A DNA stretch of 54,464 nucleotides from Pirellula staleyi DSM 6068 (GTDB lineage: Bacteria; Planctomycetota; Planctomycetia; Pirellulales; Pirellulaceae), in contig CAMBSL010000006.1 of assembly GCA_945870455.1 (NCBI GenBank), positions 1-54,464 of the forward strand. The letters run 5' to 3'. Under the pieces are notes generated by a model, which did no database searches, was not told the origin of the DNA, and saw only the letters and a list, made by a program, of their open reading frames with translations. Shown here piece by piece: positions 1 through 54,464 of the stretch (the stretch's first letter is position 1; each line of letters opens with the position of its first letter). The position numbers were made by a program, and so were the translations under genes.

Positions 1-47
1 GCTTGGCCAGCCGCAATTTCTGATCTTTTCCATTTGGAGCCGTATCG

Positions 48-842
48 ATGTCGTTATCATTGCAGGAAATCCGTGAGCTTTGTACTAAACAGGAATTGAG
101 TTTGGTGTTGGCCAGCCAACTTCCCGCTTTGGAGACGCTGTCCAGTACCGAGTTGAAGAAGCATGCTGTGAATGCCCGAAAACTTGTCGATAAGTGGCAG
201 GATTTGTCACGCGCTCAAGCGCGAACGGAAGGCCGCAAGAGCGGCACGCCGAATCTCGACGGACGCACCCATGCGAAGCACGATCTATTCCGAGCCGCAT
301 TGGAAGCGTTTGAAGCCCGACTCAATTCAACCGCAGCCAAGCCTCCAATGCTTGCTTCGAAACGTCCCGTCAAGTCCACTGTGCGGGCCGCCGAAGCGAA
401 GGCAACGCGTCAATCGACTCGCAAAGAGTTGCAGGGAACAAAGCAAAAAATCAATGCCGCTTCGGTAACGATTCCAACTGCGGATGTACCCTCCGTGACT
501 GCGACTGCTGCCAAGATCACGCCGAAGAAAGCGAAGCCGAAAGCATCCGCACCCAAGAAAGTCTCTGCCAAAGCCTCCGCTACCAAGCAGGCGTTGGTGA
601 AGACAGCCGGCGCCCGCGCGGCCAAACGAACGACCGTTTCGGTGGCTGTCCCATTGAAACCCGCCTCCAAGAAGAAGTCCACCAGCCAAGCCGCACCAGG
701 AACAGCAGCCCAGCGAGCAACTTTGGGTGGAAAAGCCAAAGCCAATCGCGTCGCAATTTCGAACGTCACCTCTAAAATCGTCGGCCATGTGTCCTCAAAA
801 GGAAAGCGGACGCAAGCGAAGCGAGACTCGAAAGGCCGTTAG
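48..842 (+). CDS. Histone H1-like Lys/Ala-rich basic protein
   Basis: 264 residues. Residues 1 to about 95 form a soluble, probably helical domain (ELKKHAVNARKLVDKW is typical of it). From about residue 96 to the end the chain is a low-complexity tail dominated by Lys, Ala, Ser, Thr and Pro with repeated KKAKPKASAPKK-like stretches. Such tails are known from bacterial histone-H1-like and other nucleoid proteins, so DNA or RNA binding in the cytoplasm is an inference from composition. There is no signal peptide. The ATG has a GGAG about 9 bases upstream. The gene stands alone, with a 16-bp tandem repeat just after its stop. The N-terminal domain was not matched to a named family. An unrelated disordered basic protein is the alternative. 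Confidence 0.8.
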   Translation: MSLSLQEIRELCTKQELSLVLASQLPALETLSSTELKKHAVNARKLVDKWQDLSRAQARTEGRKSGTPNLDGRTHAKHDLFRAALEAFEARLNSTAAKPPMLASKRPVKSTVRAAEAKATRQSTRKELQGTKQKINAASVTIPTADVPSVTATAAKITPKKAKPKASAPKKVSAKASATKQALVKTAGARAAKRTTVSVAVPLKPASKKKSTSQAAPGTAAQRATLGGKAKANRVAISNVTSKIVGHVSSKGKRTQAKRDSKGR

Positions 843-849
843 CGATTTT

Positions 850-907
850 GCGAATCTGAACTACTGCGAATCTGAACTACTGCGAATCTGAACTACTGCG
901 AATCTGA
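850..907. repeat. 16-bp tandem repeat, 3.6 copies
   Basis: The unit GCGAATCTGAACTACT occurs three times without mismatch (850-865, 866-881, 882-897), followed by a partial fourth copy to 907. It lies 7 bases after the stop of the basic-protein gene. The 16-bp period shifts frame at each copy. The array is probably a slippage product; copy number may vary between strains. Confidence 0.9.
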
Positions 908-1144
908 GTTTCTAGAATGCCATACATGCCGAAACCACATCGGCAAACGAAAGGTATGCAGATTCGCGTTGGTTGGCAAATTCTCTAAAATCGGCTGCGT
1001 CAGTTCCAAACGAAGCTGTCCGTAGCAATGATTAAACTCTTTGATAAAGACCTCACTCGCGTCCGGCATGCAAACGCAACCGACCACTTTGGTCCCTTGG
1101 CGAAGCACCCCGCAAGGTCGATCTCGTTCGCTGCCAGAAGACAT
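893..1144 (-). CDS. Small unknown ORF directly after mfnB (doubtful)
   Basis: An 83-residue open frame begins with an ATG one base after the mfnB stop codon (TAATATG arrangement) and ends inside the 16-bp tandem repeat. The position would suit translational coupling. The protein is Cys- and His-containing, has no signal peptide or membrane segment, and resembles no family I recognise. Ending inside a repeat argues for chance. Apart from this frame and the tandem repeat I see nothing in 843-1145. Confidence 0.25.
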   Translation of the reverse strand: MSSGSERDRPCGVLRQGTKVVGCVCMPDASEVFIKEFNHCYGQLRLELTQPILENLPTNANLHTFRLPMWFRHVWHSRNSDSQ

Positions 1145-1145
1145 A

Positions 1146-1904
1146 TTATTGGGACTCGTTCCTTGAGTATGTCGAAAACAAGGACAGTGCTTTCGTCAAT
1201 TTATCTCGGCACAGTGAACTCGTTCGCTCATTGGTTTGGCAAAGGGCACCGCGCACGCCTAGCCATTCTGCCCCTAAGTGAGTCAACAATTCAAGCTGGT
1301 TCAGTTTCAATGAACCCGCCAATGCAACACTCAGCCCAACATCGTGCGCGAGTTGAATCCATTCTTGCAGTTGGTCAATCGAACAATGATCTAGCAGTCC
1401 ACCAGTCTTTTTGTTGTGGGTATCGATCAGCACGTAGCGACATTCAAGCGAACGAGCGGCTTCTACCACTTCCATCCAATCGGGTGAACATGCTTCCGTT
1501 GTATCTGCGTAATGTACCAAGATCAGCTGAGAAGGATGTTTCAATGAGTGTAAAATTCGTCCAGCAGTTTCCTGCCATTTTTTCCCATTGCAATGTGCCA
1601 AAGCCAGTTTGAGATGAAATCGCAGAGGCAAAATGGCTGCCAAAGATTCTTCTAATTCGAACGGCCATTCTGCGAGCTCTCCTCCCGCCACGCTTACGTG
1701 AATGTCGCTGGAAATCTCCATTCGGGTCAACTCCAGAATCGTTTCGAGCTTTGGTCGGCCAAGTGAACCGTGCTCTGGTTCCTTGAGGTCGAGCCACTTC
1801 GCCCCCGATTCTATGACCCACCCAGCCTCTATGGCCGAACGGGCGCTGACCAGCAAATTCGGTGGATCTGGCATCCAGTTGAGATTTTTCAAGACCTTAG
1901 CCAT
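1146..1904 (-). CDS. mfnB: (5-formylfuran-3-yl)methyl phosphate synthase, MfnB/DUF556 family
   Basis: 252 residues with a TIM-barrel-like pattern. The N-terminal strand NLLVSARSAIEAGWVI is followed by the family signature WLDLKEPEHGSLG at about 38-49; Lys41 corresponds to a conserved lysine of the family. MfnB converts two glyceraldehyde-3-phosphate molecules to the furan precursor of methanofuran. Planctomycetes are known to carry tetrahydromethanopterin/methanofuran-linked C1 genes, so a role in formaldehyde oxidation or C1 transfer is the likely context, although no other C1 gene is in this window. It is divergent from ribonuclease D. The start at 1904 gives the N-terminus expected for the family. 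A different DUF556 activity cannot be excluded. Confidence 0.82.
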   Translation of the reverse strand: MAKVLKNLNWMPDPPNLLVSARSAIEAGWVIESGAKWLDLKEPEHGSLGRPKLETILELTRMEISSDIHVSVAGGELAEWPFELEESLAAILPLRFHLKLALAHCNGKKWQETAGRILHSLKHPSQLILVHYADTTEACSPDWMEVVEAARSLECRYVLIDTHNKKTGGLLDHCSIDQLQEWIQLAHDVGLSVALAGSLKLNQLELLTHLGAEWLGVRGALCQTNERTSSLCRDKLTKALSLFSTYSRNESQ

Positions 1905-2054
1905 TCGATGTTAAAGCCCCGGCATTCGAAGAACTGGGTTCACAATACCACCCGTTGTTGTGGTTGCACACGATTCGGTGTACAAATATCGCTGGATTGC
2001 AAGCATTTCGAGTTGGATTGCAAGTCGGATATCGATTATGGGACAGGGCAGAGG

Positions 2055-3245
2055 TTGAACGCACACTTCAGTTATATCACAAATCAGGAATCCCTTCATC
2101 AGCTCTGTGACAAGATAGCTGCCCAGAAACTTGTCGCTTTTGATACGGAATTTGTGGCAGAAGATTCGTATCGACCCGAACTTTGTTTAGTTCAAGTGGC
2201 GACGGAAGATGAAATCGCAATCATCGACCCGTATACTTGCGGTGATTTGAATCCGTTTTGGCAATCGCTGATCGATCCTGCCACAACGGTGATTGTTCAT
2301 GCGGGACGAGAAGAGACGCTGTTTTGCTACCGGGCGACCCAGAGTCTGATCCCGAATCTGTTCGACATTCAAATTGCCGCTGCCTTCCTAGGATTCGAGT
2401 ACCCTGCCTCGTACGGAAACCTAGTCCATCGCTTTACCGGCATGATTCTCGACAAGGAGGAAACGCGATCGGATTGGCGAAATCGACCACTTTCCAATCA
2501 ACAGCTTCAGTACGCTGCCCAGGATGTTCGCGATCTACCAAAGCTTTTCCAGACGCTTAAGCAGCAGATCGAAAAACTGAATCGTCTTCCTTGGCTTGTA
2601 GAAGAGACCAAGCAACGGCAAGAAGAGCTGGCGGAATTCGAGACCAATGAAAACTGGTATCGCATCAGTGGCATTCAAGCCCTTTCAGGTAACTCGCTAT
2701 CGATTGTGCGAGGACTTTGGAATTGGCGTGACACCAAGGCCAAGGAACGAGACATCCCGCCTCGCAAGATCCTTCGCGACGACTTGCTGATCGAACTGGC
2801 GCGGCGAGGGACATCTGATGTCCGGCGGATGACATCCTTGCGAGGCATGGAGCATCGTCACACGAAACAGTATTTACCGGAGCTCGCAAAAACCATCGAA
2901 GACGCGATGAATCAACCGCCGCCGACATGGCCCAAGAAAAACCGTTACGGAAAAGGGCAACCCGCCGGAATGCTTACGCAGTTTCTGTCGGCCGCCCTCG
3001 CCTATATCTGTCGAACAAAACGCATCTCGCCTGCCATCGTGGCAACATCCGATGATCTGAGGGATTTTGTCAAGTATCGGCACGACCCGATCAACGACGG
3101 CTCGTCTCCACCTTGCTTAACGGTTGGCTGGCGAGCCGAAATCGTGGGTAAGGAACTCGATGAATTGTTGACGGGCAAGTTAGCCATGGTTCTGGATGAC
3201 CCAGATAGCGACATGCCGATCAAATTCTGCCGCCCGCAACACTAG
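2055..3245 (+). CDS. rnd: Ribonuclease D (DEDD exonuclease with HRDC domain)
   Basis: 396 residues from TTG 2055. The 3'-5' exonuclease domain covers about 1-195 and HRDC-type helical regions follow. ExoI is FDTEF (Asp30, Glu32), ExoII lies around HAGREETLF, and ExoIII is YAAQDVRDL (Tyr153, Asp157). In ExoII the usual Asp is replaced by Glu87. The role is 3' processing of tRNA and other stable RNAs. The open frame extends upstream to ATG 1908, but that start lies 3 bases from the divergent mfnB start and would add about 49 residues of non-homologous Cys-rich sequence. TTG 2055 gives the N-terminus typical of the family (start MNAHFSYITNQ). TTG 2013 is another candidate. Confidence 0.88.
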   Translation: MNAHFSYITNQESLHQLCDKIAAQKLVAFDTEFVAEDSYRPELCLVQVATEDEIAIIDPYTCGDLNPFWQSLIDPATTVIVHAGREETLFCYRATQSLIPNLFDIQIAAAFLGFEYPASYGNLVHRFTGMILDKEETRSDWRNRPLSNQQLQYAAQDVRDLPKLFQTLKQQIEKLNRLPWLVEETKQRQEELAEFETNENWYRISGIQALSGNSLSIVRGLWNWRDTKAKERDIPPRKILRDDLLIELARRGTSDVRRMTSLRGMEHRHTKQYLPELAKTIEDAMNQPPPTWPKKNRYGKGQPAGMLTQFLSAALAYICRTKRISPAIVATSDDLRDFVKYRHDPINDGSSPPCLTVGWRAEIVGKELDELLTGKLAMVLDDPDSDMPIKFCRPQH

Positions 3246-3264
3246 TTAATCAACACTAGTTAAT
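3237..3264. repeat. 14-bp direct duplication at the rnd stop
   Basis: CAACACTAGTTAAT is present twice head to tail (3237-3250, 3251-3264) and spans the rnd stop codon, so the stop is duplicated just downstream. Probably a small slippage duplication. Confidence 0.8.
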
Positions 3265-3294
3265 GCCGTATCCACAGTGATTTTATAAGTCGTT

Positions 3295-3322
3295 GGTAGT
3301 GGATCTTACAAGATCCACTACC
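3295..3322. terminator. Perfect hairpin between convergent rnd and aguA
   Basis: A 13-bp perfect stem (GGTAGTGGATCTT and its complement) closes on a 2-base centre. It sits 50 bases after rnd and 33 bases before the end of aguA, so it could stop transcription from both sides. No clear T-run follows on either strand. A dispersed palindromic element is an equally good reading. Confidence 0.55.
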
Positions 3323-3354
3323 CTAAAATCAGGCGTTAACAAAGCACTAGCTAG

Positions 3355-4461
3355 CTAGGGGCGAATCACAGCTGGCTGCTGTTGTGTTGCGCAGTGAAAT
3401 GCGCCTAGCCCGAAGATGAAATCCGAAGCGTCCAAGCATACGACCCGGCGTTCCGGCATTAAGTCTTGCAGGATTCCTGCTGCTGCATCGTCCGTTTCCC
3501 GGTAACCAAACGTGGGCATCAACACGATCTCGTTCGCGATGTAAAAATTGCAATAACTCTCCGGTACCCTTCTTCCTTGTATCAAGCGGGGTGGTGGTGT
3601 CATCAATGGAATCACATCGAGCGGTCTTCCCTGCGCATCGGTCATGCCTACTAAATTCTGGCGTTGCAGTTCCAATTTGTCTGCATTGGTATCGTTGCTT
3701 GAGCAGGATACCGCCGCCAATACGAGCCCCGGTCGAATAAAACGAACGAGTTGATCGATGTGGCTATCGGTGTCGTCACCAGCTAATGCACCACCGTCAA
3801 CCCAGAGCACTTTGCGAACGTCCAGCATTCGCCGCAACTCCGATTCGACCAACTCGCGTGTCCAATGAAAGTTCCTGGTCGATGATAACAGTACGCTGCT
3901 GGTTGTCATCAAGGTTCCCTGCCCATCGGTCTCAATCCCGCCACCTTCTGCGATGAGACTGCTGGCAAACGACTCTATAGGTGAATCTCCCTCGGTGCGC
4001 AGCTTTCCTGCTGGATTGAGCAAGTTACATATTTTTTCGGACGCGGCTGCATCCTTCTCGTGTGGATACTTATTCCCCCAAGCGTTGAACCGCCACCGTG
4101 TTGCTCCCAATTTTGTTCCGTCTTTGTTCAACAAAAACGTCGGCCCGAAATCGCGGATCCACGTGTCGTTGGTCGAAACGTCGTGAATCGTAACATTGTC
4201 AACGTCGCTCAAGCTTTGTTGGGCTTGAGAGGTCGCTTCCGGAGTTCCTCCAAGAACGTGAACATGCTCGACTTCGGCAAGGATCCGAACCATGCGCTCG
4301 GTGACCAACGGGATGTTCGTAAATCGACCAGGCCAGGTGTTCAAGTTGTGCGGCCAGGATATCCATGTGGCTTCGTGGCGTTCCCATTCGGCAACCCATC
4401 GATAGCCTCCCTCCACGGCCGATCCAGCGATCGCTTCCCCTTTTTCCGTTCCATCGCTCAT
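3355..4461 (-). CDS. aguA: Agmatine deiminase
   Basis: 368 residues, the usual length. It hydrolyses agmatine to N-carbamoylputrescine and ammonia in the cytoplasm, the first of two steps to putrescine. The sequence shows the pentein-fold signatures WISWPHNLNTWPGRF near the N-terminus, EGGGIETDGQGTLMTT, WVDGG, HIDQLVRFI, and the catalytic cysteine at Cys357 in GAFHCATQQQP close to the C-terminus. Its ATG overlaps the aguB stop by four bases (ATGA), so the two are translationally coupled with aguB first. All expected active-site elements are present. Peptidyl-arginine deiminase of the same superfamily is much less likely given the aguB partner. Confidence 0.93.
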   Translation of the reverse strand: MSDGTEKGEAIAGSAVEGGYRWVAEWERHEATWISWPHNLNTWPGRFTNIPLVTERMVRILAEVEHVHVLGGTPEATSQAQQSLSDVDNVTIHDVSTNDTWIRDFGPTFLLNKDGTKLGATRWRFNAWGNKYPHEKDAAASEKICNLLNPAGKLRTEGDSPIESFASSLIAEGGGIETDGQGTLMTTSSVLLSSTRNFHWTRELVESELRRMLDVRKVLWVDGGALAGDDTDSHIDQLVRFIRPGLVLAAVSCSSNDTNADKLELQRQNLVGMTDAQGRPLDVIPLMTPPPRLIQGRRVPESYCNFYIANEIVLMPTFGYRETDDAAAGILQDLMPERRVVCLDASDFIFGLGAFHCATQQQPAVIRP

Positions 4462-5339
4462 TCGTCAATCCATCGTTTCGTGAGATCCGAATAGGCATCA
4501 ATTCTTCGATCTCGCATAAACGGCCAGTAGGTTCGTTGCGTGTTGATCTTGTTCAAATTGCAATCGACAATAACCATTTCCTCGTGGCTGTGGCTGGCTC
4601 GATGCAGCAAATTGCCTGCTGGATCGAAAGCAAATGAAGCTCCCCAAAACTCAATCGAGTCCTCAACACCTACACGATTTGCCGCTCCGACAAAAACGCC
4701 GTTTGCGATCGCATGGGACCTCATCATGGTTTCCCAGGCTTCGTGTTGGCTTTTTCCGAAGACGGGTTTATCGGGTGCGCTCCAGCCGATCGCTGTGGGA
4801 TAAAGAAGAATTTCTGCTCCCTTAAGTGCGAATAGTCTTGCGGCTTCGGGATACCACTGATCCCAGCAAACGCCGACACCCAGTACTCCAAAACGGGTCT
4901 TGGCCACGGTAAAGCCCGTATCGCCGGGTGTGAAGTAGAACTTTTCGTAGTAGAGCGGGTCGTCTGGAATGTGCATCTTGCGATAGAAGCCTACCTGGGC
5001 TCCATCGGCGTCGAAAACGACAGCAGTATTATGATAAAGCCCGTGCGCCCGGCGTTCGAAGATCGAGCCGGTGACGACCACGGAGCAGTCGCGAGCCACG
5101 TCGCTCATAGCTTGGCTAGTCGGCCCGGGAATGGTTTCGGCCCATTCAAATCGAAAGTGCTCTTCGCTTTGACAAGGATAGGGCGCGTTGAAAAGTTCTT
5201 GCAGGCAAACGATGTTGGCCCCTTGTGAGGCAGCTTGTCGCACGCGATCGATCGCTTTGTCGGTGTTTTCTTTTTGGTTTTCCGAGCAGGTCATCTGCAC
5301 CATCGCCAATCGAACAGTGCGAGCTTTCGTCGCAGTCAT
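4458..5339 (-). CDS. aguB: N-carbamoylputrescine amidase
   Basis: 293 residues, a full-length nitrilase-superfamily enzyme that hydrolyses N-carbamoylputrescine to putrescine, CO2 and ammonia. The catalytic triad is visible: Glu48 (CLQELF), Lys121 (YRKMHIPDD) and Cys158 (GVGVCWDQWYPE). The motif NAPYPCQSEE after the glutamate is typical of the AguB subgroup. It is the first gene of the aguB-aguA operon, reading away from the MoxR operon. It lacks a signal peptide, consistent with cytoplasmic polyamine synthesis. Confidence 0.94.
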   Translation of the reverse strand: MTATKARTVRLAMVQMTCSENQKENTDKAIDRVRQAASQGANIVCLQELFNAPYPCQSEEHFRFEWAETIPGPTSQAMSDVARDCSVVVTGSIFERRAHGLYHNTAVVFDADGAQVGFYRKMHIPDDPLYYEKFYFTPGDTGFTVAKTRFGVLGVGVCWDQWYPEAARLFALKGAEILLYPTAIGWSAPDKPVFGKSQHEAWETMMRSHAIANGVFVGAANRVGVEDSIEFWGASFAFDPAGNLLHRASHSHEEMVIVDCNLNKINTQRTYWPFMRDRRIDAYSDLTKRWIDE

Positions 5340-5699
5340 CTGGATTCCTTTGAAAAAAGGTTTGCAATTCTGGTATTCGCGTGGGTTATCTTGTGTTTTT
5401 CACTCAAGCATTTTAGGGGTGTTCGCCCAACGGCACGTCTCTCCATGTGCCGTTCGCCATTCTTCAAAAATCGCAGGCAGACGGCACTTGGAAAGCGTCT
5501 GCTAACTCCGGATACCCGTGGAAGAAGCTTAGCAAGCGGCGCGAACCGCTGCTAGCAGTCTTCCCCAAATCCATCCTACACTTTTCGTTTTGGCAAAGCA
5601 CCTGCCTGCGAAAGACTTCTCGGGATGATACAATTCGGTCTATCCCATCGAGTCTTTTAACATTAATTTCATGGATTTGCCCCTTTTAGAAAGAACGGC
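5340..5699. other. Divergent intergenic region with two hairpins
   Basis: 360 bases between the divergent aguB and MoxR starts. Two short stem-loops are visible: 5430-5453 (7-bp stem ACGGCAC/GTGCCGT, 10-base loop) and 5477-5502 (7-bp stem GCAGACG/CGTCTGC). Both could be intergenic repeat elements. A TACAAT hexamer at 5629-5634 could be a -10 box for the MoxR operon, but no convincing -35 is spaced with it. No coding capacity was recognised. Confidence 0.5.
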
Positions 5700-6746
<1,047 letters not shown>

Positions 6747-7623
6747 GGCCATTCGACGCATTGCGTCGATGGAGCTGAGGGCACGCAATATCGTTGAAGG
6801 GTTTATGTCGGGCATGCATCGCAGTCCCTACTTCGGCCAATCGGTCGAGTTTGTACAGCATCGCCAGTATGTCCCCGGCGACGACTTAAGACACATCGAT
6901 TGGAAAGTCTGGAGCCGCCAAGACAAACTCTACATCAAGCAATACGAAGAGGACACGAGTCTCCGGTGCACGCTTTTGCTAGATTCCTCCGAGAGCATGT
7001 CCTACGGGCGAGGTCCGCTCAACAAGTTCGACTATGCCGCCACGATTTGTGCCTGCATCGCGTACCTAACGCTGCGCCAACAAGACGCGGTTGGCCTGAC
7101 TGTCTTCGACCAAAAGATAAGGTCGCGGCTGCCCTGGCGTTCCAGTCGTTCCCATTTGCAGAGTATCTTTAAAGCCTTGCAACAAACGACTCCAAACGAA
7201 AAAACAAACCTGACGCAAGTCTTTCGAGAAATCAGCGATACCTACCCAAAACGTTCATTGATGGTCGTCGCTTCCGATTTTTTGGGCAGCGAAGCACAAA
7301 CGCTCAAATCGTTGGCTGCGCTGAAGCACGCGGGGCACGACATTTTGGTTTTCCATGTTCTGGATGATGACGAGCTTGATTTTCCGTTCAACGACCCGAC
7401 TCGCTTCGAAGGTATGGAATCGATGGATCACCTGACTTGCAATCCGCGTGCGCTCCGCGAAGGCTACCTTGAGTCGTTGCAGCGTTTCTTGGATCGAGTG
7501 CGACACGCGTGCGCAAGCTCTCAAATCGACTATCAGTTGATTCGGACCAGCAAGAATATCGATGCCGCCTTGGTCGCTTACCTTACCTCGCGTATGGCTC
7601 ACATGAGGAAGAAGTAAAAAACG

Positions 7624-10071
7624 ATGCAATTCTTATTTCAACCGCTGGCATGGGGTTTTTTGCTGGTCTTGCTCCCGTTGTTGATCCACTTGATCAACCT
7701 CGTGCGACATCGACGTACTCAATGGGCCGCCATGGAGTTCTTGCTCGAAAGCTACCGCAAGCATCGTCGCTGGGTCTGGCTCAAACAAGCCTTGCTCATC
7801 GCATCGAGAATGTTGGCCGTCGCAATCGCAGTTGCCATGTTGGCCCAATGGGTCAGTGGCTCCCGTTGGCTTTCGCTCATCAGTCAAACGACGACCCATC
7901 ATTATGTGGTTTTGGACGATTCGGCATCCATGGGTGACACCTCCTCAAGTGGTTCGGCTTATCAATCGGCGTTGAAAGCCGTTCAAGCCATCGCAACCAA
8001 CACCAGCACTCAGGACGGCTCGCACCTGCTCACAGTGATTCGCGCTTCGAGAGGGACGCTCGCATCTGCGCGTGCAAAAGAGGCGCAGGCCATCGAATCC
8101 GCTGCCTCGAAAACAACTAAGCCCGGTGACGCGTCACCAATGTCAACGTCAACAACTCCGCAAGCCGATGCCGTTGCGGACATCCTTTCTCGGACGATCC
8201 CATCCGACCCTACGGCATTGCTCAGCAAGATCAGTTCGACGCAGACAAGCTCGCTCGATACCGGACTAGGCGACTCGTTGGAGTTGATTTCGCCTTTGAT
8301 CCAACAGGCTTCGACCGAAAAGCCGATCGTTTATCTGATGAGCGACTTCCGGAGCAAAGACTGGACCAATGCCACACTTCTTAAGCAGCAATTGCAATCG
8401 CTACCCGGAAGCGATCTGGACTTGCAGTTAATCGATTGTGTTCCAGATCGACATGAGAATTTGACTTTAGTGTCGATCGCGCCCCAACAAGAAGTATTGG
8501 CGGCTGGTGTGCCTGCCATGATGAATATAGCGATTCGCAACAATGGACTGGCTCCGGTTCGCAACGTTACCGTGCGAGTTCTAGCGGTCGATTACGGTGA
8601 TCGTCAGCCGGATCAAAAGCCGACTGCCCCCCACTCGGGATTGGTGACAGAGCTTCCTCCACTCATTCTCGAACGCTTGGAACCAGGCGAGTTGATCACT
8701 AGGCACGTTCAAATCTTGTTTCCGAGAAGCGGTTCGCATGTGGTGGAAGCTCAACTGCCACCCGATTCGTTGATGTCGGACAATTCCGCACGCTGCGTTC
8801 TCGATCTCCAAGAGGGCATTCGAGTCCTTCTCATCGATGGTGATGCCGCAGGTAAGCACTCGTTCTTTTTTGAATCGGCACTCAATCCAGGTGGCAGCGC
8901 GAAGACGGGATTGATCATGTCTCGCGAGGGTCCAGAGTTCCTCCGCGATTCCGATCTGACGACCATTCAGAACTATGCATGCATCATCATGCAAGCGGTT
9001 CCATCGCTCGACCCTCGCGCCCTGGAAAATCTGCATCGTTATGTTTCGCGCGGTGGTGGGTTAGCCGTATTCTTTGGCGAACAAATGTCGGATGCGGACT
9101 ACTTGCGATACAACTCGTTTTGGACCAAGCCGATCAAAGGTTCCGATAACGCCATTCCGTTATTACCGTTTTCGATTAAAGGCCCCAAAGACTTGCCGAT
9201 GAAGCCGGGCGATACGACACCGGACTTGATCGCGGATAACCATCCGATTTTTGAGCCGTTCCTCGGCTTGAGCAACTCGCCTTTCCAGTTCGTTCGGATA
9301 CAGCGCTACTTGGAAATAGAAAAGGAATCGACCGATTCCGCTACCTCCAGTCCTAATTCCGATGCAGCCAATTGGAAGCCGGTCGCATCGCTTCGAAACG
9401 GTCAGCCGATCATCATCGATCATGCCATCGGTGACGGACGAGTTTTGGTTGCATTAACAGCATTGGATCGACAATGGACGAACTGGCCACAGGACCCAAC
9501 GTTTGTCGTGGCTGCCTTAAAAATGGTGGGTTACCTTTCGTCGTTCCGCATCCCCGAGTCATCGCGATTCGCCGGTACGCCGATGCGATGGGATTTTTCG
9601 TCGCAAGAGCTGTTGCCCGCGATCCAAGTGCTCTGTCCGCCACCCACCGGATCCAACGTCAAATCCATACTCAACATCAACGCGGTGCCGGCAGGTGAGT
9701 CCGCGTTCCGCGCAACGCTCGACTCGGCTGCCAATCAAGATACCGACGAAACGATTCGCGCGATCATGGCTGCCGGAAACTTTGAGTGGTGGGGCACGAC
9801 CACCCAAGGCGAACGCGTGGTAAAGAACATCGCCAGGAACACACCTCCGATAGAAGGCGAACTGGAAAAGATCAACCAAGTCGATTTGAATCGCAGTCTG
9901 AGTGGCATTAAATTCACTTTCAAGTCAGCCGAATCGCTGGGTGCAAGTTCGGCTTTGGCTGGATTTGCGAATCGAAACATGCTGTTGATGGCATTGTTGC
10001 TAGGTTTGTTGATGTTCGAGCAGTGGCTTGCTTGGAGCGCTTCGTACCATTTGCCCATGAAACGCTCATAG
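7624..10071 (+). CDS. BatA-like membrane protein with VWA domain
   Basis: 815 residues. The N-terminal BatA-type double membrane domain has helices at about 7-24 and 54-76, separated by a basic loop (VRHRRTQWAAMEFL). A VWA domain follows with a metal site DDSAS (Asp98, Ser100, Ser102). The large middle part (about 300-720) resembles extracytoplasmic CARDB-like and glutamine-amidotransferase-like segments seen in such planctomycete proteins. One last helix lies near 778-800 (MLLMALLLGLLMFEQWLAW). This membrane topology is as expected of Bat operons. It lies 7 bases before the next VWA gene. Function beyond MoxR-associated envelope maintenance is unknown. Confidence 0.85.
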   Translation: MQFLFQPLAWGFLLVLLPLLIHLINLVRHRRTQWAAMEFLLESYRKHRRWVWLKQALLIASRMLAVAIAVAMLAQWVSGSRWLSLISQTTTHHYVVLDDSASMGDTSSSGSAYQSALKAVQAIATNTSTQDGSHLLTVIRASRGTLASARAKEAQAIESAASKTTKPGDASPMSTSTTPQADAVADILSRTIPSDPTALLSKISSTQTSSLDTGLGDSLELISPLIQQASTEKPIVYLMSDFRSKDWTNATLLKQQLQSLPGSDLDLQLIDCVPDRHENLTLVSIAPQQEVLAAGVPAMMNIAIRNNGLAPVRNVTVRVLAVDYGDRQPDQKPTAPHSGLVTELPPLILERLEPGELITRHVQILFPRSGSHVVEAQLPPDSLMSDNSARCVLDLQEGIRVLLIDGDAAGKHSFFFESALNPGGSAKTGLIMSREGPEFLRDSDLTTIQNYACIIMQAVPSLDPRALENLHRYVSRGGGLAVFFGEQMSDADYLRYNSFWTKPIKGSDNAIPLLPFSIKGPKDLPMKPGDTTPDLIADNHPIFEPFLGLSNSPFQFVRIQRYLEIEKESTDSATSSPNSDAANWKPVASLRNGQPIIIDHAIGDGRVLVALTALDRQWTNWPQDPTFVVAALKMVGYLSSFRIPESSRFAGTPMRWDFSSQELLPAIQVLCPPPTGSNVKSILNINAVPAGESAFRATLDSAANQDTDETIRAIMAAGNFEWWGTTTQGERVVKNIARNTPPIEGELEKINQVDLNRSLSGIKFTFKSAESLGASSALAGFANRNMLLMALLLGLLMFEQWLAWSASYHLPMKRS

Positions 10072-10078
10072 TCCTAAC

Positions 10079-12916
10079 ATGAATTACCCCTCGATCGACC
10101 ATTTCCCATTCTTTGCCCAAGAAGACATGCGAGTCTTCTATCAGTGGATGCGCATCGAACAGATGGATCAATGGCTGCATTGGTTTGTCTTTGCTTGCAT
10201 CCTGGCTGGCTTGATTTCCTACGTTGTCTACTGGTATCGAAAGGACTGGTCGGAAGTCCCTAAAGGCATTGGCTTGACGCTCCTCATGCTCAGGCTGCTC
10301 GCACTGCTTGGAATTCTCATTTTCTTTTTTGATTTGCAAAAACGAACAGAGCAAAAGGTAACGCGTTCCTCCAAATTGGCGATGCTGGTCGATACTTCTT
10401 TGAGCATGACAATGCCTCAGCAAGACGAATCCGAGAAGCGACTTGCGGGTTCGAATGCATCGTCTACCAACCGGATATCTGCCGTTCAAAGTACATTCGC
10501 CAATTCCCCACTGCTAAAGCAATTGCAAGAGCGACACGACATAAGTGTCTTTCGATTTGACCAAAGTGCTCGTCCGAGCGCAGTCGCTTCGTTCGCGAAA
10601 CCAAAGGAGACAAGAAAGGGGAACGATCCGGATTCAGCGCGACTTGTCTTGTGGCGATTCCTGACTCGCGTGATCTGGGCCGGAACGATCGTTGGAATCA
10701 TCGGCGGCGCACTCATGGCAGTCTCGCTCTTGGCTCGAGTCTACGGCGATGTTCGATCGTTTTGGCCATACGTTCTCATGGCGGCCGTGATCGCAGTGGT
10801 TTCTGGTTTTGTGGTCATCGCGACTGCAATCTTGAGAGCCGATCAGTTGCCTTGGCAGAGCCTCTGGACTTTCACGCCACCTGCGGCGAGTAACGTAACC
10901 AAAGGAATCAAGGACGCCACGGGAGGTAGCCCGGATAGCCCGCAACCGATCGAACCCAATGCAGTTTCCTGGGAAATTCAAATCGCAGCCACGGGAACCG
11001 AGTCTCGCATTGGCGATGCAATCAACAGTATCCTGGAACAAGAGCGGGGCTCGCCATTGGCGGGAATCGTGGTGATCTCCGATGGACGCAGCAACGCGGG
11101 TCTCGATCCCCTAGTGACGATTTCCGAAGCGACGTTGCAAGGGGTCCCGATTCACACCGTCGGAATGGGGACATCCAAGAATCCCCTCAACGTCCGAATG
11201 GTAGATATCGAAACCCCGAAACGCGTCTTTCCCGGCGATCGGTTTCGATTGACTGCATTGTTGCAGGCATCCGGATTGCAGGGAAAACAAGTCACGATTC
11301 AATTGCGGCGGCGACCGGGCGGCCAAAAGAATGCAGGCATGGCCATCGAAGAGGAAAGAGTCGTGACGCTCGACGCGGATGACGCGATGTCCAATTTGGT
11401 CTTTGACATCCAACCTCGCGAAATCGGATCATGGATCTATGAGGTGAAAGCGTTGGCGCCGGAGCAAGATTCAAACCCGCTCGACAATGCGCTCGAAAGC
11501 GAAGTCCGCGTGGTTGAGCCCAAGTCGACCGTCTTGATTGTGGCGGGTGGTCCGACTCGGGAGTATCAATTTGTTCGCAACTTGCTCTTCCGAGACCCTA
11601 CGGTTCAATCGCACGTCTTGTTGCAATCGAGCGGACCAGGCGTTTCGCAAGAAGCCAAAAAATTACTCGCTGAGTTTCCTCGCACGCGAGCCGAGATGAG
11701 CCAATACGATTGCGTAATCGGGTTCGATGCCGATTGGTCCAAGCTAGACATGGAGCAAGTAGAAAACCTTGAGAAGTGGATCAGTGAACAAGCAGGTGGA
11801 CTGGTCATCGTCGCTGGCCCCGTGTCGACTCCGAAATGGGCGGGAAGTCAAGGTAACGGCAATCGCAAGGCCGAGATACTTCGCAATCTTTCGCCTTTGG
11901 TGGTCAATACCCGTGGGGCGAGAATGGTTTCGATCGGTCGCTTTGAATCCGAGACCGCTTGGCCACTCAACTTTGCTCCTGATGCTTGGCAAACGGACTT
12001 TATTCAAATCGCCAAGACGCTTGAGGACAGCCGCAGGGCTTGGGAACGCTTTCGAGGGGTCTATAGTTTCTACGCTTGTTACGAACCGAAGCCAGGCGCA
12101 ACGCCGGTCGCTTATTTTTCCGACCCGACGACTTCGGTAGGGAGCAAGCAACCGATCTATTTGGCAACGCAATTTTACGGTGCCGGCCGTGTTGCATTCC
12201 AGGGCGGCGGCGAGTTTTGGCGATTGCGTGAAGTCGGCGAAGGATACTTTGACACGTATTACACCAAGCTCATTCGCTGGGCAGGTCAAGGTCGTTTGTT
12301 GCGAGATTCCGATCGAGGAATTTTGCTTTTGGACAAACAACAAGCGATTGTGGGGGAGCAAGTCATGGTGCGAGCCGTGTTGCGCGATGCTCAGTTTCTA
12401 CCAACAATTATGCCGGATGCTCAAGCAAAGTTAGTCGATCCGTCAGGCCGAAGCACACCGCTTGTCTTGGCCCCGATCCCAGACCCTTCGCAACCTGGTG
12501 TTTATCTCGGGCAGTTTTTCACCAAGGCGACCGGCACATACGAAGTGCAATTGCCTGTAGGCGGGTTGGCAGATCAGCAGTTGCTGACGCAACAAGTCTC
12601 GGTGCGTGTGCCTGCACTCGAAATCCAAAGGCCACAAAGAAACGATCCCTTGCTCAACGAACTGGCCACGCGAACAGGTGGTAAGTACTGGGTCGGAATG
12701 GATTCGATTGCAGGCATAGCTAGTGAAACTAACAACGCAACGAACGCAACGCTTTCGCCGCTGGTTCAGTCCATTGTTCCACGCGATCAAACGAACTATC
12801 TGCCAGGCGCCCCGGACAAGGAATTTCAGCAACGGCTGATGGGGCTGTTGATGGCCATGATTGTCGGCTGTCTGTCGATGGAATGGCTCATAAGAAGGCT
12901 CAGTAAGTTGGCGTAA
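10079..12916 (+). CDS. Large VWA-domain membrane protein
   Basis: 945 residues, the last gene of the MoxR-DUF58-BatA operon. Helices lie at about 33-52 and 63-84, then the VWA metal site DTSLS (Asp105, Ser107, Ser109). An unusual pair of membrane helices at about 197-217 and 230-250 interrupts the VWA fold before its GIVVISDGRSNAG strand. The remainder is a long extracytoplasmic region with a glutamine-amidotransferase-like part (about 480-720), then a C-terminal helix near 918-935. An even number of inserted helices keeps both VWA halves on one side. Either the fold tolerates the insert or the hydrophobic stretch is a remodelled loop. Specific function unknown. Confidence 0.82.
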   Translation: MNYPSIDHFPFFAQEDMRVFYQWMRIEQMDQWLHWFVFACILAGLISYVVYWYRKDWSEVPKGIGLTLLMLRLLALLGILIFFFDLQKRTEQKVTRSSKLAMLVDTSLSMTMPQQDESEKRLAGSNASSTNRISAVQSTFANSPLLKQLQERHDISVFRFDQSARPSAVASFAKPKETRKGNDPDSARLVLWRFLTRVIWAGTIVGIIGGALMAVSLLARVYGDVRSFWPYVLMAAVIAVVSGFVVIATAILRADQLPWQSLWTFTPPAASNVTKGIKDATGGSPDSPQPIEPNAVSWEIQIAATGTESRIGDAINSILEQERGSPLAGIVVISDGRSNAGLDPLVTISEATLQGVPIHTVGMGTSKNPLNVRMVDIETPKRVFPGDRFRLTALLQASGLQGKQVTIQLRRRPGGQKNAGMAIEEERVVTLDADDAMSNLVFDIQPREIGSWIYEVKALAPEQDSNPLDNALESEVRVVEPKSTVLIVAGGPTREYQFVRNLLFRDPTVQSHVLLQSSGPGVSQEAKKLLAEFPRTRAEMSQYDCVIGFDADWSKLDMEQVENLEKWISEQAGGLVIVAGPVSTPKWAGSQGNGNRKAEILRNLSPLVVNTRGARMVSIGRFESETAWPLNFAPDAWQTDFIQIAKTLEDSRRAWERFRGVYSFYACYEPKPGATPVAYFSDPTTSVGSKQPIYLATQFYGAGRVAFQGGGEFWRLREVGEGYFDTYYTKLIRWAGQGRLLRDSDRGILLLDKQQAIVGEQVMVRAVLRDAQFLPTIMPDAQAKLVDPSGRSTPLVLAPIPDPSQPGVYLGQFFTKATGTYEVQLPVGGLADQQLLTQQVSVRVPALEIQRPQRNDPLLNELATRTGGKYWVGMDSIAGIASETNNATNATLSPLVQSIVPRDQTNYLPGAPDKEFQQRLMGLLMAMIVGCLSMEWLIRRLSKLA

Positions 12917-12944
12917 CCGACGAAGCCGGTTGGATGTTCGTCGG
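12917..12944. terminator. Stem-loop immediately after the Bat-type operon
   Basis: CCGACGAA pairs with TTCGTCGG across a 12-base loop, starting at the base after the stop codon. There is no T-run, so it is a candidate for transcript-end protection or termination rather than a textbook terminator. The rest of the gap to 13065 shows nothing. Confidence 0.4.
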
Positions 12945-13065
12945 CTCTCAGTCCGCCTTGTGCGGGATAGTACGCCTACGGCTAACTGTTAAACGAACAG
13001 CTCAGCACCTTGCAACAAAATGCAGCGGTTTTATGAGGCCATGGGGGACGGGGATCTCGGACGCG

Positions 13066-14058
13066 TTATGCGTTCATAATGGATATTCGCAAATGCGAAT
13101 CAAAGTGAGCGGTTGCAACCATATTGCTCTCCAGATGAATGTCCATGTCCCGCGCCAACGAAGGCAAATTGAATCGATGGATTTCTTTTTCTTGCGAATC
13201 GTTGAAGAACAATAACAAGCCTCCAGTAGACCCACCCGAAACGCCGACCGCAGTCCCATCTTTTAGCCACTGCACGCGCCATACGAGTCCGCCGGGAATC
13301 CCTTCGCATGCATGCGACTTGCGAAGCGCGCCATCATCCCAGCCAAACCGCAGCATCAACGGTTCATGAACCGCACCGAACGGATTCGTGGCTTTGTGGG
13401 TTCCGCCTGCAATGAGCTCCTTTCGCTCCGCATGGTAGGCCAACGATCGAACTCCGCCATACTCTGCCTGCTGGCCTTTGTTCTCCGTATAGAGCGGTGT
13501 TGCCTCGATCGTTCGCTCTAGTTTTCGGTCTGCAATGTTCCAAACGTGAATCTTGCCAAGCAAATCGCCGGTTATCAGTTGATTTCCGCTTGGATGAAAC
13601 TCAACGCTGTAAATGTGTCGCTCATGCCCGCCCCATTCGGCGATTTTCTCGCCGTTCGCCATACTCCATAGCTTGACCAGCATGTCGTTCCCAACCGATG
13701 CAAGCGTGCTTCCATCAGGCGAAATAGCAACGCCTCGAATCCAACCTGAATGCGCATCGGACTTGCGCAACAAAGACGGCGCATCGGTTCGAACGGCCCA
13801 CCACATCAAGCTACCTTCACAACCACCCGAAACAAGCTGTTGACTATCGGGACTATAGCACAACGCATGAACCCAGCTTTCATGCCCCTTTAAAATGGTT
13901 TTCTCTCCGCCTGGAATACGCCACAATTGCAACGACGAATCCTCGGATGTGCTTACGGCTTGTTGACCATCTGGCGAGATCCGACATGCGATCAAGGGGC
14001 GGTCGTGTTTCCACTGATGAACCACATGCGTCTTGGTGAAATCGATGGGAAGATTCAC
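13066..14058 (-). CDS. WD40 repeat protein
   Basis: 330 residues made of about seven WD40 blades; typical blade cores are ACRISPDGQQAVSTSEDSSL, WVHALCYSPDSQQLVSGG and GVAISPDGSTLASVGNDMLV. No signal peptide or membrane segment is visible. The GTG start lies one base after the DUF1501 stop, so it is the third gene of a DUF1549/1553-DUF1501-WD40 operon. In planctomycetes such propellers are commonly found with these secreted cytochrome-domain proteins. The likely role is a protein-interaction platform, inferred from fold and context. The lack of an export signal is odd, given Tat or Sec signals on its operon partners. Confidence 0.88.
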   Translation of the reverse strand: MNLPIDFTKTHVVHQWKHDRPLIACRISPDGQQAVSTSEDSSLQLWRIPGGEKTILKGHESWVHALCYSPDSQQLVSGGCEGSLMWWAVRTDAPSLLRKSDAHSGWIRGVAISPDGSTLASVGNDMLVKLWSMANGEKIAEWGGHERHIYSVEFHPSGNQLITGDLLGKIHVWNIADRKLERTIEATPLYTENKGQQAEYGGVRSLAYHAERKELIAGGTHKATNPFGAVHEPLMLRFGWDDGALRKSHACEGIPGGLVWRVQWLKDGTAVGVSGGSTGGLLLFFNDSQEKEIHRFNLPSLARDMDIHLESNMVATAHFDSHLRISIMNA

Positions 14059-14059
14059 G

Positions 14060-15361
14060 CTAGGTTAGCACTTTCCAAACAGGGGCAGCGGCTGGATCTG
14101 CAATCGGCAACTCGCGTCCATCGACCGCAATCGATTGCGTCGAATCGACCCCTACGGCCTGGAGATAAGTATGAAACAAGGCTCCATGATCGACTTGCCC
14201 ATCGACCACTTCGGTCCCCTCATCGTTCGTCTTGCCAAAGATTGCCCCTCTAGCGACCTTGCCACCTGCCATCACGATCGACCAAGCCTTGGACCAGTGA
14301 TCGCGACCGTAATACAAATTGATATTGGGTGTTCGGCCGAACTCACTTAGTACAACCACGAGGGTCTTCTCCAGCATTCCGCGATCGAACAAGTCCGAGA
14401 TAAAAGTAGCAAACGCCCTATCAAACTCGCCGAGTTGCTCGATGTGAAAGTTAAAGTTCTCATTGTGTGTGTCGTAGTTAGAATGCGTTACTTGAACAAA
14501 CGAGACGCCGTTCTCCAGCAATCGCCGAGCCATGAGGCACTGTCGACCAAGATCGTGTTTGCCGTATCGGTCTTGATCGGCTTGTGGCTCTTTGGAAACG
14601 TCGAACACATCGCGGCGTTCCATCAATCGTAGGGCTTGTTCGTAGCTGTGGGTATAGGCGTCGGTGATGGCGGTTCGTCGTCGCGTCAAGAATTCTTCGT
14701 TCAGCCGACGTCGAAAGTCGTGTCTTCGCAATTCCGCCTCATCGTTCATGCCATCCGGTTTGGTTGTATTGGGGGGCGGCTTGGATCCACCCAACGAGAT
14801 GCTTGAGTACTTTGGACCCAGATATGCGGATTCGTTTCCCTTGCCTCCGCCGCCACCCGGTGTGACCACAATATGCCCGGGCAGCCCTCGGCTTTCGTCG
14901 TTGAGCATGCGAGCTGCGACGGCACCGATTTGCGGATACTCTGCCGCCGCAGTTTGGCGACGCCCCGTCAGCATCATATAAGCACCCTTGCCGTGATCGT
15001 CCTCCGATGTATTGACACCACGCAGCACACACAAGTGATGCATCTGCTTGGCCGTGTAGGGCAGCAAATCGCTCACATGGGTGCCAGGAACGGAGGTTGG
15101 AATAGAACGACAGGGGCCACCCGTTTTTGTGCCTGGTTTAGGATCCCAGCTTTCTAGTTGGCTCAATCCGCCATGCATGTTGAAGACAACGATGCGCATA
15201 TCTTGGGTCTTGAGTTGCTCTGCGGCAAGGCCGGTCGTGAGACTGCCTAATCCACCCGCGATGGCACTGCCCGCAACAGCGGTCGAACCAGAGCGTTGCA
15301 GAAATTGACGACGACTCAATCCATGTTCTCGCGAACCGCATGCATAATGTGCTAGGCTCAT
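14060..15361 (-). CDS. DUF1501 domain protein, Tat-exported
   Basis: 433 residues. The N-terminus carries a twin-arginine motif (LSRRQFLQRSG) followed by an Ala/Gly-rich hydrophobic stretch. The body has the DUF1501 hallmarks (VFNMHGGLSQLESWDPKPG, HNENFNFHIEQLGEFD, VLSEFGRTPNIN, GRDHWSKAWSIVMAGG). These sequences recall the alkaline-phosphatase/sulfatase superfamily, but no reaction is established. DUF1501 genes usually sit beside DUF1549/DUF1553 genes in planctomycetes, as here. Twenty-four bases separate it from the upstream gene and one base from the downstream WD40 gene. Tat export suggests folding, perhaps with a metal, before translocation to the periplasm. Confidence 0.92.
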   Translation of the reverse strand: MSLAHYACGSREHGLSRRQFLQRSGSTAVAGSAIAGGLGSLTTGLAAEQLKTQDMRIVVFNMHGGLSQLESWDPKPGTKTGGPCRSIPTSVPGTHVSDLLPYTAKQMHHLCVLRGVNTSEDDHGKGAYMMLTGRRQTAAAEYPQIGAVAARMLNDESRGLPGHIVVTPGGGGGKGNESAYLGPKYSSISLGGSKPPPNTTKPDGMNDEAELRRHDFRRRLNEEFLTRRRTAITDAYTHSYEQALRLMERRDVFDVSKEPQADQDRYGKHDLGRQCLMARRLLENGVSFVQVTHSNYDTHNENFNFHIEQLGEFDRAFATFISDLFDRGMLEKTLVVVLSEFGRTPNINLYYGRDHWSKAWSIVMAGGKVARGAIFGKTNDEGTEVVDGQVDHGALFHTYLQAVGVDSTQSIAVDGRELPIADPAAAPVWKVLT

Positions 15362-15385
15362 TCGACAGTCTCCACTGAAAGCAAA

Positions 15386-18334
15386 CTAAGGGTAAACTCG
15401 AAACTCGGAACTCGTCAGCAATCCCCACACTAACTCTTGTGCAATAGTCACCTTTTTGTCGGCAGCATTTGCAAGTTGTTCGCCAACCCATTGCAGTTCT
15501 TGTGCGGTAGGCTCACGCGACAGCAAGGATCGATACATCAATTTAACGGCTGCCATGGCGTCGGACTGTTTGGCAATCAAATCCGTAATGTTGCTGCCGC
15601 TGGCAGCCGACCACTGAAAAACAGATCCGCCGTTCGCCATGAATAACGCTTGATCCGGAGACGCAAAAAACTCATCGCTTGTTTGTCCAACGCCCGATGC
15701 AAACAGATTTGCAAAAACGTCCACGTTCGGACGGAGCTTGTCGAGCGCTTGGCGGGTCGCTTGCAGTGTTCTGGCATCCCGTTGCGCGGGCGTTGCGTCG
15801 GCCGCCAATGGAGTTTGCTTTTCTAGCTCTGCCGCCTCGGTTGCAATATAGTTATCGAGTACCTTGGTTGCCCGCAAGATGCTCAGCCCCAACTGTTCCG
15901 GAGACAACGACCGAAAGGTAGCGACGGCCAAGTTCTTCTGCCGGTCTTCAAGCACTTGTTGAAATGCTATTCCACATGTGTCGATCGCTTGTTGAATAGC
16001 GGTTGCCTTGATCAGGATTGTTTGTTCGGCTTGTTCGACTGATTTTTCTGCGGCGACCCGCATGGTTTCCATAGATGCCTCTTCGGTGGTCAAGGCGGCC
16101 AGTTTCTGCGATTGAGCCGAGAGTTCCGCGTCGATAGAAGTCAATTCCTTGTCAAGAGCGGATTGGGTCGCCTGGCGCGTTTCTCGGCTGGCAGCAACGG
16201 CTTGTTTGGCCGATTCAAGCGAGTCGGTAGCAACAAGAGATGTCGACTTATTAAGGGATTCGAATGTGGTTTGAAGCAATGCGAGTTCAACGGCGAGGCT
16301 CGCCCGCTTCTCTTGAGAAACGGATTTTTTGGACTGGATCGAGGCCAAGTTGGCTTTCGCTTCTACCAGAATCGGTTGGTGCTTGGACTGCTGCGCCATG
16401 TAATTGGCGACCATACCTTTTTGTTGATCACGCTCTTCCCCCGCAAGCCGATGCTCGGATTCTACTTGAGACACACTTTGCGAAAGAGCGATCCAAGATT
16501 GGAGTTGAGATAGGGCTGCCGTGTTTTTGATAGTCAAGACGTGTTCGGACTGAGCGGCTTGCCATTTCACTCGTGACGCAACGAACGCTTGGTCGGCAAT
16601 GGTGAGCGATTGCTCGGCCGGCTTCAAGCGGTTGACGACTTCTTGGATCTTGCCTCGCTCGGTTTCCAGAGCGACATTTTGGGTATCGCGGAAGGCGGAT
16701 GCGTCTGCGACCCCTTTTTCGCTTGCTGGGAGAGTCAGTTTGGATGCATCGGCTTTCGCTTTTGCCGTCGTAATCGCCTGAACAAGTTCCGGATCGTCGC
16801 CAGGTGATAGCGCCTTTGCCTGCTCTAATTTGCTGGCCGCTTCCTCAAGGAGAGCAACCCTGGTATTCAAATCCGCTCGCAGCTTGTTGGCTTTGGCGAG
16901 CACCGCATTCGATTCATCGAGCTTCTTTTTAACGTCATTAAAAGTCGCTTCGGCTTTGTCGAGATCGGCACGAATAGCAACTCGTTCCTTTTGTGCTGCT
17001 CGCCAGGCGGTTTTCGAATCATCCATCCCTTGATTAGCAGCTTCCGCAGCCAGAGCAAGTTGCGGCAGTTGCGAATCCAACGATTGTTTTCGAGCATTGA
17101 CTGCATTGGTAAGGATATCGGCCGCATCCTTTGGCAAGTTCAAGACCGTTCCGTTCCGGAGCGATGATTCGATTGGCAATCGACTGCCGCGTTGATAGAC
17201 CTCGCTCAGGGCAATTTGTTCGATCAAAGATCGCAGATCATATCCGGTTGCGACAAACGACTGGGTAAGTGCAGTCAGGAGCTTGGGGTTCGTTGGCGGA
17301 TTATCAGCATGATGCATGTCAAGCGGGTGCACGATTCCTCGGCCCAACATCATGGCCCAAACGCGATTGGCCCAGTTCTCCGCGAACGCTTGGTTTGCAT
17401 TGGACAACTGAGTCACCAGGGAGGCTCGGCGGCTCGAGGATGGTGGTTTGGGAGCACCTTCGAGCGAGTCGGGCATGGGCGCTGCTTGATATCGTTGATC
17501 CGGCACTTGGTAGGATTCGATTTGTTCCGTTCCGCCTGGGACTCGCGTTCCCGTTCGAAACAATACACCCTTGTCGAACACGGATTCAAAAGTTGCGTCG
17601 CCAGCGGCGCGTTCGGCGTAGATTTGAATTTTTTGCTCGGCCCCTTTTTCGTCTTTGAATTTCGCTTCCGCAAGTAAGCTTGGGGACACAAAGGCAAGCA
17701 GTCCGTGATAGTCGATTTGAAGATAATCATCCACATTCGGATGGTCGTGGCATTGAGCACACTGCATATCTCGACCGAAGAAAACTCGGCCTATGTCGCG
17801 TGATACGGCGTGCGGGTCCCCCTCGCGTTCCAAAAAAAATCGCTGCTGAGCACGCTGGGAGGGATTCCACCATACGCTTGCGACCGATTCCTTAACGATG
17901 GCGTCGAGGGGCTTGTTTTCGTCGACAACCTGCCTGAGGTAACTCAGCCACTTTGCCCGATCGACGTATTTGTTAGGTCGACGTTGCAAAAGAGTTTTGT
18001 CGAGCCAATCGACCATTCGTTCTCGGTGAAGAGGGTCGTTTAGCAAGCGTTTTACCCAACGCGGCCAACGATCCGGCGCGAGGTCAGCTAGGAATTCATC
18101 GAGTTCAAGCTGAGAAGGGACCACAAGCCGCAAATCGAGCGATAATCGACGAAAAAGCTGACTGTCGGACTCGCGAGGGGAAACGAACGCATCGAAGTCT
18201 CGATCTGCGAGGGCATCGATAGACGTTGATAGACTTGTTTGTCCGTGAGCCGACGGCTGAATACCCAGGTGGCTGGTGAGCAACGACCCGAGGGTCAGCA
18301 ACCAACGAAACAACAGGCTTTGGCCGAGTCTCAT
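15386..18334 (-). CDS. DUF1549/DUF1553 protein with a large coiled-coil insert
   Basis: 982 residues. A Sec signal peptide (1 to about 32) is followed by DUF1549 (about 35-220), which contains a CAQCHDHP heme-c-type motif (Cys192, Cys195, His196). The first DUF1553 part (NRVWAMMLGRGIVHPLDM, about 325-345) comes next, and the last part ends with LSREPTAQELQWVGEQL. Between them, about residues 405-790 form Ala/Gln/Glu/Lys-rich heptad-like coiled coil. Ordinary DUF1549/1553 proteins lack this insert. It is first in an operon with DUF1501 and WD40. It may be an envelope heme protein carrying its own scaffold; substrate unknown. A similar coiled coil is in the gene at 52576. Confidence 0.88.
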   Translation of the reverse strand: MRLGQSLLFRWLLTLGSLLTSHLGIQPSAHGQTSLSTSIDALADRDFDAFVSPRESDSQLFRRLSLDLRLVVPSQLELDEFLADLAPDRWPRWVKRLLNDPLHRERMVDWLDKTLLQRRPNKYVDRAKWLSYLRQVVDENKPLDAIVKESVASVWWNPSQRAQQRFFLEREGDPHAVSRDIGRVFFGRDMQCAQCHDHPNVDDYLQIDYHGLLAFVSPSLLAEAKFKDEKGAEQKIQIYAERAAGDATFESVFDKGVLFRTGTRVPGGTEQIESYQVPDQRYQAAPMPDSLEGAPKPPSSSRRASLVTQLSNANQAFAENWANRVWAMMLGRGIVHPLDMHHADNPPTNPKLLTALTQSFVATGYDLRSLIEQIALSEVYQRGSRLPIESSLRNGTVLNLPKDAADILTNAVNARKQSLDSQLPQLALAAEAANQGMDDSKTAWRAAQKERVAIRADLDKAEATFNDVKKKLDESNAVLAKANKLRADLNTRVALLEEAASKLEQAKALSPGDDPELVQAITTAKAKADASKLTLPASEKGVADASAFRDTQNVALETERGKIQEVVNRLKPAEQSLTIADQAFVASRVKWQAAQSEHVLTIKNTAALSQLQSWIALSQSVSQVESEHRLAGEERDQQKGMVANYMAQQSKHQPILVEAKANLASIQSKKSVSQEKRASLAVELALLQTTFESLNKSTSLVATDSLESAKQAVAASRETRQATQSALDKELTSIDAELSAQSQKLAALTTEEASMETMRVAAEKSVEQAEQTILIKATAIQQAIDTCGIAFQQVLEDRQKNLAVATFRSLSPEQLGLSILRATKVLDNYIATEAAELEKQTPLAADATPAQRDARTLQATRQALDKLRPNVDVFANLFASGVGQTSDEFFASPDQALFMANGGSVFQWSAASGSNITDLIAKQSDAMAAVKLMYRSLLSREPTAQELQWVGEQLANAADKKVTIAQELVWGLLTSSEFRVYP

Positions 18335-18658
18335 GTCGCACGTTTTGGTAGGAGGGATCGTCTTTCCGGTTACGGAATGGGACGGCAGTCAGGTGGGGTA
18401 GAACGAAACGTTAGCTGGGTTGACTCCAGCTTTCGAACTCTTCTCATGTTATCGTCTAAAATGACGCAAACGTCAACTTTCTTGAACAATTCGGGTTGCG
18501 AAATGATTTCGACCAGCACCCGGTTGTTAGACCAATGCACTCACCTTGCCACCAAAGCGAGTACCAATTGGCTGCAAACCGCGCGGCCGGTAGAGTATAA
18601 TCCCGGACGTAACTTCGTTCTTAAATGTTGCAAATTGAAACAGATTGGGAGTCTCGGA

Positions 18659-20644
18659 TTGGCCTCTGAAATTGGTAAGCGTCAACCCTTGATCGAGTTG
18701 AATACGGAGATACTTGCGGCGGCATTGAAATCGTCTGCGGAGTCGATCCTGATCAAAGATTGCAATGGGACCATACTGCTTGGCAGCCAAGGCGTAGCCA
18801 ATTTCTACGGATGCAGCGTCGAAGAATTACCTGGGAGAGATGCCTATTCTGCACTGCCGCCCGATCTTGCCGCAAAAATCCAGGAGCGAGATCGCATTAC
18901 GGTCGAGACGGGCGCAACCGAGTTATGCGAAGAAACATGGGACTTGGGGTACGAGCAAAGAACGCTTTTGGTTTCGCGTTCTGCGATTCGCGGCAAGGAT
19001 GGTACGATCCTAGGTGTTGTGACTGGTTACAAAAACATTTCAGCGATTAAGCAGGCGTATTTGCTATTTGAGCAAAATCAAGAACGTTTTTTGGCTTTGG
19101 CAGACACTTGTCCAGTCGGTATTTTCGAATGCAATCCTTATCTCCAGATTACTTATGTGAATCCGGAATGGGAACGCATTATGGGGTTACGAATGAGCGA
19201 CGTTATAGGCCAAAATTGGACCCAATTTGTGGCAGAAGAACACCAGTATCTCGTCCAGCAATTGATTGAAAAGAAAGGTTCAACACGAGGTGACGATCGC
19301 GTTGATTGCCGGCTACGAGGCAAGCACGAATGCATGGTTGAGTTGTCGTTGAACCGAGTTGCCAACTTGGACAACCACACGGTCTCTTACATTGGCAGTG
19401 CAGTGGACCTGACCTATCGCTTGGCATCCCAACTTCAACTGCGAGAGAAAGCAAATTTGATGCGGGACTTAACGAGTTCCGTGCCTGCAATCATTTGGCA
19501 AATGTCGCAGGAAGGTCAGTGCATCTTTGTAAGCGACTACTGGGAAGAGTTAACCGGAAAACCCATTGCAACAGCCCTTGAACGCAACTGGATGGATGTC
19601 ATTCACCCGGAAGATTTGGACAACGTTGTAGCCCAACTTCAATCCGTGCTAGATCAGCAAAAAAGATCCGTATCATTCGAATTTCGTCTCGTGGGCCGAG
19701 CGGGTGAATGGCGGTGGGTCTTGAACAACTGTCAACAGCTTCACGATACGGAGGGCAGGTCTATAGGTTTGGCCGGGCATTTGATCGACATCACCGATCG
19801 CCGACAGGCAGAGATCGAATTGCTGCAATATAGTTTCGTGCTGGAAGAACGCGTCAGCGAGCGGACCATGGAGCTAAGGCGCGCGAACGAATCCTTGCAG
19901 GTTGAAATCGAGACTCGCCGTCACACGGAAGAAATGCTTGAAGAGAAAAGATCCGAGCTCGCCCACTTTTCTCGAATCGCTGTGATGGGAAGACTTTCTG
20001 GCGAATTAGCGCATGAGTTGAATCAACCACTCAATGCAATACAAAACTACGTAGGCAGTTTGGAAAAAATTCTCAGTACATCGCCCGTTTTGGATTCTGC
20101 TACGAGCATACTAAAACAACTGAACAAAGAGATTGCTCGAGCGGCCAAGATCATTCGACGTACACGCGACTTTGTTTCTACTGGAACACACCGATCCGAG
20201 GAACTGGACCTTTCTGAACTTGTATCCGATACGGCATTAATGTTGAAAGGGGAAGCGCGTCGACGCGGATTGACAATTCAAATTGTCGACAATGCTAATG
20301 AGTCCTTGTTTATAGGAGATCCCATTCGATTGCAACAAGTACTCGTGAACTTGGTCTTGAACGGATTGGAGGCGATGGTCGACCATGACGGTTCGGACAA
20401 TCGTGCTGTCATTGAACTTTCCAAAACATCTCAGCGAATATCCATTGCGGTTCATGATTCTGGATGTGGGGTGAAGGAATCAGAGTTAGAAAGACTCTTC
20501 GATGCATTCTTTACCACCAAAGCCACGGGGCTTGGAATGGGACTGGCGATTAGTCGAGGCATCATTAAAGACCACAAAGGAACGCTCACCTATCAACCTC
20601 GCAATTCAGGTGGCAGTACGTTTGTCATCGAATTACCGATCTAG
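18659..20644 (+). CDS. PAS-domain sensor histidine kinase
   Basis: 661 residues from TTG 18659. Three PAS domains lie at about 15-130, 140-260 and 275-395, then a short coiled coil, then the kinase: H-box with phospho-acceptor His452 (GELAHELNQPLNAIQNYVG), N-box (QQVLVNLVLNGLEAM), G-boxes (VHDSGCGV, GLGMGLAISRGI). No membrane helix is seen, so it is probably cytoplasmic, of FixL/NtrB-like architecture. The frame is open back to 18239, but that part overlaps the opposite gene. GGGAG 7 bases before TTG 18659 and a TATAAT at 18596-18601 favour the late start; ATG 18446 and 18503 lack ribosome sites. No response regulator is encoded nearby. Confidence 0.88.
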   Translation: MASEIGKRQPLIELNTEILAAALKSSAESILIKDCNGTILLGSQGVANFYGCSVEELPGRDAYSALPPDLAAKIQERDRITVETGATELCEETWDLGYEQRTLLVSRSAIRGKDGTILGVVTGYKNISAIKQAYLLFEQNQERFLALADTCPVGIFECNPYLQITYVNPEWERIMGLRMSDVIGQNWTQFVAEEHQYLVQQLIEKKGSTRGDDRVDCRLRGKHECMVELSLNRVANLDNHTVSYIGSAVDLTYRLASQLQLREKANLMRDLTSSVPAIIWQMSQEGQCIFVSDYWEELTGKPIATALERNWMDVIHPEDLDNVVAQLQSVLDQQKRSVSFEFRLVGRAGEWRWVLNNCQQLHDTEGRSIGLAGHLIDITDRRQAEIELLQYSFVLEERVSERTMELRRANESLQVEIETRRHTEEMLEEKRSELAHFSRIAVMGRLSGELAHELNQPLNAIQNYVGSLEKILSTSPVLDSATSILKQLNKEIARAAKIIRRTRDFVSTGTHRSEELDLSELVSDTALMLKGEARRRGLTIQIVDNANESLFIGDPIRLQQVLVNLVLNGLEAMVDHDGSDNRAVIELSKTSQRISIAVHDSGCGVKESELERLFDAFFTTKATGLGMGLAISRGIIKDHKGTLTYQPRNSGGSTFVIELPI

Positions 20645-20655
20645 ACGGAAAGCCA

Positions 20656-22479
20656 ATGGAACTTCTTCGAGTGTTGGGCAAGAAAGGGATATTCGTCACC
20701 CTCATCTCTGCATTGTATCTCTCCTTTTTTGCTTACAGTGGCTGGATTCCTCACGATCAAGGCACGCTTGCACAGAGTGCGGAAAGAGTATTGAATGGAG
20801 AATTGCCGCATCGAGACTTTGATGATGTCTACACGGGTGGCCTAAGTTTCTTTCATGCGGCAGGCTTTTGGTTGCTTGGAACGAACATGGCGACCATTCG
20901 AACGCTCTTGTTCGCAAGTGCACTTGGTTTTGTCTGGACGCTTCATCGCATTGCTTCTCGTACCATGTCCGCAACGTTCGCGACCCTGGTTGCGCTAACT
21001 TGCCTTGTTTGGAGCCTACCTAACTATTTCGAAGGGATGCCATCCTGGTACACGCTATTCCTCTCGACATTCGGTATTTTCGCAATATTGAAATACTTTG
21101 ATAGCGACCTTCGACGCTGGCTATTGCTAGCAGGCTTGTGCGGTGGACTGGCGGTCACTGTCAAGATCGTCGGGCTGTACTACATTGCAGCCATCGCGTT
21201 TGTCATTGTCTACCGAGGGCAAATTCGTGGACACTCAGATTCAGAAGTAACTAAGGCGGTTTCTTGGAGTACGATTGCTATCGCGATCTCCATGAACGCG
21301 CTGTGGCTAAGTCTGGTTGGTTTGATGGTTCGTCGCCATGCCACTTTCATGATCTGCATTCAATTCATCCTGCCATCGCTGGCCATGGGAACCGTTCTTG
21401 TTGCAGAGTCTCTTCGACGCACGGCGGGTACGGAAAGTCCGATCCGCGTCATCCGCGAGTTGAGTATCTACGTTTTAGGAGTCCTTCTTCCAATCGTCAT
21501 TTTCCTCATTCCATACACGAGGTCTGGTTCGTTGATGGACTTAGTTCAAGGCGTATTCGTCACGCCATTCGTACGTGTTGATGCCGTTGTTTTTTCATTG
21601 CCGCCCGCATCGTATCTGGCGCTGGAAGTGCCCGTCGCAGCGCTACTCTTGCTTGGGTTAACGTCACTTGGCCTACGGGATCGAATCATCAGCCTTGTTT
21701 TGATTCCTCTGTTACTCGTTGGGCTGGTTCTTTCGCTTAGCTTCAGCGTGTTCAATTTGGTTTTCACTATGGTACGGCTGTTGATGCCAATAGTAGCAGT
21801 GATCGCTGCGTGGATGCTCCTTTTCGATAAGAACTTGGAGGATCGCCGAAAGCTTGAAATTTATACTGTATTGACCGTAAGTTCATTTATGACTCTCGTG
21901 CAGTTTCCTTTTTCGGCCCCAATTTACTTTTGCTATGTCGTACCCCTGGTCATTCTTTCCTCACAAATCACGTGCGCATCGCAGCCTCACGCGGCCGTTC
22001 GAACACAATGGACACTATTGCTGTTTGGTCTGCTGTTCGGGGCCACCATTCTCAATCATTTCCAGTTCTTCGATGATCCGAATTTGGCGCGGATGGATCC
22101 CGCTGTGAACTTGCTCGAGTTGCCTCGGGGCGGGCTCTTCCTGACGGAACGCGATAGGCAAAAATACGATCGGCTTGTGACTGCAATACAGCAGAATTCA
22201 ACACCAAATAGCAGTATTTATGCAGGTCCGGATTGTCCAGAGGTCTATTTCCTCTCAGAAAGAACGAACCCGACGCGGACCCTTTTCGAACTATTCGACG
22301 AGCCCGACCCGGACGACACAAAGCGATTGCAATTCATCGTTCAGCAAGACCTCCCCCTGGTCGTACTCAATTTGCGTCCGAGCCACTCACGCAAAATGAC
22401 CCAGCCATTTATTGATGCGGTGACCACTCGTTTTCCCAACTCAATGACTATCGACAATTTTCTTGTCGTATTCAGGTAG
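20656..22479 (+). CDS. GT-C-like polytopic membrane glycosyltransferase
   Basis: 607 residues with about 11-12 membrane helices and a short soluble C-terminal part. The first extracytoplasmic loop has acidic and aromatic residues (YSGWIPHDQG, then GELPHRDFDDVYTGGLSFFH), the pattern of lipid-linked-sugar-dependent GT-C enzymes of the PMT/ArnT type; Asp in HDQG is the likely catalytic base. It follows the histidine kinase by 11 bases and converges with the methyltransferase-GT2-methyltransferase operon, which probably supplies the polyprenyl-linked sugar. The acceptor cannot be told from sequence. The assignment rests on topology and loop motifs, so the exact family is uncertain. Confidence 0.72.
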   Translation: MELLRVLGKKGIFVTLISALYLSFFAYSGWIPHDQGTLAQSAERVLNGELPHRDFDDVYTGGLSFFHAAGFWLLGTNMATIRTLLFASALGFVWTLHRIASRTMSATFATLVALTCLVWSLPNYFEGMPSWYTLFLSTFGIFAILKYFDSDLRRWLLLAGLCGGLAVTVKIVGLYYIAAIAFVIVYRGQIRGHSDSEVTKAVSWSTIAIAISMNALWLSLVGLMVRRHATFMICIQFILPSLAMGTVLVAESLRRTAGTESPIRVIRELSIYVLGVLLPIVIFLIPYTRSGSLMDLVQGVFVTPFVRVDAVVFSLPPASYLALEVPVAALLLLGLTSLGLRDRIISLVLIPLLLVGLVLSLSFSVFNLVFTMVRLLMPIVAVIAAWMLLFDKNLEDRRKLEIYTVLTVSSFMTLVQFPFSAPIYFCYVVPLVILSSQITCASQPHAAVRTQWTLLLFGLLFGATILNHFQFFDDPNLARMDPAVNLLELPRGGLFLTERDRQKYDRLVTAIQQNSTPNSSIYAGPDCPEVYFLSERTNPTRTLFELFDEPDPDDTKRLQFIVQQDLPLVVLNLRPSHSRKMTQPFIDAVTTRFPNSMTIDNFLVVFR

Positions 22480-22528
22480 CCCTCTGGCTTGTCGCCATTC
22501 GCTGCGCGGTTCAAGTGTGTTCAAGATT

Positions 22529-23266
22529 CTATTTGTTAGCAAGTTCTTGCCGGCCTCCCACCGCGAGGAGCGAACTCCCAACCGGAAATGGATATCGGTC
22601 ACAAATGCGTTGTTCTAAACGCGAAATCGCGAGCATGGCTCGGTTGACACTAGGTGTTGGAATTTTCGGCGGCCTCGGATGCGTTGGGATAATCATCTCT
22701 TTGAGCCTTACCGCTAACTTGAGCGGGACCAGCCAATGAAAAAAGTACCGCATGAGATCGATTCGAAGACCTGCCGACGTCGCAAGGCGATTCAAGGTCT
22801 GCTTTGTGTATCGCACATAATGATGATTGATGTCATCGTGGGTGGTCCAGAGACAAGGAAAAGCTGGGACGGTTATCAAGACAAGGCCGTCCGAATCGAG
22901 CAATTCAACCGCCTGCTTCAAGGCTGCTTCCGGCTCTGGCAAATGCTCTAGTACGTCCAACATTAGGATTAGCCCGTATTGTTTATTGGGCTTGAACGTG
23001 CGATCAAACGGACCGATGTGAATTCGATGCCGACTGGCCGAATCTCGCGAGATAAGGCTCGAATCTGACTCAAGCCCCTCGATGATGCCACCGAACTCAG
23101 AGAGGCTTTCCAAGAACAGGCCGTCACCGCAGCCGATGTCGAGGATATTTGGTTGGATCGGTAACTTCAGGCCTTGAATAACCTTTAGCAGAAACTCCTC
23201 ACGCGAGCGCCACCACCAGTGTTCGCGGTAGAGTCGCTCATAGGATTGCCCGTAATCATGATCCAC
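22529..23266 (-). CDS. Class I SAM-dependent methyltransferase
   Basis: 245 residues from GTG 23266, which has AGGA about 8 bases upstream and overlaps the preceding GT2 gene by only 11 bases. ATG 23347 would overlap by 92 bases and add a Ser-rich non-conserved leader. SAM-binding motif I is ILDIGCGDGLFLE, followed by the acidic strand-2 end (IEGLESDSSLI) and LILMLDVLEHLPEPEAAL. The C-terminal half carries hydrophobic helices (YFFHWLVPLKLAVRLKEM) suggesting membrane association. It probably methylates a lipid-linked sugar or polyprenyl intermediate together with the neighbouring GT2. Confidence 0.86.
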   Translation of the reverse strand: MDHDYGQSYERLYREHWWWRSREEFLLKVIQGLKLPIQPNILDIGCGDGLFLESLSEFGGIIEGLESDSSLISRDSASRHRIHIGPFDRTFKPNKQYGLILMLDVLEHLPEPEAALKQAVELLDSDGLVLITVPAFPCLWTTHDDINHHYVRYTKQTLNRLATSAGLRIDLMRYFFHWLVPLKLAVRLKEMIIPTHPRPPKIPTPSVNRAMLAISRLEQRICDRYPFPVGSSLLAVGGRQELANK

Positions 23267-24206
23267 TATCTGTTTTCCTGACGACTTGCTTGACGACGTA
23301 GTGTGGACGCTGCTTGACTTCCTCGTAAATGCGGCCGATGTACTCACCTATCACTCCCAAGAATAATAGCTGAACCCCCGACAGAAAAGTGATCGCCAAG
23401 ATCAACGCCGTAAATCCTTCAGGCGATTGACCGAAGAAGACCTTGACAATCAAGGAGTAGAAGGCAAACAGTGCGGAACACGCGACAACGAACGCACCCA
23501 AAGCGGTCGCGAGTCGAATGGGAAGGACGGAAAACGCGAAGACACCATCCAAGGCGAGTCGAACCAGGCGTCGAAGACTGTACTTCGAATTCCCGGAGTG
23601 CCGTGCATCGCGTTCGATCTCAAGTCCCTTCTGTCGAAATCCGTACCAAGTCCGCAATCCGCGAAGATAACGCTGTCGCTCGGGAGATTGGCGAATCAAA
23701 TCGCAAACGCGACGCGATAGGATCGCAAAATCCCCGGCACCGACAGGTAAATCGAGATCTGCCAGCGACGCAATCAGACGATAATAGACGGCGTAGCACA
23801 CCCGCAACGTCATACTCTCCTTGCGTTTAATACGAATCACGTAAACCACATCAAAGCCTTTCTGTGCTTCTGCCAATAGTTCCGAAATCACTTCTGGCGG
23901 ATCTTGCAAATCACCGTCCATCACGACGACGTAGTCCCCGGTTACGTGGTCTAACGCAGCCCCGATGGCGGCTTGGTGGCCAAAATTTCGCGACAAAGAA
24001 ACCCCCACGACTCGTGGGTCACGAGCGGCCGCCTGTTCGATCATCGACCAAGTTCGATCCGAACTTCCGTCATCCGCGAGAACTATTTCATGAGGACCGC
24101 CTGGCAATGAATTAAGGACAGCCAAAACGCGCCTGAGCAATTCCTCAACGATCGACTCTTCGTTATAAACTGGCACCGCGACAGAAATCTTCGGCACCCC
24201 TTTCAT
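23256..24206 (-). CDS. Family 2 glycosyltransferase (ArnC/GtrB type)
   Basis: 316 residues from ATG 24206, whose ATGA overlaps the upstream methyltransferase stop; the longer frame to 24320 lies inside that gene. The GT-A domain begins at ISVAVPVYNEE, with ADDGSSDRTW, a DxD-like VVMDGDLQDPPEV and the SRNFGHQAAIGAALDHVTGD stretch. Two C-terminal membrane helices (about 235-258 and 268-292) and the ending EYIGRIYEEVKQRPHYVV are typical of polyprenyl-phosphate sugar transferases. It most likely transfers a sugar to undecaprenyl phosphate on the cytoplasmic face, feeding a GT-C enzyme such as the one at 20656. Confidence 0.93.
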   Translation of the reverse strand: MKGVPKISVAVPVYNEESIVEELLRRVLAVLNSLPGGPHEIVLADDGSSDRTWSMIEQAAARDPRVVGVSLSRNFGHQAAIGAALDHVTGDYVVVMDGDLQDPPEVISELLAEAQKGFDVVYVIRIKRKESMTLRVCYAVYYRLIASLADLDLPVGAGDFAILSRRVCDLIRQSPERQRYLRGLRTWYGFRQKGLEIERDARHSGNSKYSLRRLVRLALDGVFAFSVLPIRLATALGAFVVACSALFAFYSLIVKVFFGQSPEGFTALILAITFLSGVQLLFLGVIGEYIGRIYEEVKQRPHYVVKQVVRKTDSGS

Positions 24207-24814
24207 ACCTTCGGTTCCCCCTTGAAGTAGACGAGATTCCATAATCCGACTCCCAGAAGTTTGATCGGATAGGGTTCGAAAATGGCGGTGTGAAAATACG
24301 TACTGAAGAGTTCCTTCCATGCCGTTAACGATCTAGGAAAGTTCCCGCGATCATTGACTGCCAGCCAACGCGGAATCCCGCGATATTCAGGTAGCACCAA
24401 CTCAACGATATGCACGTAGCCACCTGGGCTGACCAAGTGCCTGAGCCGCCCAAGCACTCGATGTGCCTCAGGATCGGTGAGATGATGCAAGAGGCTGTTG
24501 AGCAAGACGAAATCAAATCGTTGTTCCATCGGTGCCTCAAATGTACATACGTCTTGAACCACAAAATTTCGACGGTACTTTCGACACGCATAGTCGATAT
24601 ACCTTGGATTGATATCGAATCCTGTGTAGTCTGCTTTTTCGAAGTAGCGGCAATTGGTACCCGGACCACATCCAACGTCGAGAACGCGTTGTATCTTGGA
24701 AAAGTCATTGTGATGCAATATGGGCGCAATCTTTGCATCGGCAAACGGAGCTTGCCAAAGTCGGTAGGCGGTCGTGTTCTCCATCAGACCGCTCATTTTC
24801 TTGAGTATTTGCAT
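24203..24814 (-). CDS. Class I SAM-dependent methyltransferase
   Basis: 203 residues. Motif I is VLDVGCGPGTNCRYF, with YTGFDINPRYID ending strand 2 and FDFVLLNSLLHHLTDPEAHRV after strand 4. No membrane helices. It is the first gene of a three-gene operon, overlapping the GT2 gene by 4 bases. The family covers many small-molecule and lipid methyltransferases; the glycosyltransferase context suggests a sugar or lipid carrier intermediate. The start at ATG 24814 gives a complete N-terminal helix region, and MSGLM inside it is an alternative. Confidence 0.85.
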   Translation of the reverse strand: MQILKKMSGLMENTTAYRLWQAPFADAKIAPILHHNDFSKIQRVLDVGCGPGTNCRYFEKADYTGFDINPRYIDYACRKYRRNFVVQDVCTFEAPMEQRFDFVLLNSLLHHLTDPEAHRVLGRLRHLVSPGGYVHIVELVLPEYRGIPRWLAVNDRGNFPRSLTAWKELFSTYFHTAIFEPYPIKLLGVGLWNLVYFKGEPKV

Positions 24815-24850
24815 AGTTCTCCAGCCGGCTAACGCCCAATGGCACTTACT

Positions 24851-25244
24851 TTAGCGGTTTTTCGTCTGTTTCACTAGGTTTTTCTTTGCATTTGCCCTTT
24901 TGAAAGTGAGCCGATTCTGAAACCACTCGACCACGTCTATGGAGAGTCTTTTTCTTGCGTCGCTATACGAGCTAGACTTCGTCGAAAGAGTTCCTTCCCG
25001 AAGTCGTTTGTTGGCGTCCTTGCCCTTTAACGCCTTTGCAAAGAAATGCTCAACAGCTGCTTGAGACTAGAGTCTGGGTTGAGACGTTGGAAAAGCATAA
25101 GCCAAAAAACAACACTGGTTTTGTAGACAGCAGCATTTCCGAGGGGCTGGATTGAGTCAAACTCTTCAATATCGATCCATTGCCTGAGCAGTTCGAGTGC
25201 GCGATGAATTGGCTTGGGTTACCTGAATCATCTTGATTTGGCAC
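24851..25244 (-). pseudogene. IS4-type transposase remnant, frameshifted
   Basis: Read on the minus strand, one frame gives ALELLRQWIDIEEFDSIQP then VVFWLMLFQRLNPDSSLKQ. After a frameshift near 25050-25065 the next frame continues with AVEHFFAKALKGKDANKR, LREGTLSTKSSSYSDARKRL and VVEWFQNRLTF, ending at TAA 24851-24853. Together this is the N-terminal domain of an IS4-family transposase; the DDE catalytic part is absent. A third frame supplies a plausible GTG start at 25244 (MPNQDDSGNPSQ). No terminal inverted repeats were found. The rest of the gap, 25245-25435, shows no gene. Confidence 0.6.
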
Positions 25245-25435
25245 GATTGGCTCCTTATTGGCAGTTAGGAAAAGCCAATTCGCATGCGCAATTACCGTGC
25301 CGAACGAAGGTTTGTCCTGAAGCTAAATCTAAAGAATTCAAAAATGACTACCATTTGGCTAGCGCCCAACGGCTAATTTTCTGAACCCTAATTCTTTGCG
25401 TTGACAAAGCACCAGCCGACAGCCCGCAGGGATTG

Positions 25436-28400
25436 TTATTTATCAGCTCGCAAGGCTTGTAAGAGAGGCCAGCGCATCGCACCCCACGCTGCCGCGACGC
25501 TACAAATCAAACCCGTGACAATCACCACTCCTAGCATCGCGGCCGGCCAAGCCAGTCCGGCGTAGGGTTGGCCGCTGAGTATGGCAGGCAGCGTTGCCAG
25601 AGCGGCCGAGCCGACGCCTATCCCGATTCCACGCAGCAACTGCCATCCGTTTTCGAGCGTCAGCAGCCAAATGAGTCTTGCCTTGGTAAACCCAATCGCC
25701 CGCATGGCTGCCAACTCTCCTCGCCTCTCCATCGCGCTCCTCAATTGAGCGATACCGAGCCCCATGGTCCCTAACAGCAATCCCAAGGCGCCCAAAACTT
25801 GAAACGCGCCTAGGTACGTATTCTGCACCGCAAGCAGTTGTCTCAAAACATCGTCGCTGTAGGCAAGACTCAAGCCCGAATCGGACCACCCATTCTCAAG
25901 TATCTTTCTCGCCCCCTCGGTTTGCTCTCGAGACGCTGGCGCGCTAGCGGCGCTCGGTTTCGACTTGATCAAGAACAGCTTGTGTCCGGTTACGGCTGGA
26001 AAGAGTCGTTCAAAATTCGCTTCGCCGACGAGTAAGCTTCCTTGCAGAATCGTGTTTTGCAATACACCCACGGTTTGGAAATGCACTTTGCGATCATCGA
26101 AGGTATATGCGAATCTCTCGCCTGAGTAGCCACCTAAGTGCAACGCCCAAAGCGCCGTGTTCTGATCGAGAACGACAGGCACAGGCGCGTCTTCGGAGCC
26201 GGTCGCCTCCGCTTCAAGCAACACCCAGGGCGTATGGTTCAAAGGAACTTTGCCTGTCGCAAACCAGCCGAATGCGGAGCGATTATCCTTGTTCCGGTCG
26301 ATCTGATCCATTCTGGAAGCAACGCCCAAGACTTGCGGCTCGCTAGCTTGAAAAAGATTGTTGCAACTGGCATCGTCACCACCTCGAACACGCAAAGGAA
26401 CGAAATCAAAATCCTGCAATGCGGCTCCACGGTTCCCTAAAACATCCCGCTGGTACGCGGGGTTTGCAAGGTCCTTGTGAATCGCGTGAGAACTCTTGCC
26501 AACAAATGCGAAGCCACCTGTGCCTAACGTAGTTGGCAGAGACTGAAATAGACTCATCGACAAAATCAAGAACGATGCCACCGCAACAAGGCCAATTGCC
26601 AAGATGCTTCGAAAGGGTGCTCGTTTTGCATTGCTGCTGGCTAGTGAGGATGCGTCGATCATCGAACTGGCTGCTGCGTCGCTTGGAGGTGCAGACTTTA
26701 AGGAAGCAAAAGCCCAGAACAGACCGCCCATCAGGAACAACATGCCTGCACCCACAAATGCGCCCGCTTGCGCTTGCCCCTGCAGGAACTGCCCTAGAGC
26801 CAACACGCACACGGCGAGCCCTACGCATCCGATGGCCATATACGAACGACGTGGTCCACCCATTCTAACCGGAGCACCTGTGTCCATCTGCTTCTTTAAT
26901 AGCTTAGCAACCGCGATTCTCTTGAGCTGCCGCGTCGAAACCAGGATGGTTGCCAAAGCAGCCAGCCAGCCCAACAACCAACCGAGGGCCAAGCTAAGAG
27001 GCTGCGCATGATAATTCAAGAAAGAAACGGTGATCGCGCCTAACCACCAAGAACGTAGTCCCGAGATCATGGCATACGCGTAGAGAAGACCGAGCCCCAC
27101 ACCCAGTGTTGCCCCAATTCCCGATACGACGCCGCCCTCTAACAACAACAATCGTCGCACCGAGGATCTCGTCCACCCAGACGCTAACAACAACCCCCAA
27201 TGGTCCGCCCGCTGCTCGATCGCAAGACGAAAGAGCAATGCGACGAGCAGCAACGCAGCAATGATCACGAAAAAACTCAGAGATAGAAACAGGGCGTCAA
27301 AGGGAGTTGTCCCGCTAGCAGCCTGAAGTTGTTGTCGACGCAACGGTATCTCGCGCCATCCAAGGCTAGGCATCTCCTGCCTCGCAATGGCAGTGATCTT
27401 GTTTTCGATGTCTTCGGATTGCCGCTCATCCAATCCGTCAAACCGCAGGCTGCTTGCGTTTCCAAATCGGGAACCGAACAGTTTGAGGCCGACTTCTTTC
27501 GATACAAAAAGCTTCGGTGTCAACCGATGTGATTTCCAGTATTCGTCGTCTTGCTTTTCAATCTTGCGAGTCAGGGGAAACGGTGTGTCCCATTTGCTGA
27601 TGGACTCCTGATCGGTGATACCGGGTACGACCGGAGTCCACGCAGGGTCGTTGAATGGCGTGGGGGACTGCTCGAATTGAGCGGGCCGATTCCCTTCGAA
27701 CTGTGCCTTTGGTTCCGTCAATGGAGCGATTGCAGCGACTGTCAAATCGTACGACTTTTCAATCTCTTCTCCATCGACGGTTTCCGGGAGATAGTACTCG
27801 ATGCGAATGGTGGCACCGATGTTGACGGCAAGCTCATCGGCCAACCAACGCGTGATGACGACCCAGTTGGCGTTGCTCGGCTCTGGCTGAGGGGTTTCGT
27901 TTGAGCCAAGCAAGTTGCCTAGTACATGCCAATCGACGGCGCTAATGGTTGAGTAAGGGACGTTTCGACCCGTTTTCTCGTTGTTCTTGAGGCCTTGCGC
28001 CCCGTTTGCTAGATAGGTGAGTACGACCGATGGCTTACTGGACGCAGCAACGTCGAGGATTGGGTCGACTATTTTCGGTGAGATCAACATTTGATCGGTC
28101 GTCAATTGACGATAGTCGAGGACTGTTTTGGCTTCCGCCGACTTCCCGTCGTTCTTTGGCTCCGGTTCTCCAAGCGACGGATCGGGGAATGATCGAGTCA
28201 CATGTTGCCAGGAAAGCCCCAGATCCGATAGTTTGGGTGAGAGGCCGTCTAGCAAAGTGGGGGACGGCGGATTGGGTTGGTTCGCGCTGCGACTTGGAGG
28301 GTTGGCCTGGGAAACAAAGACCGCGTTGACTTTGGACGGTATGTCCAGCGCTTTCTGTAACGATCGCTTATTGGCGAACGCGTTCATGATGGGGCGTTGA

Positions 28401-28987
28401 TCGCTTCGCAAGGAAAATCTCGCAACGCTTTGATCCGGCAAAACGCTTACTACTTTCCATCTTGGGAGCACGATGGAGTCTTGTTCGCGTTTTCCCAGTG
28501 GGCTGTCGGCCGGCACAACGGCTTGCGTCGCAACACGTAGGGTGATCAGGTCGCCAACGAGAACATGGAGTTTGTCGGCGAGCGTTTGATTGAGGATGAC
28601 TTCGTCGTCTCCAGGCGCGACGTTGGGAGCGATGGTCCCGAGCAACCAAAAGGTTGGTTCAACGCCCAACAGCGCCATCTCACTGGCTACGAAGGAATCG
28701 TGTTCGGCAATGGCTTGCTGAACGTAAACTAAACTTTGGTTTTGACGAGAGTCCGTGTTCCCCTTGTCGATGTTTTGGACGAGCGACTCATCGAACCATC
28801 TTGGGGCGATCAATACCGTCTCAATCGACCCGATTCGATCCATGGCGATGAATCGCAAGGAACCTCGCATGCTGTCGCCGACCACCAACGCCCCCACGAT
28901 CACGGCGCTCGCGACCGCAACTCCCAGAGCAACGGGTACAAGTAGGCCGCGAAAATGCACCAAGGTCCTGAAAACGAGAGATAACAT
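25436..28987 (-). CDS. Large FtsX/MacB-like ABC transporter permease
   Basis: 1183 residues. An N-terminal helix at about 15-38 precedes a long extracytoplasmic region (about 40-550). Then come an FtsX-type helix group (FVIIAALLLVALLF; GGVVSGIGATLGVGLGLLYA; YHAQPLSLALGWLLGWLAAL), more helices, a second extracytoplasmic domain, and a last FtsX unit (LGALGLLLGTMGLGIAQL; RRGELAAMRAIGFTKARLIW). The RAIG-type motif is the coupling region for an ABC ATPase, but none is encoded in this window. It is the last gene of the MoxR-DUF58-permease operon (8-base gap). It probably acts in mechanotransmission or lipoprotein/peptide export. Confidence 0.9.
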   Translation of the reverse strand: MLSLVFRTLVHFRGLLVPVALGVAVASAVIVGALVVGDSMRGSLRFIAMDRIGSIETVLIAPRWFDESLVQNIDKGNTDSRQNQSLVYVQQAIAEHDSFVASEMALLGVEPTFWLLGTIAPNVAPGDDEVILNQTLADKLHVLVGDLITLRVATQAVVPADSPLGKREQDSIVLPRWKVVSVLPDQSVARFSLRSDQRPIMNAFANKRSLQKALDIPSKVNAVFVSQANPPSRSANQPNPPSPTLLDGLSPKLSDLGLSWQHVTRSFPDPSLGEPEPKNDGKSAEAKTVLDYRQLTTDQMLISPKIVDPILDVAASSKPSVVLTYLANGAQGLKNNEKTGRNVPYSTISAVDWHVLGNLLGSNETPQPEPSNANWVVITRWLADELAVNIGATIRIEYYLPETVDGEEIEKSYDLTVAAIAPLTEPKAQFEGNRPAQFEQSPTPFNDPAWTPVVPGITDQESISKWDTPFPLTRKIEKQDDEYWKSHRLTPKLFVSKEVGLKLFGSRFGNASSLRFDGLDERQSEDIENKITAIARQEMPSLGWREIPLRRQQLQAASGTTPFDALFLSLSFFVIIAALLLVALLFRLAIEQRADHWGLLLASGWTRSSVRRLLLLEGGVVSGIGATLGVGLGLLYAYAMISGLRSWWLGAITVSFLNYHAQPLSLALGWLLGWLAALATILVSTRQLKRIAVAKLLKKQMDTGAPVRMGGPRRSYMAIGCVGLAVCVLALGQFLQGQAQAGAFVGAGMLFLMGGLFWAFASLKSAPPSDAAASSMIDASSLASSNAKRAPFRSILAIGLVAVASFLILSMSLFQSLPTTLGTGGFAFVGKSSHAIHKDLANPAYQRDVLGNRGAALQDFDFVPLRVRGGDDASCNNLFQASEPQVLGVASRMDQIDRNKDNRSAFGWFATGKVPLNHTPWVLLEAEATGSEDAPVPVVLDQNTALWALHLGGYSGERFAYTFDDRKVHFQTVGVLQNTILQGSLLVGEANFERLFPAVTGHKLFLIKSKPSAASAPASREQTEGARKILENGWSDSGLSLAYSDDVLRQLLAVQNTYLGAFQVLGALGLLLGTMGLGIAQLRSAMERRGELAAMRAIGFTKARLIWLLTLENGWQLLRGIGIGVGSAALATLPAILSGQPYAGLAWPAAMLGVVIVTGLICSVAAAWGAMRWPLLQALRADK

Positions 28988-28995
28988 GATTTTTC

Positions 28996-30360
28996 CTAGG
29001 GGGTCTGCTGCTCGCCACGTGCAAAGTACTTTGTGAGATCGTCTGCTGCCGCGTCAAGCCAAGTCAGAGAACGCCAGAAGACGACGGCCCCTGATTCGCC
29101 GTTTTGCTGCAACAGATCGATTCGCGGTCTTGTACTGACCACGATCAGATGCTCGATTCGGCGAAAATCTTTTTCGAGCAATCGCAAAGCCGCAAAGATT
29201 TCCTCACCTTCGCCGTGCGTCGCCACGCCCAATCGGTCGAGCAGACCGGAACCTTGCGATCGCGATTGAACACGTGAGGCGATTACCGGTTCGGCATCTG
29301 CAATTGCGACCGTGATGACACCGCAATTCGACGAAGCCATTTGACTAACGATCGTCGCCACGAATTCGACCGCAAGATCCTCATGGTTTGCGATGGCATC
29401 TACGACCTCTTTGCCGCTTTGAGGCGTTCGAAAAAGATCCAAGAGAACGACCAACTCGCGACTATCCTCGCGTTGAAATTGTTTTACCACCAACTCATCT
29501 CGCCGTGCGGAGGATCGCCAGTGAATCCAACGCGGACTATCTCCAGCTCGATACGCTCTCAGGCCGAAAAAATCACCTTCGTCCGAAGTGGACTTGGTTC
29601 GCCTTTGCTTGGCACTGGAGTTGTGAACATCGAAGAGTCCGCCCCAACTTGGCAAGAGTCTACCGATCAAGGGTTGTACGATAAAAGACTCAACGCTTTT
29701 GGGAGGCAAAATCCCTCGCATGAGTCCCATAGGGAAACGCGTGGTTAGTTCGATTCCAAGGAATTGGTACTTGCCACGTCGCTCGACGATGCAACGGTAC
29801 TTTTGAACGCGAGAGGACTTGGGCGGAATGGACGGATAGAGTAATCCGATTCCTTGCGAGACTGGCGTAGCAGTCTCATTGCGGGAAAGAAACACCATTC
29901 TGTCTTGGGCTAATATGAGCCATGAACCCAACCAACGTTTCGGGTTGCTGATACTCAATTCAATCTCAAAGGATCGCCGCGCGGACATGGATCTTGGCAG
30001 ACGACGCTGTGTCGTCAATCCGTGTAAGGTTTTTCCACAAACTCGCCATTGAATCAACAATAGGCCCAGCAATGCTCCAGCCAAGACAATCAGCAAATTG
30101 ACATCTCGCAGCACTGCACCCAGCAATACAAAGGCAGCCATGAAGACAACTTGAAATCCTTCGCGAGTCAGGCGAATCGACACAGGCGTCGCAGAGATCT
30201 TCACCGAGTTCAACGCCCGATAAGGTCTTTGGATAGCGGAGGTCACTGCGTGCAACCACGAGCGACGACTCTCGCCGTGGTCCATCCTCGTCGTCGAGCT
30301 GGTTGATTCTGAACTCAATCGTGTCTCCATTTCGATGGATACTTGTTTCGATGGCTTCAT
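28996..30360 (-). CDS. DUF58 domain protein with N-terminal membrane helices
   Basis: 454 residues from ATG 30360, which overlaps the MoxR stop by one base (TAATG), a translational-coupling arrangement; an in-frame start at 30390 lies inside moxR. Two hydrophobic helices sit at about 70-105 (VVFMAAFVLLGAVL; LLIVLAGALLGLLLIQW). An Ig-like segment follows, then the DUF58 signature FFGLRAYRAGDSPRWIHW RSS at about 270-292 and a VWA-like core (ELVVLLDLFRTP). It has the longer, membrane-anchored form, in contrast to the short DUF58 protein at 6715. It likely works with the adjacent MoxR ATPase and the permease. Confidence 0.91.
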   Translation of the reverse strand: MKPSKQVSIEMETRLSSESTSSTTRMDHGESRRSWLHAVTSAIQRPYRALNSVKISATPVSIRLTREGFQVVFMAAFVLLGAVLRDVNLLIVLAGALLGLLLIQWRVCGKTLHGLTTQRRLPRSMSARRSFEIELSISNPKRWLGSWLILAQDRMVFLSRNETATPVSQGIGLLYPSIPPKSSRVQKYRCIVERRGKYQFLGIELTTRFPMGLMRGILPPKSVESFIVQPLIGRLLPSWGGLFDVHNSSAKQRRTKSTSDEGDFFGLRAYRAGDSPRWIHWRSSARRDELVVKQFQREDSRELVVLLDLFRTPQSGKEVVDAIANHEDLAVEFVATIVSQMASSNCGVITVAIADAEPVIASRVQSRSQGSGLLDRLGVATHGEGEEIFAALRLLEKDFRRIEHLIVVSTRPRIDLLQQNGESGAVVFWRSLTWLDAAADDLTKYFARGEQQTP

Positions 30361-31295
30361 TAAACGGGTACTTGAACGGAACCCAAGCAACGAAGAATAA
30401 TCGACTCGGCTGCCGACCGATCGCTACCTGCTGCGAAACCGCGAGGCAAGACACGATGGGACAGCACAGGGACAGCCATCTTCTTGGCATCGTCAGGAAC
30501 TGCGTACATGCGTCCTGACAGAATCGCGAACGCTTGGGCTGCGCGATAGAAAGCCAATGCCCCACGTGTGCTAACACCGACTTGCAACTCATGGCTAATT
30601 CGAGTCTGCTCCACGATATCCTGAATGTAATCAAGGATTGAATCCTCAACTTCAACGGTCCGTGTCAACGCTTGAGCTTCCCGAATCTCATCCAAGGTTA
30701 CGACAGGCTTCATTTGATCGACCGGTTCACCTGATCGATGCGATTTCAGTACGTTGCGTTCGGCATCGCGGGTAGGATATCCTACATCAATCCGCATCAA
30801 GAAGCGATCCAATTGACTCTCGGGTAACACATACGTCCCTTCAAACTCAAACGGATTTTGCGTTGCGATCACCAAAAAAGGATCTGGCATGACGTGCGTT
30901 TTGCCATCGACGCTAGCTTGCCGTTCGCTCATCGCTTCCAGCAAAGCGCTTTGGGTTCTCGGTGGCGCTCGGTTGATTTCGTCTCCTAGAATGACATTGG
31001 CAAAGATTGGGCCCGGGCTAAATTTGAAGTCCCCGTTGTGATAGATGCTGCTCCCAATGATGTCGCTGGGGAGCAAATCGGGCGTGAACTGAATGCGAGT
31101 AAATTTGCCGTCGATACTCTTGGCCAAAGCCTTAGCGATCAGCGTTTTGCCGACACCCGGCACGTCCTCAAGCAGCACATGCTCACCTGCAAGCAATGCA
31201 ACCAACGTCTTTCGAACGGCTTCTATTTTCCCAAGTACTACTGCTTCAATGTTCGTTTCAAGTCGTTTCAAAACGGTTTGTATCGACGCATTCAT
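30360..31295 (-). CDS. MoxR family AAA+ ATPase
   Basis: 311 residues. Walker A DVPGVGKT at about 44-51, Walker B VILGDEINR, sensor 1 region FLVIATQNPFEFEGTYVLPE, and the lid region with VGVSTRGALAFYRAAQAFA. This is the common MoxR type, first gene of an operon MoxR-DUF58-FtsX permease. GGAC lies about 11 bases before the ATG. It is a second MoxR in the window, and the sequence has diverged clearly from the one at 5700, so the two modules are not a recent duplication. Confidence 0.94.
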   Translation of the reverse strand: MNASIQTVLKRLETNIEAVVLGKIEAVRKTLVALLAGEHVLLEDVPGVGKTLIAKALAKSIDGKFTRIQFTPDLLPSDIIGSSIYHNGDFKFSPGPIFANVILGDEINRAPPRTQSALLEAMSERQASVDGKTHVMPDPFLVIATQNPFEFEGTYVLPESQLDRFLMRIDVGYPTRDAERNVLKSHRSGEPVDQMKPVVTLDEIREAQALTRTVEVEDSILDYIQDIVEQTRISHELQVGVSTRGALAFYRAAQAFAILSGRMYAVPDDAKKMAVPVLSHRVLPRGFAAGSDRSAAESIILRCLGSVQVPV

Positions 31296-31408
31296 TCAGT
31301 TGAGTTGTCCTTGTTTGCGATTGAATCCCACGTCACGCGACGCCATTCAAGTTATCTCGGAAAAGGAGTCAATGAACAATGACCCGCCTGATCGAATCGA
31401 AAGATCCA

Positions 31409-31666
31409 TCAGGAAATCGTTCGACTCAATCGTCCATAAAGGCCAGCAATTACTAGTGCTAATGCGATCAAACCAAAGCCATACCACACGGTCGCAGGCA
31501 CGTCCAACCACGCGATACTGGCGAACCATGCGTTTGCGAATGCGCACAGGGCGATGAACCCAAAGTAAATGAAAGAAAAAAACGCTAACAGCACTAAACC
31601 AATCTTTTCGCGACGCGCAATTTCTTTGCGGGATTCGGTATCAACTTTGTTTTCAGAATGCAGCAT
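31409..31666 (-). CDS. Small two-helix membrane protein, DUF485-like
   Basis: 85 residues from ATG 31666 (GGGA about 10 bases upstream). The open frame extends to 31816, but its first part runs through a dispersed inverted repeat, so a late start is preferred; ATG 31729 is possible. A basic N-terminal stretch (SRKEIARREKIG) precedes two helices (LVLLAFFSFIYFGFIALCAF; VWYGFGLIALALVIAGLY), the DUF485 pattern. Family members usually accompany a solute:sodium symporter such as ActP. No transporter is adjacent; the neighbours are moxR downstream and scpA upstream. Confidence 0.65.
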   Translation of the reverse strand: MLHSENKVDTESRKEIARREKIGLVLLAFFSFIYFGFIALCAFANAWFASIAWLDVPATVWYGFGLIALALVIAGLYGRLSRTIS

Positions 31667-31765
31667 TAGCAATTCCCATTTTGTTATCGGACCGGACGAA
31701 CGGGATGTGGGGACTGGCCTATTGTACATGAAATCGCGTTCTTTCGCGGATAGGTTGTGATTTGG

Positions 31766-31825
31766 TAACCCGACGCGTGAGCGAGGGATTGCAGTCGGCT
31801 CCTCGCTTACGTGCACGGGTTACCA
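31766..31825. repeat. Imperfect long inverted repeat
   Basis: Arm 1 (31766-31788) begins GGTAACCCG and ends GAGCGAGG. Arm 2 (31802-31825) is its near complement, reading CCTCGCTTACG to CGGGTTACC. The loop is 13 bases. The ends pair perfectly and the middle is mismatched. It overlaps the upstream part of the DUF485-like frame, which argues against the earliest start of that gene. It looks like a dispersed intergenic element. Confidence 0.7.
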
Positions 31826-31829
31826 TCGG

Positions 31830-31879
31830 GTGGCACGAGCGCGCTCGTGAATCCATGGGCGATCGCGCCCATGCCACCG
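31830..31879. repeat. Nested palindromes after scpA
   Basis: An outer stem GGTGGCA/TGCCACC (31830-31836 with 31873-31879) encloses two further palindromes: CACGAGCGCGCTCGTG (31835-31850, perfect) and CATGGGCG-ATCG-CGCCCATG (31855-31874). The folded form would be a three-way or double-hairpin cruciform. It starts 12 bases beyond the scpA stop, so it could end scpA transcripts, but the elaborate symmetry suggests a REP-like dispersed element. Confidence 0.7.
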
Positions 31880-31891
31880 TGGCACAGCAGC

Positions 31892-32704
31892 TTACCGTGG
31901 CATAACCGGGAGATTGGAATTAGCCACCGCTAGAAGGCCGATATTATCGACTTGAGCAACCTCCAGCGATTTGTGGAATGCCGGGCCTGGCTGCAAATAC
32001 AAAGGTCCGTCCGCCGTTTCTTGGACTGCGTTTAAACCATGATGACGCGTCATTTCGAGCGTTGCCAAAAACATTGCAATCAACGCGCTCTTGTGCATAC
32101 CGATTTCAAATAGATCTTGCAATTCAATACGATTGCACTGGAGTATTCGATCGTGGATACGCTGCATGTAAACGTGGATCGGTGTATCGTCATACTGAAT
32201 ACTCTGCTGGGTCGTTTTTTGACGAGCTTTGAGTATCCGACCAAACGCGCTCACCAAATCCCAAACTTCCACTCGGGCAATCGGGACGTCGCCAACATCA
32301 ACTCGCCGAGGAGGAAGCTCGTTTGCTAGTCGAGCATAACGAAGCTGCCATCGTCGACTCTGCTCGTCAAGAAGACTCGCGGCATCGCGAAACCTCTTGT
32401 ACTGGACGAGTCGCTCGACCAGTTGTGGCATGGACTCATCTTTCGAAACCTCCGTTTCCAGAATGGTTTCGTCGGTTGCCGGTAGAACCATTTTCGCTTT
32501 GAGTTCAATCAGCTGGCTGGTGATGTCCACAAACTCGCCGACATCATCCAGGTCCAGTTTTTCAAGTATTTCTAGATACTCTATGTACTGATTTGTGATT
32601 TTCGCAAGGGACAAATCCTCCAACGGTAACTCTTCTCGATGGACCAAGTAGAACAACAAATCTAGCGGTCCATGATAACTGGGCAGATCGATACCGAATA
32701 CCAT
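31892..32704 (-). CDS. scpA: Segregation and condensation protein A
   Basis: 270 residues. ScpA is the kleisin subunit of the SMC-ScpA-ScpB condensin. The N-terminal signature YHGPLDLLFYLVHREELPLE is followed by ITNQYIEYLEILEKLDLDDV and the helix LIELKAKMVLP. The C-terminal winged-helix part includes FEIGMHKSALIAMFLATLEM. ATG 32704 has GGAT 7-8 bases upstream and is preferred to an in-frame TTG at 32716. It follows the barrel gene by 14 bases, so it is probably on the same transcript as the Omp85-type pair. scpB is not in the window. Confidence 0.93.
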   Translation of the reverse strand: MVFGIDLPSYHGPLDLLFYLVHREELPLEDLSLAKITNQYIEYLEILEKLDLDDVGEFVDITSQLIELKAKMVLPATDETILETEVSKDESMPQLVERLVQYKRFRDAASLLDEQSRRWQLRYARLANELPPRRVDVGDVPIARVEVWDLVSAFGRILKARQKTTQQSIQYDDTPIHVYMQRIHDRILQCNRIELQDLFEIGMHKSALIAMFLATLEMTRHHGLNAVQETADGPLYLQPGPAFHKSLEVAQVDNIGLLAVANSNLPVMPR

Positions 32705-32718
32705 GTTTCGATCCAACG

Positions 32719-34467
32719 TTATCGCGTCAGGCCCATCGTGAAGGAGAATATTTGACGCGTATCGGAATCTGCATAGGCAACCGGAAACGCAAAGTCGAAT
32801 GCCAACGGTGCGGGTCCCAGAGCAGGCACGGCAATCCGTGCACCAAGTCCAGGTGCCACCCGGAAATTCTTGGAATTGATTTCGATGTTTTGCTCGATCG
32901 TTCCATAGTCAACGAACGCCACCATTCGCAACATGTCGTCCGCCGTGACTGGCAGCATATACTCAAACGAGCCTAACATTTGAAATTGACCACCGACCTG
33001 CACTCCATTTTCGACAGGGCCCGCTCCACGAAATTGGAAACCTCGCATGGTCGAGAAACCACCCGCAAAGAAATTCTCAAACATCGGCGTATCTCCACCG
33101 GTGAATCCCAAACGCATGGAACTGGTAAAGGTATGGCGACCGGAACCGTCTGCACGTTCACGCACAAGAAAGTAGCGGCTCAGATTGATCTGTCCGCGAG
33201 GGAAATCGAATTCACCAAAATTCTGATCATAAATCAATTCAAGCAAGTGCCCCTCGGTCGGCAGGAATGGGCTGTCCCGCGTATTGTGGGCTATTCGAAC
33301 GCGACCTGTATACAGATCATTGCTACCGAGGACTCGGTTCAACGCCTGATTTGCATTTGTGCTCGGGTTCGAAATGTTGACATCCTCGCCTCGAAGTTCG
33401 GTGGTTACGGAAAGATCCGGTGTGACTTCATAACCGACTGCCATCCGCGCCCCGAGTCGTTCTTCTGTCCAGTCGCGATAGATACGGGTAAAGTAAAATC
33501 CGCCTACCGATAGACTAAAAGGGGAATAGCCAAACAGGTTGGGTTCAGTCCAGTTGAGGGTGTAACGTTGAACTCGGTTTCCCGGCACCAATTCCATGCG
33601 AAAATTTTGGCCAGCCCCTCGAAAAGCCCCGTTCAATAGATCACTTGGACGACTTGGGAACTTGCGTATATCGAAGTTGCGTTCTTCTAGGACAAACTGT
33701 CCCGCAACACCTAAATCGCTGTTGACCGACCCGCCAACTGAGAAGCGACCCGTCTGACCTTCTTGAGCATAGATATTGATTGGCACGTCGCGGATTTTCG
33801 GGTTATATCCGAATGGGCTCGCGTCCATAAACGTCGTGTTCGGTTCGATTTGCCAAGGTTGATTCAAAGGTGGCAAAGGCTGATTCATGGGCCCTGGGAG
33901 CGGCAAGGGCTGATTGTAGTTCTGCGGAATAGTGTTCGGAGGAACCATCATCGGTTGGCCCTGAACAACCTGCCCCGGAACAACCTGCTCCGGAACGGCT
34001 TGGCCGAACATAGGCTGCCCGACAACCATTCCCCCATTGACCGCACCATTTGGAACGGGTGCACCATACGCTTGGCCGACGTATCCGGGGGCACCGTAGC
34101 CGGGGGCGGCATTCACGGGAACACCGTAGCCGGGTGCGGCATTCGTGGGTGCACCGTAGCCGGGTGCGGCATTCGTGGGTGCACCGGTCGCGGGATCGTA
34201 ATAATTTGGCACCGCATTCGGTGGGGCGCTATTGGCTGGTGTTCCTCCGTATGCCCCGCCCACGCCATAGGGAGCTCCAACTCCATAGCCTGAGGCTGGG
34301 CCGGTCGCTGGACCACCGTTAGGATTCGGTGCCGCAGGGCTGTAGGAATAGCCGTAGCCGGGCCCAACGGTTTGTGCATATGCAAATGAACCAAGGGATG
34401 TCAAAATGCCAAGCGACGCAAGCAGCGTCGAAGCAAAACGAATCCGACGCTGATCGCGCTTGTTCAT
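32719..34467 (-). CDS. Omp85/BamA-type outer-membrane beta-barrel without POTRA domains
   Basis: 582 residues from ATG 34467 (an in-frame ATG at 34500 is possible). A Sec signal peptide (MNKRDQRRIRF then LLASLGILTSLGSFAYAQ) is followed by a Gly/Pro/Asn/Tyr-rich linker of about 175 residues with PGYGAPTNAA repeats. From about residue 240 a 16-stranded barrel begins (INIYAQEGQTGRFSVGG; VLEERNFDI), with the diagnostic loop-6 motif STMRGFQFRG and a C-terminal aromatic-rich strand (IFSFTMGLTR). POTRA domains are absent here but encoded by the preceding gene (34593). The likely role is outer-membrane protein insertion as a two-gene BamA. Confidence 0.85.
   Translation of the reverse strand: MNKRDQRRIRFASTLLASLGILTSLGSFAYAQTVGPGYGYSYSPAAPNPNGGPATGPASGYGVGAPYGVGGAYGGTPANSAPPNAVPNYYDPATGAPTNAAPGYGAPTNAAPGYGVPVNAAPGYGAPGYVGQAYGAPVPNGAVNGGMVVGQPMFGQAVPEQVVPGQVVQGQPMMVPPNTIPQNYNQPLPLPGPMNQPLPPLNQPWQIEPNTTFMDASPFGYNPKIRDVPINIYAQEGQTGRFSVGGSVNSDLGVAGQFVLEERNFDIRKFPSRPSDLLNGAFRGAGQNFRMELVPGNRVQRYTLNWTEPNLFGYSPFSLSVGGFYFTRIYRDWTEERLGARMAVGYEVTPDLSVTTELRGEDVNISNPSTNANQALNRVLGSNDLYTGRVRIAHNTRDSPFLPTEGHLLELIYDQNFGEFDFPRGQINLSRYFLVRERADGSGRHTFTSSMRLGFTGGDTPMFENFFAGGFSTMRGFQFRGAGPVENGVQVGGQFQMLGSFEYMLPVTADDMLRMVAFVDYGTIEQNIEINSKNFRVAPGLGARIAVPALGPAPLAFDFAFPVAYADSDTRQIFSFTMGLTR
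34092..34181. repeat. Three 30-bp tandem repeats in the barrel-protein linker
   Basis: Units start at 34092, 34122 and 34152. The last two are near identical, beginning CACCGTAGCCGGGTGCGGC; the first differs at a few bases. They encode in-frame decapeptides of the GYGAPTNAAP type, so copy number can change without a frameshift. Confidence 0.85.
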
Positions 34468-34592
34468 AGTCGATTTGTCTTGGGGATTAGAGCTAGGCAT
34501 AAGTGGTTCTAGTCAACAACGGGAGTGGTCGAGAAGCTTCGCATTTTTTCAGTTGGTTTGTGGATTACTCATTTTTTGCTCGTTTAACGACC

Positions 34593-35990
34593 CTAGTCTC
34601 GATCTTTGTAGGAATCTTCGGGGCGGTCAACTTGGATACTTGGAAGCGTTCCTTGGCTCGGGTCGGCGTTGAAGATACCCAAATTTTTGAGTCGTCGTTC
34701 GCCGTCATCGAGTGCCGGTCCATCGATGATGCTACCCGGTCGAATTTTGCCTAACGGTTGCATAGCGACTCGCTCTTTCGTGTGGTCGCCATCGATATGG
34801 ACTCGAATTTCGCTAGCTCGATATACATCCCCTTCGCCAACGTTGTAAATGATGTCGACTTGACTGTCGGGTTGGTAAACCAGTTCGCCGACGATATCGC
34901 AGAAGATGTGTCCTTGTGCGCCGTAAACGTCGCGCAGCAGTTTCTCGTCTTTCTGCTTGTTGACTTGCAAGAATGGCTCTCCCATTTTCAGCTTCATGTA
35001 GGGAATGAGCTCACTCGGTTGGTAGCGTTTTGTACCCGTGATGGAAACCGATTTAATGGTGTAGCGTTCGCCCTCGGAAATAACAAAAGTCACGTCGATG
35101 AAATCGCCACGCGTATTGTAGTCCTTGCGAAAGTCGACCCGAGCGTCAAAGTAGCCAAGCGACCGGTAGTAAGCCATGAGCATGTCCCGGTCCTCTTGGA
35201 TCTTGTTATCGGACGCTTTGTTGAACATGTAGGAGGTTAGTCCACCGCGTGCATCGCGACTTTTAATGCGGGCTTTTAGCAGGTCGGAGGCAAAAGCCTT
35301 GTTGCCCACAAAATGAATGGCATTGAGTCGCTCGACAGGTCCTTCGTTGATGATGAATTCGACTTCACGCTCGCCCGGTTTTAGTCCCGAAACGATTTGG
35401 ACATCGGCTTGGTTCATCCCTTTGTCTTGATAAAGTTCGATCAAGCGGGACTTGGCTGAATTGAGCGTGATGGGATCGAGAGGGTCCCCTTTTTGAATAC
35501 CCGCATGTTTGGCAAGCGCACGGTCTTCCAGGCGTTCGTTGCCTCGGAAGACAACCGACTTCACGATGGTGCGCTCTTCGACGATCAATCGAATGTGCAC
35601 TCCTTCAGGCGACTCCGAAAAGTATGGCCTGATATTTTTAAAGAGATTGGATCGGTACAGCGCGCTGATGTCGCGGTTGAACGTATCCTTGTCAAACGTG
35701 CGATCCTCACGTGACTGTATCGTGGTGAGAATGAAATTCTCGGATACGCTTTTGTTTCCCTCGATGCGAACCGAAAGGATTGTAGCCCCGTCGGATGCTT
35801 GTAGTCCTCGGGGGCCCCCCGCCTCGTACAATCTGTCTTTGAATTTAGGGTCGCTAAAGGCAGGTGCATTATTGCCTCCACCACCTCCACTGGGCATTCC
35901 ACCACCCATTTGAGCGAAGCCGACGGATCCGTTGACAAATAGGCAAGCTGTAACTAGCCAAGGTGTTGACGAAAATCGTGGAACAATCAT
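34593..35990 (-). CDS. POTRA-domain protein (BamA N-terminal half)
   Basis: 465 residues. A signal peptide (WLVTACLFVNGSVGFAQ) and a short Gly-rich stretch are followed by about five POTRA repeats: ILSVRIEGNKSVSENFILT, VKSVVFRGNERLEDRAL, LNAIHFVGNKAFASDLL, IKSVSITGTKRYQPSELI and the EIRVHIDGDHTKERV unit. The protein ends with a polar tail at residue 465, with no barrel. The barrel is a separate gene with its own signal peptide 125 bases downstream on the same strand. It would be a periplasmic substrate-receiving module of an Omp85 machine. As usual BamA is one chain, this looks like a gene split. Confidence 0.88.
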   Translation of the reverse strand: MIVPRFSSTPWLVTACLFVNGSVGFAQMGGGMPSGGGGGNNAPAFSDPKFKDRLYEAGGPRGLQASDGATILSVRIEGNKSVSENFILTTIQSREDRTFDKDTFNRDISALYRSNLFKNIRPYFSESPEGVHIRLIVEERTIVKSVVFRGNERLEDRALAKHAGIQKGDPLDPITLNSAKSRLIELYQDKGMNQADVQIVSGLKPGEREVEFIINEGPVERLNAIHFVGNKAFASDLLKARIKSRDARGGLTSYMFNKASDNKIQEDRDMLMAYYRSLGYFDARVDFRKDYNTRGDFIDVTFVISEGERYTIKSVSITGTKRYQPSELIPYMKLKMGEPFLQVNKQKDEKLLRDVYGAQGHIFCDIVGELVYQPDSQVDIIYNVGEGDVYRASEIRVHIDGDHTKERVAMQPLGKIRPGSIIDGPALDDGERRLKNLGIFNADPSQGTLPSIQVDRPEDSYKDRD

Positions 35991-36114
35991 ATCTATCTCG
36001 GTAGTTCAGGGGTTTGCCTCGGTCCATGGGCCTGTCGTTTGGGGTCCAAGAACGACAGACCATGATGGAATACACAAAACAACTTTTGCAGGGCAACGTC
36101 AGCCCCATCGCCAC

Positions 36115-36145
36115 TTGAGCTTTTTTGCGTTTTTTCGACTAGAAT
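36115..36145 (+). promoter_or_regulatory. Possible sigma-70-like promoter for the PVC cytochrome gene
   Basis: TTGAGC and TAGAAT are separated by 19 bases, about 70 bases before the ATG at 36215. The spacing is longer than optimal and the match is moderate, so this is weak support. Confidence 0.3.
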
Positions 36146-36214
36146 ACGAAGAAGTTTCGAGCCAAAGCGCCTACCCACCTTCCGAAAATCCCTCATCCCA
36201 CGCAGATTCTCTAT

Positions 36215-39200
36215 ATGAACATGCACGTCGTTGCTCGCCAATTGCGATTCGCTTGCTTGCTTTCCTGCACCCTAGGTTTTTATCTTGTTGCGATAGCCCG
36301 CTCCGATGATACCGCTGCAGGGTTCACTCCCGCCGAACCGAGTACGGCCCAGGAACTCTTTGGACAAACCATACGCGCATCCAATCAACGCGCGCCGTTG
36401 GATGAGCTAGCCGGTTTCCATGTTCCCGAGAGGTTCCAGATCGAATTGATCGCGGCGGAACCCTTGATTTCCAAACCTATGAACATGGCATTTGACTCCG
36501 TGGGACGATTGTGGCTCACCCAATCGACTCAGTACCCCTTCCCGGCCAAAGAAGGGGAAAGTGGAACGGACGCAATCGTCATTTTGGAAGACACCGATCA
36601 CAACGGTACCTTCGAAAAATCACGTGTCTTCGCGGACGGATTGAACATCCCCATTGGAATGCTGCCTTTTGGCGATGGGGCATTGTGCTTTTCGATTCCC
36701 AACCTTCTATACCTGCGCGATACCGATAACGATGGCGTTTGCGATCGACGCGAAGTCGTTCTGGGCCCATTCGATACAACCCGCGATACACATGGGATGG
36801 TGAACTCTCTGCGAATGGGTGAGGATGGTTGGGTCTACGCATGCCATGGCTTCAACAACCAGAGCCGTATTCAAGGTACCGATGGGCATGCGATCTCAAT
36901 GACCTCTGGCAACGTGTTTCGCTTTCGACCGGACGGTTCGCGAGTCGAACTGTTTTCCCAAGGACAAGTCAATCCATTCGGCCTTGCTCGCGATCGATGG
37001 GGATTCTGGTATGCCGCCGACTGTCACAGCAAACCGATATCGCAGTTGATTCTGGGGGGCTGTCACCCAAGCTTCGGGCGCCCTGACGACGGACTTGGAT
37101 TTGTTCCGCCTATGATGGACCACTTGCACGGTAGCACGGCCATCGCTGGACTTGTCCACACCAAGGATTCCCGTTTTCCAATTGCCTTTCAAGATAATTT
37201 CCTCAGCGGCAATGTCATGACCTGCCGCATCAATCGCAATCGCATCGAATACCATGGTGCGACTGCCAAAGCGGTTGCATTGCCCGACCTGCTGACGAGC
37301 GACGATCCTTGGTTCCGGCCTGTTGACTTGCAATTTGGACCGGATGGGCATTTGTACATCGCCGACTTCTACAACAAAGTGATTGGTCATTACGAAGTAC
37401 CATTGGATCATCCCGGTCGAGACCGAACCAGCGGGCGAATCTGGCGACTAAAATGGATCGGCGACAACAAAACACTGGTTCCAGATCCGTCGCGAGAAAT
37501 ATCAAGGGACGCAAAAAAGCCAACCGTCGACCAACTCGATGCGGCAAGACCGATGGAAGCGAAAAAGGTTCTGGCTCGATGGATCAGTTGGTTGCAAAAC
37601 GACATCTCGTCACATGGAATGTCGTATACGGAACGGGAGCAACTTCTCCGTTTTGGCGATGCACTTGATTTGACCAACGAGCATCACAGAATGCTCCTGC
37701 AATCACTCGCAGAGCTCATTTCGAGCCCGTATGCTGGCTCCAGTCACCCACCGATCGCGACCGTAACCATCGATGCTGCAGCGCAAAAATCGGCCTTGAC
37801 GCCAGAATGGCTTGTTCGGCAAACGAGCCGAATCGACATCGCTCGCGATCCCGTACTAATGCAATCTGTATTGATCGCCCTACGAAGCACTCTGCTCGAA
37901 ATGCGGACAAGGGATACTCTCGGTTTTGAGGCGTTGATCGACCGCATTGTCGGGGGATTGAAAGATCCTAAGAACGATGGTGCATTTTCAATCGATGCTG
38001 CGGACGTTCGCGCAGTCACACGCGTGCTATTGGCGATGAACGACCCAACTTCGACGGGCGGCGTGTTAACACTTGTCGAGAAACAAGCCGCTAGTCGCGA
38101 ATTAACAGCCGATCAAAAACGCGTTGTCGCGGAATTGACGATGCGGCTAGCCGATGTTGTCGATGACTCGAAAATCGATCGCTTGGTTTCCTTAATGGAA
38201 TCTTCCAGCAATAACTTCCACTCGATGGCGGATCAGTTCTTGCGAATCGCTCAGCGACAGCAGCAGCAGCGTGGCAAAGTCCTAGGCAACCTAAAGATTC
38301 GCGGTCAATCGATGCTCGCCAAGTTGTCCGATGAATGGCTGGCGAATGCGGCGAAAGTCGGCGAGGCTAACTCGGTTGCCTTAATCGGATATGTTGGCGT
38401 CTCGGAAAAAAAGGACGAGCGTCGTGAGTGGGGAGTTGAGAACCGGATGCTGTCGATGCCGCCAAACAAAAAGGCAGAGCCAGGTAGGTTTTTTAGCAGT
38501 TTGACGCTCGGCGAAACCTATACCGGCACTTGGTCGTCGGCACCCTTCGTTGCGCCAAGCAAGTTTCGTTTCTACGTCGTGGGACACAATGGTCTACCAT
38601 CGGCCCCAGATCACAACAAGAATTATGTTTGCCTCGTTTCGCTGGATGCGTCTGGCTCTATCATCGACGAAATCGCTCGCGCCTCACCACCTCGAAGCGA
38701 TGTTGCGACGTTCGTTGAATGGGATCTTGCCGTTCATCGCGGTCAAACTGTGCAGTTGCAAGTTGTCGATGGCGATTCGGCTAGCAGTTATGCTTGGATC
38801 GGTTTTGGCGAATGCGGTTTAACCGGCTTAAATCCAGGTCCGCTTCGAAACAAGTGGCAACGAATCGTATCCTTCGCGGATAGTTTTGGTTGGCCAGACG
38901 ACGCGTCACAGTCAACGATTCTTTCCAAACTGCTGACCTCGGATCTCGCTGACTGGAGCAGCCGTTTTCAGTTGAACAAACAACGCTACAAGAAAGAATG
39001 CGGTGTCGCCATTGAGCTCATCGAGTTCGCCACGGAACGACATTGGATGGACGTTGTATCGGATTTGGGCGGGGGATTCCGTACCATTGAGACATGGGAT
39101 TTGCGTTCCGTCCCACAAGAGAAGATTCGTGCTATTGCCGCTTCGATCTGCAAACGTTGTTCGTTTAAGGACCAGGAAAGACTTGTCAGTCGTTTAAGCA

Positions 39201-39841
39201 AACACCGCGAATCGATCGAGCTGATGGGGCAGTTATGCGGTAACGGTTCTCTCTCACGGGACTCCTTGCGGGCACTACCCAGCAACTTCTGGGAAAGCTT
39301 ACCATCCGATGGTTCGGTAACGCTGGTCGGTTTGCGACCCGAGGCAGCCACTCCTTCCGCTCGCCAGTCGGTCGTGGAAAGCAAGGCGACAGCGATCGCA
39401 GCCTTGAAACCTGACTTGCAAATAGGTGCAAAACTCTTTGCAGAACGATGCGCACTTTGTCATAAATTGGGTGACCAAGGAAAAGTGATTGGACCCCAGT
39501 TGGAAGGAGTCGGATCGCGTGGGATCGCGAGGCTATGCGAAGACATCCTCTGGCCGGATCGCAACGTAGACGATGCCTTTCACATCACGCTTTTGGCGTT
39601 GGAAAATGGTGAGTCTCTGAGCGGGTTAGTGACGGAGCGAACGGTTGATTCGCTTATGTTTACGGATCAAACCGGCAAGCAGCGACGCATCCTGGTGGCT
39701 GACATTGAACAAGAAAAGCAAAGTAAACTCTCGTTGATGCCAGGCAATTTCGAGGAAACCATGACCAACGACGAACTCGCAGCCCTGATAGGTTTCCTTC
39801 GTAAGCAAGCGGGCATCAAGACTCTATCCGCAGCACCATGA
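36215..39841 (+). CDS. PVC-type membrane-bound dehydrogenase with C-terminal cytochrome c
   Basis: 1208 residues. The signal peptide (about 1-30) is followed by a six-bladed, sugar-dehydrogenase-like propeller (about 60-405) with NMAFDSVGRLWLTQS, HGMVNSLRMGEDGWVYACHG, PFGLARDRWGFWYAADC and FRPVDLQFGPDGHLYIADFY. Then come HEAT-like helices and a beta domain (about 730-880). A C-terminal cytochrome c domain holds CALCHKLG, with a likely distal ligand methionine near LSLMPGNFEETM. This architecture is characteristic of Planctomycetes-Verrucomicrobia-Chlamydiae. It is probably a periplasmic dehydrogenase that passes electrons to its heme; the substrate is unknown. A paralogue is at 47188. Confidence 0.92.
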   Translation: MNMHVVARQLRFACLLSCTLGFYLVAIARSDDTAAGFTPAEPSTAQELFGQTIRASNQRAPLDELAGFHVPERFQIELIAAEPLISKPMNMAFDSVGRLWLTQSTQYPFPAKEGESGTDAIVILEDTDHNGTFEKSRVFADGLNIPIGMLPFGDGALCFSIPNLLYLRDTDNDGVCDRREVVLGPFDTTRDTHGMVNSLRMGEDGWVYACHGFNNQSRIQGTDGHAISMTSGNVFRFRPDGSRVELFSQGQVNPFGLARDRWGFWYAADCHSKPISQLILGGCHPSFGRPDDGLGFVPPMMDHLHGSTAIAGLVHTKDSRFPIAFQDNFLSGNVMTCRINRNRIEYHGATAKAVALPDLLTSDDPWFRPVDLQFGPDGHLYIADFYNKVIGHYEVPLDHPGRDRTSGRIWRLKWIGDNKTLVPDPSREISRDAKKPTVDQLDAARPMEAKKVLARWISWLQNDISSHGMSYTEREQLLRFGDALDLTNEHHRMLLQSLAELISSPYAGSSHPPIATVTIDAAAQKSALTPEWLVRQTSRIDIARDPVLMQSVLIALRSTLLEMRTRDTLGFEALIDRIVGGLKDPKNDGAFSIDAADVRAVTRVLLAMNDPTSTGGVLTLVEKQAASRELTADQKRVVAELTMRLADVVDDSKIDRLVSLMESSSNNFHSMADQFLRIAQRQQQQRGKVLGNLKIRGQSMLAKLSDEWLANAAKVGEANSVALIGYVGVSEKKDERREWGVENRMLSMPPNKKAEPGRFFSSLTLGETYTGTWSSAPFVAPSKFRFYVVGHNGLPSAPDHNKNYVCLVSLDASGSIIDEIARASPPRSDVATFVEWDLAVHRGQTVQLQVVDGDSASSYAWIGFGECGLTGLNPGPLRNKWQRIVSFADSFGWPDDASQSTILSKLLTSDLADWSSRFQLNKQRYKKECGVAIELIEFATERHWMDVVSDLGGGFRTIETWDLRSVPQEKIRAIAASICKRCSFKDQERLVSRLSKHRESIELMGQLCGNGSLSRDSLRALPSNFWESLPSDGSVTLVGLRPEAATPSARQSVVESKATAIAALKPDLQIGAKLFAERCALCHKLGDQGKVIGPQLEGVGSRGIARLCEDILWPDRNVDDAFHITLLALENGESLSGLVTERTVDSLMFTDQTGKQRRILVADIEQEKQSKLSLMPGNFEETMTNDELAALIGFLRKQAGIKTLSAAP

Positions 39842-39849
39842 CGTTGCAG

Positions 39850-40140
39850 CGGGTCGGCTAAAACCGTTGATTGTTCAGCACGCTGTGCAATGGTTCGCAC
39901 GAGATAGGCGATCCGTTCGGCGGGAAGCTTTTTCCTCGCCCGGCAATACGCACCCGTATTGGTGTCTTCCACGACACGGCCTTGGTCCGCCCACCACATG
40001 TGGACGAACGGATGGACATGCAACGTGTCACCGGTGTCTTCCACGACACGGCCTTGGTCCGCCCACCACGACGCAATGCGTCCAACGGCAGCTTCGCCAA
40101 AGATTGGCTCTTGGGAGGAATGACCCGTTGACAGGAAGCA
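39850..40140 (-). pseudogene. IS4-type transposase N-terminal remnant with internal duplication
   Basis: The minus strand reads SSQEPIFGEAAVGRIASWW, ADQGRVVEDTGDTLHVHPFV, HMWWADQGRVVEDTNTGAYC then RARKKLPAERIAYLVRTIAQ. The TGAYCRARKKLP stretch is the N-terminal hallmark of IS4-family transposases. The ADQGRVVEDT segment occurs twice because of a 72-bp in-frame duplication. The catalytic DDE part is missing, and the fragment abuts the end of the PVC cytochrome gene. Apart from this and the promoter that follows, the gap 39842-40211 is empty. Confidence 0.6.
39961..40069. repeat. 37-bp direct repeat, 72-bp period
   Basis: Identical 37-base copies at 39961-39997 and 40033-40069 begin GGTGTCTTCCACGACACGGC. 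They lie inside the IS4-type remnant and keep its reading frame (24 codons). Confidence 0.92.
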
Positions 40141-40144
40141 AATA

Positions 40145-40172
40145 TTGACAAAGCGCTATTTTGATCTATACT
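40145..40172 (+). promoter_or_regulatory. Sigma-70-type promoter of the hipB-like gene
   Basis: TTGACA (40145-40150) and TATACT (40167-40172) are 16 bases apart, 39 bases before the GTG start. This is the best consensus promoter seen in the window. HipB-type proteins often repress their own promoter, so operator sites may overlap it; an ATTTTGATCTATACTTGAAT stretch has weak symmetry. Confidence 0.6.
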
Positions 40173-40211
40173 TGAATCAAATCGAACCTTTTTGAATAGG
40201 CTATCGATCAG

Positions 40212-40580
40212 GTGTCACGCAATAGGCCAGTCCTTTTTCCAAACCATCAGCGGCTCCTGGAGCAACTCGGCGAGCGCCTGCGGCTTGCCCGAAAACGGCG
40301 TAAACTGACGACAGGGCAGGTCGCTGAGCGTGCTGGAATTAGCCGCTCGACTTTGTATCACCTTGAAATGGGCGAAGCCAATTCTTCGATGGGGACATTG
40401 CTTCAGGTACTGATGGCGTTAAGGTTGGAAGACGATCTAGCATTGTTGGGAAAGGACGATGTGTTGGGACAGAAACTGATGGACGCCCAACTCCTTCGTT
40501 CGTCGATAAGCAAAACGACAAATCCGCCTCGCAATAAAAAGGTGAGCAAGAAGACGGCAAGCAAAGAGCAGGAAACATGA
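40212..40580 (+). CDS. XRE-family HTH regulator, HipB-like antitoxin
   Basis: 122 residues from GTG. The helix-turn-helix spans about 20-75: LGERLRLARKRRKLTTGQVA, ERAGISRSTLYHLEMGEANS, then TLLQVLMALRLEDDLALLG. The C-terminus is Lys/Ser/Thr-rich (KKVSKKTASKEQET), a DNA-binding or proteolysis-prone tail typical of antitoxins. Its stop overlaps the start of a truncated hipA-like frame by four bases (ATGA), the classic hipBA layout. With the toxin broken, this is an orphan antitoxin or regulator. A strong promoter precedes it. It is intact itself. Confidence 0.86.
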   Translation: MSRNRPVLFPNHQRLLEQLGERLRLARKRRKLTTGQVAERAGISRSTLYHLEMGEANSSMGTLLQVLMALRLEDDLALLGKDDVLGQKLMDAQLLRSSISKTTNPPRNKKVSKKTASKEQET

Positions 40581-40640
40581 CTTGCGAGATTCAGGTCGAT
40601 GCCGACTGGCTGTCCTCAAGTATTCCATGCTCGATTGGTT
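40554..40640. repeat. 87-bp direct repeat, copy 1 (hipB-hipA junction)
   Basis: It begins ACGGCAAGCAAAGAGCAGG and covers the last codons of hipB and the first 21 codons of hipA. It differs by a single base from the copy at 41952-42038. Confidence 0.95.
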
Positions 40641-40762
40641 CTCTTTCGATCGAAGTTGGTCGAGGCAAAGAGACTTATTCCTTTTCTTATGATTCGAGTT
40701 GGCTCAATACCGACGAGTCGGGCAGAACAGAGTCGCATGCAATCGGCGTTCGCTGCGCTTGA
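40577..40762 (+). pseudogene. Truncated hipA-like toxin gene
   Basis: 61 codons. The first 46 resemble the N-terminal domain of HipA-family kinases (MTCEIQVDADWL, IGSLSIEVGRGKETYSFSYD, SSWLNTDE). The frame then runs into unrelated sequence and stops. The whole kinase core of about 350 residues is missing. HipA kinases phosphorylate glutamyl-tRNA synthetase or other targets; this remnant cannot. A second copy of codons 1-21 appears at 41976-42038, where it stops at once. Confidence 0.65.
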
Positions 40763-40861
40763 ATAGTTGTTGGCGTGGGGATCGGCCATTGCATTCTCGG
40801 CGCAATCGCTCTGAGGAGCATAAAAAAGTGCCAGAGCGTAAAAAGGCGACAGGAACCGTTT

Positions 40862-41069
40862 CTTAGTCTTAAATCTGCCTTGATATACGTGCCCTTGTCC
40901 CGGCGAATGGTGATGTGCATTCCAACGCTGCGTACGGGTTAAGGTTGACCAACCGTGTCCAGGTACGATCGACCGCTTCAACTAAAACTCGTTCGAACGC
41001 CGTATAGTCGTCGTCTTTTTCAAACATTGGCAGTCGAGCGATCGTTCGATTTAGCACATGGTAAATCAA
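40862..41069 (-). pseudogene. RAYT (REP-associated Y1 transposase) remnant
   Basis: One minus-strand frame gives MIYHVLNRTIARLPMFEKDD and DYTAFERVLVEAVDRTWTRL, the RAYT N-terminus. The neighbouring frame then gives WSTLTRTQRWNAHHH and GQGHVYQGRFKTK, the region that normally follows the HUH motif. The intervening part with the HUH histidines (usually MPNHWHL) is deleted, and the catalytic tyrosine region beyond GRFK is gone. Just upstream, two imperfect 16-base repeats (41136-41151, 41157-41172; AATAAACGGTTCCTGA type) may be REP-like. Nothing else is seen between 40763 and 41316. Confidence 0.65.
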
Positions 41070-41316
41070 TCCACCATCTGCAGCGCGTTGGTCTACCCAT
41101 CATGCCGCCAAGATAATAATTTTGCGACAATTGTCAATAAACGGTTCCTGATTGATAATAAACGACTCCTGACACCTTTTCTCTCCCACACAGGAGTCTG
41201 GGCTTTCAGCAAAAATTCTCGAATAACGACACACGGCACCGAGTCGCGGCAAGACACGTTCCATTGCGAAAAAGAATCGTCCGCGCTTTCGGTGCACGTG
41301 ATTTTTATCCGCAAGT

Positions 41317-41910
41317 CTATAGTGGCGACATGGTTTTGTCGTTTCCTTTTCGACTTGCTTTTCCAGTACTTGCCAACGCAAACATCAGGTCTCGTGGGTT
41401 TCCGTTGACATTGAATAAGATTGTTACCTGTCTCCAAACAATTGAATCACCATCGACCAAAGGGGTTTCCGGTGGCTCGCTAAACGTTTTGGTCACATTG
41501 TCCTTGTTCAGCTGAATATAGTCAGAACCACTTTCCCGAAAGTGATAGTATTGAAGCTCATGCGATGTTAAACCCACTGCGGAATCCACAAGTTTCAAAA
41601 CGTATGGCCCAGAACCTGTGCCAGTCACCTTAGGCGGTAGCTTAGTGTAGACAATTGTAATATCCTGTAAGAACTGGCCAGGCAGTGGATTGGTTGGGCC
41701 ATAGTTAAACACCGATACGTTTGGAATCAGTCCTGCAGCAGCGTCTGCTGACGCTTTTTTCATGACGTCTGCTACCGTGACGACCGCTCCATCTGGAAGA
41801 TCTAAAATCACTTCCCCTTTGGTCCCACTAAATTTGTCCGTCGTAACGTTTTGGCCAACGCCAGGGCTCGCTCCAAAAAACGCACCAACAACACGGAGTT
41901 TGATTTTCAT
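41317..41910 (-). CDS. Unknown protein inside the 87-bp repeat island
   Basis: 197 residues from ATG 41910; an in-frame ATG at 41943 is possible. The sequence is normal-looking and beta-rich (MKIKLRVVGAFFGASPGVGQ; KGEVILDLPDGAVVTVADVM; SDYIQLNKDNVTKTF), has no signal peptide or membrane helix, and resembles no family I recognise. It is the only intact-looking gene between the two 87-bp repeats. Its last 15-20 residues are basic. It may be cargo of the island or a survivor of an older locus. Confidence 0.5.
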   Translation of the reverse strand: MKIKLRVVGAFFGASPGVGQNVTTDKFSGTKGEVILDLPDGAVVTVADVMKKASADAAAGLIPNVSVFNYGPTNPLPGQFLQDITIVYTKLPPKVTGTGSGPYVLKLVDSAVGLTSHELQYYHFRESGSDYIQLNKDNVTKTFSEPPETPLVDGDSIVWRQVTILFNVNGNPRDLMFALASTGKASRKGNDKTMSPL

Positions 41911-41951
41911 TGACTTAAGGCTTTCAAAAAAAGGAAATTCCAACTATACGC

Positions 41952-42038
41952 ACGGCAAACAAAGAGCAGGAAACATGACTTGCGAGATTCAGGTCGATGC
42001 CGACTGGCTGTCCTCAAGTATTCCATGCTCGATTGGTT
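41952..42038. repeat. 87-bp direct repeat, copy 2
   Basis: It matches 40554-40640 at 86 of 87 positions, 1398 bases downstream in the same orientation. It ends CTCGATTGGTT and then diverges completely. It is too long for an insertion target-site duplication. Confidence 0.95.
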
Positions 42039-42058
42039 GACTTCCGGATATATGAATA

Positions 42059-42113
42059 GCCGTACTCGCCGTGCCGTTTTTTCAAAAAAATCAGACCTTT
42101 GTGTAAAGTCGTG
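42059..42113. repeat. Imperfect 55-bp direct repeat, copy 1
   Basis: It begins AGCCGTACTCG and ends GTAAAGTCGTGCG, with TTTTTTCA and AAAAAATC in the middle. It is similar to 42392-42447 in the same orientation. The two copies flank the ELWxxDGT fragment. Confidence 0.65.
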
Positions 42114-42177
42114 CGTTTAGTTGTCTCGCTCCTACGAAACTCTCTTTATTTCGCAAGCAAGATTTGTTTTTCTTGGC

Positions 42178-42206
42178 CGGTGTCCGGACACCGCACATTT
42201 GTGCGG
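42178..42206. repeat. Adjacent palindromes
   Basis: CGGTGTCCGGACACCG (42178-42193) is a perfect 16-bp palindrome and overlaps CCGCAC-ATTT-GTGCGG (42191-42206). It lies at the downstream edge of the ELWxxDGT fragment and may be a small dispersed element. Confidence 0.6.
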
Positions 42207-42391
42207 TGGCAACCAACCCAGAAACAGCCGACAAGATTGGTGCGTTGCTCGCATCGAGCGGAACTCTCGCGGTTCCCGAAGCAGTGCCGTCGGTCTTCCA
42301 TAGAACGCATTGCCCGTTCGTCGTTTCCTTGGCTGCAAAGTAAACGGTGCTTCCGACTACTGTCAACAGGTTGGGATCAGAACTGCCGCAT

Positions 42392-42447
42392 AGCCGTACT
42401 TGCATGATTGTTTTTTCAGAAAAATCGCAACTTTGATTAAAGTCGAT
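42392..42447. repeat. Imperfect 55-bp direct repeat, copy 2
   Basis: It begins AGCCGTACTTG and includes TTGATTAAAGTCGATCG. See copy 1 at 42059-42113. Confidence 0.65.
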
Positions 42448-42568
42448 CGATCCGTGCTCGCACCCCAACGGACTTGGATGCAGCCCGCGAACTTTGCTCA
42501 GGGTTTTGTACGCGCCGGGGCTTTTGGGGAGCAACTTTCAAGATTACGATAAAAACGCTTCGTACACT

Positions 42569-42648
42569 CAGAGTAGAGCGATTGTCCTCAATCGCTTTGT
42601 ATCTGTTCGATGCAGCGAGGAACGATTGAGGACAATCGTTTTACTCTG
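42569..42648. repeat. 26-bp inverted repeat upstream of the ECF sigma gene
   Basis: Arms 42569-42594 and 42623-42648 match at 24 of 26 positions (core CGATTGTCCTCAATCG) with a 28-base spacer. Each arm also contains an inner palindrome (CGATTG..CAATCG), so alternative hairpins can form. It sits about 100 bases before the sigma-factor start and could act as an upstream terminator, an attenuator or a dispersed element. Confidence 0.7.
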
Positions 42649-42746
42649 CTCCGCGAGTGCTTTGTAATTGGCGGGCAACACTGCGGCGCAGTACGCACCA
42701 CGGCTTCGAGCGCATCACCCAAAAGAAACCGGTTATCCAAATTCTT

Positions 42747-43319
42747 ATGCAGCCCAATCAAGAATTCCTGCCGTTCATCGAGCGTGCGCGAGAAAGTTCG
42801 GGATCGCCGCTTGGTGACCTCTTAGAATACTTTCGACCCCACCTAAAGTCATTTGCCGATAGGTCCGTCGGCGCAAAACTGCGACGTCGAATGTCGCCCT
42901 CGGATCTAGTTCAGGAAACGATGCTGTCGGCGACAGGCCAGTTTCATTCCTTTCGCGGGCAGACTGAATTGGAACTACAAGCGTGGCTGATAGAACTGAT
43001 GCGTTCTCGACTGACGGATGGGCTACGACGCCACGTATTTGCCGAAAGACGAAGAATCGATCGCGAGGTTCCCTGCTCTGGTAGCAAAATTGCTGACGCA
43101 AGTCCGACACCCGTTCAATTGGCGACGGCGCGGGATGATGCTCAAGATCTGCTTAACATCATCGAACAACTTTCACCGGAATCACAGCAAATTGTTCGTA
43201 TGAGGTATCTTGAGAATCATAACTTTGAATTGATCGCACAAACAATGGGCATGTCGCTCACAACCGTGTGGCGGCATTGGGCGACTGCTCTGGAGAGAAT
43301 CAAGATCCGTTTGCAATAG
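42747..43319 (+). CDS. ECF-type RNA polymerase sigma factor
   Basis: 190 residues from ATG 42747; the frame is open to 42657 but the extra part is not conserved. Region 2 holds SPSDLVQETMLSA and FRGQTELELQAWLIELMRSR. Region 4 holds LNIIEQLSPESQQIVRMRYL and FELIAQTMGMSLTTVWRHWA with the recognition helix. The variable linker is Ser/Pro-rich. It lies 185 bases before the Ser/Thr kinase on the same strand. ECF factors beside kinases with extracytoplasmic sensing parts are a known planctomycete arrangement, so phospho-control of this sigma factor is a reasonable inference. No anti-sigma gene is present. Confidence 0.9.
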   Translation: MQPNQEFLPFIERARESSGSPLGDLLEYFRPHLKSFADRSVGAKLRRRMSPSDLVQETMLSATGQFHSFRGQTELELQAWLIELMRSRLTDGLRRHVFAERRRIDREVPCSGSKIADASPTPVQLATARDDAQDLLNIIEQLSPESQQIVRMRYLENHNFELIAQTMGMSLTTVWRHWATALERIKIRLQ

Positions 43320-43504
43320 CGAGAACGATCGTTTTCGAACCGAATGGCTACTAGCGATTCCCACGCCCTTCGTACCTTAGAGCGTGCCACACACAGGCAA
43401 CAGCTCATTTCAATCGTACAGGTCGAATTTTTTTGTTCAGATGTAACTACGAAGGAATGCGAAGAACTGTGATTTCCGCTTCCTTCGCGGAGCGAAGGGC
43501 GACA

Positions 43505-46500
43505 ATGAGCGACAATGTGGGAATGAATAGCGAACTAGACGAAAGCATGGTCGCACGACTCGTTGCATACGATGAACTCGTTCGCAACGGTCAATGGAAC
43601 AGTGAAGCGGACCGATCACTTGAGCTAGATAATCCAGAAGCGGCCAAAGCGATAAGAGCTATTCGAGACGTGCTTGGTAATAGATCCGATCCGAGCCCCT
43701 CATCCATTGCATGGTTAAACGGAATCCCGGAACGATTCGACTTGCAGGAAGAGCTAGGAAGCGGGAGTTTTGGAATTGTCTACAAAGCCTACGACAAATG
43801 GTTGGAACACATGGTTGCGCTCAAGGTCATGCGGCCAGAACTCATGTCGAATGCCAAGCTACGACAGCGCTTTCTAAGAGAATCGCGTGCTGCTGCTCGA
43901 TTGAATCACCCCTACATTGTTCGCATTCTCGAGGCTTCGGAATCGACGACCGCCATTTGGCAAGTTTGTGATCTGGTCGAAGGATCGCCTCTTTCGGAAC
44001 ACTTGGTTGCAACTCGGTTGGATATGCCTACGGCGGTTCGTATCGTGCGTGATTTGGCTGATGCCGTTTCGCATGCCCACTCCGCGAATGTATTGCACCG
44101 TGATATCAAGCCTGACAACATCCTCTTGAATTGCAAGCCGGGCGAACCCTTGGAGCAAGCGACAGCACGCCTCACGGACTTTGGTTTGGCAAAAATTATC
44201 GACGGCGATATGTCCCAGATGAGCCACATGGGCATGCTGGTTGGCACTCCACGGTACATGGCACCAGAGCAACTTATTGGAAACGTGGAAGAGCATGGAG
44301 TCGGGACGGATGTCTACGCATTGGGGATCATTCTTTTCGAGCTACTGACTGGGAATTGTCCCTTTGAGGAGTCGACGACCATCTCACAACGTCTTGCCGG
44401 CTTAGCGAAACCCATTCGCTCAATGCAAAAGCTATCGCCAAAGGTCCCCAAAGATCTAGCCTCGATTGGAGCCAAATGCTTGGAAAATCGTATTGAGGAT
44501 CGGTACGCGTCGGCAGCCGCGCTTCGCGATGATCTAGATCGATTTCTTCGCGGTGAGCCAACACATGCGCGACCGTATCCCATTCATGAGCAGTTGGTTC
44601 GCTGGACGATACGAAATCTTGCCCTAGCCTCGATTTTTGCCATCCTGGCCCTGGCTTCGTTTTTGGTCGTTGGGTTGACTGTTCGCAATAACACGATCTA
44701 TCGATCTCAAAACACCATACTTTCCAAAACGATAGAACAGATCGCAGCTCAGATAGAACGGATCAGAGTTCAGGAGCTTATCGCTCAGGGGCTTTCGGAA
44801 TCGGCGGAAAAACTCCGTGCAGAAGCGGTAGTCAAACAAGATCGGTTTCAGAAGTTGGCTTGGACGAAGGGAATGCGAGAGACGTATGCAGCATGGAATG
44901 CCCGCAACTATGCTGAGGTGAGACGTTTGATGGCATCCATGTTGGCCACGCATCCAGATGCTGCCTCGCGAATGGAATGGCGAATATTGAATGCGGAGAT
45001 GCGAAAGCACGTGCGACTGATTTTGGATCTGCCAAGTGCGATCAACGAAATTCGCGTGATTCCGAAATCCCGCTGGATCGCGGCTGCGGCAGCTGATGGC
45101 AACGTCTACCTGCTTGATTTCGAAACAGGAAAAATCGATCGTACGATCGAAACAGGAATCTCTTCATTGCATGCGTTGGCGGTTAGTCATGATGGAAAAT
45201 TGCTGGCGGTGGGAGGACGCACTGACCCCAATGCCGAAATCGATTTGGCTATCCCAAAGATCTTTCACGTCAGTGATGGAAGGCTGTTGAAAGTGCTGGA
45301 AGGACAACCTACTACGATTGAGTCGCTGGCTTTCTCTGGGAATGATAAGCAGCTAGCGTGTGGCGCCCGTTACGAACCGTTGAAGGTGTTTGATTTGGCG
45401 AAGGGGACCGCTTCAACGCTCAGTTCGGCAGCCCGGCGCCATGAATGGTTGGCGGTCTCTTTGGATGGCGACCGTTTTGCAGCCCAGGCAACGGAAGTTT
45501 CCATATGGGAAACCACATTCAACTCTCCTCTGGCGGGTCAATTGATTCGCTTGCCACATTTTAGTCACTGTTCTCAATGGCTCGCTGGTTCAGACCTTTT
45601 GATCAATGCACGATCGAATGCTGGTGAAATGTCTCTCTATTCGTGTGCCGAAGAGCGAATCAAAGGATACTTGGTTGGCGGTTCAGTAAACGATCCGTAC
45701 ACCCACATTGCTGTTCAACCGATTGGCCCAAATCAATACGTCGTTGCCTCCGGATCCAAGGGTGGTTCCATTGGAATTTGGTTCGTCGATAGTCAAGATC
45801 CGTTGTTTGTCGACAGCAATGCGGATCCGATACTCCGAACTTCTGCATCCTGGCAAGTGTCGCTTGAGCCGGTGACTTCACTGGCATTTGTCGATCGATG
45901 GCTTTTCGTATCAACCGTTTCCGGTGAACTCATTCGAATCGATACACCACTTGATTCGATAATTCCGTCACGCCTTCGCAAAAATAAAACTCCCGTTGAG
46001 CCCTATGCGAGGTCAGGTGATTGGGCACTGGTTGAACATCTTCGCAACTGCGGCGGAGTTATGCCATTTGAGCCCTATGCAAGGTCAGGTGATTGGGCAC
46101 CGGATGGATCGTATGCCATCGTGGGGTCCTTTGAGCGAATCGATCGCATTGCAGTGCCAAATGTTGTAAGTGAAAAAAAACTGCCGAACCATTCATCCGA
46201 AACGTTGAAAGTGTCCGTCCATGACTTGTTGACCAGTGAACAAACTGAGCATGCGGTCCCGTTTCCGGAAATAGATACCCAAGTAAAAAACGGTTTTGTC
46301 CCAGCGATCGCATTTGCTCCGGATGGACAGTCGGTTGCTTCGGTGTTGGCGGATGGCATTGCGATTTGGACAGCGGATGGTGAGCGTTTTTGGCATCGAA
46401 GTGTCCCTCCTAAGGATACGAGTCGTCATTCGAATCTTAGTTACTCGCCTGATTCGAATCGTTTGGTTTGGGATGCCGACGAACGGGTGCTTTCCATCGC

Positions 46501-47044
46501 TGAATTGGATCCGACTGAAATGCGGGTAGAAACAACTGTGGAGCAACCGGGATCTGGCGATACTTGGGCTTGGTCCCCTAGCGGCCAGCGACTCGCTTTC
46601 GGTGGCAGCTATTCACAGATTTTAGAAGTCGATTTCTCAACGATGAAAACAACAGTGATAGTCGACTATGGAGTCTTCACGAAATGCTTGGCCTACAACG
46701 GCGAGGATCAGATTTTATCGGGACATCCCGACGGAGCCATTCGGGCTTGGGATCGAAACTCCAGGACGAACACTCTTGTCAAAGCCCACTCAGGCGAGGT
46801 TTGCGATATCACTCTGCTGGATCAAGGCCGAATTGGCATCAGTGTGGATGTATCCGGCAACGTTGGAGTATGGTTCGCCAAAGAGCCCGAAGCCCTAGGA
46901 CTAATCACGCATGATTTTCAGACCGCTTACAACAATTCAAGCATGCCTCCAAAGTTGTGGACAGATTCCAAGTCAGTTCTTAGACTCCTCTACAACGATG
47001 TGCGTGGAAGTGTGTCAATCAGGCAATGGGAACTTGATGAATAA
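43505..47044 (+). CDS. Ser/Thr protein kinase with WD40 propeller
   Basis: 1179 residues from ATG 43505, preceded by AAGGG at good spacing; earlier in-frame ATGs at 43433 and 43457 lack one. The kinase domain (about 78-340) is complete: glycine loop GSGSFG (85-90), Lys107 (VALKVM), HRDIKPDN (His198-Asp200), DFG (225-227), MAPEQLIG. A membrane helix at about 370-392 is followed by a short coiled coil, then a long region of WD40-like blades (about 500-1170), probably extracytoplasmic. A 72-bp duplication lies within the propeller. It likely senses through the propeller and acts on the adjacent ECF factor. Confidence 0.93.
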   Translation: MSDNVGMNSELDESMVARLVAYDELVRNGQWNSEADRSLELDNPEAAKAIRAIRDVLGNRSDPSPSSIAWLNGIPERFDLQEELGSGSFGIVYKAYDKWLEHMVALKVMRPELMSNAKLRQRFLRESRAAARLNHPYIVRILEASESTTAIWQVCDLVEGSPLSEHLVATRLDMPTAVRIVRDLADAVSHAHSANVLHRDIKPDNILLNCKPGEPLEQATARLTDFGLAKIIDGDMSQMSHMGMLVGTPRYMAPEQLIGNVEEHGVGTDVYALGIILFELLTGNCPFEESTTISQRLAGLAKPIRSMQKLSPKVPKDLASIGAKCLENRIEDRYASAAALRDDLDRFLRGEPTHARPYPIHEQLVRWTIRNLALASIFAILALASFLVVGLTVRNNTIYRSQNTILSKTIEQIAAQIERIRVQELIAQGLSESAEKLRAEAVVKQDRFQKLAWTKGMRETYAAWNARNYAEVRRLMASMLATHPDAASRMEWRILNAEMRKHVRLILDLPSAINEIRVIPKSRWIAAAAADGNVYLLDFETGKIDRTIETGISSLHALAVSHDGKLLAVGGRTDPNAEIDLAIPKIFHVSDGRLLKVLEGQPTTIESLAFSGNDKQLACGARYEPLKVFDLAKGTASTLSSAARRHEWLAVSLDGDRFAAQATEVSIWETTFNSPLAGQLIRLPHFSHCSQWLAGSDLLINARSNAGEMSLYSCAEERIKGYLVGGSVNDPYTHIAVQPIGPNQYVVASGSKGGSIGIWFVDSQDPLFVDSNADPILRTSASWQVSLEPVTSLAFVDRWLFVSTVSGELIRIDTPLDSIIPSRLRKNKTPVEPYARSGDWALVEHLRNCGGVMPFEPYARSGDWAPDGSYAIVGSFERIDRIAVPNVVSEKKLPNHSSETLKVSVHDLLTSEQTEHAVPFPEIDTQVKNGFVPAIAFAPDGQSVASVLADGIAIWTADGERFWHRSVPPKDTSRHSNLSYSPDSNRLVWDADERVLSIAELDPTEMRVETTVEQPGSGDTWAWSPSGQRLAFGGSYSQILEVDFSTMKTTVIVDYGVFTKCLAYNGEDQILSGHPDGAIRAWDRNSRTNTLVKAHSGEVCDITLLDQGRIGISVDVSGNVGVWFAKEPEALGLITHDFQTAYNNSSMPPKLWTDSKSVLRLLYNDVRGSVSIRQWELDE
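45996..46100. repeat. 33-bp direct repeat, 72-bp period, inside the kinase propeller
   Basis: Copies at 45996-46028 and 46068-46100 (TTGAGCCCTATGC, then AGGTCAGGTGATTGGGCAC) differ at one base and encode the segment EPYARSGDWA twice, 24 residues apart. The frame is kept. Confidence 0.92.
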
Positions 47045-47187
47045 GCGTTACGAATGACCACTAGCCTTTTGCAACACGTTCCTAGGTGGCAAAGCTGACA
47101 TCGAAGCGATCGGCCGAATACGCTAAAATGCAACGGCAGTGCCATTCGTTCCTAGCCCCTTTCTCACTTTCCACGCGACAATCCACT

Positions 47188-50100
47188 ATGCTGCCCACTA
47201 TGCTGCAAAATTTCGCCGTGAGCCAACGTTCCACCCGACCACTTCTCGCGTTGATAGGGTTCTGCGTTATTTGCCATTGCTCTGTTCCATTCGCGTTGGG
47301 GCAATCTCGCGAGGATCAAGGGCAAGGGCCCGCACTCTCACCCGCCGAATCTTCGCAACTGTTCTCCGTATCCGATCCGTCCATTTGGACCCTGTTGCTT
47401 GCCGAACCCACGATTGAACAACCGCTCTCTGCAACGTTCGACTCGAGAGGTCGGCTATGGGTCGTCGAGTATCGTCAGTACCCCGAGCCCGAAGGATTGA
47501 AAGCACTGAGTCGCGATAATTTCTGGCGAATCGTTTACGATCGCATGCCTTTACCGCCCGGGCATGGAGGAGCCCGCGGTGCCGATCGCATCACGATTCA
47601 CGAAGATCAAAACGGGGACGGAAGTTTCGAAACACACTCGACCTTCGTCGATGGACTGAACATTGCAACCTCGGTCATTCCAACCTCCATAGGAGCTTGG
47701 GTGCTCAATCCTCCTTATTTGCTTTTCTTTAAAGACGAAGATGGTGACTCCCAAGCAGATGGCCCCCCCGAAGTGCATTTGGAAGGCTTCGGACTTGAGG
47801 ACACACACTCCGTTGTGAATAGTTTGTGCATGGGTCCCGACGGTTGGCTCTATGCGGCACAAGGCAGCACGGTAACCGCTGCCGTCAAGAACTATGGCTC
47901 GTTCGAATTGCCCGTCAAGACACTTGGCCAAGCCATTTGGAGATATCATCCCCAGACTCGCAAGTATGAAGTCTTCGCGGAGGGAGGTGGAAATGCATTC
48001 GGTGTCGCCATGAATGATTCCGGCGAGATTTTCTCTGGACATAATGGCGGAGATACTCGCGGATTTCACTACTATCAAGGAGGCTACTATCGCAAAGGAT
48101 TTACGAAACATGGGAGTTTGTCCAACCCCTACGCGTTTGGTTACCTCAACCCGATGGCGCATCCTCCGATCCAACGCTTCACCCACACCATGTTGATGAC
48201 GGAGGGTACTGCGTTTGAGAAACACATGCCAAACGCGATGCTTGCCGTCGATCCACTCCACGGAAAACTGATCCAAACCGAGTTACTCGGGCACGGCTCC
48301 ACTTACGACACTCGCGATGTTGCGGATGCCGTATCGAGTCAAGACAAATGGTTTCGACCCGTCGCGATTGCCGATGGTCCAGATGGATGCGCCTACGTAT
48401 GTGATTGGTACGACTTTCAAGTGGCACATCTTTATGCACACGAAGGCAAGATGGACCGCGAGCACGGTCGCGTCTACCGACTGGCGCCGACCAAGGAAGA
48501 CGTTTCAGTCCCAGCCAATGGGCTCGCGTGGAATGCAGCTCTCGCAAATTCACTGGACGAAAAGTCGCTTGAGTATTTAGTGGATCGGCTGAATCATCCC
48601 TATCGATGGCAACGCTGGATGGCTCGCCGTTTGATTGCCGAGCACCCGGCTCGTGATACGATTCGAAATCAAATTCTGCACCCATTTCCCGACAACAAAA
48701 ACCGAATGCTCGAGTACCTTTGGACGGCCCACGCATGCGGATGGATCCACGACACGCTATTGGCGGGTTCGGAGAAAACGGATTCACCGAACGAATTCAT
48801 CCGCCATCCTGATCCCCAAGTTCGATCGTGGGCCATTCGACTGGTGTGCGATGACAATGCTGCATCGACTCATGTTTGCGATGCGATTTGTCAAATCGCG
48901 ACCCAAGAGAACGATCCATCTGTACTATGCCAAATCGCATGCTCTGCCAAGAGACTCGAAGCAAATGCAGCCATCAAGATCGTTAAAAGTTTGCTGTCGC
49001 GTCCTTTGCCTTCGGAGGATTTGTTTCTGCCGATGTTGATTTGGTGGACCGTTGAAAAACATGCCGACGAATACGAGCTCATTGCAACACAATTAACTTC
49101 AAATCCGATGCTCTGGAACACTCGAATCGCCAGGGAAACTGTTTTTCCAAATCTGATTCGCCGATGGTGTGCAAGCCACGACGAAAATGCAATGCGCGCG
49201 GTCGCAACAACTATCAAAATGATTGCCACATTGCCAGGCGCGATTCGTCAAGAGACAGCGAGCCACGTTCAAGTCGCATTTGAACGAGCGTACGAGGGGA
49301 AATCACTCGCAGGTGTACCGGATTATGTAATCGATGCGTTAACTGGCTTTGGACAACCGTCGATTACATTGAGGCTTAGGCGCGGAGATGCAGCAGCCGT
49401 CGATGAGGGAGTCATCGCATTTGAGAATCGCAAATCGCCATTGCCGTTGCGCATCCAAATTGCCAAGATCGCGAGCGAGTTTGCAAGTGACAAATCCTTT
49501 GAGCCTTTTTTGGCTGCTTGCCTTCGAATCGCTTCCGACAAGGGCGAAGAATCTCGTCTTCGCGAAGCGTCTATCGCGGCCTTGACTTCCTTCAAAAAAC
49601 AAGAGATTGCAGACGAGATCATCCAACTGTGGCCATCGCTAACCGACGAGCTCAAGGCAACCGCAGGCGCGGCATTGGCATCGCGTGAGTCTTGGACGCA
49701 AGCCTGGATAACCGCGTGCTCAAAACAAATTGTTGCACCTGAGGATTTGACTTTGGAAGCGATCCGAGCCATGAGGCAACATGAGAATCCTCAACTGCAA
49801 ACGCAGCTTGTCGCCACCTATCCAGCCACGGCGGGACTTGATTTCGCATCGATCCAAAGCCGATGCAACCAATTGTCAACCATCATTCTTTCAGGAAACG
49901 GTGACCCCTACCGCGGCAAGAAACATTACAAGAACTTATGCGCGCGTTGTCATCGCCTTTTCGAAGAGGGTGGAGAAATCGGTCCGGATTTGACGGGCTA
50001 CCAGCGAGATCAGTTGTCGACCCTGCTGCGAAACGTGGTCGGGCCAAGCCTTGAGATTCGCGAGGGCTACCGGACAGTGCAGTTGATCACGGTCGACGAT

Positions 50101-50319
50101 CGGGTTCTGAGCGGATTTGTGGAAAGCCAAAACGAAGAGCAATTGGTGCTGCGAACGATCGATGGGCAAGCTTATACCCTTGCTAAATCCGACATCGAGA
50201 AGATAAAGCCACAGTTATTGTCGCTCATGCCGGACGGGTTACTCGACAAGTTAGGGGATCAAGAAGTGGTCGATTTGGTCTCCTATTTGCGAAGTTCTCA
50301 ACCCTTGAATGACAAGTGA
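47188..50319 (+). CDS. PVC-type membrane-bound dehydrogenase with C-terminal cytochrome c
   Basis: 1043 residues from ATG 47188; ATG 47200 or 47128 are alternatives in an open frame reaching 47086. A signal peptide (LLALIGFCVICHCSVPFALG) precedes the propeller: LSATFDSRGRLWVVEYRQYP, HSVVNSLCMGPDGWLYAAQG, AFGVAMNDSGEIFSGHNGGD, FRPVAIADGPDGCAYVCDWY. HEAT-like repeats (about 460-850) and a cytochrome c domain with CARCHRLF follow, with LSLMPDGL near the end supplying a possible Met ligand. It leads a plus-strand run with the PPC-like protein and the cytochrome-WD40 lipoprotein. It shares architecture with 36215-39841 but is clearly diverged. Substrate unknown. Confidence 0.92.
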   Translation: MLPTMLQNFAVSQRSTRPLLALIGFCVICHCSVPFALGQSREDQGQGPALSPAESSQLFSVSDPSIWTLLLAEPTIEQPLSATFDSRGRLWVVEYRQYPEPEGLKALSRDNFWRIVYDRMPLPPGHGGARGADRITIHEDQNGDGSFETHSTFVDGLNIATSVIPTSIGAWVLNPPYLLFFKDEDGDSQADGPPEVHLEGFGLEDTHSVVNSLCMGPDGWLYAAQGSTVTAAVKNYGSFELPVKTLGQAIWRYHPQTRKYEVFAEGGGNAFGVAMNDSGEIFSGHNGGDTRGFHYYQGGYYRKGFTKHGSLSNPYAFGYLNPMAHPPIQRFTHTMLMTEGTAFEKHMPNAMLAVDPLHGKLIQTELLGHGSTYDTRDVADAVSSQDKWFRPVAIADGPDGCAYVCDWYDFQVAHLYAHEGKMDREHGRVYRLAPTKEDVSVPANGLAWNAALANSLDEKSLEYLVDRLNHPYRWQRWMARRLIAEHPARDTIRNQILHPFPDNKNRMLEYLWTAHACGWIHDTLLAGSEKTDSPNEFIRHPDPQVRSWAIRLVCDDNAASTHVCDAICQIATQENDPSVLCQIACSAKRLEANAAIKIVKSLLSRPLPSEDLFLPMLIWWTVEKHADEYELIATQLTSNPMLWNTRIARETVFPNLIRRWCASHDENAMRAVATTIKMIATLPGAIRQETASHVQVAFERAYEGKSLAGVPDYVIDALTGFGQPSITLRLRRGDAAAVDEGVIAFENRKSPLPLRIQIAKIASEFASDKSFEPFLAACLRIASDKGEESRLREASIAALTSFKKQEIADEIIQLWPSLTDELKATAGAALASRESWTQAWITACSKQIVAPEDLTLEAIRAMRQHENPQLQTQLVATYPATAGLDFASIQSRCNQLSTIILSGNGDPYRGKKHYKNLCARCHRLFEEGGEIGPDLTGYQRDQLSTLLRNVVGPSLEIREGYRTVQLITVDDRVLSGFVESQNEEQLVLRTIDGQAYTLAKSDIEKIKPQLLSLMPDGLLDKLGDQEVVDLVSYLRSSQPLNDK

Positions 50320-50488
50320 TTCGGACGGACAGTCTGCCTGAAATGGTTCCCGTTGGGGAAAATCTGGTTATGATAGGAGGATCGTCAGGTATTTGCCTCT
50401 GCGGCATTCCACTTTTTCGATCGGTCTCCAAGAGACTGCCTGCCGAATTTGTCCGCCTGCCGCTAACTCCGAATCGTTTGGATTCTCG

Positions 50489-52573
50489 ATGCGTTCCAAA
50501 GCAATATTGATAGCGATTTTCCTGCATTGGATCCTCGGGCTAACTAGCCATGCGGTCGCTCAGTTGCCTTCACCTGAGCTGAATGCCCTGGGGCAACTTG
50601 GCGGACAAATCGATCAGCCAATCGTACCCCTGGACAAGGCCGCTGGGCAAAACCTCACCGAGAGCGTGCCAAGCTTTTCCTGCAGCGCGATCAAGGATGG
50701 AAAAATCGCGGGGGATTTGCAACCGGGAGTGGTTCAAGTGCGGGCCCAGAACTCGCTTGGGCTTTCCAACTCGAGAAATTTCCTCGTAACTTCTCAACCT
50801 TGGGCAATCATCACTGGCAATGAATCCCAATCGACGGCCGCTGGTATTTCACTCGATGGAATGTTTCAGGATGAATGTCCAGAGCGAGGGCGCAACTACT
50901 ACCGATTCAAGTTGGATCGCGACCAAAACATCGAGATCGAATCCTTTGCTCATTCCCTAGATTCACGTGCTCAGTTGAATCTGTCCATTCTGACCACGAG
51001 CACGACCAAGATCGCATTTGCCAACGCGACCAATGATCGAGACGCAGTGCTTCGGTGCAAGCTTTTGGCGAACATTGAATACACGCTCGTCGCGCATGAT
51101 CATTTGTATCGAGGCGGTCCGGACTATCGCTACGCCATCTGCGTTAAGTCCGTTAGCGATGATCTCATTCTAAAACGTTCGGCGGGCAAGGCAGCGACCG
51201 CCTGTTGGCAAGAACTGTGCAGCCAAATTGCGACGATTCAAACTAGCAGTCAGCCTCACAAGCCGATAAATCCTCAGTACCTGCTCCCACGTTGCTCATT
51301 GGTTCGCCCTCCTACGGTCGACAAAGCTCCGAGCGTACACGAGGAAAGTTCGGCACCCAACGCAGTGGCTGTCACAGTCGAATGGCCGACTCTGATCGAC
51401 GGAGTATTTGACGCCAATGACGATGTGGATATGTTCGATTTCGATTGTGAAAAGGATGCGAACGTCGTAATCGAAGTCGTGTCGCAGCGAATTGGCCAAT
51501 TGACCGATAGTACGATGGTTGTCTACCGAGTTGATAATCCAAAAATGCCAAACGAAAAAATGAACCGCTTGGCTGAGAATGATGACCTTCCCGCAACCGG
51601 AAATGGCGAAATGCGTTTTGCCATCAAGGACTCCTTATTGACTTTTCGCGCACCGGACAAGGGCACCTATCGACTGGCCGTGCGCAACCAGCAAAACTCG
51701 GATCGTCTCGCGACGCCACCTCGATATGCTGTTGAAATTCGCCAACCCAAGCCCGGATTCGCGTTGGCATGCCACTGGGCTAGTCCAGTGCGCGATCTTG
51801 ACCAAGCTCGTATGTCTAGCAACACCATTAACCTCGGTGGCTCTGCATTGCTAAGCGTACATGCTTTGCGATTTGACGGATTCAATTCACCTATTGAACT
51901 GACCGTGAGTGGCTTGCCTGAGGATATTCGCGGCGGAGCAGGTATTATCGCAATCGATCAGAATTCCACCACTTTGAGTTTGTGGCATGATGCTCAAGGC
52001 TCAGTGCCAGCAACCTCCGAACCCGTCCTGTCGTTGCATGTTGCCGGTCAATCCAAAGTTGGCGAACAGATGCTCGCCTCTGTCGCAACTCCTGTGGAAG
52101 TGATTTGGGGTTTGATCGATACCTTTCGATCTCCGATCGCCCGAATAACAAGCGATCTGCTGTGCACTCGATCCGCATCGCGCACTTGTCCCATTACTAT
52201 AGAACTCGGACCAACAGCAACTAGCCCAGGCGAGCCGATCGTCATGAGCTGTATCCGTGGTCAGCCGCTCAAGGTTCCCATTCGAGTCACTCGGCGAGAA
52301 GGCGGTGTGGAGGCGGTTGTTTTGGTTCGCTTGCGGCAAACGCCGACCAAGACAACTGCGGCAGAAGTCAAGCTCGAGGCGAAATCGACCGAAGGAACGC
52401 TTGAACTTCAAATCCCGAAAGATGCACCCATCGGTGAGTATTTGCTCAGTACTTTGTGCGAAGCTCCCGTATCGATTCCGAACTTAGATCCCGCAGCCAA
52501 AGACAAAACAACCAAAATTTCCCTGCAATTACCTAGTTCTTGTATTCGCTTGCGAATCGGAGATGCTCCATAA
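50489..52573 (+). CDS. Secreted PPC-like domain protein
   Basis: 694 residues from ATG 50489, which starts a good signal peptide (MRSKAILIAIFLHWILGL, cut near HAVAQ); the frame is open to 50393. The first part (LGGQIDQPIVPL) begins like planctomycete proteins with an Ig-like N-terminal region. Two PPC-type beta domains follow, at about 105-220 (GRNYYRFKLDRDQNIEIESF) and about 290-430 (DANDDVDMFDFDCEKDANVV; KGTYRLAVRNQQNSD). The C-terminal third is beta-rich with no known motif. It is 2 bases before the cytochrome-WD40 lipoprotein gene, so the two are co-translated. It may be an envelope binding or scaffold component. Confidence 0.8.
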   Translation: MRSKAILIAIFLHWILGLTSHAVAQLPSPELNALGQLGGQIDQPIVPLDKAAGQNLTESVPSFSCSAIKDGKIAGDLQPGVVQVRAQNSLGLSNSRNFLVTSQPWAIITGNESQSTAAGISLDGMFQDECPERGRNYYRFKLDRDQNIEIESFAHSLDSRAQLNLSILTTSTTKIAFANATNDRDAVLRCKLLANIEYTLVAHDHLYRGGPDYRYAICVKSVSDDLILKRSAGKAATACWQELCSQIATIQTSSQPHKPINPQYLLPRCSLVRPPTVDKAPSVHEESSAPNAVAVTVEWPTLIDGVFDANDDVDMFDFDCEKDANVVIEVVSQRIGQLTDSTMVVYRVDNPKMPNEKMNRLAENDDLPATGNGEMRFAIKDSLLTFRAPDKGTYRLAVRNQQNSDRLATPPRYAVEIRQPKPGFALACHWASPVRDLDQARMSSNTINLGGSALLSVHALRFDGFNSPIELTVSGLPEDIRGGAGIIAIDQNSTTLSLWHDAQGSVPATSEPVLSLHVAGQSKVGEQMLASVATPVEVIWGLIDTFRSPIARITSDLLCTRSASRTCPITIELGPTATSPGEPIVMSCIRGQPLKVPIRVTRREGGVEAVVLVRLRQTPTKTTAAEVKLEAKSTEGTLELQIPKDAPIGEYLLSTLCEAPVSIPNLDPAAKDKTTKISLQLPSSCIRLRIGDAP

Positions 52574-52575
52574 AC

Positions 52576-54464
52576 ATGGTCAACAATTTTAATCTCGATC
52601 TCAAACTCGATCTCAATCGTCTCGTGGGGCGCTGTCTCCATTGTGTCGCTTGCCTCGTCGTCGCCCTTGCGGCATGCGGCAAACTCGGAGCTCAGACGCC
52701 GATCTACTTTGAAGATGCAGTTGCTCCAATTCTGAGAAAGAACTGTGTCGCTTGTCACAATACCAAGATCGCAGAGGGAGGACTAAATCTAGAGAATCCA
52801 GCAAACATCACCAAAGGAGGTGACACGGGCTCTTCGATCGATGCAGCAAACGTTGAGATGAGTCTACTCATCAAGCGTCCCACGGAAACCGAAGACCCCA
52901 TGCCTCCCGTCGACAATACCGTTGGTGCGGAAAAACTGACGATGGACCAGCTCAACATCATTCGAGCATGGATTGCCGGTGGGGCTTTGTCCAAAGGGAC
53001 AGCCGGCGTAATGTCAGGCCTTGTCCTGCGACTTCCAGAAAACGCGAGGGCGAGTTACGCGCTGGCTGTCTCGCGCGACAATGACTTCGTCGCGTTCGGG
53101 CGAGGCGGACATTTGGTCATCCATAATGCTCGGCGATTGGCCACTGCCCAAAGCGTGGAAGGCATGTTGAGTTCGACTCCAACTCAAGTCATCTCGAATG
53201 CTCATCCCGACTTCATCCACTCGATTGCTATCAGCGAGGACGGAGAGCGGATCGCGACAGGCAGTACCGGTCAAGTCAAGATTTGGAAGCACGTAAACAA
53301 CACGATCGAGTCGTCACGCGTTGCTCTCGAAACAGCCGGGATTCCCATTTCAAACCTGCTGTGTACTTCGGTGGATGGCAAGCTACTTGCAACCGTGAAG
53401 AAACGAGCCCAAGCTCAAAGCGAAAAAGCTCCCGGTTCTACAATCCCCGGCATCCTAACCATGCTAAATCGGAGCGGAGAGATAGTCCAATCCATTGAGG
53501 TGGCCGATTCGTCTTTGGTATGTGGTACTTGGTCTCCATCCAACCAACGATTCTTTGCCGTTGGTGCCAACAACATGCTTTATGCTTGGGATTTGCAAGC
53601 AATGCCAATTGCCCCACCCACTGCTTCGCCACTACCAACCGCAATTCAATCGCTTGACTCGATCGATGAAACGACCCTTCTAACGATTTCCGAGCGAAAG
53701 GTTTCCGTTTGGAAATACAACACATCCGCCGCAGCGGAGAACGTACCGACGCATCCGCTCGCTGTCGCGATCAACGCTGCTGGTCCGATCGATCTGGCCA
53801 ATATCTCCCCTGACCGAACCAAACTCATTGTTGCAACTCAAGTTGATTCAACCAACAACACGTTGATGAAGCTTTGGAACATTCCTACAGCAAAGCTTGT
53901 GGGAACGATCGAACGAGATCGAAAAAGTCAACTCGCCTATTTGAATGCGGATCGTATCGTGCGGCGCGCGCAGGGGGCAGTCGAACGATCGAATGCGACC
54001 GTAACGGAACTTGAAAAAGCACTTACTACCGAAACGACGGCTGTCACCGCTGCGAAAGCCGCCAAAGACAAAGCGGCCGAGTTATTAGCCAAGAAAGAGC
54101 AAGAACGTCTTGCCGCAGTTCAAGCCATCGCAGATCACGAAAAAACGATGCTTGAAACAAAAGCGGCCATCGATGCGGCCACCCTCAAGCTAACGCAGTT
54201 AACGACGGAGCTTGAGCCAAAGAAAAAAATAGCAACTGACCTGGAAAAGCAGAAGACAGATTCTCAAGCAGCCATGGACAATGCCGCTCAGTCGTTAGCC
54301 GCCACTGAGGAGACGCTCAAAGCCGCACAAGTGCGACTGGATTCACGCAAGCAATTGGTTACCAAGGAGTCCGAGGAATTGGCTTCTGTGAAGACCAAGA
54401 GCGAAAGCCTCAAAGCCCAATCCGAGATGGTTACGTTTTCCGCGCACGCGATCGCGTTCGCGGA
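52576..54464 (+). CDS. Cytochrome c-WD40-coiled-coil lipoprotein (3' end beyond window)
   Basis: 629 codons are visible with no stop. The N-terminus (CLHCVACLVVALAACGK) has a lipobox-like LAAC, so lipid anchoring is likely. A planctomycete cytochrome c domain follows with CVACHNTKIAEGGLNLE (about 57-73) and MPPVDN. WD40-like blades cover about 155-450 (SIAISEDGERIATGSTGQVK; WSPSNQRFFAVGANNMLYAW), with one blade interrupted by a coiled coil from about residue 470 to the window end, rich in Ala, Lys, Glu and Thr. The insertion style mirrors the DUF1549/1553 protein at 15386. It follows the PPC gene by 2 bases. The remainder of the propeller is presumably beyond 54464. Confidence 0.85.
   Translation, partial: MVNNFNLDLKLDLNRLVGRCLHCVACLVVALAACGKLGAQTPIYFEDAVAPILRKNCVACHNTKIAEGGLNLENPANITKGGDTGSSIDAANVEMSLLIKRPTETEDPMPPVDNTVGAEKLTMDQLNIIRAWIAGGALSKGTAGVMSGLVLRLPENARASYALAVSRDNDFVAFGRGGHLVIHNARRLATAQSVEGMLSSTPTQVISNAHPDFIHSIAISEDGERIATGSTGQVKIWKHVNNTIESSRVALETAGIPISNLLCTSVDGKLLATVKKRAQAQSEKAPGSTIPGILTMLNRSGEIVQSIEVADSSLVCGTWSPSNQRFFAVGANNMLYAWDLQAMPIAPPTASPLPTAIQSLDSIDETTLLTISERKVSVWKYNTSAAAENVPTHPLAVAINAAGPIDLANISPDRTKLIVATQVDSTNNTLMKLWNIPTAKLVGTIERDRKSQLAYLNADRIVRRAQGAVERSNATVTELEKALTTETTAVTAAKAAKDKAAELLAKKEQERLAAVQAIADHEKTMLETKAAIDAATLKLTQLTTELEPKKKIATDLEKQKTDSQAAMDNAAQSLAATEETLKAAQVRLDSRKQLVTKESEELASVKTKSESLKAQSEMVTFSAHAIAFA

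Follow-up and report, generated by a model that had tools for sequence, protein, structure and literature searches.

What kind of protein is this?

Why would a planctomycete cytochrome-type protein carry, in the middle of one of its domains, a coiled coil running from about residue 402 to about residue 800? The gene lies in a window of 54,464 nucleotides of Pirellula staleyi DSM 6068 (the window being the whole stretch of DNA that was analysed), and our answer, to which we would give nearly but not quite an even chance, is that its product is an exported mono-heme PSCyt2/PSD1 c-type cytochrome with a coiled-coil spacer or crossbar of fixed length, the function being what we infer. The 982-residue open reading frame (15386..18334; like all features described here, on the minus strand) is intact, and an assembly error or frameshift as the source of the insert was rejected, since the frame is also open in other assemblies, two of which are 97% and 86% identical in the coil (L063 and L061). 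A Sec-type signal peptide can be read at residues 1–31 (18242..18334), and a crude test for a Sec-like hydrophobic core was passed by 106 of 127 homologous frames and by none of 127 internal control stretches, these counts being drawn from overlapping locus sets without de-duplication.

The PSCyt2 (DUF1549) domain occupies residues 51–217 (17684..18184) and scores 84.3 bits in Pfam against a PF07583 cut-off of 29.8. Within it, and N-terminal to the coil, lies CAQCHDHP (residues 192–199, 17738..17761), whose C-x-x-C-H motif (residues 192–196, 17747..17761) makes this a putative heme c protein; the motif does not vary in any of the 43 sequences of one homologue alignment or the 39 of a second. 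The PSD1 (DUF1553) domain is not absent from the protein but split in two, a contiguous PSD1 being the usual form and not a required one. PF07587 matches in two stretches with 86.3 bits against a cut-off of 28.5, the best being the first part at residues 307–386 (17177..17416), while a search of the protein's own genome returned two pieces in the same frame, 1.2 kb apart, at 17177–17419 and 15485–15943 of the contig; that search and the homologue alignment place the second part at residues 801–982 plus the stop codon (15386..15934). An earlier note, made from the letters alone, had recognised the heme motif, the DUF1549 part and both flanks of DUF1553, and these Pfam scores and the own-genome search bear it out.

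Which genes accompany it?

Directly downstream are a DUF1501 protein with a twin-arginine signal, SRRQFLQ (14060..15361; Pfam, 323.4 bits), for which phmmer finds no relative of solved structure at E <= 1, and a WD40 protein (13066..14058; Pfam) in which no export signal is recognisable. The same note had named both as operon partners, and they are indeed true ones. DUF1501 stands directly beside the PSCyt2/PSD1 gene in 69 of 77 loci, and the other eight end less than 1.5 kb from the gene, so that all 69 informative loci agree; WD40 is present in 63 of the 66 loci able to show it. The genome as a whole holds 69 PSD1 and 81 DUF1501 matches. The operon is kept both with and without the coiled-coil arms described below, and we therefore regard the arms as accessory and not needed for core function. 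A special partnership with the family of a gene at 52576 is not supported: its relatives occur in 146 of 149 family genomes, and a search with its first 460 residues brought up nothing better than weak hits at 77 loci (L061–L137, with flanks of up to 6 kb, many of them shorter), where no linkage was seen. By their score pattern, those weak matches look mostly like PSCyt1-PSCyt2-PSD1 proteins.

What does the coil look like?

The stretch from residue 411 to 798 is 18% alanine and rich in leucine, glutamine, serine, glutamate and lysine. In the query alone the heptad signal is borderline (7.46 against 7.39), but when 76 homologues are combined into a profile and read in 70-column windows, each of the 11 windows has its peak at 3.36–3.54 residues, with a power of 8.4–18 against a 95% shuffle level of 5.6–6.5. 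An AlphaFold2 model built from 43 aligned sequences (mean pLDDT 90.5, pTM 0.79) resolves the coil into three helices of 108, 184 and 97 residues, with pLDDT mostly about 90 or more and 70–76 at both tips. Helix 1 (residues 402–509, 16808..17131) is the predicted outgoing strand of arm 1; tip 1 (residues 510–514, 16793..16807) is the centre of a conserved turn region at about 496–530 with the family consensus LPPDDKEL; helix 2 (residues 515–698, 16241..16792) is a continuous predicted helix of 184 residues common to both arms; tip 2 follows at residues 699–703 (16226..16240), and helix 3 (residues 704–800, 15935..16225) is the predicted returning strand of arm 2. The predicted crossbar would measure about 27 nm overall, with arms of 14–16 nm, and because helix 2 continues unbroken beyond the globular body the two hairpins appear to point in opposite directions, presumably as fairly rigid rods.

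The first reading had envisaged a long coiled coil emerging from the middle of DUF1553, and in this it is supported by the family heptads, by the long helices and tight turns of the model, and by a single shared insertion place in all aligned homologues that have the coil. It had also envisaged one antiparallel hairpin of 385 residues, an arm of about 28 nm, and here the model, with its two shorter hairpins on a continuous central helix, rules otherwise. An up-down-up-down bundle of four helices was likewise discarded: it requires a turn near residues 600–614, where charge covariation gives nothing, and none of the 76 sequences has a proline at 595–614, the stretch that would have to form a base turn. 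Prolines are in fact enriched elsewhere within helix 2, at 38–64 per 1000 over residues 535–574 and in 61% of sequences at 572, and 38% have one at residue 453 in helix 1, which means that arm 1 may be bent. Charge covariation over the whole scan is not significant (centres scoring as low make up 3.5% and 9% of the total for the two tips and 63.5% for the base turn); it has low points at both tips, but half of the six lowest sums (182, 212 and 613) fit no turn.

The arms were compared with known structures by VIA-align. Arm 2 (model residues about 553–768) superposes on known hairpins (6ewy, 9qe0, 7ogt and 8i4x) with an rmsd of 3.5–5.0 over some 190–210 residues, and the outer 100 or so residues of arm 1 (model about 418–525) superpose with 2.4–3.9 on the dynein stalk 8pqw and on 3mxz, 9qgy and 3fpp, whereas arm 1 at full length reaches only 10–21 against 6z9l, 8dk2, 6djl and 5c1f, which is consistent with a bend. 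Low values spanning both halves (7a0g 3.4, 8to0 5.5, 6h2f 6.1) cover only about 200 aligned residues and so leave the overall course of the coil unfixed. Foldseek returned no match at E <= 0.001 for the whole model or for an armless relative, and among the matches listed in PDB sequence searches there were only generic coils (myosin, SMC, tropomyosin and the like).

How constant is its length?

The homologue set comprised 98 of 140 phmmer hits, truncated, low-scoring and partial frames having been left out, and 90 sequences without duplicates. Relatives that have an insert share its insertion point, and insert lengths fall into three classes: none (about 7 residues), one arm (mostly 230–236) and two arms (396 in 40 of 76). 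The same clusters at about 7, 230–236 and 396 appear in two partly overlapping locus sets (L205 is L126, and L213 is the window's own locus); in the second, L204 ends at a contig end, L229 is broken, and other negative or odd gaps come from partial C-terminal matches. Intermediate lengths of 244–253, 278, 299 and 308 are also present. A model arm, at 108+5+108 residues plus a linker of about 11, would equal the one-arm length of 232. Insert-free homologues had been foreseen as speaking against the coil: they do exist, as do one-arm forms, in the same operon, and yet wherever an insert is present its position and length are conserved. The window's own clade has a longer insert by virtue of a longer linker, the alignment placing about 15 extra residues at 396–410 and not in the coil, so that added heptads were discounted.

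Among 76 two-arm coils, 51 are 388 residues long and all lie between 384 and 393; the 43 non-redundant ones all fall within 384–389. The mean divergence of the coil is 0.805. Pairs of equal length make up 47% for the coil as against 16% and 28.5% for two parts of the core, whose divergence is only 0.525 and 0.57; the conserved core, in other words, varies more in length than the coil does. A length held nearly constant across distant species while sequence drifts freely suggests that arm function rests on length rather than on sequence. Antiparallel coils, however, resist unmatched insertions and deletions for purely structural reasons, and constant length therefore need not imply a ruler. Within the coil, mean entropy is lowest at tip 1 (2.14 bits, with 20 of 35 columns below 2.5 bits), as compared with 2.69–3.06 bits in the rods, and even this conserved tip motif may be just a good helix turn. 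Two-arm-length matches were counted in no fewer than 38 of the 149 family genomes; this count scored five candidates per genome and another scored three, and both, being tallied by eye, are lower bounds.

Where might the arms have come from?

A rooted tree of the core is compatible, with moderate support, with a stepwise passage from none to one to two arms. In a tree of 90 rows drawn by midpoint without an outgroup, armless rows are intermixed with two-arm rows, and the direction of change accordingly depends on outgroup rooting. The shorter inserts (n=20, including three odd lengths and one duplicate) score a median of 50.5 bits against a hairpin-1 profile, as compared with –3.2 for reversed sequences and 8.3 for unrelated coils. 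The same profile gives hairpin 2 a median of 25.1 bits (swapped halves 14.8, unrelated coils 8.3, reversed –2.8), and a hairpin-2 profile gives hairpin 1 43.7 bits (swapped 27.4, unrelated 21.3). There is thus moderate support, from these profile scores, for a tandem duplication; offset scoring across the whole coil, aimed at an internal repeat, was dominated by the heptad signal.

What might the arms do?

In our preferred reading, a hairpin arm would have been gained at one point of PSD1 in an exported mono-heme protein and later doubled. Helix 1 would extend about 16 nm from the body and turn at the conserved tip 1, the unbroken helix 2 would return past the heme body, emerge on its other side and turn at tip 2, and helix 3 would come back over some 14 nm to reach the body again at the point where PSD1 picks up. 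Located in the periplasm or at the cell surface, the bar would act by its length, keeping the heme body 14–16 nm from whatever the tips touch, or spacing adjacent bodies. Against this reading, no membrane anchor or docking partner was found. A bolder version, which we consider rather unlikely, is a cytochrome with a built-in ruler: a crossbar of about 27 nm with a central heme body, selected for exact length, bridging the periplasm or setting the spacing of a lattice of electron carriers, with paralogues of none, one and two arms in one genome serving different distances.

A comparably doubtful idea is that the arms are assembly devices, with tips or rods of adjacent molecules pairing into a periplasmic or surface mesh that bears cytochrome heads and whose lattice spacing fixes the length. 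The constant length, poorly conserved rods, conserved tip 1 and alanine-rich heptads would all suit this, as would one genome (G136) that combines the two-arm gene L033 with the one-arm operons L207 and L208 and the armless L198; against it, rod surfaces do not have the conservation usual for lattice contacts, and Pfam and NCBIfam scans revealed no anchoring or S-layer domain. It is slightly less probable that the coil is merely carried along as a passive insert: a helix of low complexity tolerated in a permissive loop, which keeps its length only because unmatched indels would destabilise the hairpin. The operon also occurs without the coil, the coil is 80% divergent, a few lengths are intermediate, and PSD1 evidently tolerates inserts, given that another paralogue of the same genome (L242) is interrupted at a different point by an unlike stretch, but a length constant to a few residues, the conserved tip 1 and the spread of two-arm matches through the family all argue the other way. 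The least probable is a movable lever of the dynein or SMC kind, in which helix register would shift upon a change at the heme body and the tip would read out that shift, the conserved prolines opposite one another serving as an elbow. Columns 453 and 572 do lie opposite one another across tip 1, with an index sum of 201 that is also one of the two lowest sums of charge covariation, and the straight-fitting part of arm 1 (model about 418–525) stops just inside the prolines (model 409 and 528), much as an elbow would give; yet both prolines co-occur in just 22 of 76 sequences, close to the 17.6 expected from independence, Pfam detects no NTPase or other motor among the three operon proteins, and the resemblance to SMC and dynein is of a kind that coiled coils share in general.

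How does it compare with known systems?

Like SMC-type arms and the dynein stalk, the proposed fixed-length spacer has long hairpins leaving a globular body and turning at a tip, and arm 2 and the outer part of arm 1 match structurally; unlike them, it sets two hairpins on one continuous helix, and Pfam and NCBIfam scans found no ABC-type ATPase heads; with SMC_prok_B, whose cut-off is 567 bits, the coil scores 10.8. Nearer home, a PSCyt1-WD40 protein in the same window (52540..54462) also combines a planctomycete heme c motif with a coil inserted in another domain, a propeller, but its coil is a single one of about 165 residues, its other domains differ, by eye it has no LPxDxxL tip, and it was not seen in the PSCyt2/PSD1 operon. 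Phycobilisome linkers were among the structures aligned with the core, at Z 3.5–5.0, a level that may reflect no more than a shared arrangement, and PF00427 was hit in one of 39 members (E 8e-4).

The DUF1800-DUF1501 gene pair, predicted in the relevant part of PMC5122149 to form a single operon adjoining bacterial chitin synthase genes, likewise has a DUF1501 partner with a twin-arginine motif, whereas our operon adds a third gene for WD40, the PSCyt2 heme domain and the coil arms. PSD1 and DUF1800 may themselves be related, as C226, which scores best among the armless paralogues in this genome, matches DUF1800 with 26.4 bits, just above the cut-off of 26.1. A literature search, mostly below full-text level, found no description of such a coil insert; a comparative PVC paper of 2012, cited in PMC4452313, reportedly deals with DUF1501 clusters.

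Planctomycete genomes are full of PSCyt/PSD proteins and their DUF1501 partners. In R. baltica the PSCyt2 and PSD1 domains (PF07583 and PF07587) occur 41 times each, as counted in the relevant passage of PMC2754498, and the passage of PMC5615132 that concerns Verrucomicrobia states that the function of such proteins is unknown. A length-locked appendage that exists naturally in versions of none, one and two arms in the same operon offers a handle on that function, in that it predicts a measurable distance and could be removed or extended without touching the heme domain. The window protein resembles the planctomycete-specific PSCyt2/PSD1 cytochromes in scoring above the cut-off for both Pfam domains and in having CxxCH, an export signal and a DUF1501 neighbour, and differs in having its PSD1 split by arms, where the armless L120 has an unbroken match (profile 1–244). 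What goes beyond the first reading of this locus is the predicted three-helix, two-arm anatomy, the length classes and the armless homologues.

Where does the insert sit, and in what kind of protein?

The gene at 15386..18334 (minus strand) encodes a 982-residue protein in which Pfam finds PSCyt2/DUF1549 at residues 51-217 and PSD1/DUF1553 in two stretches, both domains above cut-off. Searching the window's own genome, which holds 69 PSD1 matches, places these two pieces 1.2 kb apart in the same frame; no second copy of the protein was found there, the next best match scoring 146 bits over residues 31-393 only. The motif CAQCHDHP occupies residues 192-199, and CxxCH is invariant in both of two alignments (43/43 and 39/39 sequences).

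Several relatives deserve mention in their own right. A paralogue with heme motifs (L242, contig C115, 306..2636, minus strand) has PSD1 pieces split at another place by about 190 residues, against about 27 expected from the profile, and the intervening stretch is not coil-like, having a beta-rich look by eye. The best-scoring paralogue of this genome without an insert (L245 / L138, contig C226) reaches 26.4 bits for DUF1800 against a cut-off of 26.1, a hint that PSD1 and DUF1800, both DUF1501 partners, may be related. In another armless homologue (L120, 6115..7692, plus strand) the core fold repeatedly resembles a phycobilisome linker domain at Z values of 3.5-5.0, which are weak, with many linker rows concurring; PF00427 (E 8e-4) and DUF4214 (E 2e-4) each match one of 39 members.

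What does the insert look like?

An earlier note read the middle of DUF1553 as split by a coiled coil, and this is borne out by the two PSD1 pieces, by family-wide heptads and by predicted helices. In a profile of 76 homologues with the long, two-arm insert (query counted in), all 11 windows of 70 columns across residues 411-798 give a hydrophobic peak at 3.36-3.54 residues, with power of 8.4-18, where shuffling puts the 95% level at 5.6-6.5; taken by itself, the query is borderline (7.46 vs 7.39). AlphaFold2, run on 43 sequences (mean pLDDT 90.5, pTM 0.79), predicts helices at residues 402-509, 515-698 and 704-800 (model number plus 44), and at a helix rise of 0.1485 nm per residue these are 16.0, 27.3 and 14.4 nm long. 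The single antiparallel coil originally proposed stands as a coil, but in the model becomes three helices with a continuous middle one: arm 1, turning at 510-514, and arm 2, turning at 699-703. Judged by how long the helices are and by the unbroken course of the middle one, rather than by a measured angle, it is fairly probable that the modelled arms point opposite ways, our confidence being slightly lowered by the prolines and by how badly arm 1 fits over its whole length. We hold with high confidence to the anatomy as such, meaning the coiled coil, its conserved site and the length classes.

How constant is its length, and what might that mean?

Measured between anchors 388 and 800 in 90 unique homologues, the insert has 6-9 residues in seven, 232-245 in five, 278 and 299 in two, and 392-416 in 76, query included. 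Within this last, two-arm class, 51 have 392-399 (exactly 396 in 40), and the 25 with 402-416 are the window's own clade of 25 in the tree, their extra residues aligning to the linker 396-410. A second set (L138-L241), partly from the same genomes, gives 5-10 in armless members with a complete C-terminal match, 230-235 in nine, 395-396 in nine, 411 in the window's own, other lengths of 244, 253, 253 and 308, and 363 in a broken gene (L229).

The coil proper (411-798) has 388 residues in 51/76, 384-393 in all 76, and 384-389 in 43 sequences less than 40% identical within it. Over 2850 pairs its mean divergence is 0.805, with equal length in 47% and a mean length difference of 1.03, compared with 0.525, 16% and 5.57 for residues 50-388 and 0.57, 28.5% and 1.90 for residues 800-979, so that the coil is the least sequence-conserved and most length-conserved of the parts compared. 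This constancy speaks for a length function but falls short of proof, because antiparallel coils resist unmatched indels anyway. The reading we favour, at a little under even chances with the anatomy included, is that the coil would serve as a fixed-length spacer or crossbar; that it promotes assembly of a lattice is a possibility we doubt, that it is a passive insert is unlikely, and that it works as a lever is improbable.

Does the operon depend on the arms?

The operon partners proposed earlier, DUF1501 and WD40, recur widely: DUF1501 lies directly downstream in 69 of 77 loci, the other eight ending within 1.5 kb, and WD40 comes next in 63. Six loci have DUF1501 without WD40; three end too soon (L083, L107, L111), and in L102, L109 and L125, all in one clade, WD40 is absent downstream despite DUF1501 and room. 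Among 20 armless or shorter-arm loci (L192-L211), DUF1501 is present in 18, L199 and L204 being cut by contig ends, and WD40 matches in 15, with none in the roughly 1.9 kb left in L202, L203 and L209. One genome (G136) combines a two-arm gene (L033), a pair of one-arm operons (L207, L208) and a single armless operon (L198). Since the operon is kept in such relatives and G136 mixes the classes, the arms are, judged from sequence, an accessory, the module occurring without them too.

Crude tests find a twin-arginine pattern in 114/114 DUF1501, 1/79 WD40 and 9/127 PSCyt2/PSD1 ORFs, and a Sec-like hydrophobic core in 103/114, 2/79 and 106/127 (internal controls 8, 0 and 0). The window's WD40 protein (13066..14058, minus strand) and its relatives lack an export signal, unlike both other operon proteins, and so would be cytoplasmic, or possibly hitch-hike out with DUF1501 through Tat.

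How might the second arm have arisen, and how far has it spread?

Mean entropy is 2.14 bits at tip 1 (496-530; 20/35 columns below 2.5 bits; family consensus lL.EAA.ka..A...LPPdDkELa.AAakfkaRa), 2.67 at tip 2 (9/31 columns) and 2.69-3.06 in rod segments. The 20 shorter inserts (three odd-length, one duplicate) score a median of 50.5 bits on the hairpin-1 profile vs 40.3 on hairpin 2; reversed controls give -3.2 and -1.2, and unrelated PSCyt1-WD40 coils 8.3 and 21.3. L111, L117 and L118 reach only 1.8-17.2 on hairpin 1, and their arms may be independent or very diverged. Hairpin 1 scores 25.1 against hairpin 2, a moderate margin over 14.8 for swapped halves and 8.3 for unrelated coils. A 136-row tree built from the core alone, with its root set on 10 distant armless relatives (quick search, moderate backbone support), has one clade (SH-aLRT 86) of 85 two-arm, five one-arm and two odd rows, with armless and remaining one-arm rows outside; six label changes are needed for two arms, six for one and four for none. 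These patterns are compatible with arms gained from none to one to two, with later losses; a tree without outgroup, drawn at midpoint, has armless rows among two-arm rows.

A PSCyt1-WD40 protein of the window (52540..54462, plus strand, running off the contig end) carries its own coiled coil of ~165 residues within the propeller, which by eye recurs in relatives L168, L169, L170, L172 and L173.

Of 149 genomes in the family, at least 38 (the window's included) have two-arm-length matches, as do at least six of seven in the searched genus; G105 (one contig, 100% complete) has none among the matches listed. Across 294 phylum genomes, near-whole-profile matches fall in the window's genome and in at least nine genomes from a single other family within its class, with a broken one in G425 among the matches listed; Singulisphaera acidiphila (L082) is a two-arm case. 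Open-licence papers yielded no description of the coiled-coil insert: PMC5615132 calls the function unknown, PMC2754498 mentions that a redox role has been suggested, and PMC5587647 places DUF1501 beside WD40 genes in Planctomycetes.

Are there structural precedents?

In 76 sequences, prolines per 1000 number 74 at 505-514 and 48 at 695-704, the tip windows, and none at 595-614; further rises appear at 535-574 (38-64) and 445-454 (47). Column 453 has proline in 29/76, column 572 in 46/76 and both in 22/76; the two face each other about tip 1, and their index sum, 201, ranks among the two lowest in charge covariation. The sums 182, 212 and 613 are low as well and correspond to no turn. Of all centres, 3.5% reach a windowed covariation minimum as low as that at tip 1, 9% as low as at tip 2 and 63.5% as low as at the alternative base turn. 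Together these signals hint at the course of the helices.

With VIA-align, arm 2 (model ~553-768) fits hairpins of 6ewy, 9qe0, 7ogt and 8i4x at rmsd 3.5-5.0 over ~190-210 residues, and rows covering both halves have either large rmsd or only ~200 residues aligned (7a0g 3.4, 8to0 5.5, 6h2f 6.1); by the tool's own warning, such Z values for helical models may reflect just a common arrangement. Whole-length fits of arm 1 give rmsd 10-21 (5c1f, 6z9l, 8dk2, 6djl), so the modelled arm may be bent, and an elbow at the facing prolines 453/572 would suit. Only its outer ~100 residues (model ~418-525), a straight stretch ending just inside those prolines (model 409 and 528), fit known structures closely, at rmsd 2.4-3.9 to 3mxz, 9qgy, 3fpp and the dynein stalk of 8pqw.
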